This document shows, piece after piece, positions 1 to 64,000 of a stretch of DNA of 64,000 nt (the first letter of the stretch is position 1; the number at the start of each line of letters is the position of its first letter). This stretch comes from Ascidia mentula (Eukaryota; Chordata; Ascidiacea; Phlebobranchia; Ascidiidae). The notes under the pieces are model-generated. The model ran no database searches. It worked only from the letters and a program-made list of their open reading frames with translations, and was not told the origin of the DNA. The position numbers and the translations under genes are program-made. Location: assembly GCA_947561715.1 (NCBI GenBank), contig OX387203.1, forward strand, positions 10,044,001 through 10,108,000, in the 5' to 3' direction.

Positions 1-1
1 A

Positions 2-325
2 TTAATAGGGACATTACTTGAGGTTGGCCAGAAGTCACCTTTCCCAAAATCTACAACTACCGTGCAAGGGGCGCCTGGCATCGGAATGACGCAACTTGCA
101 GCGACATCAAGCAAAAAAGGGGAGACCAAACCAACTCCGTCCGCCCCAATTAAAGTTGAACCAGCAGTGGTCTGGTCACCATCAAACAAACCAAGTCAAA
201 TACAGTTAAAGAAAACCCAGATGGAGCAAATATCGGCACAAACTCAACTCAACCCGTCACAAATTGCGGAAATGTTTCAATATTTGCAGCAAATAGAAAA
301 AGAAAAAAGAGGGAGCAATTCTTAG
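2..325 (+). CDS. 3' end of a family X gene (partial, copy X0)
   Basis: An open frame enters from the left edge and stops with TAA at 323-325, giving about 107 residues. No start or upstream splice site is visible, so this is the last coding exon, or part of it, of a gene lying mostly outside the window. It aligns with the last exon of copy X3: both have a TTVQGAPG / ATVKRGPG-like stretch, an IKVEP / TKVDP motif followed by SP, and a Gln-rich, helix-prone C-terminus. The composition (Lys, Ser, Pro, Gln, Thr) suggests a disordered tail. The product is unknown. It shows that the family X cluster extends beyond the window. The match to X3 was made by eye. Confidence 0.6.
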   Translation, partial: LIGTLLEVGQKSPFPKSTTTVQGAPGIGMTQLAATSSKKGETKPTPSAPIKVEPAVVWSPSNKPSQIQLKKTQMEQISAQTQLNPSQIAEMFQYLQQIEKEKRGSNS

Positions 326-1219
326 TGTTTTGAACATTATGTTGTCTGCGCAGTGTGCAGTCTTTTTGTACCGCGATATAATGTTGGACTCCCTAAAGTT
401 TTATCTGATGATTACTTGAATGATATTTAGGATGTGTGTGTTTATGTATTATCGATCCTCCCCATACATTTATTGTTTTAGGTGTAATTATGGTCGTAAC
501 ATGTACTATCTCTTAAATTGCAAATTGCACAGATTTTCAAAGCAGCTGAATATCACAATTGATTTTTATCTGCTGCAATTGGCGTTACGCGATTTTGTTG
601 TCATTTCTTTGCCATGTTTATGTAATTTTACTGCACAATTTTAAGGGGTTAAAGGCACCAGTTACTGTGCGTTAGTTGTTGTTTTTCTCAGCGCCATTCT
701 TCTGATTCTTTTATGATTGTCTCCTCGGCCTAATACAAGTCTGACTACGCAATAGCAAAACCCTTTGGCGCTTGTGGCACCACATATCATGGTCATATGT
801 TCTCTTCGAATGTTCAGCATCATTGGGTTGCTGTTGGCAGTCTCGTACAATCCTAGTCAAGTTGCGGGATTACGTCTTACAAGCGTTTGGCATTAACTGC
901 AGCGGCAAAACCGACCTGAAATTGTCCTTACTTTAGTTCTTTCCAAGATCACATTCGGTGACTGCATACTCTTAAACGAACAACGCCGACTCAAGATTTT
1001 GCTTTCCTTGTGACAATTCTGTTGCCAAACCGTTCCTTGTTGCGGTGAATCCTACTTGTGGTCGAAAAGGGATATAAACAGTCAGTGAAAGTGTAAAGTA
1101 ATAAAAAATGTACCTTGTGTGTTTAGCAACTATTTAAATGTGTATCATAATTGTAATACATTTAGCTACATAAGATCCATTCAAACATGGCTTAAATTAG
1201 CAGCGTGTCACTCCATCTA
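326..1219. other. Intergenic region between X0 and the first repeat copy
   Basis: No open frame here shows coding character or splice context; short frames on both strands look like chance. It is AT-rich and holds the 3' flank of X0. I see nothing else supportable. Confidence 0.5.
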
Positions 1220-1637
1220 GTGGAAAAAGGAAAAGCAACATCTTTATGGGCAAAAAGAGAGTAAACGGAAAAACGACATGTGTGGTATGATTTGGAAAAC
1301 GATAGCAACCCTGTCACCACTTGTAAAATATTAACTTGTGTTAGACAACTGTAGCTAATATTTGTCTCATACACTTATCATTTGTTAGCGAGGCAAATAT
1401 ACAAATAAGAAACGGTTTGATCTTCGTGAGGACATTTTACAAGATATCGGGATGGAAATTTTCAAATGTTCTATTTATAAAGCATCAGGCTGCAGTTGAA
1501 TTCGATATCAATGATTTAATGATTAGGCAACTAATAGGTTTTGATTCTATCTTGGAACAATGTAAAATTTTCAATTGTGTGTACTATTTGTATAGGCCTA
1601 TTTGTGTATTATAGGCACATGAAAAATTTTAACTTGC
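1220..1637. repeat. Direct repeat, copy 1 (about 400 bp)
   Basis: This segment is nearly identical to 2510-2920. The shared part starts near a TTATGGGCAAAAAGAG-type stretch and runs to a TAGGCACATGAAAAATTTT stretch, with only scattered substitutions and a 2-base indel. The other copy ends about 18 bp before the X1 start codon, so what was duplicated is the promoter/leader region of a family X gene. Copy 1 has no gene directly behind it. The small open frames inside it appear in both copies because the DNA is duplicated, not because they are proven coding. Confidence 0.85.
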
Positions 1638-1993
1638 GTAAGGCAACTGCAGCAAATATTTGTCCTAGGTTTATTCTGAATAAGTCACACAAACCCCATC
1701 ATCGAATGCAAAAAGGAAAAGTACCGTTAAAATAGGAGAAAGTTGTCGTAAAAGCTACGCTATTTTGATCGGACGCGCTCATGTGTAACGGCCACGACAA
1801 CACGAAACCCAAGTTTTCTGATAAAGGCAACGGCGTTTGCAGAAAAAAAACTAGACAATTGTGAATAGTGCGAAGGTTAGGAACAAAGTATGGAAAGATT
1901 AGGAGTAAAACTTTTGTGAAAAATCCTAGAACAATTCATATAACAAGGCGAAATTGATCAGTCAAATATATTTTTTATCTCATTTGGTTATAT

Positions 1994-2047
1994 AAGCAAT
2001 GAGACCTCATAGGTCAAAACATTGGCCATCTGTATACAGCTCACAGA
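1994..2047 (+). repeat. Decayed hammerhead-bearing repeat fragment
   Basis: A short stretch resembles the ends of the inverted-repeat element at 53.9-54.6 kb: ATGAGACC, a 4-base loop, AGGTC, then AAAAC and a TTGGCCATCTGT-like segment, ending in ATACAGCTCA. The conserved hammerhead core is damaged (CAATGA for CTGATGA, AAAA for GAAA), so it is unlikely to be catalytic. It is a dispersed relic of the same family. Confidence 0.5.
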
Positions 2048-2509
2048 AATGAATTTTGGCTAGTTTAGAAATCACGACTCTTTTGGGTGCTTGCTTTCAC
2101 CTGAGCTATTATGTTTACAACACCTTTGCTTGTTTAAAAGTTGTCACTGCATGAGCGGTTTGCTATAAGTCAGATTCCGGTACTAATTTGTCAGCCTATA
2201 TGCGATAATGGTTCACTTAACTTCACTTCACTTAATGTTAAGGTTAGTAATTGATGGCACGTGTTAAGCATTAAGCTGGGTGGGTAGATTTTAAGCAGTT
2301 TATGCATTTCTTGCAGAAATTGTTATTTTGAATTTTGACATGTGTGTGCCTACTCTCTATCAAAGCTTTGCGAATAAAATCCAGTACCCCTAAGCCCAGA
2401 CTTGCGGCTAGTCAGGCAATTTTTTTGAAAACCAGTGAACCGGTTGTACCGTGACGGTAGTGCGATGTGATACACATTTAAACAGTTGCTAGAACACAAA
2501 AGGAAATAA

Positions 2510-2920
2510 AATAGGAAAGGGCAGCATCATTATGGGCAAAAAGAGAGTAAACGGAAAAACGACATGTGTGGTATGATTTGAGGAAAACGATAGCAACCCT
2601 GTCACCACTTGTAAAATATTAACTTGTGTTAGACAACTGTAGCTAATATTTGTCTCATACACTTATCATTTGTTAGCGAGGCAAATATACAAATAAGAAA
2701 CGGTTGGATCTTCGTGAGGACATTTTACAAGATATCGGGATGGAAATTTTCAAATGTTCTATTTATAAAGCATCAGGCTGCAGTTGAATTCGATATCAAT
2801 GATTTAATGATTAGGCAACTAATAGGTTTTGATTCTATCTTGGAACAATGTAAAATTTTCAATTGTGTGTACTATTTGTATAGGCCTAATTGTGTATTAT
2901 AGGCACATGAAAAATTTTGA
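2510..2920. repeat. Direct repeat, copy 2, directly upstream of X1
   Basis: Partner of 1220-1637. It lies immediately 5' of the X1 start codon at 2938 and so probably carries that gene's promoter and leader. The near identity implies a recent local duplication. The spacing between copies is about 1.3 kb. Confidence 0.85.
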
Positions 2921-2937
2921 GTCCGAATCGGAGAGAA

Positions 2938-5178
2938 ATGGAATGTAAGTATAAACAATTAACAATACAGTGTATTAATCTTCGATTGTCATTTTCCTAC
3001 ATAAATAATGCACATCGATTGATAAAACGGTTAAGTATTACCGCCCAACCCCAAAATACCTGTCATTATGTAACAAAGTACAATAATTTTTGGGCGGTGA
3101 AACATTGTATTACAGTTGTTTTCATGAAGATTATTTTCCGTAGATAATATGCAAACATTCTGTTCCTTATTGGACGGCAACAATGGATCGCGGAAAGAAG
3201 TTTTTGAAAAGGACCAAAACATTCTAGAATATGACGTCACAAACATAACGGGTTATTAGATCGTCTCATGTTTCTATCCGACCACGAATGGCTGGAATGG
3301 GATTGGCACAAGTTCATTGTTTCAGAAAAAAACTTCCTGAAAATCAAAGTCAGCCCAAGTTTCGAAGATTATCCTGTTGCTGAATTGTGGGAAGTCGAGG
3401 GAAAAAAGACAAGAAAATGGAGCAAAGAATTCCGAAAAGTTTTGATTGGCTTCACCGAATATTTCAGCAACTTCCTGTGCCAACCGTTACTTAACCACCT
3501 GCTAGTGGATGACGTCAGAAACATGGCGGCTGTTTCCTTACTGTTTGAAATAGCTAAAGTGTCTGCTGATTCGAGTAACGTGAACAGAAACGATGTTGCT
3601 AGAGCTATAGAAATCGGATTGTCATCAGACAAAGATGACGTAGACGATTTGGTCACTTTGTTCGGCAAGGATGGGGGCGATAAAGAGGAGGCGTTCATTA
3701 ATATAATGAGGTAAGTGTACACCTATTTTTCGTTTTTGTTCCACTTTACAAAAGTGCTACATATCAGTCTGAACAAGGGAGATGGATTTATGATATTTAC
3801 AAACATTCCAGCCCCAGAATAGTTTAAGAGATTGTATCAACCTTGGCTAGTAGATCTACATCGTTATACTTACCATGCACTAGTACGAAATAATTTAAAT
3901 TCTTACCCACAGTCGCAATAAGAAACCCGAATACTTGGCTCCAATGCTCATGCGACGAAACAACAAATTGACTCAGGATAAGTCACAAACCCAATCGTCG
4001 CATGCAAAAAGCAAAAATACGGTTATAACAGGAGAAAGTTATCAGGTAACAATATGCAAACATCAGATATTAGTGTCAATATGGCCTATCTCCGCAGTGT
4101 CAGTTATAGGCACCACGAATAAGGGTGTGCTAGTTTTGATGACAATAACGTTTTACTTGTATGTTAATTATAAAGGAATTTTCAGAACGGAAATGCAATG
4201 TTGCCTGTTGTTTTAAGTTGTGATCCTATCTACAAAATATTTGTAAATGGTAATTACTAGTATGTTTACACAGGAGTGAAAGTTAGGTTTGGGCTGTTTC
4301 GCACTCCCATTGTTCAAAACATATGACTTCTCTGACACAGCTAATAGCCTACAAACTTGTTGACCTGTATAACTCCTGTACAGAATCCTAGTTGGTTTAA
4401 CAAAGTTTCTCCTTGATATATACATTTTACCTGTGCTTTTCCTGCTAGGCATCATCAGTAGCACTAAAACACATAAACAACTTATATAGGTAATTGTCAC
4501 GTCATGGCTTATAGTGTAAAAATTCACGCAATGCTTGTTGCATCAAAATAAAAGAAGTCAACCAAAAACCGCTAATTTGTATTACAGAATGTGTTGAGAA
4601 TTGATCCGGTGAAAAAAACAACTTCTAAATCATCAAAAGTCCATGTTAAAGTAAAGAAAGAAAAACCAGAAAAAGTCCAAGAGTTTTCTGATGAAGAGAC
4701 GTCGAGTAATTGTGGTAGAAACTACAACCGACACGAAAACCTTTCTATCAACGATATGGGATACAAGGCTGTACAAAGTTTCATCGACACGTATTACACA
4801 GAAACACCAGTGAAAAAAGAAAAACCTTCTCATGCAGGCAAGCGTAAAGCAGACAACCCCTCCAGCGAACCCAAGATCAAGCGTAAAAAAAATCCTGTAA
4901 AATGTTCTTATGATTTATCAGATTCCAATACGAGTTTTTCACAGTCCAAAGATTCTGAAGAACACGTAATGAAGAAGAAAAATCTAAGTAAGCCCCAAAC
5001 AGCTAAGGGTGCGAAAAACCTGCCGACGACATCCTATTCGAGGTTGGTTCAAAATGCCAAAGCAAAACGTCAGCTTCTTCTCGCCAAGAAAAAAAAGGCT
5101 CCCGCACAGCGAAAACGCACTCAAACATCCCAGAAAGCTTCATCTATGCAAAAATACAAGTTTGGATTTAAAGACTAA
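2938..5178 (+). pseudogene. Family X copy X1, frameshifted in the main domain
   Basis: Exons proposed: 2938-2944 (ATGGAAT, donor GTAAGT), 3144-3710, 3913-4045 and 4588-5178, with GT-AG junctions and phases matching X2 and X3. Exon 2 encodes the conserved domain but lacks 7 bp near 3250 (where X3 reads ACGGGTGACGCATTG), so the frame closes at a TAG just after ITGY. The rest of the domain is open from 3268 to 3710. Exon 4 is the longest tail of the family, 196 residues, Lys/Ser-rich, with two VKKEKP motifs, a bipartite-like KRK...KIKRKK signal and basic stretches, suggesting a nuclear, nucleic-acid-binding protein. AATAAA at 5214-5219 is a likely poly(A) signal. Either the gene is dead, or the domain is made from a downstream start, or the deletion is an assembly error. 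The tail shows no stops, so inactivation would be recent. Confidence 0.65.
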
Positions 5179-6461
5179 AAATTACTTTTGGCTCCCAAAA
5201 CGAGATTATTCAAAATAAAGCAAAAAAAGCTAAGTTCTGCGAAGAATTCTTTCGCTTTAAACCTGAAATGAAAACGATACTATTTTAATTGGAGCTGTTT
5301 TGACTCTTTGACAAAATTGCTGCAAACATATACTGGACAAACGTATCGGTGTATATAGGATGTCGCACGAAACAATGTCCAAATATATCTGCACCACCAA
5401 AACAAACAAAGCAAGTTTAACTTATTCGTGTCCTATGCTTTGTTAGTTGTTGAACTTTTGTTGTGTTTGATTATGCGACTACGGCGCAGAGGAACAATGT
5501 TGCTGCAGAACGAGTGTTTTTTTTGTCTGTTCTTTAAGCCCTTTTTCTTTCGTCACTTGTTCCTTGTTTCGCTTTATTAGCTTCGTGTGATTGTTTCAAT
5601 TGTTTAATATTATCAAGGACAACGTCAGGATATAAACGCGACTTTCTTTTTTTGAATTTCATTCTGTAAACCGATCCGTAATCACTTTTAAGGCTTTTGT
5701 TATCAACTGCAGTTGACGTGGGTATATTTTTTATTTCGTAACAGTCTTCTTTTTCGGTTTTTATTCACTACAATATCACAATTAGACCTTGTGTCGAATA
5801 CAACGGTTTGAGCTGTTAAAAGCAGTATGTAATGTTATCCTTTGTGGCAGGTGGGCTACCGGTAGAGTTGTGCTGCTGTAATTTGTTAGTTTATTGTTTT
5901 TGTGTTTGTGTTTGAAAAATTTATTGTGCTTGGAAATCTTATTGTTGGAGTATGAACATATGCCACAAAAATAAACACTGTAATAAAAACCACGAATAGA
6001 TTTTGTGCTGTCTATGTATTACCTTCAAAGCCAATTACTACTTGCAGTGGAAAGTACAGTTTTTCTGCGTGACGAATGAGTGAAGTGTAAATGCGTGGGA
6101 TGATGCATGCGTGAACAGGATGACGTCATCAGGTGAACGTACTAAAATAAGTAACACCGCACCGATGACTAAGGTGGAATGCAAATTTATAATTACCACT
6201 AAGCATATGCTGTATAGAATAGTAACGTTTATTTAGAACGGCCCGCTATATACTCTCCAGAAATGACGTTGACGTGCAACAGCGTCAGATAGTGGGCGAA
6301 AGCGGAAATACGTTATGAAGCGGATAATAGCTTGTAAGTCAGTCATGACGATGTATTTTCCACGTGACGTTACAAACTTATGTAGTACTTGGTATTTGCA
6401 GTTTACAATATGCTGTTTCAGGTGAATGCAAGAACAAATGTAACGTGCATTTATAGGACAA
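5179..6461. other. X1-X2 intergenic region and X2 upstream region
   Basis: No gene is supportable. The distal part (about 6240-6400) resembles the region upstream of X3 (about 9955-10050): both share a CGC-TATATACT-like stretch, a GCGGAAAT(A/G)CGT stretch and a TTTTCCAC stretch in the same order. I read this as a partly conserved promoter of the family. Confidence 0.4.
6121..6128. promoter_or_regulatory. Palindromic CRE-type site upstream of X2
   Basis: A perfect TGACGTCA palindrome lies about 340 bp upstream of the X2 start codon, with further TGACG half-sites near 6265-6275 and 6335-6370. Such sites bind CREB/ATF-type bZIP factors. No function is shown here, and an 8-mer can occur by chance. 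Confidence 0.3.
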
Positions 6462-8491
6462 ATGGAAGGTGTGTATAGTTTTGCTCATATATCCATGGTC
6501 ACAAGATCTGTCATTGTTGTATTTATTAGACAGGAAACATGTTCATTATTTTCAGGCTAAAAAAAAATTTTTTTTTGGGTTATTGATATACATTGCCATT
6601 AGTTCTTGTACATCTCGTAACAGAGTCACTTGTAAAGCATTCAACGTTCATTGTCTATGATTCATTTTATGTTCGAGTGGTTAATGTGTAGACGTGTTAT
6701 ACTTGGCATTAAAAGTTGACTTAACAATTTACCCGCGATAATTAGAAGTTCTATCAACGCAAGGCTAAAAGACGTAACAGATATATAACCTAAGGAATCA
6801 AATCATTTCAGTAACTGCCAGAAGCAGAAAAAATCACAATAAAATTAAACTTGTTCAATGCAATAAACATTAATGATGAATTCTTATCAAGTAACTCATA
6901 TTGTTTTGCAGGAAACACGACAACTTTTAATGCCCTGTTAAGAGGAAGTAACGGGTCTTGGAAAGAAACGACACAAGCAGGACAAAATTATCTAGAACAT
7001 GACGTCACTTTTATAACGGGTGACGCGTTGTTGGATCGTCTAATCTTTCTGTCCGACCACAAATGGCTGGGAAGGGATTGGCACAAGTTCATTGTTTCTG
7101 GAAGAATCTTCTTCAAAGTCAAAGTTTGTCTAAATTCAGATGGTTCCAATCCTGTCGTAGGATTGTGGGTTGACGAGGCAGAACAAATTAATAAATGGAG
7201 CAAAGCTTTAAGGAAAGTTTTGGTTGACTTTTCCGAATATTTTAATAACTTTCTGTGCAAACCACTAAGGTCTACACTGTGGGTTTACGACGTTAAAAAT
7301 GTAGCGGCCATTTCTTTGTTGTTTGGAATAGTCAGGACTCCTCCTGATATAGATACAGTGAACAGAAACGATATCGCCAGAGCAATTCAAACTGGATTAT
7401 CGTCAAGAAAAGATGACTTAGACGATCTTGTCAATTTGTTCGTCGATAATAAAAGCGAGAAATTGAAAGCGTTTATCAACATAATGAGGTATGTGTTGTC
7501 GTGTTTCACTTTCTTTAACTTGAGCTAAAGTTTATTCCGGTTTTGTGCTTTCTGCAGTCGCAACAACAAAACTGAGTACTTGGCCAATATGTCCCTGATT
7601 CGCAACAGTGTAAAAGCAGCAGAGACAAAAAATCAATCACCAGAAATGACAACAAAACTTGAGAACAAAACAAAAGAAAATCAACCGGTAAAATAGTGTG
7701 CTTGGATCAGTACCTTTCAGGCGTGTGTTTTTGTGCCTAGATACAGCGTTTTTTAATTACTGAAGGATTGATGTAGATAGCCTACACCTGGTCATTATAA
7801 TTAGGCTTTTTTTTAAAGTACGTGGTGTGATTGTTTGTAAGGTAAACGTAAACTTTAATCTATAATATCATGAACTAGTTTTTTATTTGTTTGGCAACGA
7901 CTATTTTATTTTCAACGCACCATATTATGTTCATATGACGTTTTATTCTTATTAGTATTAATGGATTAGTAGACGTTTTATTCTATATGTGTGTTCAAAA
8001 GCGAGCTACAGATACGAAAACTGTTTCAAACTAATAGGTCTCATCAGTTCAGCCTGGTGACTAACACATTGTTGGCTAAAGAGATTATATATTCGGTTTA
8101 TTTTGGTTCCCAAATGTGTAGAAAGTTCTCGGTAAAAATCAGATGGTGGAAAAATGTACCCAAACATCACAAACCCTTCAACAACAGAAAGGGCAACCAG
8201 CAGCTTCTGATCGAAAACAAAAACATGCTCATGTGGAAATTTCCGGCCAAAACTTCGAAAGCAACGTCGTTCAAAATAACGTTTGTACAAGTAAGGTAAA
8301 TTCCATTTACGTGAAAAACCTCATTTCAGTGTTCTCACCAATCTGCAGAGAAGGAACAAAAGCCTAATAGAAAACGGAAGTGTGGAGAAGTTTCTTGTAC
8401 GTCAAATGCAAAGAAAGCGAAATTGCTTCCTGAAATTTCACATAATTTTCCAAATTTGTTTTTAACTGAGTTTTTAAAGGATAACAGGTAA
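6462..8491 (+). CDS. Family X protein X2, 335 aa, function unknown
   Basis: Five exons join without a frame break: 6462-6468 (ATGGAAG, a 7-nt coding exon), 6912-7488, 7558-7687, 8143-8295 and 8351-8491 (TAA). Introns are GT-AG; phases are 1, 2, 0, 0. Exon 2 is 577 nt, exactly the X3 length, and encodes the conserved domain: a LEHDVT...ITGDALLDRL motif, then LSDHKWLGRDWHKFIVSGR, a KWSKALRKVL helix, and VNRNDIARAIQTGLSS near its end. Exon 3 starts with an RNNKTEYLA motif shared by the paralogs. The tail is basic, with NRKRK as a candidate nuclear signal, and ends PNLFLTEFLKDNR, matching the X3 end PNLFLQYMLQTRK. I do not recognise the fold or function. Alternative: exon 3 can read on to a TAG at 7694-7696, giving a short isoform. 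Confidence 0.75.
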
Positions 8492-10109
8492 TAACGGAAT
8501 GAGTTGCGGCCTCAAACAAATAGTGTTGCATGTTACAGCTGGTAATGTTAACTTGTACACCACTCTTAAACACTCACTTGACGCATTGTAGTCGTAATTT
8601 TGCAAAACCGGATATAAAACTTATTTAGTCACTTCACACATTAAACGCCAGTAACAATTAAGTATCAAGTTATCATGATATCACAGGTTCAAATCCTTTA
8701 GTAGGAACGTATTCGTTCTCGTCGGCGACAAGACCAGAGGTTTTCAAGTTTGTGACAGACTCACTGCTAAAAAAGAAACTGTACTTCGGCCATAAGGTTT
8801 TTTTAACATAGAGCACACTGAGCTTTCATTTGTAGGAATATGTTTTGTGGAAGTTTTAATACCTCTCTGTTTGAGACTGCTAAATAATTATCATATTATT
8901 AACACAAGCAGTTGGGTGGGTTGCCTATAGCCATATGGCCTGTACGTAGATTTTTATAGATAAGAAACATTGGCCAGTCAAAAGTCGTTTTTGTAGAGTA
9001 AGTACGGCCGATTAAAAAAAAGAGCTCTTTAATTGATTTACAAATAGATTATATCGCAACACTTACCTTCTACCTTTCGGAAATTAACAGTGGGGCATTT
9101 TTTCGCATGACAAATTCCGAAAGATTCCCACACTTGCAACACACCATGAATTAACGCTATCCCATGATAATTTAGTGAAAACGAGAAACAGAAAGTTGCA
9201 CTTAATGGTGCAGTTAACCAATCTAGAATGACCTTTTTTACCAAACTTCCCCTACCTTTGTACTTTGTGACTGAATAATATCCAAATACGTAAAAATAGA
9301 TCTGTGATTCTCTAATTTATTTTGTTTGCTACACACTTGGAAAGATTCACCGCACATGTCACTCACCATTTATCCACTCATTGGGATGATTTGTTTCAAT
9401 GTATACAATTTTCAATCGTATAAGGCTGACTGAACTTGTTATATGCCTCTAATTTTTCGACAACCTCCGATTTTCTCTGTTTAACTCATTACGCAAAGCA
9501 CTTGGAAACTCAAATTCGCGCATAGTTTGAATACCCCAGCCGTAGGCCGATTCATTTAATCACCTACATGAATAGTTCCCCAACAAACAAACACAAGAAA
9601 CGATGTCAATAATTTGTGAGCCGTAATGAGGTTAAACAGTGTGCACTGTCTATAATTTTTTTTTATGACCATGCGGCGCTTATTGTACTGTCCCAGTCAT
9701 TTATAAATGCTACAATTTTGATTTGTTTTTAAATAAACCACGAACTGAATATTACAACAACAGAGTGCTCTCAATGCGTGACAGAGTTGTGGGGCAAAGG
9801 AATGTAGACGTAATCGTAAAAGCGCCGACGTGGAAACAAACATTGACTCTGCACAGATGATTTACGTGTAATGACAGGAGCTCGTTAGTTCGAACTTACG
9901 TGTGGCGAAACCTACTACAGGTGTATTGGAGTTTCATCTGACAATGTATCAGAGACTTTCGCCGTATATACTAAGGCGGAAATGCGTCATAAAATTACAG
10001 GTTATAATGAATTTTTCCACAGTAATATGAGATACCTAACTATGTAAATTAATATGTTTGCAGGTTTATAATGAATGTTATAATTAAACTATAGTTAAAT
10101 AGCTTTAAA
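8492..10109. other. X2-X3 intergenic region
   Basis: AT-rich with no convincing exon on either strand. The last 200 bp before 10110 share blocks with the region upstream of X2 and probably contain the X3 promoter. I see no other structured element. Confidence 0.4.
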
Positions 10110-12524
10110 ATGGAAGGTAAGTACGTAGTTAATACATTGCAATGACACTATATACCATTAAATGGATAAGCACTTGTCTTTGGGTACGGTTTTCACAGTC
10201 TAAAAATTACCTTTTTGTGGCTTGTTGTTATTAACATGAAGGGCCAAGTTGGTTTTATGTGCCATATATACTGACTGCACGGCTGATTGTAACATAGAAG
10301 TGTATTGGTATGCGCAAAAAGCATATTGTTGAAGCATAAGACAAAATTCATCATAAGAGCAATTTGTATCAAACGTGCAATATCACTGTCATGTGGAGTT
10401 TTAAAATTAGACTTTTCTAACAAAAATTGCTGATTGAAAGATTAATATTTACACAGACGACTTAACAACCTTCAGTGCCTTATTGGATGGAGGCAACTCG
10501 ACATGGAGAAAAGTTACCCAGAAAGACGAATACATTCTGGAACATGACGTCACAAACATAACGGGTGACGCATTGTTAGATCGTCTCATTTTTCTGTCCG
10601 ACCACAAATGGCTGGGAAGGGATTGGCACAAGTTCATTGTTTCAGGAAGAATCTTCTTTGAAATTAAAGTCAATCCCATTCAGGATAAACTAACTCCTCT
10701 GGCTGAATTGTGGGAAGTCCAAGGAAAAAAGGTCAGAGAATGGAGAAAAGACTTCCGGAAGGTGTTAAACAGTTTCTTCGAATATTTTGGCAAGTTCCTT
10801 CGAGAGCCGATGTTAAACCATTTAAGGGTGAACGAAGCCAAAAACATGGCGGCCATTTCTTTGCTTTTCGAAATAGCCAGAATTCCTGGTGATATGCGCA
10901 CTGTAAACAGAAACGATGTCGCTAGAGCGATAAACGTTGGATTGTCAACAGTCAAGGTTGCTACGGACGACCTGGTCAACTTCTTCTCTAACGATGGCAA
11001 TGAGAAACTAAAATCATTCGTCAATATCATGAAGTATGGGTGAACAATCCTCAAATTTATTTCCTAATTAAATTTCACATCTTCAAACCTACATCAAAAT
11101 AGTAATAACTTATTGAGTAATCTGCATACAGATAGCCACTGTTTCTACCTATAATCAGTGCAACTGGTGTGACTATCAGACGACTTTGCTGACCAACGGA
11201 TGACGGTGATTGTATAGTCACCACAAAGTGGAAGTCTTTGCGTGGCCGTTTGCGAAGTCGTGTGATAGTCACACTAGCTTCACTGATGAGACCTTGTTGG
11301 TCGAAACATGCAGCTTACACAATTCATATTATTAGCTCCACTTTGATTAGTAATAACTTAGTTGCATAATATGGAATGTCACATCAAACAAAATGTGTTC
11401 TTATTTTTAAACAGGTTTGATAAACTTAAAGAACATGCAATTTAGGAATGCCCTTTTATGTACATGTTAGGCAATATATCCAAGATTTTTTTCAACAGTC
11501 GCAGCAACAAAACAGAATATCTAACTCAAATGATAATGCGTGGCAATCGACTCCCTCCAGAACCTTCGAACCCACAACCACTAACAAAGAGAAGGAAAAC
11601 AGCGGACAATACAGAGGTATGAGTTTTAAATATGTGTGGTTAGTATGTAGATATTCAAAACATACAGTAAAGCCCATGCAACTGCTAAGAAATTCACTTC
11701 TCAGATGTTTCGATTATAACTAGAATCATTCTCATTGTAAAACGCAGACGAGCGGACAAAATTTTGCGGTTAAGGAACAATAAAGAAAAAAGGGGGGGAA
11801 GGTAGAAAGAGCGCATAGTTTAGATAAGAGGCGGAACAGAGAATTTCCTAAGGTCGTGTGATAAAAACCAACATTGAGAATGGTTGCAGTTACAATGGAA
11901 ACGTCTGAAAAATGAGCATTTACATGGGCTTTACTGTTTGTCAAACCGTGAGTTAGGTTCCTAAACCATGAGATTTATAAAACCGTGAGCTATGTTCCTT
12001 TGTAAATATTAGTATTACCATAGTTTTAACGGATAAGTTAACCCAAAATCAATATCTTGCAAACTTCATTTGTGTGATTAAAAATGTGAAGAAGTTTCAT
12101 TAATTCACAGAAAGATCGAGCTCAACATTTTAGCACCAGCCATTGCCAGGAAAGTGCAACAATAAAAAAACAACCGAACTCGACAAAGAAAGAGTTTTCC
12201 GTAGCGACCACTTCATCAGAACGAAACGAAAACAAGGCTCATTTTGTGCCACCATCTGGCTTCAATCAAATACCAGAGGTTAATTACAAAACCACTGCTA
12301 CCGTGAAAAGGGGTCCTGGCCATGAGGCAAAAAGATCTTCAGCTGCTTTATTATTGGAGACAAAGCAAACTCCACCAAAACAAACAAAAGTCGATCCAGG
12401 TAATGTTTGTTCACCAACCAGCAATTCGAATCAAACATTTTCGACGAATCCACAAGGGAAGGATTTACCAGTACAAATTCCACCAAACCTGTTCCTTCAA
12501 TACATGCTGCAAACTAGAAAATGA
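10110..12524 (+). CDS. Family X protein X3, 371 aa, function unknown
   Basis: Four exons: 10110-10116 (ATGGAAG, donor GTAAGT), 10457-11033, 11499-11616 and 12111-12524 (TGA). The sum is 1116 nt with no stop. The first codons give Met-Glu-Asp by joining G to AC across intron 1. The conserved domain is in exon 2 (LEHDVTNITGDALLDRLIF, then LSDHKWLGRDWHKFIVSGR, WRKDFRKVL, and VNRNDVARAINVGLS). It is predicted soluble, mixed alpha/beta with an amphipathic helical second half; this is inference. Exon 3 carries LTKRRK, a candidate nuclear signal. Exon 4 is a low-complexity Lys/Ser/Thr/Pro tail ending LFLQYMLQTRK. X3 shares exon lengths and phases with X2 and lies in tandem with it, so the family grew by local duplication. 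Intron 2 contains a foldback element (11120-11345). Confidence 0.75.
11120..11345. repeat. Foldback element with decayed hammerhead motifs, in X3 intron 2
   Basis: The ends are inverted copies of a GTGACTATCAGACGACTT / AAGTCGTGTGATAGTCAC arm, flanked on the left by a minus-strand and on the right by a plus-strand hammerhead-like motif. The right motif (11283-11307) keeps CTGATGA, stem II GACC/GGTC and GAAAC but has lost stem III. The left motif keeps stem III and GAAAC but has lost part of the core and stem II. The interior (GGATGACGGTGATTGTATAG and a CACAAAGTGGAAGTC stretch) matches the arms of the larger element at 53.9-54.6 kb, so they are one family. Confidence 0.7.
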
Positions 12525-13710
12525 AAAACAAGAAATCAATTTACGTTTCCTTTAATATTGATTTTTTTAAGTGCAGCAAAATTACCTTGAGATATTTAAG
12601 AACTTTCCCATGTTAGCATTTATTTGGTGTGCAAGTTGAAGTTTCAAGCAAAATACTAAAAAACCTTGTTTCGCTTTATAAGAACCAAAGATTTTTAACA
12701 TGTAGCGAAACATATTGTTTAAAAATAACGCACAACAACTGTTGCTGGAATAAGGTTTAATTATTTGTAAGAAAAGGTTTTCATGATATTCTCAAACTCA
12801 CCGTTCGTGATATTTCAGGTGGTAATAATTTTATTAAATGGTTTGCTCCACATCAAAGAAATTTAATGATAACATACGTAAAGCAACACAAATACATTGA
12901 TTCGTTTTTTGACACAACTTCGCAATTAGCGACTGCTTGAACCACTGCATAATCTTTGTGGCACAGGAACTAATCTACGATTGACGTTAGATTTGGTGAA
13001 TTTTATCACTTTAACGCGAACACAAGCAAATGTGTTTCACATGTAATGATCGTTTGCATTGTAAAACGCACTACAAGATTTCGCATTCTGAATCCCGTCC
13101 TCATCAAAATTTCACGACTGTGTTGTTAACTTTTACGACTGTTTGGTTAAAGTTTCACGACTGTGTTGTTCTGTTGTCCAAGCATCGCGTGCTCATTTCT
13201 CCCCCTCAAAGTAAACCACATAACATATTTGACCTATAGGAAAATCCCAGTTACGTTCAACGTACGTTGACCCTGTTCTGAAATACCATCATATGGCTAC
13301 GTTTTGGATAATTGTTTCCGCATCGTTGCTGCTACTTTAAGTAAAAAAGTTGAGAGAAAAATCAACGGACTTCTTTTGTATGTTTGTACATAAATTTATA
13401 TGTGAGAATAAACATAAATAAAAAACAACTTGTCAAACGACCTTCATATATACAAAGGGCAGGAATCGACAACCTACGACCCGACAAGCAAACTTATCGG
13501 GTCGGCATCTTCTTTTCAAATCACTGTAATTTTTATGCTCATGCCCCTATATGTCTCTAGTAGTTGAGTGTGATCTCCATGGCGGTGTTAGGAGAAAGTT
13601 TTCTCCATGACGGTGTTGGAGAAATTTTGTCTGGACAAAATTGTGATTAGTATCGCCAGTGCAAAGGAGATGCTTTTTGTAACCGCCTTCAAGTGTAGAT
13701 TCCACAGACG
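12525..13710. other. Intergenic region after family X
   Basis: No gene is supportable. There is a local imperfect repeat of TTTCACGACTGTGTTGTT-like units near 13110-13170 and a CCATGGCGGTGTTAGGAGAAA / CCATGACGGTGTTGGAGAAA pair near 13577-13625. The product of the family X cluster ends at 12524. Confidence 0.4.
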
Positions 13711-13899
13711 AAGAGAAAAGTGATTTTAGAGCTTTTACATGACCAAAAGCACGGAGGAGGCCACATGGAAAATCAGCGAATGTATGAGCGTGTTATAGAA
13801 CGTGTTTATGGGCTGAGATCACCTGCCCTGTTTTCAAAACCCGAAATCTGCCGCCAAGAACTCGAGTCCAACTGGTACCGTCTTGCGAAACGGAACTAA
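13711..13899 (+). pseudogene. Relict coding fragment, possibly transposon integrase zinc-binding region
   Basis: A 63-codon frame in a region otherwise without genes reads like true protein: VILELLHDQKHGGGHMENQ, then RMYERVIERVYG, then PEICRQELESNWYRL, ending RN-stop. The LLHD...H...YERV pattern recalls the His-His part of the HHCC zinc-binding region upstream of retroelement integrases, but the Cys pair is not visible where expected and the remainder of an integrase is missing. No start or splice context is seen. It may be a small exon of an unrecognised gene instead. Confidence 0.35.
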
Positions 13900-14094
13900 T
13901 AAGGATGGACATAGATACACTGCACTGGGTGGGCTGCCTTTGACCTACCTTAAAAACGGGTGAATCCTCGTTGTGTGCGATATATTTGCGATATGTTCGA
14001 TGTGTAAACTTTAAGGAGTGGGAATACTTATGGGGGGTTATGTTTCATTCATTTATCATATCTCTAACACCTCTAGAGGTTGCGTATTGTTTCT

Positions 14095-14215
14095 ATAAAG
14101 GCTTTGGGTGTGGTTGAACGAATACGTTAGTGGAAGGGAAATAAGATGTGTTGTGTGTGTTTGGTTTCCATGATTAAATCTACATGCGTGAGTGAATTTG
14201 CTTCAGTGTAAATAT
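14095..14215 (+). pseudogene. Truncated 3' end of a collagen-C4-like gene
   Basis: Reads GREIRCVVCVWFP-stop followed by the same 3' flank as the intact copies (a CTACATGCGTGAGTGAATTTG-like stretch). Only the last codons of exon 6 are present. It marks the left end of the array, a breakpoint just inside exon 6. A second, very similar truncated tail is at 16635-16735; both begin at a CGTTAGTGGA junction. Confidence 0.6.
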
Positions 14216-14690
14216 TCATATGTGTCCTGTTTCATCTTTTCTTACAACATAAATTCAATGGCTTCCGCAATTACTTGAAAATACGTGGCGACATGACCGT
14301 CACGGATTGTCGAGAAAAACGCAGCGTGTGATGTAGCATCAAAAGATCCGATTTCGGGAATTTTATATTCAAGTTCCTAATGTTTAATCAAAAAGTTGAC
14401 CGACGATTTCGACATTCTAAAATATTACAGAAATAGAAACATCGAAACGTCAATTAGAACACAAAATAGTTATTATAAAGCTTGTCAATGAGGTCACGTT
14501 TTTATAGATAAATTCGCTGTTGTAACACATGTTGTTACCTTTTCATGAAAAAAATATTTCGCATTAGCTTTTTGCCAGAAGCAATACCTGAGCTGTAATC
14601 ACCAATAACGAACACAATACTTACCAACTATGATTACAACACACACAAAGAACCCGTCATAATGAGGTTTAAATTGTAGTCATAAATTTA

Positions 14691-14705
14691 CGCCCATAGA
14701 GGGCG
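14691..14705. promoter_or_regulatory. CGCCC-ATAGA-GGGCG inverted repeat upstream of copy A
   Basis: A small hyphenated palindrome in a TAGAGGGCGCT context sits 430 bp before the start codon. Equivalent sites are at 20872-20886 (434 bp before copy B) and 60821-60835 (434 bp before copy G); copies C, D and E keep GAGGGCGCT but have lost the left arm. Conservation may only reflect recent duplication, so a promoter role is a guess. Confidence 0.3.
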
Positions 14706-15120
14706 CTATGCTCAACATATTTTCAAAATCTGTAAAAATTAACTTTTGCATCGAATAGTTTTATTGTCTTGTAATATTGTTACTGAACGGTGTAAAATGT
14801 TTGACGATACGCATGAGAAATTTAATTGTATCGGTTACATTCGTAATTCATCGGTCAGTTACAACAATTTTCTTGCGTTGTTCTCCCAGTGAAATGAGCC
14901 TTGGAATTCTGGAATTCTTTATTCGACGAAAGAAGAAATTGAGTTTGATTATTTCCGAAAGCAATTATTGAAGCAATTCAAAGTTCCTCAACGTACATTT
15001 GTACCCATTTTCAATGTTGTGCGGAAAACAAATACAACATTGAAAAAGTTACTGCTTTGTGTCGAACTTCATTGGTAATTTGCTACTTTGCAATCTTGTA
15101 TTGACGTTTCAAGCTTGGAA

Positions 15121-16394
15121 ATGAAGACTTTCAGATATTCCAGAATACAACGGAGACCGAGAGTTTTAATTGTTTGTGCAGCAGGTTTTATTTTCCTGAT
15201 TGCTATGATTGCTTCCTCATCTCATCTGCTCAACAGAAGTGTAAACAGGTTCGTGTTTCTGAATAATGTTTTAAATTATGCGTAATTGTTTGTGGCAATG
15301 TCAAACTTAGAATAAAAACTTCATTAAATCCTATAATTTAGGTTGGAAAAGAATTTTGCAAATCAACAACAGGTGGAAATAAAAAGCTCCCAAAAACACA
15401 GAATCCACAAAAGATCTCCGGGATTGCAGAATTCAGTCTCAGACGGTCAAATTTCAACGACCGGAGACCAACCATTAGTTGGTAAACACAATTTCAAATA
15501 ACAATAGTAGATTTGATCTCTGGAATAATAATTTCATCAAAATGATTAGAATGTAAATCAAGCTAAGATACTTTATAAATAATTTGCAACCACTCTATTT
15601 TATTGAACATTTAGGTACGACTTATATTCGATGGGGAAGAAGAAGTTGTGCGAATAATATCGGAACACGACTTGTATACGAAGGTAAAGTGGAATTTTTT
15701 TTACATCCATATTTTTCAAACTTTGTCCCTAATCTAAAGGTTATGCTGGTGGGTCGTATTACGCTCATGTTGGTGGAGGATCTGACTTCCTATGCCTTCA
15801 CAGCAACGTTACTTACACACAAGGACATTATATTGATGGCGTGAAAGGTTTGGTGCTAGTTAAAGCAAAGACAGAAACAACATATATAACTCACAGAGAT
15901 ATATTTTGTCTTCTTTGATCGTGTATGAAAAGGTCCAGCATATGTTCATGGAGTTGAATATCGCGATACGTCGGCATCAAATTCCCTGTTTGATCTTTCG
16001 CTGATTAGAGATGGACAGCTTCAGTATCATGGTGTGCCGTGTGCAATATGTATCACTGCAAGTCCAACACACGTAATAATTTTAATATTTAAAATACCCT
16101 TTCTACTTCACTTGATTTATTGTTTAGTTGATGATTCCAAGTCGTGAAAGTTGTCCTGATGGTTGGAGGGTTGAATACACAGGTTACATTATGACTGGAG
16201 GTCGTAGTGATACGAAGCACTCATCCAAACATATTTGTGTGGATGACACCCCGGAAGCAATTCCAGGTTCACATGGAAATCAACACGGGGCATATTTGTA
16301 TGTTGTTGAAATATTGTGCAATCATAACGTACCATGTGGTCCTTATGTGCATGGAAGGGAAATAAGATGTGTTGTATGTGCTTGGTATCCGTAA
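15121..16394 (+). CDS. Type II membrane protein with short-chain-collagen-C4-like ectodomain, copy A
   Basis: Six exons: 15121-15248, 15342-15481, 15615-15683, 15740-15847, 15933-16072, 16128-16394; total 852 nt, 283 aa. Residues 1-17 are basic, about 18-34 form one hydrophobic helix (VLIVCAAGFIFLIAMIA), then a 45-residue charged stalk, then a Cys-containing domain from about residue 90: GTTYIRWGRRSC, YAGGSYYAHVGGGSDFLCL, GVPCAIC, RESCPDGW, CGPYVNGRE-type and CVVCAWYP motifs (copy A has CGPYVHGRE). These are the landmarks of the C-terminal domain of spongin short-chain collagen and related invertebrate proteins. No Gly-X-Y repeat is present. Basic residues before the helix predict an extracellular C-terminus. 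The function is probably adhesive or recognition (inference). I chose this start because it gives an ideal signal-anchor; upstream frames are closed. Confidence 0.8.
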
Positions 16395-16634
16395 TAAATT
16401 CTGCATGCATGCATGAGTGAGTTTGCTTGTATGTAAATATTTATATATCTGTAATTTCATTCGCCGTTTACCAATTCTGACAATTTGTTTCAATTAAAAA
16501 TTCACGTCTAAATTTTAACTTGCACCATGCGTTATCTAATGTCTGTCTCTGATCAAGCAAAACAAATGGACTGTCAGAAAAAGAACGACAAAATCAATCT
16601 AACTTGGGCAAATCCTATTGCTAATTTGTTCGTG

Positions 16635-16735
16635 TTACGTTAGTGGAGGGAAATAAGATGTGTTGTATGTGTTTATTATCCATGATTAAATCTACATGCA
16701 TGAGTGAATTTGCTTCTGTGTAAACATTCGTGTAT
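16635..16735 (+). pseudogene. Second truncated tail of a collagen-C4-like gene
   Basis: Directly downstream of copy A, a CGTTAGTGGA junction leads into the last codons of exon 6 (GNKMCC-like in the shifted frame, from GGAAATAAGATGTGTTG) and the same 3' flank. It has lost one base relative to the intact copies, so the frame is broken. It is a second breakpoint-type remnant like 14095-14215. Confidence 0.55.
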
Positions 16736-17252
16736 ATCTGTAAATTGATTCTCCGTTTCCCAATTGTGATCGCGTGATTGTAGTAAATATAATGCACGTG
16801 TAAATCTTCGCCAACAACATGTGTTATCTGCTGCCTCTATCCGACGGTCTCGCAATTTGCTACATCCAGCTCCCTTCACAACAATTGTTCCAGCAGTTTA
16901 CGGACAGCAATCGTTATCTCCAGAGGTGTTCAGGATAATTGTTGCTGCATAAAAGACAATAGCAATTCCTGACCTGTAGATCATCTTCAGTATATTCATA
17001 TTAATCAATTAAGCTTGGAACAAGGTACGAAGCAAAGCCAATCAAATCAACCAACAAAGTTCAACATATGTTTTATCGATTTTTACATATAATCACTACC
17101 CACAACAATCAGGTTACTTCAGGCGCCTTCATATTGACATCAGTCCATGAAATGCCACATTTCGATTGCGACGCAACCGATGTAGTCGCCATGGTGACCG
17201 TTGCTAATAGTGGTTTTCGTAACTATTTGTGTGAATGATCTTGAGGCAGAAG

Positions 17253-18840
17253 TTCGCAAAAAAGCACAGCAAGCACAAAAATATGCTGTTGCAGTACGAA
17301 CGAAAAAGGCAAAAGTCACTTCTACAGAGCAAAGTGATTGGATGCATTCGCAGTCACACGACTGTTACCTTGAACTTGTCCACGCCATATTTGTCGGCAA
17401 TATTGGAAATAATCAAGACATCGTTATATTGCAAGCGGATAAAGGCAGCCGTGCAGTTGTTATGAACCGAGCGGATTATAACGATAAGTTACGGGATCTT
17501 TACGTGATACAAGAACTTATAAAAAGCTGATGAAAAGCCTAACCCTGTTCTTTGAACGGAAAGTTAATCGTTTTGTCGGTTGCTTGTACAGGGAGTGTGA
17601 GGCATTGTCAGTGAGCTAATTTTGGCAGTTACACTGCACAGATGGCAAAACGCCCCACTTGTATGGGCTACACAAGCCAGGTGAGCCCTTAAGACCAATT
17701 GTGTTGTTTACCGGTCCCCGAGCTACATGCTTGCAAAATTTGTTGCTAAAAGAATCGCTCCTTTGGTGGGCAATAGTCCTCACCATATGAAAAACTCGGC
17801 GAGTTTGCAGCCGAGGTACGGAATATACGAGTGGCGCAACATGAAAGCATGGTATCCTTTGATGTGGTGTCATTGTTCACCAATGTACCGGTAACCCTAG
17901 CAATCACCACTGTTATGTCACGCTTAAAAGCAGACGACTATCTTGAGGATCGAACGCTTGTATCCCGGCAAGACATTGCAGAAGGACTATATTGTGTTTA
18001 AACGCAACCAATTTGTCGTTTCTGGGTGAGTTTTACTAACAGGTTTACGGGATGGCGATGGGTTTCTGTTGTAGTGTTTAATATTGTGATGGAAACTATC
18101 GAGGAGAGAGAGCCCTTGTCGGTTTTGCGCATCCTTCGCGATACTGGATTGTCATTTCTTTGTCATTCTTGATGCAGAGAAAGTGCAAGCCTACCTGACC
18201 TACGTCAACAGCATCGAGGATTCCATCAAGTTTACGTTGCAATAGGAGAGCGGTGGCTGAATTCCCTTCTTGGATGTAGAAGTTTACTGGGACAAGAAAG
18301 GAGTTATCAATACAATATGCAATAACATGTGCACGCTGCCCACGCGCTCTATACATTGGACAGACAGGGCAAACTCTACGAAAGAGAATGAATGGCCGCA
18401 AGAACGGTGTCCGACATAATAACACTGAAAAGCCAGTGGGGGCACACTTCAACGAGCCCAAGCATAGCGTCGACGACATGCGGGTAATGGTCTTGCAAAA
18501 AGTCAAAGGGAAATCAAGATCAGCAAGGGAGACGGCCGAGCAACACCGCATTAACCGCTTCAACGCCATCAAAGATGGGCTCAACAGAGATTGGGGATTC
18601 ATGAGCCATTATCAACACGACGATGCCGCAGGAACGATGCCGCAACACGACGACGCCAACTAACGGCAGCTTATCGTTTACAGTGCCCTTTTTCTTCGAC
18701 CGCCTTGCGCTTTTTTTTTGTATCGAATTGTGTTCTTTTACACCTGACGAAGCGAGGGGAAATCGCGAAAGCTAGTGTGCTTTTTACATTAGGAAAGTCA
18801 GTCTTTTGCAAAAGAGTGCCAATCAGAGAAAGAATTTAAC
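17253..18840 (+). mobile_element. Degenerate Penelope-like retroelement (RT and GIY-YIG), PLE-A
   Basis: The insertion begins inside a conserved array segment: unit sequence runs to about 17252 and then departs. The first frame carries VILQADKGSRAVVMNRADY, a typical Penelope-like lead-in to the reverse transcriptase. Frames further on, with several shifts and stops, give SMVSFDVVSLFTNVP (RT motif region) near 17840-17890. The end encodes ALYIGQTGQTLRKRMNGR, AHFNEPKHSVDDMRV and EQHRINRFNAIKDGLNRDW, which is the GIY-YIG endonuclease region characteristic of these elements, closing at 18663. Many internal stops show it is dead. A hammerhead-like core follows at 18744-18770. Confidence 0.85.
18740..18779 (+). 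ncRNA. Hammerhead-like motif in PLE-A 3' region
   Basis: The order is ACAC, CTGACGA (fits core CUGANGA), stem II GCGA/TCGC, GAAA, a 2-bp GC where stem III should be, TA as the cleavage dinucleotide, then GTGT pairing with ACAC as stem I. The family is known to carry type I hammerheads with very short stem III that act as dimers. Stem I is only 4 bp, so activity is uncertain. Confidence 0.5.
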
Positions 18841-18929
18841 ACATCATATAGACTGATACGGCACGTTTAATAAATCAATACTCATGTATATCGAAAACCA
18901 ACACATACGAATCGCTACCTTTCGTTTCT

Positions 18930-19740
18930 TTCGGCACACCCGATAGAACATAAAAGGGAGGTTGTAAGATCGCTATGGGATAGAGCCAAGACCCATATTT
19001 CGAAAGTAAAAGACCAAGCAAAGGAGTTAGTGTCGTCAAAGATGCGCTGCGAACAAACCAATATCCTGCATGGATGTTAAGCGCGAAACCGGCAGTAACT
19101 CAAAAGCATGAAACGCCCACTAGCGGAACAGTTGTAATTCTCTACATCCCTGGCCTTACCGAAACATTGCGAAGATTGATGTCGGATTACGGCATAAAAG
19201 TTTACACGAAGCCTCATACAATGCTTGGTAATCTAATTTCACGACCCATTGCTACGGAGACTACCGAGCCAAAAGGTGTGGTCTATTTAATACCCTGTAA
19301 AGATTGGCAAAACCGAACAGGCCTTTAAGACGCGACTATAAAAGAGAACCGCCGTGATGTCGCATCGAAAGATGCTAGCAATACTGCGTTGGCCAAGCAT
19401 GCGGTGAGACCGACACAAAGTTGCCTTCGATAAAGCCCAAGTTCTGGAAAATGAGTTGGACCACACCAAACGGCTCTTTTGTGAGTCGCGTCACATTCAC
19501 AAAAACTGTGGAAACGACAAGAAACAATGAGTTTTCTTTCCGGCAGTTATAGCAATTTGTTGTAACTGTTGCGCCTCCTGCATTGTTTCGTGTTTTGCCT
19601 CTGCCACGTGATCTAACAAGCGGTGTCAACGTGTCCTTTTTTATTTTTTGTGTCCTTGAATGTTTTAGTGTGGTTTACTTTAAAATTGCGGCTCAATACC
19701 TGATGAAGCCTCACCGAATGGCAAACGAAACGTCGTAAGA
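18930..19740 (+). mobile_element. Second Penelope-like element fragment with GIY-YIG end, PLE-B
   Basis: A different, 5'-truncated element follows PLE-A in the same orientation. The frame at 19074-19328 contains IPGLTETLRRLMSDYGIKV and GVVYLIPCKDW, which precede the GIY-YIG core in a second class of Penelope-like elements. Across a frameshift the sequence continues as AFKTRL, NRRDVASKDASNTALAKHA and FDKAQVLENELDHTKRLF-like segments, the usual end of that domain. It is broken by several frameshifts. The hammerhead-like core at 19700-19731 marks its 3' region, and array sequence resumes near 19795. Confidence 0.75.
19697..19737 (+). ncRNA. Hammerhead-like motif in PLE-B 3' region
   Basis: CTGATGA at 19700-19706, a GCC/GGC stem II with a few extra bases on its 3' side, GAAA at 19727-19730, then CG as a minimal stem III, TC as cleavage dinucleotide, and GTA pairing with TAC upstream. 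The pattern GAAACGTC is typical of Penelope-like hammerheads, but the irregular stem II suggests decay. Confidence 0.45.
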
Positions 19741-19799
19741 ACACAGCACGTATATTTTATGCCAGAAAAACACTACATTTGAAATTGCAATATGCCTGG

Positions 19800-20180
19800 C
19801 AGCAACAGGAGATTCATATGACATCACATATATAATTGGCAACGCATTATCAGATCTACCTCAACGTCCATGAATGCCTGAAAGAAAAACAAGTTTATTA
19901 TTTCAGGAAGAATCTCTTTTAAAAATTTAGCATTTGGCTTCATTAAAATGATTTAAACGTTCCGGGTCGACGAGGATGAGAAGGGGAGAAAATTGAGTGT
20001 AGATTTAAGCCAAGTTTTGTCGGATTCAAAACGAACATTTTTTGAAAACTTTCTATGTTAACTGTTATTCCCGTTTTACAGATAGCCAGAATTCTTGCTG
20101 ATAGTGTGAACAGAAGTATTGACGCCCGATGGAAATTGGGTTGTCATCAAACAAGAGTGATAAAAAACTGTGTTGCTCCG
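19800..20180 (+). pseudogene. Decayed family X domain in unit A
   Basis: Remnants in order: ATGACATCACATATATAATTGG (HDVT...ITG region), TTCAGGAAGAATCTCTTT (VSGRISF), GTCGACGAGGATGAGAAGG, ATAGCCAGAATTCTTGCTGA (IARILAD) and GTGAACAGAAG (VNRS). Stops and frameshifts exclude a product. The left end is cut by the PLE-B insertion. Confidence 0.7.
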
Positions 20181-20871
20181 CCTGGTGGAGACAGTCGTCT
20201 GTGGTGATGACAAGCATATGGCATTTACAAAATACATTTTAGTTTAAAACGTGGTTATATCTGCTACATGCAATCAAGGCTTTGTCTACCAATACAATAC
20301 TAAAAAGTATTTTTAACACCCTTTATGCAAATGTAATGCATATTGTAGCAATGAGTGTTATCAATTTAAAATGCTGACAAAGAAAATCTAACCATAAAGC
20401 CACCAACATTTTCTGAATATCGAAAATGTCCTTTAATGTCAGTTTTTTCAAAAACATACATTTAATGGCTTTCGATATTACTTGAAAATACGTACGAGAA
20501 AATACTTATTACATTCACGGATTGTCGAGACAAACGCAGCGTGTGATGTAGCTTTCAAAAGGTTTGATTTCGGGAATTTTGTAATTAAGTTCCTAATGTT
20601 TAGTCAAAAAGTTGACCGACGATTCCGACATTCTAAAATATTACAAATGTAGAAACATGGACATGTAACTTTGAACACAAAATAGTTATTATAAATCTTG
20701 CTAATAAGGTCACGATTTGTATAGATTGTTCTATATTGTAAAACATATTGCTTTTTTGAAAAAATATTTTGCATTAGCTTTTTGCTTGAAGCAACACCCA
20801 GTGCTGTCACATTACTTATTAACTATGATTACAACACACACAAAAACTCGTCATTTGTAGTCATACATTTA

Positions 20872-20886
20872 CGCCCATAGAGGGCG
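20872..20886. promoter_or_regulatory. CGCCC/GGGCG inverted repeat upstream of copy B
   Basis: Same element as at 14691-14705, here 434 bp before the copy B start codon. Role unproven. Confidence 0.3.
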
Positions 20887-21305
20887 CTATGCTCAACATA
20901 TTTTCAAAATGGGTGAGCAAAAATTAAACTTTGCTTCGAATAGTTTCGTTGTCTTGTATTATTGTTATACAACGGTATAATATGTTTGATGATTCGCATG
21001 GGAAATTTAATTGCATCGATTAAATTCGTAATTCATTGGTCAGTTACAACAATTTTCTTGCGTTGTTCTCCCAGTGAAATGAGCCTTGGAATTCTGGAAT
21101 TCTTTATTCGACGAAAGAAGAAATTGAGTTTAATTGTTTCCGAAAGCAATTATTGAAGCAATTCAAAGTCCCTCAACGTACATTTGTACCCATGTTCAAT
21201 GTTGTGAGGAAAGGAAATTCAACATTTAAAACGCTACTGCTTTGTGTCGAACTTCATTGGTAATTTGCTACTTTGCAATCTTGCATCGACGTTTCAAGTT
21301 TGGAA

Positions 21306-22590
21306 ATGAAGACTTTCAGATATTCCAGAATACAACGGAGACCGAGAGTTTTAATTGTTTGTGCAGCAGGTTTTATTTTCCTGATTGCTATGATTGCTTC
21401 CTCATCTCATCTGCTCAACAGAAGTGTAAACAGGTTCGTGTTTCTGAATGATGTTTTAAATTTTGCGTAATTGTTTGTGGCAACGTTAAACTAAGAATTT
21501 CAAACTTCATTTTTCCTATAATTTAGGTTGGAAAAGAATTTTGCAAATCAACAACAGGTGGAAATAAAAAGCTCCCAAAAACACAGAATCCACAAAAGAT
21601 CTCCGGGATTGCAGAATTCAGTCTCAGACGGTCAAATTTCCACGACCGGAGACCAACCATTAGTTGGTAAACACAATTTCAAATAACAATAGTATATTTG
21701 ATCTCTGGAATAATGATTTCAACAAAAAGAATTGGATTAGATTTTTAAAACAATCTAAGATACATTAAAGTAAATAGTTTGCAACCACCCTATTTTATTG
21801 AACATTTAGGTACGACTTATATTCGATGGGGAAGAAGAAGCTGTGCGAATAATGTCGGAACACGACTTGTATACGAAGGTAAAGTGGAATTTTTAAACAT
21901 CTATATTTTTCAAACTTTGTCCCTAATCTAAAGGTTATGCTGGTGGGTCGTATTACGCTCATGTTGGTGGAGGATCTGACTTCCTATGCCTTCACAGCAA
22001 CGTTACTTACACACAAGGACATTATATTGATGGCGTGAAAGGTTTGGTGCTAGTTAAAGCAAAGACAGAAACAACATATATAGCACACAGAGATATATTT
22101 TGTCTTCTTTGATCGTGTATGAAAAGGTACAAGTTACGTTTATGGAGTTGAATATCGCGATACGTCGGCATCAAATTCCCTGTTTGATCTTTCGCTGATT
22201 AGAGATGGACAGCTTCAGTATCATGGTGTGCCGTGTGCAATATGTCTCACTGCAAGTCCAACACACGTAATAATTTTAACATTTAAAATACTCTTTCTAT
22301 ACATCAATTGATTCATTGTTTAGTTGATGATTCCAAGTCGTGAAAGTTGTCCTGATGGTTGGAGGGTTGAATACACAGGTTACATCATGACTGGAGGTTT
22401 CAGTGATACGAAGCACTCATCCAAACATATTTGTGTGGATGACACCCCGGAAGCAATTCCAGGTTCACAAGGAAGTCAAGGCGGGGCATATTTGTATGTT
22501 GCTGAAATAAGGTGCAGTCATAACGTACCATGTGGTCCTTATGTGAATGGAAGGGAAATAAGATGTGTTGTATGTGCTTGGTATCCGTAA
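21306..22590 (+). CDS. Type II membrane protein with short-chain-collagen-C4-like ectodomain, copy B
   Basis: Exons 21306-21433, 21527-21666, 21810-21878, 21934-22041, 22127-22266 and 22324-22590; all lengths equal those of copy A (128, 140, 69, 108, 140, 267) and give 283 aa with no stop. The membrane helix is VLIVCAAGFIFLIAMIA. Differences from A cluster in exon 6: GFSDTKHSSKH for GRSDTKHSSKH, PGSQGSQGGAYL for PGSHGNQHGAYL, and RCSHNVPCGPYVNG for LCNHNVPCGPYVHG. The Cys pattern is unchanged. The variable residues sit in short loops between conserved Cys, as expected if ligand-contacting loops diversify (inference). Confidence 0.8.
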
Positions 22591-22861
22591 TTAATTCTTT
22601 ATACATGCATGTATGAATTTACTTAAATGTAAATATTCATGTATCAGTAAATTGATTCGCCGTTTACCAATTGTGAATTTGTGATTGTAGTAAATAAAAT
22701 TCACGTGTAAATTTTCACCAATAACATCTGTTATCTGCTGTCTCTATCGAACGGATTCACAATTTGCTACATCCATCTCCCTTCACATCAATAGAACCAG
22801 TAGTTTACGACAAGCAATTGTTATCTCCGGACGTGTTGAACGTATAGTTGCCTCATATCGA

Positions 22862-23050
22862 TTGTCGCGCAAACGAGGTAGTCGCCATGGTAATTGGTTG
22901 CTAATGGTGGTTTTCGTAACTCATTACATTACTGACCGTAAAGCAGAAGTAACCAATAACCAACTAAACAAAAACCAGCCCAAGAAAGATTTGAGTAATT
23001 TAAGGCTTCGTAAACTTGGGTTCGCTAGGAATCACACGCCAAATTTTTAA
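22862..23050 (+). other. Conserved short open frame downstream of copy B
   Basis: A frame of about 60 codons (hydrophobic NWLLMVVFVTHY followed by a basic, Asn/Lys-rich part with NNQLNKNQPKKDL) stays open at the same place in units B, C, D and G (22862, 27026, 31175, 62813). In unit A it is cut by PLE-A. Conservation of an open frame in four copies is mild support for coding, but whole units are so similar that it may be passive. No splice sites were resolved. Confidence 0.3.
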
Positions 23051-23150
23051 GTGTTATAAATGTCTCAAAAGTACAACATTTAATTGAACTAGTTCGCTAA
23101 CTGCGCCCCTTCACAAGTAAAGGCTGCTCTGTTACTCCATACGTCCTTAG

Positions 23151-23248
23151 GTATTCTGAAGGCTAATGAGACTTGTGCTACAAAAAATTGGGCTGCGATT
23201 GAATACCATTTTGTTGATGGTCAGTATTGTCATACGGGCACACAACAG
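23151..23248 (+). other. Exon-like Cys-containing segment in unit B
   Basis: A 98-nt segment between CCTTAG and a GTCAGT donor reads ILKANETCATKNWAAIEYHF then VDGQYCHTGTQQ, starting in phase 1 (G|GT = Gly) like exons 3-5 of the neighbouring gene. The same exon, with intact junctions, is at 31464-31561 and 63102-63199. At 27332-27429 (unit C) the donor is GA instead of GT. It probably belongs to a small second gene in each unit, or to an alternative 3' end of the membrane-protein gene. I do not recognise the family. Confidence 0.4.
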
Positions 23249-23579
23249 GTCAGTTTTAATACAGGTTCCATGTTACAATGACCACAGAGTTTACAAATCA
23301 TTTTTAATCACAATGATGGCAAGTAATTTTGTCTGTATTGAGAAAATTTGTACGTAACAGTAGTTAAATTGATCCTTCGTTCCTTCCAAGTCGTTAAAAT
23401 GTGTCCAAACAGAATATAATTTATTATTATGTTCATCCTCTTAACTCAAAAAGCTCATTCGTTCCAATCTCAAGATAAAATCATCCCACTTCAAATGCAC
23501 CTTAGTAAACGCCAAATTTACCAAAATATGTTTGCTTAGAATAAATCTTGTCGCCAGAACCTTCATCGAGAAACTATTC

Positions 23580-23778
23580 ATGCAGTTTCTTTGACTGGCT
23601 GTTGCCTACGCTAAGGAAGTTTGACGGTAAGTATGGGCATATTGAGCTGATTAGGTTTTACCAGACCAGAGTTACTCAAACTGCGGAACATTGTTCCGTG
23701 ACACAGGCTCAGCTATGCTGCGAAAAGTTTCATCAACTAATACCAATTGATGAGACTGTGTCCTGTAAAATCTGTTAA
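23580..23778 (+). other. Cys-rich open segment in unit B
   Basis: The frame reads FFDWLLPTLRKFDGKYGHIE then AEHCSVTQAQLCCEKFHQL and ends in ETVSCKIC-stop. Its Cys spacing (CSVTQAQLCC...CKIC) resembles a small secreted domain. It is broken by a short deletion in unit C and present with small differences in D and G. It could be a terminal exon following 23151-23248; no joining splice sites are certain. Confidence 0.3.
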
Positions 23779-23875
23779 AAGCTATGGAGACCCACGTAGG
23801 ATAACATGTTTTTGATGCAAAGAAAAAATCGTGTTCACTGAGTAACATTTTTCAAAATATATTCGATGCAAACCC

Positions 23876-24330
23876 AAAAGCTTTTTGATTCCCTGTTGTA
23901 AGGAGGCAAAGAATCGAGGGGAAGAGAAGACAAATAAAGAACAAAAAGTTCTAGAACATGACGTCACGTGTATAACTGGCGACACATTATTAGATCGTCC
24001 TATCTACCTTAACTTCCATGAATGCCGAAAAACGGACAAGTTTATTGTTTCAGGAAGAATTTCTTTCAAAAATTTACATTTGGTTTCATTCAAATGATTT
24101 AAACGTTGTGGGCCGACGAGAACGAGAAGTGGAGAAACTGGAGTGTACATTTAAGCCAAGTTTTGTCGGATTCAAAACGAACATTTTTCAAAAACATTTA
24201 ATGTTAACTGTTATTCCCGTTTTACAGATAGCCAGAATTTTGCTGATAAAAGAGTGAACAGAAGTGATATCGCCGGAGGGAAATTGGCTTTTCATCAAAC
24301 ACGAGTGATAAAAAACTGAGCTTCTCTGTC
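23876..24330 (+). pseudogene. Decayed family X domain in unit B
   Basis: Reading across frameshifts gives an FDSL-like start, EQKVLEHDVTCITGDTLLDR, a FIVSGRISFKN segment, LWADENEKWRNWS and IARILLIK...VNRSDIA, in the same order as X2 and X3. Nearest matches are the LEHDVT-ITGDALLDR and VNRNDIAR motifs. Several frameshifts and an internal deletion are present. Confidence 0.75.
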
Positions 24331-25485
24331 TGGTGGATCATCAGCACTTACGCGGATGCGAAAATTGTTTGTGGTGATGACAAGCATATGGCATTTACCA
24401 AATACGTTTTAGTTTAAAACGTGGTTATGTCTGCTACATGCAATCAAACTTTGTCAATACTCAAAGTGTTTCATACACACCCTTTATTCAAATATAAAAC
24501 ATATTGTAGTAATGAATGGTATCAATTTAAATTGCTGACAAAGAAAATCTAACCGCAAAGCGATCAAAATTTTCGGAATATCGAAAATGTCCATTTTTAT
24601 CTTTTGTTGCAACATACATTCAATGGCTTCCGCTATTGCTTAAAAATACGTGGCGACATGACCTTCATGGATTGTCGAGACAAACGCAGCGTGCGACGTA
24701 GCATCAAAAGATCCGATTTCGGGAATTTTATATTCAAGTTCCTAATGTTTAGTCAAAAATTTGACCGACGGTTTCGTCATTCTGAAATATTACAGAAAAA
24801 GAAACAACGACACGTCACTTTGAACACAAAATTGTCATTATAAAGCTTGCCAATAAGCTCACGATTTTTATAGATAGTTCTATATTGTAAAACATATTGT
24901 TACTTCTTTGAAAATATATTTCGCATTAGATTTTTGCTTGAAGCAAAACCTGAGCTGTCATCACCAATAACGAACACATTACTTACTAACTGTAATTACA
25001 ACACACACACAAGCTCGTCATAATGAGGTTTAAATTGTAGTCATACATTTAAGCCAATAGAGGGCGCTATGCTCAACATATTTTCAAAATGGGTCTGTAA
25101 AAATTAACCTTTGCATCGAACAGTTTCATTGTCTTGTATTATTGTTGTACAACGGTATAATATGTTTGATGATTTGCATTAGAAATTGAATTGTATCGGT
25201 TAAATTCGTAATTCATTGGTCAGTTACAACAATTTTCTTGCGTTGCTCTCCCAGTGAAATGAGCCTTGGAATTCTGGAATTCTTTATTCGACGAAAGAAG
25301 AAATTGAGTTTGATTATTTCCGAAAGCAATTATTGAAGCAATTCAAAGTTCCTCAACGTACATTTGTACCCATTTTCAATCTTGTAAGGAAAGGATATTC
25401 AACATTTGAAACGCTACTGCTTTGTGTCGACCTTCATTGGCAATTTGCTCATTTGCAATCTTGCATCGACGTTTCAAGCTTGGAA

Positions 25486-26772
25486 ATGAAGACTTTCAGA
25501 TATTCCAGAATACAACGGAGACCGAGAGTTTTAATTGTTTGTGCAGCAGGTTTTATTTTCCTGATTGCTATAATTGCTTCCTCATCTCATCTGCTCAACA
25601 GAAGTGTAAACCGGTTCGTGTTTCTGAATGATGTTCTCAATTATGCGTATTTGTTTGTGGAAATGTTAAACTAAGAATTTCAAACTTCAATAAATCCTAT
25701 AATTTAGGTTGGAAAAGAATTTTGCAAATCAACAACAGGTGGAAATAAAAAGCTCTCAAAAACACAGAATCCACAAAAGATCTCCGGGATTGCAGAATTC
25801 AGTCTCGGACGGTCAAATTTCAACGACCGGAGACCAACCATTAGTTGGTAAACACAATTTCAAATAACAATAGTAGATTTGATCTCTGGAATAATGATTT
25901 CAACAAAATGTTTAGAATGTAAATCAAGCTAAGACACATTATAAATAGTTTGCAACGACTGTATTTTATTGAACATTAAGGTACGACTTATATTCGATGG
26001 GGAAGAAGAAGTTGTGCGAATAATGTCGGAACACGACTTGTATACGAAGGTAAAGTGGAATTTTTTTACATCTATATTTTTCAAACTTTGTCCTTAATCT
26101 AAAGGATATAAAGCATATATGCTGGTGGGTCGCATTACACTTATGTTGGTGGAGGATCTGACTTTCTATGTCTTCACAGCAACGTTACTTACACACAAGG
26201 ACATTATATTGATGGCGCGAAAGGTTTGGTGCTAGTTAAAGCAAAGACAGAAACAACATATATAGCACACAGAGATATATTTTGTCTTCTTTGATCGTGT
26301 ATGAAAAGGTATAAGTTACGTTTATGGAGTTGAATATCGCGATACGTCGGCATCAAATTCCCTGTTTGATCTTTCGCTGATAAGAGATGGACGACTTCAG
26401 TATCATGGTGTGCCGTGTGCAATATGTCTCACTGCAAGTCCAACACACGTAATAATTTCAACATTTAAAGTACTCTTTCTTTCCATCAATTGATTTATTG
26501 TTTAGTTGATGATTCCAAGCCGTGAAAGTTGTCCTGATGGTTGGAGGGTTGAATACACAGGTTATATTATGACTGGAGGTCATAGTGATACGAAGCACTC
26601 ATCCAAACATATTTGCGTGGATGACACCCCGGAAGCAATTCCAGGTTCACAAGGAAGTCAAGGCGGGGCATTTTTGTATGTTGCTGAAATAGCGTGCAAT
26701 ACTAACGTACCATGTGGTCCTTATGTGAATGGAAGGGAAATAAGATGTGTTGTATGTGCTTGGTATCCGTAA
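25486..26772 (+). pseudogene. Collagen-C4-like membrane protein gene, copy C, exon 4 disrupted
   Basis: Exons 1-3 (25486-25613, 25708-25847, 25981-26049) and the last exon (26506-26772) are open and typical. At the exon 4 acceptor the usual AATCTAAAG|GTTATGCTGG has become AATCTAAAGGATATAAAGCA plus TATATGCTGG, an 11-bp gain, so neither available AG restores the frame of GGSHYTYVGGGSDF. Unless a non-canonical site is used the product would be truncated after about 113 residues. Upstream, this copy alone has an uninterrupted frame (KQFKVPQRTFVPIFNLVRKG...) running into the start codon, because the stop after LHW found in the other copies is CAA here. Other exons look under constraint, so the loss is recent. 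Confidence 0.6.
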
Positions 26773-28055
26773 TTAATTCTTTATACATGCATGTATGAAT
26801 TTAATCAAATGTAAATATTCATGTATCAGTAAATTGATTCGCCGTTTGCCAATTGTGAATTTGTGATTGTAGTAAATAAAATTCACGTGTAAATTTTCAC
26901 CAATAACATGTGTTATCTGCTGTCTCTATCAGACGGATTCGCAATTTGCTACATCCATCTCCCTTCACATCAATTGAACCAGTAGTTTACGACAAGCAAT
27001 CGTTATCTCCGGACGTGTTGAACGTATGGTTGCCTCATATCGATTGTCGCGCAAACGAGGTAGTCGCCATGGTAATTGGTTGCTAATGGTGGTTTTCGTA
27101 ACTCATTACATGACTGACCGTAAAGCAGAAGTAACCAATAACCAACTAAATAAAAACCAGCCCAAGAAAGATTTGAGTAATTTAAGGCTTCGTACACTTG
27201 GGTTTGCGAGGAATCACACGCCAAATTTTTAAGTGTTATAAATATCTGAAAATTACAACATTTAATTGAACTAGTTCGCTAACTGCGCCCTTCACAAGTA
27301 AAGGCTGCTCTTTTACTCCATACGTCCTTAGGTATTCTGAAGGCTAATGAGACTTGTGCTACCAAAAATTGGGCTACGATTAAGTACCATTTTGTTGATG
27401 ATAAGTATTGTCATACGGGCACACAACAGGACAGTTTTAATACAGGTTCCATGTTACGATAACCACAGAGTTATCAAATCGTTTTTAATCACAATGATGG
27501 CAATTGTTTTTATCTGTATTTCGAAAATTTGTACGTAATAGTCGTTAAATTGATCATTCGTTCCTTCCAAGTCGTTAAAATGTGTCCAAACACAACAAAA
27601 TTTATTGTTATATGCGTCCTCTTATGCTTAATAACTCAAAAAAGCTCATTCGTTCCAATCTCAAGATAAAATCATCCCACTTCAAATGCACCTTAGTAAA
27701 CGCCAAATTTACCAAAATATGTTTGCTTAAAATACATCTTGTCGCCAGAACCTTCATCCAGAAACTATTTCATGCAGTTTCTTTGACCGGCCGTTGCCTA
27801 CGCTAAGGGAGTTTGACGGTAAGAATGGGCATATTGAGCTGATTAGGTTTTACCAGACCAGAGTTTACTCAAACTGCGGAACATTGTTCCGTCAGCTATG
27901 TTGCGAAAAATTTTATCAACTACCACCAATTGATGAGACTGTGTCTTGTAAAATCTGTGAAAAGCTATGGAGACCCACGTAGGATAACAGGTTTTTGATG
28001 CAAAGAAAAAATCGTGTTTACTGAGTAACATTTTTCAAAATTTATTCGATGAAAA

Positions 28056-28520
28056 CCCAAAAGCTCTTTGATTCCCTGTTGAGAGGAGGCAGAGAATCGA
28101 GGGGAAGAGAAGACAAATAAAGAACAAAAAGTTCTAGAACATGACGTCACATGTATAACTGGCGACACATTATTAGATCGTCCTATCTACCTTTACATCC
28201 ATGAATGCCGAAAAAAGGACAAGTTTATTGTTTCAGGAAGAATCTCTTTAAAAATTTAACATTTGGCTTCATTCAAATGATTTAAACGTTGTGGGCCGAC
28301 GAGAACGAGAAGGGGAGAAACTGGAGTGTAGATTTAAGCCAAGTTTTGTCGGATTCAAAACGAACATATTTTAAAAACTTTCTATGTTAACTTTTATTCC
28401 CGTTTTACAGATAGCCAGAATTTTGCTGATAAAAGAGTGAACAGAAGTGATATCGCCAGAGGGAAATTGGGTTGTCATCAAACAAGAGTGACAAAAAAAC
28501 TGAGCTTCTCTGTCTGGTGG
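28056..28520 (+). pseudogene. Decayed family X domain in unit C
   Basis: FDSLLRGGRESRGEEKTNKE, VLEHDVTCITGDTLLDR, KFIVSGRIS, LWADENEKGRNWS, IARI and VNRSDIARGKLG-like segments in family X order, interrupted by frameshifts. It is the closest of these remnants to an intact N-terminal half. Confidence 0.75.
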
Positions 28521-29632
28521 ATCATCAGCACTTACGCAGATGCGAAAATTGTTTGTGGTGATGACAAGCATATGGCATTTACTAAATACGTTTTAGTTTA
28601 AAACGTGGTTATGTCTGCTACATGCAATCAAACTTTGTCGATACTCAAAGTGTTTCCTATACACCCTTTATTCAAATATAAAACATATTGTAGTAATGAA
28701 TGGTATCAATTTAAATTGCTGACAAAGAAAATCTAACCGCAAGCGATCAAAATTTTCGGAATATCGAAAATGTCCATTTTTATCTTTTGTTACAACATAC
28801 ATTCAATGGTTTCCGCTATTGCTTGAAAATACGTGGCGACATGACCTTCATGGATTGTCGAGACAAACGCAGCGTGCGACGTAGCATCAAAGGATCCGAT
28901 TTCGGGAATTTCATATTCAAGTTCCTAATGTTTAGTCAAAAATTTGACCGACGGTTTCGTCATTCTAAAATATTACAGAAATAGAAACAACGACACGTCA
29001 CTTTGAACACAAAATTGTCATTATAAAGCTTGCCAATAAGCTCACGATTTTTATAGATAGTTCTATATTGTAAAACATATTGTCACTTCTTTGAAAATAT
29101 ATTTCGCATTACATTTTTGCTTGAAGCAACACCCAGCGCTGTCGTTATCCACAACGAAAACATTACTTACTAACTATGATTACAACACACACAAAAACTC
29201 GTCATTTGTAGTCATACATTTACGCCAAGAGAGGGCGCTGTGCTCAACATATTTTCAAAATGGGTCTGTAAAAATTAACCTTTGCATTGTCTTGTATTAT
29301 TATTGTACAACGGTATAATATGTTTGATGATTTGCATAAGAAATTTAATTGTATCGGTTAAAATTCGTAATTCATTGGTCAGTTACAACAATTTTCTTGC
29401 GTTGCTCTCCCATTGAAATGAGCCTTGGAATTCTGGAATTCTTTATTCGACGAAAGAAGAAATTGAGTTTGATTATTTCCGAAAGCAATTCAAAGTTCCT
29501 CAACGTACATTTGTACCCATGTTCAATGTTGTGAGGAAAGGAAATTCAACATTTAAAAAGTTACTGCTTTGTGTCGAACTTCATTGGTAATTTGCCACTT
29601 TGCAGTCTTGCATCGACGTTTCAAGTTTGGAA

Positions 29633-30903
29633 ATGAAGACTTTCAGATATTCCAGAATACAACCGAGACCGAGAGTTTTAATTGTTTGTGCAGCAGGTTT
29701 TATTTTCCTGATTGCTATGATTGCTTCCTCGTCTCATCTGCTCAACAGAAGTGTAAACAGGTTCGTGTTTCTGAATAATGTTTTAAATTATGCGTAATTG
29801 TTTGTGGCAACGTTAAACCAAGAATTTCAAACTTCATTAAATCGTATAATTTAGGTTGGAAAAGAATTTTGCAAATCAACAACAGGTGGAAATAAAAAGC
29901 TCCCAAAAACACAGAATCCACAAAAGATCTCCGGGATTGCAGAATTCAGTCTCAGACGGTCAAATTTCCACGACCGGAGACCAACCATTAGTTGGTAAAC
30001 TCAAATAACAATAGTAGATTTGATCTCTGGAATAATAATTTCAACAAAGTGATTAGAATGTAAATCAAGCTAAGATACATTATAAATAATTTGCAACCAC
30101 TCTATTTTATTGAACATTTAGGTACGACTTATATCCGATGGGGAAGAAGAAGTTGTGCAAATAATGTTGGAACACGACTTGTATACGAAGGTAAAGTGGA
30201 ATTTTTTTTACATCCATATTTTTCAAACTTTGTCCCTAATCTAAAGGTTATGCTGGTGGGTCGTATTACGCTCATGTTGGTGGAGGATCTGACTTCCTAT
30301 GCCTTCACAGCAACGTTACTTACACACAAGGACATTATATTGATGGCGTGAAAGGTTTGGTGCTAGTTAAAGCAAAGACAGAAACAACATATATAACACA
30401 CAGAGATATATTTTGTCTTCTTTGATCGTGTATGAAAAGGTATAAGTTACGTTTATGGAGTTGAATATCGCGATACGTCGGCATCAAATTCCCTGTTTGA
30501 TCTTTCGCTGATTAGAGATGGACAGCTTCAGTATCATGGTGTGCCGTGTGCAATATGTCTCACTGCAAGTCCAACACACGTAATAATTTTAACATTTAAA
30601 ATACTCTTTCTATACATCAATTGATTCATTGTTTAGTTGATGATTCCAAGTCGTGAAAGTTGTCCTGATGGTTGGAGGGTTGAATACACAGGTTATATTA
30701 TGACTGGAGGTTTCAGTGATACGAAGCACTCATCCAAACATATTTGTGTGGATGACACCCCGGAAGCAACTCCAGGTTCACAAGGAAGTCAAGGCGGGGC
30801 ATATTTGTATGTTGCTGAAATAAGGTGCAGTTTTAACGTACCATGTGGTCCTTATGTGCATGGAAGGGAAATAAGATGTGTTGTATGTGCTTGGTATCCG
30901 TAA
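29633..30903 (+). CDS. Type II membrane protein with short-chain-collagen-C4-like ectodomain, copy D
   Basis: Exons 29633-29760, 29855-29994, 30122-30190, 30247-30354, 30440-30579 and 30637-30903; 852 nt, 283 aa, no stop and all junctions GT-AG. The cytoplasmic segment has QPRPR where the other copies have QRRPR. In exon 6 it reads EATPGSQGSQGGAYL and RCSFNVPCGPYVHG, again differing from A and B only in loop positions. Topology and domain are as in copy A. An AATAAA lies about 110 bp after the stop. Confidence 0.8.
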
Positions 30904-31463
30904 TTAATTCTTTATACATGCATGTATGAATTTACTTATATGTAAATATTCATGTATCAGTAAATTGATTCGCCGTTTACCAATTGTGAATTTGTGATTG
31001 TAGTAAATAAAATTCACGTGTAAATTTTCACCAATAACATCTGTTATCTGCTGTCTCTATCGAACGGATTCACAATTTGCTACATCCATCTCCCTTCACA
31101 CCAATAGAACCAGTAGTTTACGACAAGCAATTGTTATCTCCGGACGTGTTGAACGTATAGTTGCCTCATATCGATTGTCGCGCAAACGACGTAGTCGCCA
31201 TGGTAATTGGTTGCTAATGGTGGTTTTCGTAACCCATTACATGACTGACTGTAAAGCTGAAGTAACCAATAACCAACTAAACAAAAACCAGCCCAAGAAA
31301 GATTTGAGTAATTTAAGGCTTCGTAAACTTGGGTTCGCGAGGAACCGCACGCCAAATTTTTTAATGTTATAAATGTCTCAAAAGTACAACATTTAATTGA
31401 ACTAGTTCGCTAACTGCGCCCCTTCACAAGTAAAGGCTGCTGTGTTACTCCATACGTCCTTAG

Positions 31464-31561
31464 GTATTCTGAAGGCTAATGAGACTTGTGCTACAAAAAA
31501 TTGGGCTGCGATTGAATACCATTTTGTTGATGGTCAGTATTGTCATACGGGCACACAACAG
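31464..31561 (+). other. Exon-like Cys-containing segment in unit D
   Basis: Same 98-nt segment as 23151-23248 with the same acceptor and GTCAGT donor and the same encoded residues (NETCATKNWAAIEYHF). It supports this being an exon, but see the caution there. Confidence 0.4.
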
Positions 31562-32184
31562 GTCAGTTTTACTACAGGTTCCATGTTACAATGACCACAG
31601 AGTTTTCAAATCATTTTTCATCACAATGATGGCAAGTAATTTTGTCTGTATTGAGAAAATTTGTACGTAACAGTAGTTAAATTGATCCTTCGTTCCTTCC
31701 AAGTCGTTAAAATGTGTCCAAACACAATATAATTTATTATTATGTTCATCCTCTTAACTCAAAAAGCTCATTCGTTCCAATCTCAAGATAAAATCATCCC
31801 ACTTCAAATGCACCTTAGTAAACGCCAAATTTACCAAAATATGTTTGCTTAGAATAAATCTTGTCGCCAGAACCTACATCGACAAACTATTCATGCAGTT
31901 TCTTTGACTGGTCGTTGCCTACGCTAAGGAAGTTTGACGGTAAGTATGGGCATATTGAGCTGATTAGGTTTTACCAGACCAGAGTTTACTCAAACTGCGG
32001 AACATTGTTCCGTGACACAGGCTGAGCTATGCTGCGAAAAGTTTCATCAACTAATACCAATTGATGAGACTGTGTCCTGTAAAATCTGTTAAAAGCTATG
32101 GAGACCCACGTAGGATAACATGTTTTTGATGCAAAGAAAAAATCGTGGTTACTGAGTAACATTTTTTTTAAATTTATTTGATGA

Positions 32185-32610
32185 AAACCAAAAAGATCTT
32201 TGATTCCCTGTTTGGGGAGGCAGAGAATCGAGGGGAAGAGAAGACAAATAAAGAACAAAAAGTTCTAGAACATGACATCACGTGTATAACTGGCGACACA
32301 TTATTGGATCGTCCTATCTACCTTAACGTCCATGAATGCCTAAAAAAGGACAAGTTTATTGTTTCAGGAAGAATCTCTTTCAAAAATAAACATTTGGTTT
32401 CATTCAAATGATTTAAACGTTGTGGGCCGACGAGAACGAGAAAAGGAGAAAATTGAGTGTAGATTTTGAAAACTTTCTATGTTAACTGTTATTCCAGTTT
32501 TACAGATAGCCAAGTCTTGCTGATAAAAGAGTGAACAGAAGTGATACCGCCAGAGGGAAGTTGGCTTTTCATGAAATACGAGTGATAAAAAAACTGAGCT
32601 TCTCTGTCTG
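32185..32610 (+). pseudogene. Decayed family X domain in unit D
   Basis: Starts KIFDSLFGEAENRGEEKTNK, then LEHDITCITGDTLLDRPIYL, KFIVSGRISFK; the LWADEN segment and a shortened IA...VNRSDTARG segment follow. It is shorter than B and C by loss of the VLSDSKRTF part. Confidence 0.7.
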
Positions 32611-33757
32611 GTGGATCATCAGCACTGACGCGGATGCGAAAATTGTTTGTGGTGATGACAAGCATATGGCATTTACCAAATACGTTTTGGTTTAAACGTG
32701 GTTATGTCTGCTACATGCAATCAAACTTTGTCAATACTCAAAGTGTTTCCCATACACCCTTTATTCAAATATAAAACATATTTTTGTAATGAATGTTATC
32801 AATTTAAATTGCTGACAAAGAAAATCTAACCGCAAAGCGATCAAAATTTTCGGAATATCGAAAATGTCCATTTTTATCTTTTGTTACAACATACATTCAA
32901 TGGCTTCCGCTATTGCTTGAAAATACGTGGCGACATGACCTTCATGGATTGTCGAGAAAAACGCAGCGTGCGACGTAGCATCAAAAGATCCGATTTCGGG
33001 AATTTTATATTCAAGTTCCTAATGTTCAGTCAAAAAGTTGACCGAGGTTTCCGTCATTCTAAAATACTACAAAAATAGAAACAACGACACGTCACTTTGG
33101 ACACAAAATAGTCATTATAAAGCTTGTCAATAAGCTCACGATTTGTATAGATAGTTCTATATTGTAAAACATATTGTTACTTCTTTGAAAATATATTTCG
33201 CATTAGATTTTTGCTTGAAGCAACACCTGAGCTGTCATCACCAATAACGAACACATTACTTACTAACTGTGATTACAACACACACACAAGCTTGTCATAA
33301 TGAGGTTTAAATTGTAGTCGTACATTTACGCCAAGAGAGGGCGCTGTGCTCAACATATTTTCAAAATGGATCTGTAAAAATTAACCTTTGCATCGAACAG
33401 TTTCATTGTCTTGTATTATTGTTGTACAACGGTATAATATGTTTGATGATTCGCATGAGAAATTTAATTGTATCGGTTAAATTCGTAATTCATTGGTCAG
33501 TAACAGCAATTTTCTTGCGTTGTTCTTCCAGTGAAATGAGACTAGTTCCAACTCTTCATTCGTCAAAGGAAGAAATTGAGTTTAATTGTTTCCGAAAGCA
33601 ATTATTGAAGGAATTCAAAGTCCCTCAACGTACATTTGTACCCATTTTCAATGTCATGAGGAAAGGAACTTCAACGTTTAAAACCTTCATTGGTATAGTC
33701 GACCTTCATTGGTATTTTGCTACTTTGCAATCTTGCATTGTCGTTTCAAATTTGGAA

Positions 33758-34916
33758 ATGAAGACTTTTAGATATTCCAGAATACAACGGAGACCGAGAG
33801 TTTTAATGGAAATGTTAAACTAAAAATTTCAAGCTTCATTAATTCCTATAATTTAGGTTGGAAAAGAATTTTGTTTCTGCAAATCAACAACAGGTGGCCA
33901 TAAAAAGCTCTCAAAAACACAGAATCCACAAAAGATCTCCGGGATTGCAGAATTCAGTCACAGACGGTCTAATTTCAACGACCGGAGACCAACCATTAGT
34001 TGGTAAACACAATTTCAAATAACAATAGTAGATTTGATCTCTGGAATAATAATTTTAACAAAATGATTAGAATGTAAATCAAGCTAAGATACTTTATAAA
34101 TAATTTGCAACCACTCTATTTTATTGAACATTTAGGTACGACTTATATTCGATGGGGAAGAAGAAGTTGTGCAAATAATGTCGGAACACGACTTGTATAC
34201 GAAGGTAAAGTGAAATTTTTAAACATCTATATTTTTCAAACTTTGTCCCTAATCTAAAGGTTATGCTGGTGGGTCGCATTACACTCATGTTGGTGGAGGA
34301 TCTGACTTCCTATGCCTTTCCAGCAACGTTACTTACACACAAGGACATTATATTGATGGCACGAAAGGTTTGTTGCTAGTTAAAGAACGTCAGCACAAAC
34401 ATATATACTACATGGCAATATATATATTGTTTTGCTATATCTTATATAAAAAGGTCCAGCATATGTTCATGGAGTTGAATATCGCGATACGTCGGCTTGA
34501 AATTCCCTGTTTGATCTTTCGCTGATCAGAAATGGACAGCTTCAATATCATGGTGTGCCGTGTGCAATATGTCTCACTACAAGTCCAACACACGTAATAA
34601 TTTTTTAGTCAAAAACCTGTTTATTCTAAAAATGTTAAATGTAATGTTTAGTTGATGATACCAAGTCGTGAAAGTTGTCCTGGTGGTTGGAGGATTGAAT
34701 ACACAGGTTATATCATGACTGGAAAGTAAGCGATACGAAGCACTCATCCAAACATATTTGTGTGGATGACACCCCGGAAGCAATTCAAGGTTCACAAGGA
34801 ATTCAACGAGGGGCATATTTGTATGTTGCTGAAATACTGTGTGGTAATAACGTACCATGTGGTCCTTATGTGAATGGAAGGGAAATAAGATGTGTTGTAT
34901 GTGCTTGGTATCCGTA
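33758..34916 (+). pseudogene. Collagen-C4-like membrane protein gene, copy E, dead
   Basis: Exon 1 is cut after RRPRVL: the whole membrane helix and its donor are deleted and the frame runs into MEMLN-stop. Exon 2 contains a 6-bp insertion and small changes. Exon 5 has TGA at 34498-34500 (GCT TGA for GCA TCA). Exon 6 has lost 8 bases after YIMTG, shifting the frame. Exons 3 and 4 remain open. Four independent lesions make this a clear pseudogene. Confidence 0.85.
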
Positions 34917-35684
34917 ATTAATTCTTTATTCATGCATGTATGAATTTACTTGACAATAAGGTCAGGATTTTTATAGATAAAATCGCTGTGGTAAAACATA
35001 TTGTTATCTTTTTAGAAAATCTGCTTGAAGCAATACCCAGCGCTGTCATTGTTACGCTTCTTAAACCAATGCTTTCCAAGGTCCTCAGGACGCTGCATTA
35101 ATGGCTAACCACAAGCCTGTTCCAGCACAACGGTTAAACAATTCAATTCAATCTTGTTCATAAAACTATAAAAATTGCACAGACGAATCACAATCTGCCA
35201 AAAACGGTCTCCCTCCGATTTCTCTTAGAGTCTCGTGTTAGCCCGGTTTTATCTTTTGTCTCCCCATTCATTGGCCCATCAGTGTCACGTGAGAGGAAGG
35301 GAGCTAGCGCTGCTAATATAAAATCAACGTGCGGTGACTGGTGCGTTCACTTTGTAAATAAAAATATAAATCAACACAAAACATTTATATGAACAGGTGG
35401 AAGGTGAAATAACAAAAGGTGAAAAAGAACGAGGCGTAAAAGAATACGTGATATAACAAAGCGTGCAACTTGAAAATGAAACGCAAACAAGTGGGTAAGT
35501 TCTTTTGCGCTACATCATCACCAAAAAAAAACGTCATTTGTAATCATACATTTATGCCCATAGAGGACGCTATGCTCAACATATTTTTAAATCGTTCAGT
35601 AAAAATTAACCTATGCATCAAATGGTTTTATTGTCTTGATTTACTATTACACAACGGTACAAAATGTTTGATGATTCGCATCAG

Positions 35685-35945
35685 AAAAATTTTAACGACC
35701 GGAGACCAAGCATTAGTTGGTAAACAAAGTTTCAAATATTTAGGTACGACTTATATTCGATGGGGAAGAAGAAGTTGTGCGAATAATGTTGGAACACGAC
35801 TTGTATACGAAGGTAAAGTGGAATTTTTTTTTATTTTCATTTACTTTCAATTTTTTCGTATGTTCAAGGTTATGTTGGTGGTTCTATGTCTTCCCAGCAA
35901 CGTTACTTACACACAAGGACATTATATTGATGGCTCGAAAGGTTT
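35685..35945 (+). pseudogene. Remnant of a collagen-C4-like gene, copy F
   Basis: The end of exon 2 (ATTTTAACGACCGGAGACCA), a 20-bp remnant of intron 2, intact exon 3 (GTTYIRWGRRSCANNVG) and a shortened exon 4 lacking the YYAHVGGGSDF part can be read. Exons 1, 5 and 6 are absent. Upstream at 35520-35690 is a piece of the usual 5' flank with most of it deleted. Confidence 0.8.
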
Positions 35946-36197
35946 GATGCTAGTTGAAGCATCGTCTGCACCAACATATATTTCACATAGCAATATATAT
36001 TGTTTGTTTTACTGTGTTTTTCTGTGATGTTCTTACACGCTTGTTTCTATTGCAACATACTCCAACATATTCCATTGGCGCTGCTTTTACCTCCAAAATG
36101 GGAAAGTACGTCGTTGCTATAACATGTTATTGCAAATGTTATGTCACTTAAACTTATGAGATGGCAAATGGCCTCTCTCCTTTTGCAAATGTCTTAA

Positions 36198-36356
36198 ATA
36201 GGCAAAACAATTAGTACAAATTGCGAGCAATACGAGTGTAACAGGTATTTTCCTTGTGACTCGTATGGACCTGCTAAATTTGTTGAATTCTGCAGTGGAT
36301 TTCAAGGAGAATCAAAAATTATCAATGCCTATTTCAGCAGGCCAGCTTTAAGGGGT
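36198..36356 (+). other. Cys-rich exon-like segment
   Basis: After an acceptor-like CTTAAATAG, a frame reads TISTNCEQYECNRYFPCDSY, then GPAKFVEFCSGFQGESK and ends in a stop at 36354-36356. Four Cys in 25 residues suggest a small extracellular domain. No partner exons are certain; a possible one is 37276-37345 (SEECSSLMYGVKCFP with a GTAAGT donor), but it lies downstream of the stop. It may be a remnant. Confidence 0.25.
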
Positions 36357-36382
36357 TAAAGTTTAAAGTTTAAAGTTTATTT
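36352..36382. repeat. Short tandem repeat AAAGTTT
   Basis: About four copies of a 7-base TTTAAAG unit directly after the stop of the Cys-rich segment. Confidence 0.8.
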
Positions 36383-36600
36383 TTACCGAAACATGCATCG
36401 TCGCACTCGTTTTGTACAAATCCAAAATGTCTCATAATTTTCACAGAATCAGGCGGGAGGCAAATAAACATTGCCAAATGTCTTTAAAACACTAAACAGT
36501 CTGATACAGAAAATTGACAAAGTGATTTTTTGCGTTCTATTAAATCACTGGAGGTAATCATTGAAACCAGTTAGTTTAATCAGATGTATTTCTTGCAGGA

Positions 36601-36702
36601 CAACAAACCCGATAAACCATAGTATCATAGTAGAGGTCAAGAACGCAAAGCAAACGAAGCTAAACACTTTGCAAAGTGATCCATTCACAGCTTGATACAA
36701 TC
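36601..36702 (+). repeat. Dispersed repeat of about 95 bp, left copy
   Basis: Matches 59078-59175 through a GATAAACCATAGTATCATAG stretch and a GCAAACGAAGCTAAACACTT stretch in the same orientation, with few differences. The two copies bracket the whole GTPase gene block. Confidence 0.8.
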
Positions 36703-38094
36703 ATTAGCGACTCGAAGATACCACAATGTGGAAGTATTTTCACAGGAATATTTTCCTGGCAAGACAGCTACCAAGTCAGCAAACTTTCCTACTTTTCTCA
36801 TGTAACCTTCATGGGCTGCAATTACCACAGTGTGCTACTAAAATGTGTTCGTGCAATGTACAACTATGTTTTATCTGCTATACTGTCTCTAAATTTGTAC
36901 TGCAAAGGGGGCAACAAACTGTAGTAAATTACAGACTGAACTATTAGCGCCCTTTGTATGTATTCTGGCTAAAAAAACACTTCCTTGTTTGGTAAATTTT
37001 GAATCAATTCTTCGGTGCAGTTAGGGTTAAGTTTCTCTTAATCGTATCAGATGAAATGCGTCAGTCTTATGTTTGTTCATGTTTTTTGAGATTTGTGTAA
37101 TCCAGTTCATACGAAATTACAGCCTCGTCAATTTGTTTGTGTCACTGCGATTGGATTGATGAGGTTATTTAGCGTTTGTTGTGCAATATGTTTGAACTCA
37201 TTATGCATGTGTTGCTGTTTTGCGCAAGTAAACACTAACTGACGAATATAGGACAAATCATTCCCCTGTGTTAGATCATATAACATATGGTTCCGTTCAA
37301 AGCGAAGAATGCAGTAGCCTCATGTATGGAGTTAAATGTTTTCCGGTAAGTGCATTTTTTTGTCGTCTCTTCCACTCACGTGTATGTGTTTTTTTTATGA
37401 CCACACCGGGATTTACCTGGGCACGAATCCCGATCAGGTTTTCTCCTCAATCGCCAGCCCCGTGTGTATGCTATTGGAAAATGTAGAAACTTAAGACAGC
37501 ACAACAGCGTCCACGTCTGTTGCCTGAACAGTGACAATAGAAAACAAACAAACAAAGGCGTTTAGTCACTTTGTGAACCTTATGATCAACATTAGGTTAT
37601 ATTACATTAGTGAGTCAATACAGGTTAATTTTTTATGTTTTTCGGAATTTTGTCCACACCGGAATCCGAACCCAGGTTATCCCGGCTACGAATCGCGATG
37701 GGTCGGGGTTCTTGAATAATCTTACCATTAATTCATCCCTGGAACAGGTGAACAGCGCCAACCCCCGGGTAATTGATTTTCAATCATTGAACCCATCATA
37801 GAGCATTTAAGATGTTCTGCAGAGGTAAACTCGAATCGAAGCCCAGGTATCGCCGAACAATTACAGCGTGTTCAAATTCGCTTCGCCCAATCGCTCCTTT
37901 CTTTTCATGCGTAAGAGGAGCGCTGGCGCACTCAATTGCTCCCGTGTTTAATCCATTCGATGAAGGTGTGTTGAATTTACTTCGTTTTCAAACAAATGCA
38001 AGCGGTTTTAAGTGTGCGGGTTTGTTTAAGTTTGTCACCATTCATTTTTGGCCCTATAGCTTGCACAAATTGTTTCGCACTTAGTTTTGTACCC
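36703..38094. other. Intergenic region with tRNA-related repeats
   Basis: No gene is supportable. It includes two degenerate repeats at about 37394-37445 and 37654-37717 (ACACCGGGATTTACCTGGGC and ACACCGGAATCCGAACCCAG). Read on the minus strand they resemble the T-arm and 3' end of a tRNA (GGTTCGGATTCCGGTGTGG), suggesting tRNA-derived SINE remnants. Related pieces are at 44877-44935, 44965-45025 and 50960-50995. Confidence 0.45.
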
Positions 38095-39004
38095 AATTGT
38101 TGACGACGATTGTGCTGTAGTCGCCACAAATTGGATGTCTTGCTTGACTGCTCACATACAAGATCATTGTAGGACCTATTATGTGAAAACAGGGGTCCTT
38201 TCCACGACTCACCATTGGAAACATTGTTGACTCTATTGATTATTAATGCTTTCCAATCGGTGACGTGGTGGTCGTATGATCGTGACCAAGGAAATCCAGG
38301 TGCAAGGTACGACGCGGAAGTTGGTCTTGAATGTGGCCTGTTTAATCGGCCAAAAGTTATGCAGTCAAGTGAATCCCTAATTTCGACAGAGCTGGTTTAC
38401 GTGAAAAGGAGGTAGGTTCGGAGATGGAAAAATAAATAACTACTAGTTTTTCATTGCGGCATTTCAGTAGTGAGCTGACAGGGTTGCAAAATATGCCGAA
38501 AATTTGTTGTGATTATTGTATGATGTCGTTGTGTTACTTTTTGACACCAACACTGGTTACAGCTGTAATTTTGATTGACATAAGAATCCATTAGCGGTAC
38601 AATTCGCATTTTGTGTTTATTGTTACAACTTATATACAGTTTATAGCAGTGGTGGGATTTAAATATTGAAGAACTTTGCTGGAAGTCAAGCATAGATGAT
38701 TTGCATGTTTATTATATATGACATTTTCAGGTTTCACAGGCATTGCACCCATGCTAAGTGGAAGAGCTTTTTTTTAGACGGGTTTAAATCGACATCGAAA
38801 AAATCATGAGTTTATTATATTATCCTGGACACGTAGGGCCACGTGATCTGTCGACTAAAGTTGAAAATTTTACATAACGGCAAATCGCTTTCTGGCAAAA
38901 AAAACTCTAGTTTTGGACACCCAGGTTTATGTGATATGTCCAAAAAATTTTATTTAACTTTTCATGTTATTAGTTACAGAAGCTTTATTTTGTGAAGTGA
39001 TCTC
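38095..39004 (+). repeat. Upstream module of GTPase gene 1 (copy 1 of 3)
   Basis: This segment recurs at 45543-46450 (before gene 2) and 51480-52362 (before gene 3, there cut off before the first exon). Shared landmarks are GTGCTGTAGTC(G/A)CCACAAATTG, CATACAAGATCATTGTAGGA and ATGATTTGCATGTTTATTAT. It ends at the first coding exon in copies 1 and 2 and so probably holds the promoter. Confidence 0.85.
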
Positions 39005-42000
39005 ATGTTCCGAAGCGTACTGCCAGCGCTTCCAAGTGCGCCTTGTGGTAAGTAACTGTATGCAAATGCAGTATTAAGCATTATCCACCCTACTTTACAA
39101 ATATTCGGGCGCAGCATATGTTGATGTATAATGACTTCCTTCTTAATAACTACACGAAATGAAAATTTTTAAACTAGTCTGGTCGTATTTAAGCGGTTAC
39201 AATAACAAGGAAGAAAGAAGTAAACAAGGAATACGTGCACGTGATTGACCAAAATAAAATCAAAAAAGTGTTTGGAAGAAACGACGTTCGTAACTCCCCT
39301 GTTGCAATCTACTCAATTGCAGGATGCTTAAGAAAGGGAAAGTCCTTTTTTATGAACTTGGTATCAAGATACTTGGACTTTCTTGTGAAAAACCAGGTTA
39401 GCTCATATGACAATATATTTTATCAAACAGGACATCACCGTCAAATGCATTTAAAGAAAGTTTGTGCATTATAATTCCGAATATTTTTGATACGTTTTTT
39501 GTTTAATTTACCTCAGTTTCTTTTAAACTTGAATCTCTGATACAGGAAGACGAGTGGAAAAACGCCCCAAATGCCGAGTTAAACAAGTATTTTGAATGGC
39601 GTCCGGGTACTGCGTCTCACACTGAAGGAATATTGGTTTGGAGTGAACCGTTTTGGCTAAAAAGTAACGAAAACCAAAAGGTTTGCAGCTGAATGGAATT
39701 TATTTTAATAATCTGTCTTTCTGGCACAATTAAACCGACGTTTTACCAGCTATCCAGCTAGGCTTCCTCACGGTAATAAATAAGTTGAATAGAATATGTT
39801 AGAAACGATTTTTAATCTGTAATATGTAGTTTCATCTTGTGGGCCCCTTAGGCTAAAGTCCCTTCTTTAGTGTTGTAATTACCAACAGCATAAACAACAA
39901 CAGCATTACACAATCACGTAAAACAATATACTAGGGTATTATGTATGTTTTTGGATCTACAGATAGCTGTGTTTCTCATGGATACACAAGGAGTTTTTGA
40001 CAGGAAAAATTCGGAGTTTTCCGATTCTTTTGTGTTCTGTTTAAGTACGTTTTTAAGCTCATGTCAGATTTACAATGTAATGAGCATGATAGATTCATCA
40101 CATTTGAATAAACTGAAGGTCGGTTTTTACATATCTAGATAATATCATTAACTAACTTTTTAATCTAATATTTGTGTCACGACGTTTTCAGATTGTGGAA
40201 GTCTTGTGTTTGGTGCAAACCTTTTGGAAAGTTACCATGTAAGATGGTTGCTTTTAAAGTAATATTGTGCGACGAATCTTGCCTTCAACGCACCAAAAAC
40301 ATTAATAATGTATTGGTGCAAATCGCAAATCGGACGTTGCTCTTTCTTGTGAGGGACTGGTCAACCCCTTTGCTTCCGCACCTGGAAATAAAATAGGATA
40401 CAGAAACAAAACCAACACTAAAGCTAGTATAAAAGGTATGTTATATATATTCTTATGCATTTTTGTTCCAAATGTTTCACCAAATGCACAAGCTGAAAAA
40501 CGAAGCACCATATTTTATTTGCTGTATCCCAATATGTCTGTTACAACTTATCTATTTCTGTCTTTCTGTCACAATTCTCTCTACATGGCAGTTCTCTACA
40601 TCAATTCCGGTTTGGACGTTTGTTTTGGTTTGAAAAATGTTTTGATATATTTTTAAACACAGATATTGACTCAATGTTTTTGGATGCAACTGATAATATT
40701 CTAAAAAAAATGTTTGAGGAAATCGAAGTAAAGAAGCTTAATGATTTGACGCTCAAAGGAGAGGATATTATCAATATGGCAATAGCAATTTCGGAAACAG
40801 TTGAAAAAAACGTATTTGGTCCGAATGGAATCTTACACGTCTTTTGTCTGCCGTTGTTGAAGATATTCATTTAAATTTACGACTATATTTAGGCATTATC
40901 AACCACAATTGTTGCAAATCTTATGAAGAGCAGTGAAGATGATTTCTACAAGGAAAGGAAGGTCTGTCCTAGGCATGCGTTTACCCTTTCAATCGTAACT
41001 TTCAACAATGCTTCTTTTTAGGTTGCCTCAACTGAAAACAAATACATGTCCGATAAAGTTTTGAAGGATACTTATTCAAAAATTGTTAATAAAGTGATGA
41101 AATTGTTTGATACCCGGTTAAAGCCTGAGTAACAACACTTTGTTTCACAAAGTCGACTTGATTTGGAAAAGAGTCTGGAAAAAAGAATATTTATTGCAGA
41201 AAATCTAAACAACATTTCAAGGGTATATTGGCTGTAAATATTTTAAAGTTGTTGTGTGTAGTATTGTGCTGCATTTATATTTTACAGTGCTTAGTATATT
41301 AGTCGGGACGTTATTTTATCTTTGTGATTGCAGGAAAAATAATTTTTTGTGTCAACTAAAAACTTTGGCACTAGGATGATTAGATAATATCTGGTTCATT
41401 CGACTTTTGTTCAAACAAAATAAATCAATTTTTGTTATCTTTTTATGCACAGGCAGGTGTGTGGGAGCTATACCGCTTGTTGATGGAAGACTGTTTCGAT
41501 GCATGCCTTGATGAGTTTAAGGTTTGTGTGTGCAGACAGAACAGTACATAACAAATAGCTTAACTCAAAACGAATGACTTTAGAGAATATACGGAAGACA
41601 CGTGAATCAATGTCGCTTCTTGTCTGCTGATAGAATAAAGAAAGAGTTTGGTGAAATGAAAAACAACGCAATTAAACTGTTCAAGGACACTGCAGGCGAC
41701 AAAGTGGTTGACAAAACTTTTGAAGCAGAACTGCTGGTTGAACTGGAAAAGAAACTTGACCTATTATTAAGGGTATTTTTGGAGGATAATGAACTACAAC
41801 AGGTAAAACCAAACAAACTTTTTACACACACACACACACACACACTGTGCGAGAGAATGTGAGGCAGCATTTACGAATATTTTATGCCACGTCAAATGCA
41901 AGAAACTGTGTATATTGTAGGTAAATACTGCTATCGCTGTTTTGAAGGAATCTGAAAATGTGCTTCAAAATTTTCAAGAAAAGGCAAGAAAAATTTGTAC

Positions 42001-43256
42001 ATGAAAAGCTAAAGGCCTGCTGCATTTTTTTCTTTTCGCTTACATAGGTCAAAAATAAAGGCATACTTGAGAAAAACGTCCTGAGTATAAAAAAACAAAC
42101 GATGGACAATTTTGTTGTTGATCATATGGGGAACCTGCCAGCAACGTGGCAGGATCATTTCAAACGAAAACTTGATTCTTCGATGGACAACATCGTTAAA
42201 CACTACTTTGACCAGTTTTCAACCTCCAGTGATCAAAATGACGTTGAATATAAACTGAAAGAAGACGTGTGGCATTACATTACTGTGTTCATTTTTGCAA
42301 AAATATAAGTACTTACATGCATTTTTCTAGACAAAGAATCGTGTTGAATTGGAAAAGGCAATACAAAGCATTCATTCTTTGTGCAAGAAAAATATTGCTG
42401 GCACAACATCGGTAGGTAAATAAAATAAATCATTTCTGTTCATTTGCCAAACAGATTATTGAAGTATAATTTTTAAGATGTTTCGAGTTGAATCCTTGTT
42501 TTCCATTTCCGAGAAAAGTTTAAATAAATGGAGAAGTTCGGCAAATACCGAGGAAATACTTTCTCTTTGTCCGAAGGAAACAGTTAAAAAGTGGATAGAA
42601 ACACAGAAAAAATACAATAAATTGTACTTGGTGAGAATTGGCATACTAGGTAAATTATTTGTAATTTAATAATTAGATGCTTGTCTATTTATGCCAGAAT
42701 TATCAACGAAAAAGATCATCAGTTCTATTACAACTCCTTTTGAAAAAATGAAATAAAGAAATGCAATGGGTGGGAAATATGTTCGTATTTACTTTTTGAC
42801 TGCTTTCTATTTCCACAAAATTATCTTTTGTTGTCCAAACTTGCGTAAAATAAACATTAATCAAAATTCCTATTCTTTATTAGATGCTTTCTGGAACAAA
42901 AATGAGCGGTACCCAGATGGGAATATTTTATGACAAAGTGGAAAACATAGGCAAGGCTTTCACAGCAAACTTGCCAGCAGATATTAGGGAGGAAAAACTT
43001 GCAGCTTTAAAATTGGAATATAGAATCTCATTTAGTGAAATGGAAAAACGTGAATTTGTTTCACAAAACAATGTATGTCCAAACCCTTCAAGACGTCCAC
43101 GTTTTCTTCAGGAATGTTTAATTATGGTTTAAATCTTGGGTTGTCGAAGTGGATGTGCAGAAAATGCGCTTCGCCACAAAACCGGAAGAATGGTTGCTCA
43201 CGCGAGTAATGGGTTCATGTAAACCTAGATTTACCAATTTAAAAGCTATTGCCTGA
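39005..43256 (+). pseudogene. Atlastin/GBP-like large GTPase gene 1, inactivated
   Basis: Exons recognisable by alignment to genes 2 and 3: 39005-39047, 39194-39396 (IAGCLRKGKSF, G1), 39546-39680, 39963-40118 (LMDTQGVFD, G3), 40182-40238, about 40312-40395, 40663-40838, 40893-40961, 41022-41222, 41453-41521, 41584-41802, 41921-41983, 42048-42266 or so, 42331-42411, 42478-42630, 42698-42769, 42884-43256. Lesions: the acceptor before 40182 reads CG not AG; about 130 bp between RDW and LPHPG are missing near 40366, followed by a 1-bp loss and TAG; in-frame TAA at 41130-41132; TGA at 42749-42751; a +1 shift in the last exon near 43022. It keeps two exons lost from gene 2. Intact, the family would hydrolyse GTP and self-assemble on membranes. 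Confidence 0.85.
41823..41845. repeat. Short (AC)n run in gene 1
   Basis: About 11 AC units directly after exon 11. The same site in gene 2 has expanded to 162 bp. Confidence 0.95.
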
Positions 43257-43273
43257 AGGTTTAACTGTACATC

Positions 43274-43900
43274 TTGACATACAATATTTTTGACATTGGT
43301 AGTTTGACTATTGATTTGCTAATTGGCATTGAATTGTGTTGCAGCGTTTTGTATAAAAAGGTGTACATAATTTTGCCGTTTATGATTTGCGACCATTTTG
43401 CTTTTAATTCGCTTTACAATTTTTGCGTTGTAGCTGTCATAACATGTGCGTGTATAAAGTAAGCAATAAATACAGACCCTTATCCACAAGTGCTTCAATA
43501 AAATTAATATAGCTGGCGCTAATTTTAACATTTCACTCGCCGAGCAAGATATGCTTTTAGGCCTTAAAAAGGGAACTGAGCTCACTAGAGGCGCTCAAAC
43601 GGTTTCGCCAGCAAATCGGTCAGAAGGAAGTTGTGGCGACTGTGCCAAGATGTCGTAGGTAAAAATATATATTATGTGATCGGCAAGATGCAGTTCATAG
43701 GGAAAGTTGACGTTAACTTGGTTAAGATTTAGGTGTTTTTTTTTGTTCGTTATTGATGAAATTGGTTTTGTGTTGCTTTCTATGGGATGTGTGAAATGCA
43801 TTTCGTACTGGATTATCAACACAAACAGATTTATAAAGGTCTCTCGCTGCTTTTTTTGACTTTTTTATTCATTTAACTGTGTCAGGAAAATAATAATTAT
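43274..43900 (+). repeat. 3' flank of gene 1, duplicated behind gene 2
   Basis: Matches about 50480-50960 through TTGCTAATTGGCATTGAATT-like, CGTTTATGATTTGCGACCAT and TCGCCGAGCAAGATATGCTT blocks. It supports duplication of a whole gene-plus-flanks unit. Confidence 0.8.
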
Positions 43901-44394
43901 CATTTCTGCATTTTTTGTTGACAACATGGAGAATCATATCGTACTTTTATGATCCCTGCAAAGCGCTGAAACGCACAAGAACAAAACGGTACAGGAGTTT
44001 TCATATTTGGCTGCTATAACGACTGCTAAACGTAAGTCTCCACCATCTTGGTAGGAATTTAGTTAGTAAAGAAGGTCTGCGCATTGTCGCGACGTGGAGG
44101 ATATAACTTGACAAAATGGTTGAGCAACAACAAAGGTGTTTCGTGCGATAACGCAAACGCCAACAATCGCAAGCGAATGCCACGGGAACGAACAAAATAG
44201 ATTTTGTTGAGGTTTCAAGAAATCAAATTTGAGTAAATGTTTAATATTTGTCCGACTGAGAAAATTGATTCAATCGCGTACCTGCAGTTGACTGGTGGCA
44301 TACTTGTACATGTGGTACTTTTCACACAAACATTAACATACAAATACACTATGAATTTATTAATATCGCGAAGTAGTACTTTTTACAAAGCGAT

Positions 44395-44488
44395 AGTGTT
44401 TCATGCTTGTTTCTTGCTTTTCCAAATCTTTTATGTGCCCGACACCAAGGAAAAAACGTTAGAGGAAATTCAAGCGCATTTTATGTGA
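44395..44488 (+). pseudogene. Relict last exon of a sugar-transporter-like (MFS) gene
   Basis: The frame ends LLFQIFYVPDTKEKTLEEIQ followed by AHFM-stop. The PDTKEKTLEEI motif is the well-known P-E-T-K-G-K-[TS]-L-E-E-[IL] signature after the last membrane helix of GLUT-type transporters, here preceded by a hydrophobic stretch as expected for that helix. No other transporter exon is visible within the window. It sits in a roughly 1-kb segment (about 43.9-44.87 kb) without counterpart in the gene 2 unit, so it looks like a captured or left-over exon. Confidence 0.6.
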
Positions 44489-44876
44489 AGGGTTTTTAAC
44501 AAAAATGCGACGGACTTTAGTACTTGTTTGCTGAAAAAATCTTGCCAACAAAACGATTGTTTCACATTAACTGGTGTACTGTTTATCGTCAGTGATGCCA
44601 TAATATTGATTGCACGATAATAGATACCAAATAAAACATTGCAGTGTTTTAAGGTTCTTGCAGGATAGCTGCCCTTCACGTAAACAGACAAGAATCGGTA
44701 ACCTCTATGGAAGGTAATTCTAGTTCGGTTACTTTTTCCATGTTATCCATTTTTACAATACCTATCGCAAACAACTACAGAATGATTATCGTATACGGTT
44801 AAACAACGTCAAGTGATGCGACGCGACTTTAACGTGAGCCAATACAGGTAAAAATTCTCTATTTTTTTAAATTTTC

Positions 44877-45025
44877 GACCACACCGAGATTCGAATCCAG
44901 AATATCTCGGCTACGAATCTAGATGGGTCGGGGCTTCTTAAATGATGTTGCCAATTGCTCATATTTTTTTTTTACCACACCGATGTTTGAACCCAGGATA
45001 TCCTCGCCACGAATCCCGATCAGGT
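44877..45025 (-). repeat. Two tRNA-related SINE-like remnants
   Basis: Two copies of ACACCGAGATTCGAATCCAG and ACACCGATGTTTGAACCCAG followed by a TCGGCTACGAATC / TCGCCACGAATCC segment. On the minus strand GGATTCGAATCTCGGTGTGG looks like a box B and tRNA 3' end. No full tRNA cloverleaf was found. Confidence 0.45.
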
Positions 45026-45542
45026 TTTCTTCTTGGTATATGGGTCGGACACATGGCCAATGCTACCAATCAACCGCCCCCAATTGCTCATCGACCATCA
45101 ACTCATAACTAAAACAGCTCAACAGCGCCCACGTCCGGATGATTGATTTTGTGTTATCATTCGCTAAACGTGTTATGGAGCATCTAAGATGTTCTGCACA
45201 CGTAAATTTGTACGTGAAGAACGAATTCGAATTCGCTTCGCCCAATCGCTCCCCCTTTTCATGTGCAAGAGGAGCACTGCCGCACTCAATTGTTCTCGCG
45301 TTTAACCGGTTCAAATGAGGTGTATTGAATTCGAATCACTTCCAAACCACTTCGCTTTTAAACAAATGCAACCGGTTTTTAGGTTGTTAACTTTGTCACA
45401 TTGCACCAGATAAATGATAAACATTGAAATACAAGAAGTGCTTGAAATTGCTTTTATAGTTGATTTTTAGGCCCTATAGCTTGTACAAGTTTTTCTTAGC
45501 ACTTCCATGTTGGTTTGTTTTCCGCGGGTTGCGCTTAGCTTT

Positions 45543-46450
45543 GTTCCCAATGGTTGACGGCGACTGTGCTGTAGTCACCACAAATTGAATGTCTTGCTTG
45601 ACTGCTCACATACAAGATCATTGTAGGACCTATTATGTAGAAACAGTGGACCTTTCCATGGCTCACTATTGAAAACATATTGGTTACATAGCTTTAATGC
45701 CAATCGTTGACGTGTTGGTCGTATAGGATCTTGACCGAGGAAATCCAGCTGCAAGGTACGAAGCGGAATGTGATCTTGAATGTGGTTTTGTTCAGTCGCC
45801 CATGTCATGCAGTCAAGCGTATGCTTAATTTCGACAGAGCTGGTTTGCGCGAAAGGGAAGTAGGTTTGGGGATGGAAAAAGAAATTCCAACTAGTTTTTC
45901 ATTGCGGCATTTCAGTAGTTAGCTGAAAGGGTTGCAAAATATATTGCAAATTTGTTGTAGTTATTGTATGATGTCGTTGTGCTACTTTTTGCCACCAATA
46001 CTGGTTACAGCTGTAATTTTGATTGACAAAAGAATCCATTAGCGGTACAATTCGCGTTTTGTGTTTATTGTTACAACTTATATACAGTTTATAGCAGTGG
46101 TGGGATTTAAATATTGAAGAACTTTGCTGGAGGTCAAGCATAGATGATTTGCATGTTTATTATAAATGACATTTTCAGGTTTCACTGACATTGCATCCAT
46201 GCTAAGTGGAAGCGCTTTTTTAGACGGGTTTAAATCGACATCGAAAAAATCATCAGTTCATTATATTATCCTGGACATGTAGGGCCACTGTGCTCTGTCG
46301 ACTAAAGTTGAAAATTTTACATAACGGCAAATCGCTTTCTGGCAAAAAAAACTCTAGCTTGGGATACCCATGTTTATGTGATATGTCCAAAACTTTTATT
46401 TGACCCTTCATGTTGTTAGTTACAGGAGCTTTATTTTGTGAAGTGATCTC
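45543..46450 (+). repeat. Upstream module of GTPase gene 2 (copy 2 of 3)
   Basis: Near-identical to 38095-39004; see there. It ends at the gene 2 start codon. Confidence 0.85.
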
Positions 46451-50468
<4,018 letters not shown>

Positions 50469-51479
50469 AGGTTTAACTGTACATTTTGATATACATTAGT
50501 TTTAACATCGGTAGTTTGACTAATTGATTTGCTATTTGGCATTGAATTGTGTTGCAGCGTTTTGTATAATATATTGTACATAATTTTGTCGTTTATGATT
50601 TGCGACCATTTTGCTTTTAATTCTCTTTACATTTGATGTGTTTGCATTGTAGCTGTCATAACATGTGCATGTATAAAGTAAGCAATAAATGCAGATCCTA
50701 AACCACAAGTGCTTTAATAAAATTAATATACTGGCGCTAACTTTAACATTTCAATCGCCGAGCAAGATATGCTTTCAGGCCTTAAAAAAGGAACTGAGCT
50801 CACTAGAGGTGCAGAAGGAAGTTGTGGCGACTGTGCCCAGATGTCGTAGGTAAAAATATATATTATGTGATCGACAAGATGCAGTTCATAGGGAAAGATG
50901 ACGTTAACTTGGTTAAGATTTAGGTGTTTTTTTGTGCTTTACTTATGAAATTGGTTTTGTGTCCCGATCAGGTTTTCTTCTTGGTATATGGGACAGACAC
51001 ATGGCCAATGCTGCCAATTGCTCATCGACCATTAACTCATAACTAGAACAGCTCAACAGCGCCCACGTCCGAGTGATTGATTTTGTGTTTTAATTCGCTG
51101 AACGTGTTATGGAGCATCTAAGAAGTTCTGCACACGTAAGTTTGTACGTGAAGAACGAATTCGAATTCGCTTCGCCCAATCGCTCCTCCCTTTTCATGTA
51201 CAAGAGGAGCACTGGCGCACTCAATTGTTCTCGCATTTAACCTGTTCAAATGAGGTGTATTGAATTCGAATCGCTTTCAAACCACTTCGCTTTTAAACAA
51301 ATGCAACCGGTTTTTAGTTTGTTAACTTTGTCACATTGCATCAATAAATGAAAAACACTGAAAGACAATAAGTGCTTGAAATTGCTTTTATAGTTGTTTT
51401 TTAGGCCCTATGGCTTGTACAAGTTTTTCTTAGCACTTCCATGATGGTTTGTTTTCCGCGGGTTGCGCTTAGTTTTGTT

Positions 51480-52362
51480 CCCTATGGTTGACGGCGACTG
51501 TGCTGTAGTCACCACAAATTGGATGTCTTGCTTGACTGCTCGCATACAAGATCATTGTAGGACCTATTATGTGGAAACAGTGGACCCTCTATGACTCACT
51601 ATTGAAAACATATTGGTTACATAGCTTAATGCCAATCGTTGACGTGTTGGTCGTATAGGATCTTGACCGAGGAAATCCAGCTGCAAGGTACAAAGCGGAA
51701 TGTGATCTTGAATGTGGTTTTGTTCAGTCGCCCATGTCATGCAGTCAAGCGTATCCTTAATTTCGACAGAGCTGGTTTGCGCGAAAGGGAAGTAGGTTTG
51801 GGGACGGAAAAAGAAATTCCAACTAGTTTTTTATTGCTGTATTTCAGTAGTGAGCTGACAGGGTTGCAAAATATACTGCAAATTTGTTTTGATTATTGTA
51901 TGATGTCGTTGTGCTACTTTTTGCCACCAACACTGGTTACAGCTGTAATTTTGATTGACATAAGACTCAATTAGCGGTACAATTCGCGTTTTGTGTTTAT
52001 TGTTACAACTTATATACAGTTTATAGCAGTGGTGGGATTTAAATATTGAAGAACTTTGCTGGAGGTCAAGCATAGATGATTTGCATGTTTATTATAAATG
52101 ACATTTTCAGGTTTCACTGGCATTGCATCCATGCTAAGTGGAAGCGCTTTTTTGACGGGTTTAAATCGACATCGAAAAAATCATGAGTTTATTATATTAT
52201 CCTGGACACGTAGGGCCACGTGATCTGTCGACTGAAGTTGAAAATTTTACATAACGGCAAATCGCTTGCTAGCAAAAAAAACTCTAGTTTGGGACACCCA
52301 TGTTTATGTGATATGTCCAAAACTTTTATTTAAACACTTCATGTTATTAGTTACAGAAGCTT
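51480..52362 (+). repeat. Upstream module without its gene (copy 3 of 3)
   Basis: Matches the modules before genes 1 and 2 up to AGTTACAGAAGCTT and then breaks off, just before the place where the first coding exon would follow. Gene 3 begins 570 bp further on with a different first exon. At about 52400-52520 a more diverged piece of the same module (CATTTCGGTGTTTCAGTGAA, GACAGGGTTGCAACATATAC) is seen, so an older copy belongs to gene 3. Confidence 0.8.
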
Positions 52363-52930
52363 ACATGAAAACGAAATAGGCGTTGGAACAGAAATATAAT
52401 CACCACCCAGTTTTTCATTTCGGTGTTTCAGTGAATAACTGACAGGGTTGCAACATATACGGCAAATTTGTTATGTTTGGTGTATGTTGTCGCTTTGCTA
52501 CTTTTTACAGTGCGTTGCAGATAAAGTTGTGTGCAGTCCACATTAATACTTAAGCGCAAAAATAAAAAATGCTGTTAACTGCGCAAACACCTGCCAAACA
52601 CTGCTGCAGGTATATTACGTGGCCGATAAAATCAAGAATAAAAAAAGGCATACATTGTGGGTTTATCTGTCGATTCTTAAAAAGTGTTATTCAACTATCA
52701 GCATTTCGTGTATACCACGTAGCTTATAGGCAGCATACTGTATAACCTTAATCCAAACAAGTATGCATAACATAAAATGTTTGTAGAACATGCTAGACTG
52801 CTATTTTACTGTAGATTGTATTTTTAGTCGACAAACTGGTAGAAGAAGATTCCTAATCTTTTGTATATTATTTCGTCGGCAGCTAATAATTGTGTGTGTG
52901 TTTTTTTGTGGTGGACTTTATCTGAACAAA

Positions 52931-55900
52931 ATGTCTGGGTGCAGCAATACTACTAATTCAGAAAACGTGTTTAAATCAAAAAATCAAGGTAAGGGTGGTG
53001 GTTTTGTATGATAAACACTCCGCATTAAATGTTAAAGCATAAAAATGCAGCGTATTAGTTCAAAAAAGCGTAATTTGTTCGAGATCTTGATGCCACGAAA
53101 CTTAATTCAGAAACTGTTGATGGCATAAGTTCTTGCCGGAACGTTTTTTCAAACATGACAATGTTAACAACAAAATGGTCCAGTCATTTTATTCCTAAAA
53201 TTATGAGGAAACCTGTGAGTAGAGTTCCTAATTCAAAAAGTTTTTGGCATTGATAGCAATTCAGATCACCAAGATGAAAGAAATAGATGGCGAAATTGTG
53301 CCAGTGATTGACGAGAAAGCAATCGAGAAAGTTTTCGGACGGGATGATGTCTACAAATGCCCTGTAGCAATCTACTCCATTGCAGGAAGTTTAAGGAATG
53401 GAAAGTCTTTCTTTCTTAACTTGGTCACCAGATATTTGAAAAATAACAAGTTTGATGAGGTATTTCCGTTTATAAGTTCAACACTTAAAAATATCTATTT
53501 GCAACGGATTGAGTTTTATTCCAGACCGGATGTAAAACAAAAATAAATGCTTCGGGAAAACCAGAGTGGAGAGAATATTCCGAGGCAGTGATTAACGAAA
53601 GTTTTGAATGGCGTGGTGGCACCAAAAGGCATACAGAGGGTATATTGGTGTGGAGTGAACCTTTCTGGTTAAGCAGCGACAGATACGAAAAGGTAGTGTA
53701 CGCTGATAACAAATTTATAAAGAAAACTGTTTGCTGTTACATTTATTTGGTAAAAGCCGTGTTCCAGAAGAGCTTTATACGATTAGGAATAATAAACGTC
53801 AAGGCCTTAGGCCATTAAAACTTTCTTTCTTTTTTGCCAATTTGCTAGTGGTTATCACTGAAGTTGTTTTGTTTTTCGCTGTTGTACTTTCCATAAGAAG
53901 TGTCAATGTTTTAATATTGTAAGCAATGTGGAGCCAATAATATGAATTGTGTATAAGCTGCAGACAGATGGCCACTGTTTCGACCTAAAAGGTCTCATCA
54001 GTGCAGCTGGTGTGACTATAAGACGACTTTGCTGACCAAACGGCCAAGCAAAGACTTCCACTTTGTGGTGACTACACAGTCACCGTCATCCGTTGGGCAC
54101 CAAACTAGGTGCAACCTTACGGAGCAAACAAGGTGGAAACACTACGGCCAAGCAAGCTCAACCAATAGTGCCGTCAGGCCCCGTGTCACAATAATCATAT
54201 GATAAGCAATGTGGAGCCAATAATATGAACCAGCTGCACTGATGAGACCTTTTAGGTCGAAACAGTGGCCATCTGTCTGCAGCTTATACACAATTCATAT
54301 TATTGGCTCCACATTGCTTATCATATGATTATTGTGACACGGGGCCTGACGGCACTATTGGTTGAGCTTGCTTGGCCGTAGTGTTTCCACCTTGTTTGCT
54401 CCGTAAGGTTGCACCTAGTTTGGTGCCCAACGGATGACGGTGACTGTGTAGTCATCACAAAGTGGAAGTCTTTGCTTGGCCGTTTGGTCAGCAAAGTCGT
54501 CTTATAGTCACACCAGCTGCACTGATGAGACCTTTTAGGTCGAAACAGTGGCCATCTGTCTGCAGCTTATACACAGTTTTAATATTGGTTCAATTGGCTT
54601 ATTTAGTTAGAAATTTTGAAAAACATATCTTTACAAGCTAAATATTTGCAATAAAATCTGTTGTACAGATAGCTGTTTTTCTTATGGATACGCAAGGAGT
54701 TTTCGACAATATCAGTTCCAAGTTTTCATATTCTGTAATGTTTTGTTTGAGCGCCTTCCTCAGTTCCTACCAAATCTATAATCTTAAAGGAACAGTTAAT
54801 AGTGCGCATTTCGAGCACTTAAAGGTACGTAGCATCATGTTAACATTGTGTGGTGATGCTCCAATTTTCTCTCCTTGAAAGGTGTTTTCAGAGTATGGAG
54901 CAAATATATATGGAACGAAGTTGAGCGAAAGTTATCAGGCAGGCTTTTTTTTAAAGAGCTAAGAATTTTCAAAGAGTTAAGAAACATGTTAAAGCTTTTT
55001 GTTGAAATCTTTTGGATCATAATACAATAGGACCAAAATAATGTTGTCACTTTTCGAAAGATAATTGGCCACTTTTTTAGACCTTGCTTTTTCTCATGAG
55101 AGATTGGGGCAACGTCGATTATGAATTTGGTGTCAAAGACGGTCAAAAATATATTGATTCATTGTTTGCTCCAAGTGAAGAGAACTCAACAGAGTTTACA
55201 TCTTTGTGTCGAAACATTAAAAGTTCATTCAAGGAAGTTAAGTGTGCTCTGCTTCCACATCCTGGAAAAAAAATTGCACACCGAAAGGAAACAGACCGTT
55301 GTGCTGTAATCAAAGGTATCTTCAAAGTAGAGACCAATTTCTATTTTTCAAAACATATTTGAGGTGAAAGAATTGGTTTGTTGTTACCAAGTAATGTAGT
55401 GTTTCTATTTTAACGCTTAGAGTAACGCATAAAAAATAATCGGTAAACATTACTCACCAACAAAGTAGGCAAGACGTTTTAAAGTCCGGATGGCAAAATT
55501 CAAGAGCAACAAAGTTATTTAGACATTGACGAAGATTTTTTGGAAGCAATGGACCAACTTTTGGAAGAAATGTTTAAAAAAGTTGAAGTAAAAGAACTTG
55601 ATGAGTCAGCCATCACTGGAGAAAATATTATTCATCTCGCCATGAAGTTTTCGAACATGGTGGAAGAAAATAAGTTTGGAGCGGAAGCACTTATTGAGGT
55701 TTTGTTGTAATTTTTGATTTTCTAATTAAACTGTAAGACTTTTATCATTTTACATTAGGCCTTTTCATCAACTACTTTGGCGAGTCTCATTCAGCGATGT
55801 GAAAACCGTTTTTACACAGAAATGCAGGTATATAGATTTCATAGCGATTGCATGTAAATATATCTGGTTGTGTTATTTTATAGTCGGATTGTAATTTTCA

Positions 55901-58069
55901 CGACAATTTTTCAATAAATAACATAATAAAATGTAAGGTTTCGGCACCAAATCTTAACATATGAAAAACAAATAATGACAGCGGGTTTTATTGTTCAGAA
56001 ACATATATCGGTAGCAGATCACAAATATGTTTCTTCAAAAGAGAGATTGTTAGAAGTACACAACAAAGTTGTTTCACAAGCAATGCAGTATTTTGATGAA
56101 AGACACAATACTGGGTTGAATCCTATGATTTCGAAATGTAGAGGTGATTTGGAAGACAGCCTCGATAGAAAACGTCTGGTGATGACAAATCTAAACGAAG
56201 TAGCCGAGGTAATTTAATGATTTCGAAATTGTATCGTCAATATGTCGCATTCACATGTTTTCAAACTCATTTTCTTCCCCCAGGCAGGTATAAAGGAAGC
56301 ATATCGCTTATTGATGGAAGATTGCTTTGAGGGTTGTTTGGACGTCTTTTCGGTTCGTTGAAATTTATCAAAGTTACAACACTGCCTTTGACATTGCTAA
56401 ATCGATATTTTGTAGTGCCAATACAAAAACCATCTCAAGGAAAAGCAACTACCTACTGTTGAGCAACTTTCAGAAGATTTTATGAAAGTTTTGGATCAAG
56501 CAGTGGCCACATTTAATGAGATTGCAAACAAAAATGTACTCAATGAAAAGATGCAAAAGGAATCTTCTCTTGATCTCAAAGGAAAACTTGGTTTACTTTT
56601 GAAAGTTTTTACAGAAGATTTGGAAATAAAGCAGGTAATCCTACTGAAAAACCATGCACTTCACCGCATTTCCGATATGAACTTCACTCCAAAGGACTTG
56701 CCGAACCCAAGTGAAATATTATGGGTGTTATCTTCGTATAACCCCCCAAAAACATAAAAACAAAATATTTTAGCTTCGCATGTAGCTTTATTTTCGTGCA
56801 TAATGACGAATAAATTATTTAAGAAACGAATTTAAAGGTACTTAAATTCCTATGTCATTTCTTGTCAGTCCAAGGTGTTGCAAACGCTAACTAGCAATAT
56901 TGGTTCGAAAAAGCACTAAAAGTAAAAAACTATTTGGTCGAGACTCAAAACAGAGCCAAAAGAAATTGGGTCGGAAAGTGTCAGTTAATAACATGCTTAT
57001 GTTTTGTCGACGAATGGTTTACCAAAAATTTTAAAGCAGTATAATTTGCCTCAGGCTCTCGTAAACCTTAACGCTTGGAAATCAACAAACGATGCTTTTC
57101 AGATAATTCTGAACAAACATCCTTGGTTTTGGGTAAGTAATAGACTACAAGTAGATCTTTTAAATGGCTAATAGAGTTTTTGTACATTTGTTAGAATCTG
57201 TCACAGCTGGGGCATCCTGGTTTAACAATCCAAGAAACAAATGGAAAAATTTCGGTAAAAGCTTTTAAAACCTTTGTGTTTTCACTCAACTAAAACGTTT
57301 TCACAACATAAGTTGAACCGATTGGAAGTCATGTTCACCATTCCTGTCAAAGACCTAGAACATTTGGAAAATTCAATTAAATCCTTCATTAGTAAAGAGA
57401 GTGCGGGACCCTTGTCCAAAAGTTTTAAGGACGCTTTCACCCGCATACACGAAACAATTAAAGACTGGATGAAAACACAAGAAATGTATATCACAACACA
57501 AAAGGTATTGATTAAGTTAATTTATTGTTTTAAATTCTACTGTTCACTAATATGCGACAGAAATTCGACAAAGATAGGGCAGCACATCAAAGGAAGCTTG
57601 TTGCCAAAAAATATCACGATGACATGCGTTGGGTAACGAAAACCAATATCTTTGCACATCATGGTAAGCAGTTTGAGAAAGGTAATTTTTGTTTCAGATG
57701 CTAACTGGAAAGAAAGTTTCAAAGATTCACTTGGAATTGTTTTACAAAAAATGTGAAAACAGGATTCAGGCATTCACAATGGATTTGCCTCCAGAAATTG
57801 CTATGGAGGAAAGCAATTCGCTTAAAACGGAATTGGAAGCTGCTGTGGTTTTGTGGAGAGTCATCAACAACTTTCACAAATCTATTTATGTTCGTAGGCT
57901 TTGGAATATCGAGGTTTATTTTCAGGGCATTGGATCTTGGTTAAAATCTAAGTTTGTTGAAGCGAATGTACAAAAAATGCACCTCGCTACAAAACCGAAG
58001 GATTGGTCTCTCGATGTAATGATGGGTGATTACAAACCAAAATACAACAACTTAAAAAGTGTAGCCTAA
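52931..58069 (+). CDS. Atlastin/GBP-like large GTPase gene 3, about 822 aa
   Basis: Proposed exons: 52931-52988, 53257-53459, 53525-53692, 54669-54824, 54882-54938, 55081-55315, 55523-55698, 55759-55827, 55999-56208, 56284-56352, 56416-56634, 56895-56969, 57055-57132, 57195-57254, 57313-57504, 57561-57632, 57698-58069. All join in frame; the three at 56895-57254 are the least certain. G1 is GSLRNGKS (about 63-70), G3 is DTQG (about 150-153), and the atlastin-type G4 RDW is at about 221-223. FEWRGGTKRHTEGILVWSE and CALLPHPGKK are also atlastin-like. From about residue 270 the protein is helical to the end, far longer than the atlastin three-helix bundle, with no membrane hairpin and no CaaX box (end LKSVA). 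It is predicted to be a soluble dynamin-superfamily GTPase, with GTP-dependent dimerisation. The intron after 54938 has a GC donor. Intron 3 holds the hammerhead element. Confidence 0.75.
53956..54008 (-). ncRNA. Type I hammerhead ribozyme (minus strand, left arm)
   Basis: Read on the minus strand: stem I GCTGCA/TGCAGC (54002-54007 and 53957-53962), core CTGATGA (53995-54001), stem II GACC/GGTC with TTTTA loop, GAAA (53978-53981), stem III CAG/CTG, then TC as the cleavage site before TGCAGC. All conserved core positions are present. Confidence 0.75.
54232..54284 (+). ncRNA. Type I hammerhead ribozyme (plus strand, centre)
   Basis: Stem I AGCTGCA (54232-54238) pairs with TGCAGCT (54278-54284); core CTGATGA is 54239-54245; stem II is GACC/GGTC with loop TTTTA; GAAA is 54259-54262; stem III is CAG/CTG (54263-54265 and 54273-54275) with a 7-base loop; TC at 54276-54277 gives the GUC cleavage triplet. 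Predicted cut after 54277. All invariant residues of the family are present. Confidence 0.8.
54515..54567 (+). ncRNA. Type I hammerhead ribozyme (plus strand, right arm)
   Basis: Identical in all paired and core positions to the copy at 54232-54284. Core CTGATGA 54522-54528, GAAA 54542-54545, predicted cut after 54560, exactly 283 nt downstream of the other plus-strand cut. Two same-strand hammerheads at this spacing would excise a 283-nt RNA from a transcript. Confidence 0.8.
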
Positions 58070-59489
58070 CATTCTTGTCCATAAACCAATCCAAATGGGC
58101 TTGTAAAATAACCAATTATATTCCTTGCTTGTACATTTATTGATTTGTAAACATCTGTTGAATATCGTAACTCCACGTGGCTATCGCATTTTGGATTTTG
58201 TGAGAATGTGTGTAAAATTTGGAATGTACATGGACTGTATGTAACTATATTATCGGTTCGTGTAGTTTTAAACGTAGAGAATCACACACGATATTATTAA
58301 CGGTGCGTGCAACAATCTTATAATTACCAAGCTGAAATATTTTACGTCGTTACCATAAACTCAACCACTGAGTTGCGCAATATGTTCCATGCATGTGTGT
58401 GTAAACAAATCCTGTTTTCCGTGTGAACTGCTAAGTGCTGATTTATGTTATAGCGTTAATTGTTTCGTATGTTCTGGGCTGCCTGCGTTGCAGTCTAGCG
58501 TTAATTTTGATTCTGATTCTATTTCTATCGGTTGCCATGTAAACTGCTTACGTAAAAAGGATTGAAGTAAACATTGCCTGCTTTGTGTCTTCCTATTAGC
58601 AAGAATAAAATTGTAAATAGTTTTTTTGTTGTATTATTTTAATTGTTATCACATCGCATTCAGTTAATCCTGCGTGCAACTTTATAGTTCCTCAAGGTTT
58701 TTTGTTCGCTTTCGCATACAAATATCGGTGTTGGTGGAAGCGTAAAGCGAAAATTAATGCTGGGGAATGTTTTTTATTTGCAAACTGTGCGCTCTTACAG
58801 AATATAGCCTTGTGTATCCTGCATTTGACATTGCAAAGTCTTTCGACTAAAAACATTAACGAGGGACAGACTTAGCCATGCGGAAAACAATTCAAATATA
58901 TAACTTCTGGTATCAGCAATAAACAATATGACGCATAAACGTTCAAGTGTAGGGTTTATAAATATTGCAGCGTGTTGATTTGCGTGACACATACCAATTT
59001 GATTTTATTAAAATTATCTCGCACTCCTGGCGATATGTCTTAATTTTGTGTCATGCCTATCTATGACATTTGCAAATCAAACCTGATAAACCATAGTATC
59101 ATAGTAGAGATGAAGAATACAAAGCAAACGAAGCTAAACACTTTGCAAAGTGATTTATTCTCAGCTTGATATCAATTTTCATCAACTGCTTCCGGCTTTA
59201 GTTGTTTATATGTCTAGTAACGTGAGGCCGTGGTTTGTTTTAATTCGTTGACTAATAAATGTTCTAATATTGCGTCCAAGGTATATAGCGAAGCTCGCGA
59301 CAGATTGGGTGGGAGTTTGCTTGAAGGCTGCGTTTAAATTTTAGTTGACCAGGACATGCGTCTTCACGATATGTCGATCGTTTAACTTTAACTGACCGAT
59401 GGCGTCTGGGGGCTGTCTTTGCGAAATACAATTCGGTATCGTAACGCAACTGTACTCTAATTACTTTGCAAAACTAGAACCAAATCTTG
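58070..59489. other. Intergenic region after GTPase gene 3
   Basis: No gene is supportable. AATAAA-type signals occur near 58604-58610. It contains the right copy of the dispersed 95-bp repeat (59078-59175). The rest appears unique and AT-rich. Confidence 0.45.
59078..59175 (+). repeat. Dispersed repeat of about 95 bp, right copy
   Basis: Partner of 36601-36702, same orientation, about 90% alike by eye. Together they bracket the three GTPase genes. Confidence 0.8.
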
Positions 59490-59815
59490 GGTAAAAAAAC
59501 AAATTAAATGCACTGTGCACGATAAAAAATTAAAAATCCTATAAAATACACGGCGACCAAGGGAGGTTTATACGTTGAAAAGTCGTAATGGCACAGAGGA
59601 TGTATCGGCATTTAACAGTGGCTGAAAATTTTGGATGTAAATTGTTTCCAAAAAAGATAGACGCCGTTTTCCTTCAATCTGTCCAAGGATGGTTGGGTTG
59701 TTAAAGTCTATCTTGTGTGTTGGATTGGCCACAAGATGTTGACAAACATCCCAAGAAGGGCTCGTCATGTGCTAATTTTTTATCGTGCACAGTGCATTTA
59801 ATTTGTTTTTTACCC
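59490..59815. mobile_element. MITE-like element with 42-44 bp terminal inverted repeats
   Basis: The ends 59490-59533 and 59773-59815 are reverse complements with a single length difference in an A run: GGGTAAAAAA(A)CAAATTAAAT, then GCACTGTGCACGATAAAAAA, then TTA. GCACTGTGC is itself palindromic. The interior is about 240 bp and has no coding capacity. Length and structure fit a non-autonomous DNA transposon. No clear target-site duplication was seen. Confidence 0.7.
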
Positions 59816-60589
59816 TTTGTTTTCATCACTACCACAGGCAACTCCGCTCGACTCTAATCTTAACAATTGCGCTTATTCAACTTCCAGCCTTTTTTTACAT
59901 GTCGCAACTTCACCGCACCATTTTGCCGGTTCGCCTTTATTTTACACTGAAAATGATTGTAGAAAACAATCGAAACGTTCGTATGAAGTTCTTTACCTAT
60001 GTATGGGCTATCTTGTTTATATTATAGATCCAAATCAAACTTTGCAAAACTACACCAAAAACAAACGTTTATTGATAAAAAGTTTTCATGCCTGTTCAAT
60101 TCGCTGACAAGTTGATGTACATTGTTAAACGAGTATATGTCCCAAATGGAAACAAGTGGCTCAGCAAAACATGGAGATCGACATAATATTCGCCTAGTCA
60201 ACTTAAAAAGTCGTGAAACTATAAGTTTTTGAGTGGCATAAAACATAGGTTGCCATAATCGTTAAACGTATCAATATTCGCGTAAGGATATCGCTCGAAA
60301 ATTTAATATCACTTTCGCATTGGGGTAAAGTGTTTAACATAGGTCAATCAAACATATTACCATCTATTTTGACAGGTGGTAATTTACTAACAGTTGTGGT
60401 TTTTGAAATAACATACCTCGATCGAGTTTCAGTACCCCGTGAATTTGTTAGAACCATCAATATTAAAATTAAAACATCCAAAATAAGAATTATTAAAATA
60501 TTTATTATCCGTTTTTCTCTCTTACAAACAAACACTGCACCCGCGATGATAGAACAAGGAAGCGGTAAATCGGCAATAGTAGAAATCTG
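59816..60589. other. Intergenic region before array unit G
   Basis: No gene or clear repeat is supportable. Short frames on both strands lack splice context and family resemblance. Confidence 0.4.
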
Positions 60590-60640
60590 ATAGTCACACC
60601 AGTTGCACTGATGAAACCTTATAGGTCGAAACCATAAATT
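60590..60640 (+). repeat. Decayed hammerhead-bearing repeat at the left edge of unit G
   Basis: TAGTCACACCAGTTGCACTG, then the rest of CTGATGA (core 60608-60614), AACC/GGT(C) around TTATA, and GAAAC. Stem III and the cleavage side are missing because the sequence switches to array unit G just after GAAACC. The array boundary therefore lies inside a hammerhead motif. Confidence 0.6.
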
Positions 60641-61254
60641 TCCATGAATTTGCTGTTGTAAAACATATGTTACCTTTTTATGAAAAAATATTTTGCATTA
60701 CATTTTTGCTTGAAGCAACACCCAGCGCTGTCATCATCCACAACGAAAACATTACTTACTAACTATGATTACAACACACAAAAATCTCATACTGAGGCTT
60801 AATTTGTAGTCATACATTTACGCCCATAGAGGGCGCTATGCTCAACATATTTTCAAAATGGGTCTGTAAAAATTAATCTTTGCATCGAATAGTTTCATTG
60901 TCTTGTATTATTGTTATACAACGATATAAAATGTTTGATAATTCGCATGGGAAATTTAATTGTATCGGTTAAATTCGTAATTCATTGGTCAGTTACAACA
61001 ATTTTCTTGCGTTGTTCTCCCAGTGAAATGAGCCTTGGAATTCTGGAATTCTTTATTCGACGAAAGAAGAAATTGAGTTTGATTATTTCCGAAAGCAATT
61101 CTTGAAGCAATTCAAAGTCCCTCAACGTACATTTGTACCCATTTTCAATGTCGTGAGGAAAGGAAATTCAACATTTAAAACGCTACTGCTTTGTGTTGAC
61201 CTTCATTGGTAATTTACTACTTTGCAATCTTGCATCGACGTTTCAAGTTTGGAA

Positions 61255-62541
61255 ATGAAGACTTTCAGATATTCCAGAATACAACGGAGACCGAGAGTTT
61301 TAATTGTTTGTGCAGCAGGTTTTATTTTCCTGATTGCTATGATTGCTTCCTCATCTCATCTGCTCCACAGAAGTGTAAACAGGTTCGTGTTTCTGAATAA
61401 TGTTTTAAATTATGCGTAATTGTTTGTGGAAATGTTAAACTAAGAATTTCAAACTTCATTAAATCCTATAATTTAGGTTGGAAAAGAATTTTGCAAATCA
61501 ACAACAGGTGGAAATAAAAAGCTCCCAAAAACACAGAATCCACAAAAGATCTCCGGGATTGCAGAATTCAGTCACAGACGGTCAAATTTCAACGACCGGA
61601 GACCAACCATTAGTTGGTAAACACAATTTCAAATAACAATAGTAGATTTGATCTCTGGTATAATGATTTCAACAAAAAGAATTTGATTAGATTTTAAAAC
61701 AAGCTAAGATACATTATAAATAGTTTGCAACCACTGTATTTTATTGAACATTTAGGTACGACTTATATTCGATGGGGAAGAAGAAGTTGTGCGAATAATG
61801 TCGGAACACGACTTGTATACGAAGGTAAAGTGCAATTTTTTACATCATATTTTTTAAACTTTGTCCGTAATTTGAAGGTTATACTGGAGGGTCGTACTAC
61901 ACTCATGTTGGTGGAGGATCTGACTTTCTTTGTCTTCCCAGCAACGTTACTTACACACAAGGACATTATATTGATGGCTCGAAAGGTTTGAAGCTAGTTA
62001 GAGCAATGTCTGCGTCAACATATATATTACATGGCAATATTTATATTGTTTTGTTTGATCTTATATAAAAAGGTCCAGCATATGTTTATGGAGTTGAATA
62101 TCGCGATACGTCGGCTTGAAATTCCCTGTTTGATCTTTCGCTGATCAGAAATGGACAGCTTCAGTATCATGGTGTGCCGTGTGCAATATGTTTCACTGCA
62201 AGTCCAACACACGTAATTATTTTAAAATTTAATCAGAACCAGTTTATTTTAAAAATGTTAAATTCAATGTTTAGTTGATGATTCCAAGCCGTGAAAGTTG
62301 TCCAGATGGTTGGAGGGTTGAATACACAGGTTATATCATGACTGGAGGTCATAGTGATACGAAGCACTCATCCAAACATATTTGTGTGGATGACACCCCG
62401 GAAGCAATTCCAGGTTCACAAGGAAATCAAAATGGGGCATATTTGTATGTTGCTGAAATAAGGTGCGGTTTTAACGTACCATGTGGTCCCTATGTGAATG
62501 GAAGGGAAATCAGATGTGTTGTATGTGCTTGGTATCCGTAA
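61255..62541 (+). pseudogene. Collagen-C4-like membrane protein gene, copy G, with in-frame TGA
   Basis: Exons 61255-61382, 61477-61616, 61756-61824, 61878-61985, 62073-62212 and 62275-62541 have normal lengths and junctions. In exon 5 codons read TCG GCT TGA (TGA 62117-62119) where the intact copies read TCG GCA TCA. The product would stop after about 163 residues, before the second half of the domain. Copy E carries the same two substitutions. Exon 4 differs from A-D (YTGGSYYTHVGGGSDFLCLP) and agrees with E in part. Everything else is open, so this is a recent loss or a truncated product. Confidence 0.7.
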
Positions 62542-63101
62542 TTAATTCTTTATACATGCCTGTATGAATTTACTTACATGTAAATATTCATGTATCAGTA
62601 AATTGATTCGCCGTTTACCAATTGTGATTGTGTGATTGCAGTAAATAAAATTCACGTGTAAATTTTCACCAATAACATGTGTTATGTGCTGTCTCTATCA
62701 GACGGATTCGCAATTTGCTACATCCAGCTCCCTTCACATCAATTAAACCAGTAGTTTACGACAAGCAATCGTTATCTCCGGACGTGTTGAACGTATAGTT
62801 GCCTCATATCGATTGTCGCGCAAACGACGTAGTCGCCATGGTAATTGGTTGCTAATGGTGGTTTTCGTAACTCATTACATGACTGACCGTAAAGCAGAAG
62901 TAACCAATAACCAACTAAATAAAAACCAGCCCAAGAAAGATTTGAGTAATTTAAGGCTTCGTAAACTCGGGTTCGCGTGGAATCACACGCCAAATTTTTA
63001 AGTGTTATAAATGTCTCAAAAGTACAACATTTAATTAAACTAGTTCGCTAACTGCGCCCCTTCACAAGTAAAGGCTGCTGTGTTACTCCGTACGTCCTTA
63101 G

Positions 63102-63199
63102 GTATTCTGAAGGCTAATGAGACTTGTGCTACAAAAAATTGGGCTGCGATTGAATACCATTTTGTTGATGGTCAGTATTGTCATACGGGCACACAACAG
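63102..63199 (+). other. Exon-like Cys-containing segment in unit G
   Basis: Same 98-nt segment as 23151-23248, with CCTTAG acceptor and GTCAGT donor preserved and the same encoded residues. Confidence 0.4.
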
Positions 63200-63828
63200 G
63201 TCAGTTTTAATACAGGTTCCATGTTACAATGACCACAGAGTTTTCAAATCATTTTTAATCACAATGATGGCAAGTAATTTTGTCTGTATTGAGAAAATTT
63301 GTACGTAACAGTAGTTAAATTGATCCTTCGTTCCTTCCAAGTCGTTAAAATGTGTCCAAACACAATATAATATATTATTATGTTCATCCTCTTAACTCAA
63401 AATGCTCATTCGTTCCAATCTCAAGATAAAATCATCCCACTTCAAATGCACCTTAGTAAACGCCAAATTTACCAAAATATGTTTGCTTAGAATAAATCTT
63501 GTCGCCAGAACCTACATCGAGAAACTATTCATGCAGTTTCTTTGACTGGCTGTTGCCTACGCTAAGGAAGTTTGACGGTAAGTATGGGCATATTGAGCTG
63601 ATTAGGTTTTACCAGACCAGAGTTACTCAAACTGCGGAACATTGTTCCGTGACACAGGCTTAGCTATGCTGCGAAAAGTTTCATCAACTAATACCAATTG
63701 ATGAGACTGTGTCCTGTAAAATCTGTTAAAAGCTATGGAGACCCACGTAGGATAACATGTTTTTGATGCAAAGAAAAAATCGTGTTTACTGAGTAACATT
63801 TTTCAAAATTTATTTGATGAAAACCCAA

Positions 63829-64000
63829 AAGATCTTTGATTCCCTGTTGAGAGGAGGCACAGAATCGAGGGGAAGAGAAGGCAAATAAAGAACAAAAAGT
63901 TCTAGAACATGACGTCACGTGTATAACTGGCGACACATTATTAGATCGTCCTATCTACCTTAACTTCCATGAATGCCTAAAAAAGGACAAGTTTATTGTT
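63829..64000 (+). pseudogene. Decayed family X domain in unit G (cut by window edge)
   Basis: IFDSLLRGGTESRGEEKANK, LEHDVTCITGDTLLDRPIYL and NFHECLKKDKFIV read in one frame before the window ends. It is the same remnant as in units B-D. Confidence 0.7.

What the first reader, a model, noticed from the sequence alone, without database searches (positions are those of the whole stretch)
53921..54602. Retrozyme-like element with three complete hammerhead ribozymes inside a GTPase gene intron
Two plus-strand hammerheads (cuts predicted after 54277 and 54560) and one minus-strand hammerhead (53956-54008) have every core residue, perfect stem I (GCTGCA/TGCAGC), stem II and a 3-bp stem III. Same-strand hammerheads 283 nt apart would release a 283-nt RNA with ends suited to circularisation. 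Known family: plant and metazoan retrozymes and Penelope-like elements use type I hammerheads. Inference: the inverted arrangement makes both strands ribozyme-bearing and creates a long hairpin in the pre-mRNA.
Basis: partly seen in the sequence, partly recalled or inferred. Interest (0 to 1): 0.88.

Follow-up and report, generated by a model that had tools for sequence, protein, structure and literature searches.

The report
Hammerhead retrozyme inserted Penelope-style, head-to-head
This is one copy of a tiny ribozyme-bearing jumping gene whose insertion scars match those of Penelope-like retrotransposons in the same animal genome, which suggests how such 'retrozymes' enter chromosomes: one small RNA is copied from two neighbouring start points into the two sides of a DNA break.

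Summary
The three hammerheads are real. It is a metazoan-type retrozyme: 283-285-nt units, dispersed over a 196-Mb animal genome (a 21-nt motif of the unit occurs 418 times).

The head-to-head layout is the rule. Of 40 best-scoring loci dissected, 36 have a usable TSD of 10-16 bp (22 exactly 12). In 31 of 36, one arm starts at unit position 12-19 (site A) and the opposite arm at 40-49 (site B); none is A/A or B/B, 4 have one arm, 1 is aberrant. Units agree across arms within a locus, and 46 of 68 arms exceed one unit (longest 5.9).

Penelope-like elements (PLEs) here show the same scars: in 11 of 12 head-to-head PLE insertions examined, a 12-14-bp TSD and a 27-44-nt tail on one side only. A purified PLE is published to cut both strands and to start at two adjacent internal RNA sites.

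Best reading: PLE machinery copies one retrozyme RNA, probably circular, from both ends of a staggered break. PLEs were already suspected; this is genomic evidence. Cleavage, circularity and the enzyme are untested, and the exact partner PLE was not found.

The parts
53908..53919 (.). left target-site duplication GTTTTAATATTG (12 bp)
53920..54228 (-). minus arm, 309 nt; starts at unit position u44 (site B) at its outer end, runs one turn and stops at u19
   Evidence: ring alignment
53957..54007 (-). hammerhead on the minus strand; predicted cut between 53963 and 53962
54229..54575 (+). plus arm, 347 nt; starts at u15 (site A) at its outer end, runs one turn and stops at u236; joined head-to-head to the minus arm at 54228/54229 with 1 nt of ambiguity
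   Evidence: ring alignment
54233..54283 (+). hammerhead +1; predicted cut after 54277
54278..54560 (+). full 283-nt unit between the two predicted plus-strand cuts
54516..54566 (+). hammerhead +2; predicted cut after 54560
54576..54587 (.). right target-site duplication GTTTTAATATTG (12 bp)
53304..53441 (+). GBP N-terminal domain stretch of the host gene, upstream
   Evidence: Pfam PF02263, residues 25-70 of window:53232-53546, 21.2 bits
53594..53674 (+). GBP N-terminal domain stretch of the host gene, upstream
   Evidence: Pfam PF02263, residues 28-54 of window:53513-53818, 20.9 bits, just under the cut-off 21.1
54681..54824 (+). GBP N-terminal domain stretch of the host gene, downstream of the insertion
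   Evidence: Pfam PF02263, 39.1 bits
11100..11360 (.). older, degenerate copy of the same family: element 11113-11347 with 13-bp TSDs TAGTAATAACTTA at 11100-11112 and 11348-11360; left arm starts u16 (A), right arm u42 (B)

Best explanation
A non-autonomous metazoan retrozyme, mobilised by the Penelope-like (PLE) machinery of the same genome. Steps: (1) tandem copies are transcribed and cut by their hammerheads into ~284-nt monomers, which are ligated into circles (inferred; published for retrozymes of other animals). (2) A PLE reverse transcriptase/GIY-YIG endonuclease, perhaps a dimer, binds the RNA near a hairpin at u12-u60 (inferred). (3) It makes a break staggered by about 12 bp at an AT-rich site (stagger and base content read from the TSDs). 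(4) Each 3' end primes on the same RNA, one at site A (u12-19) and the other at site B (u40-49), with 1-3 nt of pairing (start points and microhomology observed; enzyme inferred). (5) Each polymerase copies past one unit length and lays down tandem units (arm lengths observed; circular template inferred). (6) The two cDNAs are joined through short microhomology into a head-to-head insertion (observed).
For: 36 of 40 loci have a usable TSD, 22 of 36 exactly 12 bp; 31 of 36 are two-armed with one A and one B start, 0 A/A, 0 B/B. In a second set of 16 loci chosen by me from the motif list outside those 40, 14 were analysed, 8 gave a TSD-bounded element, 6 of these are A/B, 1 is B-only, 1 is a spurious fit. 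Units: mean difference 0.71 across arms and 1.07 within an arm of one locus, 5.04 between loci; 0 of 2000 shuffles of plus arms among nine loci reach the observed cross-arm distance. Private variants cross arms in L042 (5 of 5 units) and L066. 46 of 68 arms exceed one unit, 15 exceed two. Primer-template microhomology 1.88 nt at A (34 arms) and 1.58 at B (33 arms) against 0.65 and 0.51 in shuffles. PLE insertions of the same genome: 11 of 12 with 12-14-bp TSD and a 27-44-nt tail on one arm only. Published: a purified PLE cuts and extends both strands, starts at two adjacent internal RNA sites, and the interval corresponds to the genomic tail (PMC11167929, parts 1-2 of 4 read).
Against: No enzyme, cleavage or circle was tested. 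The retrozyme start region is not similar in sequence to the tails of four PLE families (170-384 of 500 shuffles score as well), so the partner PLE is not identified. The purified PLE showed no difference in start site between top and bottom strands, so the strict one-A-one-B rule is not explained by that work. Linear multimers could replace circles as template. The 40 loci are the best-scoring of 2,068 first-look candidates and so favour young copies. The 12 PLE insertions were picked because their endonuclease or ribozyme matches lie in opposite orientation, so the share of head-to-head PLEs is not measured.
Confidence: 0.78

Rival explanations
1. The same PLE-driven copying from both ends of the break, but the template is an uncleaved linear multimeric transcript of an existing array, not a circle; the hammerheads are then not needed for insertion.
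For: Source arrays exist: 27 of 40 loci have at least two hammerhead motifs on one strand. In the published PLE assay hammerhead mutants did not affect insertion and unprocessed RNA was the main substrate (PMC11167929). Homogeneous arrays would give homogeneous daughters.
Against: Arms of up to 5.9 units need long transcripts that stay uncut although intact hammerhead motifs are common (116 motifs of stem I plus core in 40 loci; stems II and III not checked). Circular RNA is the published major form in other animals.
Confidence: 0.15
2. Snap-back or self-priming: one strand is primed, the cDNA folds back and copies itself, giving a palindrome (the explanation proposed for inverted PLE structures in Adineta, on an antisense template; PMC3846280, passages).
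For: The product is an inverted repeat.
Against: Self-copying predicts equal arms meeting at one ring position and the same outer end twice. Observed: arm lengths within 10% in 2 of 31 and differing 4.1-fold at the median; inner ends within 15 nt in 5 of 31 (3.4 expected by chance); outer ends always A and B in the 31.
Confidence: 0.02
3. A foldback or MITE-like DNA transposon with terminal inverted repeats that happens to carry a hammerhead.
For: Inverted arms, TSDs, no ORF.
Against: The ends are not the same sequence (u12-19 on one side, u40-49 on the other) and vary by several bases; arm length and unit number vary from locus to locus.
Confidence: 0.01
4. LINE-type twin priming: a LINE enzyme, not a PLE, copies the retrozyme RNA from both nicks.
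For: Twin priming by LINE-1 also inverts part of an insert (recalled); the 2020 retrozyme paper left LINEs open.
Against: Both starts are fixed and ~29 nt apart here, whereas in LINE twin priming the second start is arbitrary (recalled). TSD length and one-sided tail match the PLEs of this genome. LINE insertions of this genome were not examined.
Confidence: 0.03

Closest known systems
Metazoan non-LTR retrozymes (Cervera & de la Pena 2020, PMC7229834; parts 2-4 of 6 and a word search seen)
   Same: Small non-coding units with type I hammerheads, tandem copies, low GC, TSDs longer than 4 bp, co-resident PLEs, PLEs named a strong candidate for mobilisation.
   Different: Described as tandem repeats; the words 'inverted' and 'head-to-head' do not occur in the main text. 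Paired A/B starts, constant ~12-bp TSD and head-to-head insertion are added here. Figures and supplements were not seen.
Penelope-like elements (PLEs): PAc of Anolis (PMC11167929, parts 1-2 of 4 read) and Pen families of Adineta vaga (PMC3846280, passages)
   Same: Cutting of both strands at AT-rich DNA and two adjacent internal start sites (PAc); inverted pLTRs, 31-bp tail optionally on one of them, 8-10-bp TSD (Adineta); minimal type I hammerheads.
   Different: PLEs encode reverse transcriptase and GIY-YIG endonuclease; the retrozyme has no ORF over 46 aa. The two start regions share no detectable sequence.
Plant LTR retrozymes (as described in PMC7229834 and PMC7761336, passages)
   Same: Non-autonomous hammerhead elements thought to move through circular RNA.
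   Different: Type III hammerheads, LTRs with PBS and PPT, 4-bp TSDs.
Schistosoma mansoni W-elements with type I hammerheads (PMC8490949, passages)
   Same: Repeats with type I hammerheads; flanking duplications noted for one element.
   Different: No systematic TSD and no head-to-head structure in the passages seen ('head-to-head' 0 occurrences).

Membership tests
metazoan non-LTR retrozyme | type I hammerhead with closed stem III in each unit | tested here: met
   core and all stems can form; but Rfam Hammerhead_1 20.8 bits is below its cut-off 34, and the MFE fold is an alternative by 1.4 kcal/mol
metazoan non-LTR retrozyme | small tandem repeat of 150-450 bp, multiple copies | tested here: met
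   283-285-nt units, 176 matches in the 40 places scored, arrays of up to 5.9 units
metazoan non-LTR retrozyme | non-coding, GC below 50% | tested here: met
   unit GC 47%, longest ATG ORF on the ring 46 aa
metazoan non-LTR retrozyme | TSD longer than 4 bp | tested here: met
   10-16 bp in 36 of 40 loci
metazoan non-LTR retrozyme | no LTR, PBS or PPT | not tested
   no dedicated search was run
metazoan non-LTR retrozyme | self-cleavage and circular RNA in vivo | not testable with these tools
   needs RNA
Penelope-like element | encodes reverse transcriptase plus GIY-YIG endonuclease | tested here: not met
   no ORF above 46 aa on the ring: not a PLE itself
PLE-type insertion product | optional ~30-bp tail on one of two inverted ends | tested here: met
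   A and B starts ~29 nt apart, one per side, in 31 of 36 TSD-bounded loci; PLE tails 27-44 nt in 11 of 12
PLE-type insertion product | TSD length as in the PLEs of the same genome | tested here: met
   retrozyme 12-13 bp in 30 of 36; PLE 12-14 bp in 11 of 12
PLE-type insertion product | start region shared in sequence with a resident PLE | tested here: not met
   four families compared, none above shuffles; other PLE families not tested
foldback/MITE DNA transposon | identical terminal sequence at both ends | tested here: not met
   A at one end, B at the other

The most novel reading that the evidence does not exclude
Bidirectional rolling-circle target-primed reverse transcription: both 3' ends of a staggered break prime on one circular RNA at two fixed, mutually exclusive sites ~29 nt apart, each presumably served by one protomer of a PLE dimer. 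The two polymerases follow each other round the circle and yield head-to-head concatemers. PLEs themselves would use the same route: the five-unit array of period 2,870 nt at C67 (two minus, three plus, 12-bp TSD) would be a rolling-circle product of a circular PLE RNA.
Probability: 0.5. Interest if true: 0.85.

Novelty: new variant of a known kind. Interest (0 to 1): 0.72.

Why it matters
How animal retrozymes enter chromosomes, and with whose enzymes, has been conjecture (PLEs or LINEs; PMC7229834). Here the scars of many separate insertions give the start sites, the stagger, evidence for a single template sequence per insertion and the likely enzyme, all testable in a purified system that already exists for another PLE. 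The one-A-one-B rule also offers a simple reading of the inverted repeats and optional tails of PLEs, and a route by which a small circular RNA is written into DNA as tandem repeats.

Tried and rejected
Rfam at gathering threshold gave nothing. The E-value scan gave Hammerhead_3 matches in the wrong register and a mir-556 match that is only the inverted repeat. RF00163 over the whole genome found 0, but it rang in none of the 14 control genomes either, so that says nothing. Comparing the retrozyme start region with four PLE tails gave nothing above shuffles. The solved-structure search with the PLE ORF gave one chance match, E=0.43. Species: nine large scaffolds and 196 Mb resemble but do not equal the Clavelina lepadiformis assembly (passages of PMC10884593); left unidentified. 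The 8-times-asked genome-wide hammerhead pattern did not complete. B arms that stop where site A begins (L040, L046, window copy, L069) were noted but are too few to claim. Snap-back, DNA-transposon and LINE readings are under rivals.

Dropped rows. Of the 40 loci: L051 (internal repeat taken for a TSD; a complex three-arm locus), L055, L063 and L067 (no TSD found; L067 starts look like A and B). Of the 16 motif loci: L111 and L117 were left out; L106 fits poorly and its TSD is spurious; L105, L107, L108, L110, L115 and L119 gave no TSD-bounded element. L115, L116 and L117 have the same flank and look like copies of one insertion. Of the 12 PLE insertions, delta at C72:14.33M has no TSD of 8 bp or more; its one-sided tail is judged by eye from the printed ends.

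Full report
What is there. The window carries, in an intron of a GBP-family GTPase gene (Pfam on two stretches before and one after it), an insertion at 53920-54575 bounded by the 12-bp duplication GTTTTAATATTG. It holds three complete type I hammerhead motifs, two on plus and one on minus (0 in 100 shuffles). No Rfam family reaches its gathering score in the window; HHR +1 alone scores 20.8 bits with Hammerhead_1, cut-off 34, with no non-standard pair in the alignment. The nearest-neighbour fold prefers another pairing by 1.4 kcal/mol. I rest the hammerhead call on the complete core and stems and on 116 motifs of stem I plus core in the 40 loci (stems II and III were not checked there), not on Rfam.

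A dispersed family. The 283-nt unit matches 176 stretches in the 40 places scored out of 2,068 first-look candidates; the full units listed are 92-100% identical. An exact 21-nt motif of the unit (u17-37) occurs 418 times, its reversed control 0 times. I number the unit from the base after the predicted cut (u1). The window has an older copy at 11113-11347 with a 13-bp TSD.

Anatomy of insertions. Each of 40 loci was aligned to the unit as a ring. Thirty-six have a usable TSD: 22 of 12 bp, 8 of 13, 2 of 14, 1 of 15, 2 of 16, 1 of 10. In 31 of 36 the insert is head-to-head with one arm starting at u12-19 (site A) and the other at u40-49 (site B); none is A/A or B/B. If each side chose independently with equal odds the chance would be 2^-31. 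L033 (4 nt left on the other side), L049 and L064 are A only, L065 is B only, L039 has B and u266. A second set of 16 loci, picked by me from the first 100 listed motif places outside the 40, gave 8 TSD-bounded elements in 14 analysed: 6 A/B, 1 B-only (L113), 1 spurious (L106). The 11-kb window copy and L121 are also A/B on this ring. One insertion of another retrozyme family, in L097, shows the same plan by its own alignment, with a 12-bp TSD and a 26-nt tail on one arm only.

Arms and template. Forty-six of 68 arms exceed one unit, 15 exceed two, the longest is 1,678 nt. Full units of one locus differ by 1.07 positions on average within an arm and 0.71 across arms, units of different loci by 5.04. 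Shuffling plus arms among the nine loci with full units in both arms never reached the observed cross-arm distance (0 of 2000). This control does not separate private variants from subfamily markers; private variants cross arms in L042 (two variants in five of five units) and L066 (A37T; minus units, plus end). So both arms of an insertion derive from one template sequence, most simply one RNA molecule.

Priming and joining. At A the first TSD bases match the RNA beyond the start by 1.88 nt on average (shuffled 0.65), at B by 1.58 (0.51): the broken DNA end pairs briefly with the RNA. The TSDs are AT-rich. The arms are joined with 1.71 nt of microhomology on average (random 0.67). Inner ends cluster at u180-260 (39 of 68, 19.4 expected), next to and in the hammerhead. 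Snap-back of one cDNA is not supported: arm lengths agree within 10% in 2 of 31, inner ends within 15 nt in 5 of 31.

The PLEs of the same genome. A GIY-YIG search found 121 matches. The ORF of one array has RVT_1 and GIY-YIG; listed relatives of it carry RVT_1, some with GIY-YIG, in turtles, ticks, lancelets and others (120 of 1,415 hits listed). I examined 12 PLE insertions of four families (my names alpha to delta), picked because endonuclease or ribozyme matches lie in opposite orientation close together. In 11 of 12 one arm ends at a first site and the other runs on for a tail of 27-44 nt, with a TSD of 12-14 bp; the twelfth looks alike by eye but has no TSD of 8 bp or more. One is a five-unit array of period 2,870 nt, two minus and three plus. 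The retrozymes therefore carry the insertion signature of this genome's PLEs. Against a simple pairing: the start region is not similar in sequence to the four PLE tails, so the partner is open.

Fit to published work. Frangieh et al. 2024 (PMC11167929, parts 1-2 of 4 read, word search) report a purified PLE that cuts and extends both strands at AT-rich DNA, starts at two adjacent internal RNA sites, and link the interval to the genomic tail; they saw no difference in start site between strands, and 'circular' does not occur in the text. The Adineta paper (PMC3846280, passages) describes inverted pLTRs, a 31-bp tail on one of them, 8-10-bp TSDs, and proposes self-priming. The retrozyme papers (PMC7229834 parts 2-4 of 6; PMC7761336, passages) name PLEs as likely mobilisers without integration evidence in what I read. 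I found no description of head-to-head retrozyme insertions or paired start sites in retrozymes in the searches and 72 of an open-access library (titles and abstract starts, plus the papers named here); subscription papers, figures and supplements were not seen, and the 2014 paper on PLE hammerheads is not held.

Model. One RNA, probably circular, serves both 3' ends of a 12-bp staggered break, one at A and one at B. Observed: TSD, fixed paired starts, head-to-head arms, one template sequence, copying past one unit, microhomology. Inferred: PLE as enzyme (strong), circularity (moderate), a dimer with one protomer per site (weak to moderate). Not shown: ribozyme activity and expression.

What this copy does now. 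The whole insert folds as a hairpin of about 285 bp at -600 kcal/mol with hammerhead +1 in its loop and +2 paired with the antisense copy.

Noticed in passing
window 11100-11360: An older, degenerate copy of the same retrozyme with a 13-bp TSD and the same A/B start sites.
   Followed up: yes
L097 (G000:C72:15020120-15021600): One insertion of another retrozyme family (different unit, hammerhead with a longer stem III) with a 12-bp TSD and a 26-nt tail on one arm only.
   Followed up: partly
L082-L086 (G000:C67:6132528-6148416): PLE array of five units with period 2,870 nt, two minus and three plus, 12-bp TSD: the same plan as the retrozymes at ten times the unit length.
   Followed up: partly
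L089:499-729 and the matches: A retrozyme about 70% identical to this family in which the stretch between sites A and B is identical over 21 nt; dozens of further matches at 71-74% over the middle of the unit.
   Followed up: partly
unit positions u180-260 in the 40 loci: Inner ends of the arms cluster there (39 of 68, 19.4 expected), perhaps structural stops for the reverse transcriptase.
   Followed up: partly
L115, L116, L117 (G000:C2:9.697-9.735 Mb): Three copies of what looks like one insertion with the same flank: local duplication of host DNA after insertion.
   Followed up: no
window 50097-50468 and 57686-58069: Two similar coding stretches suggest tandem GBP-like genes in the window; the second has no Pfam match on its own.
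   Followed up: no
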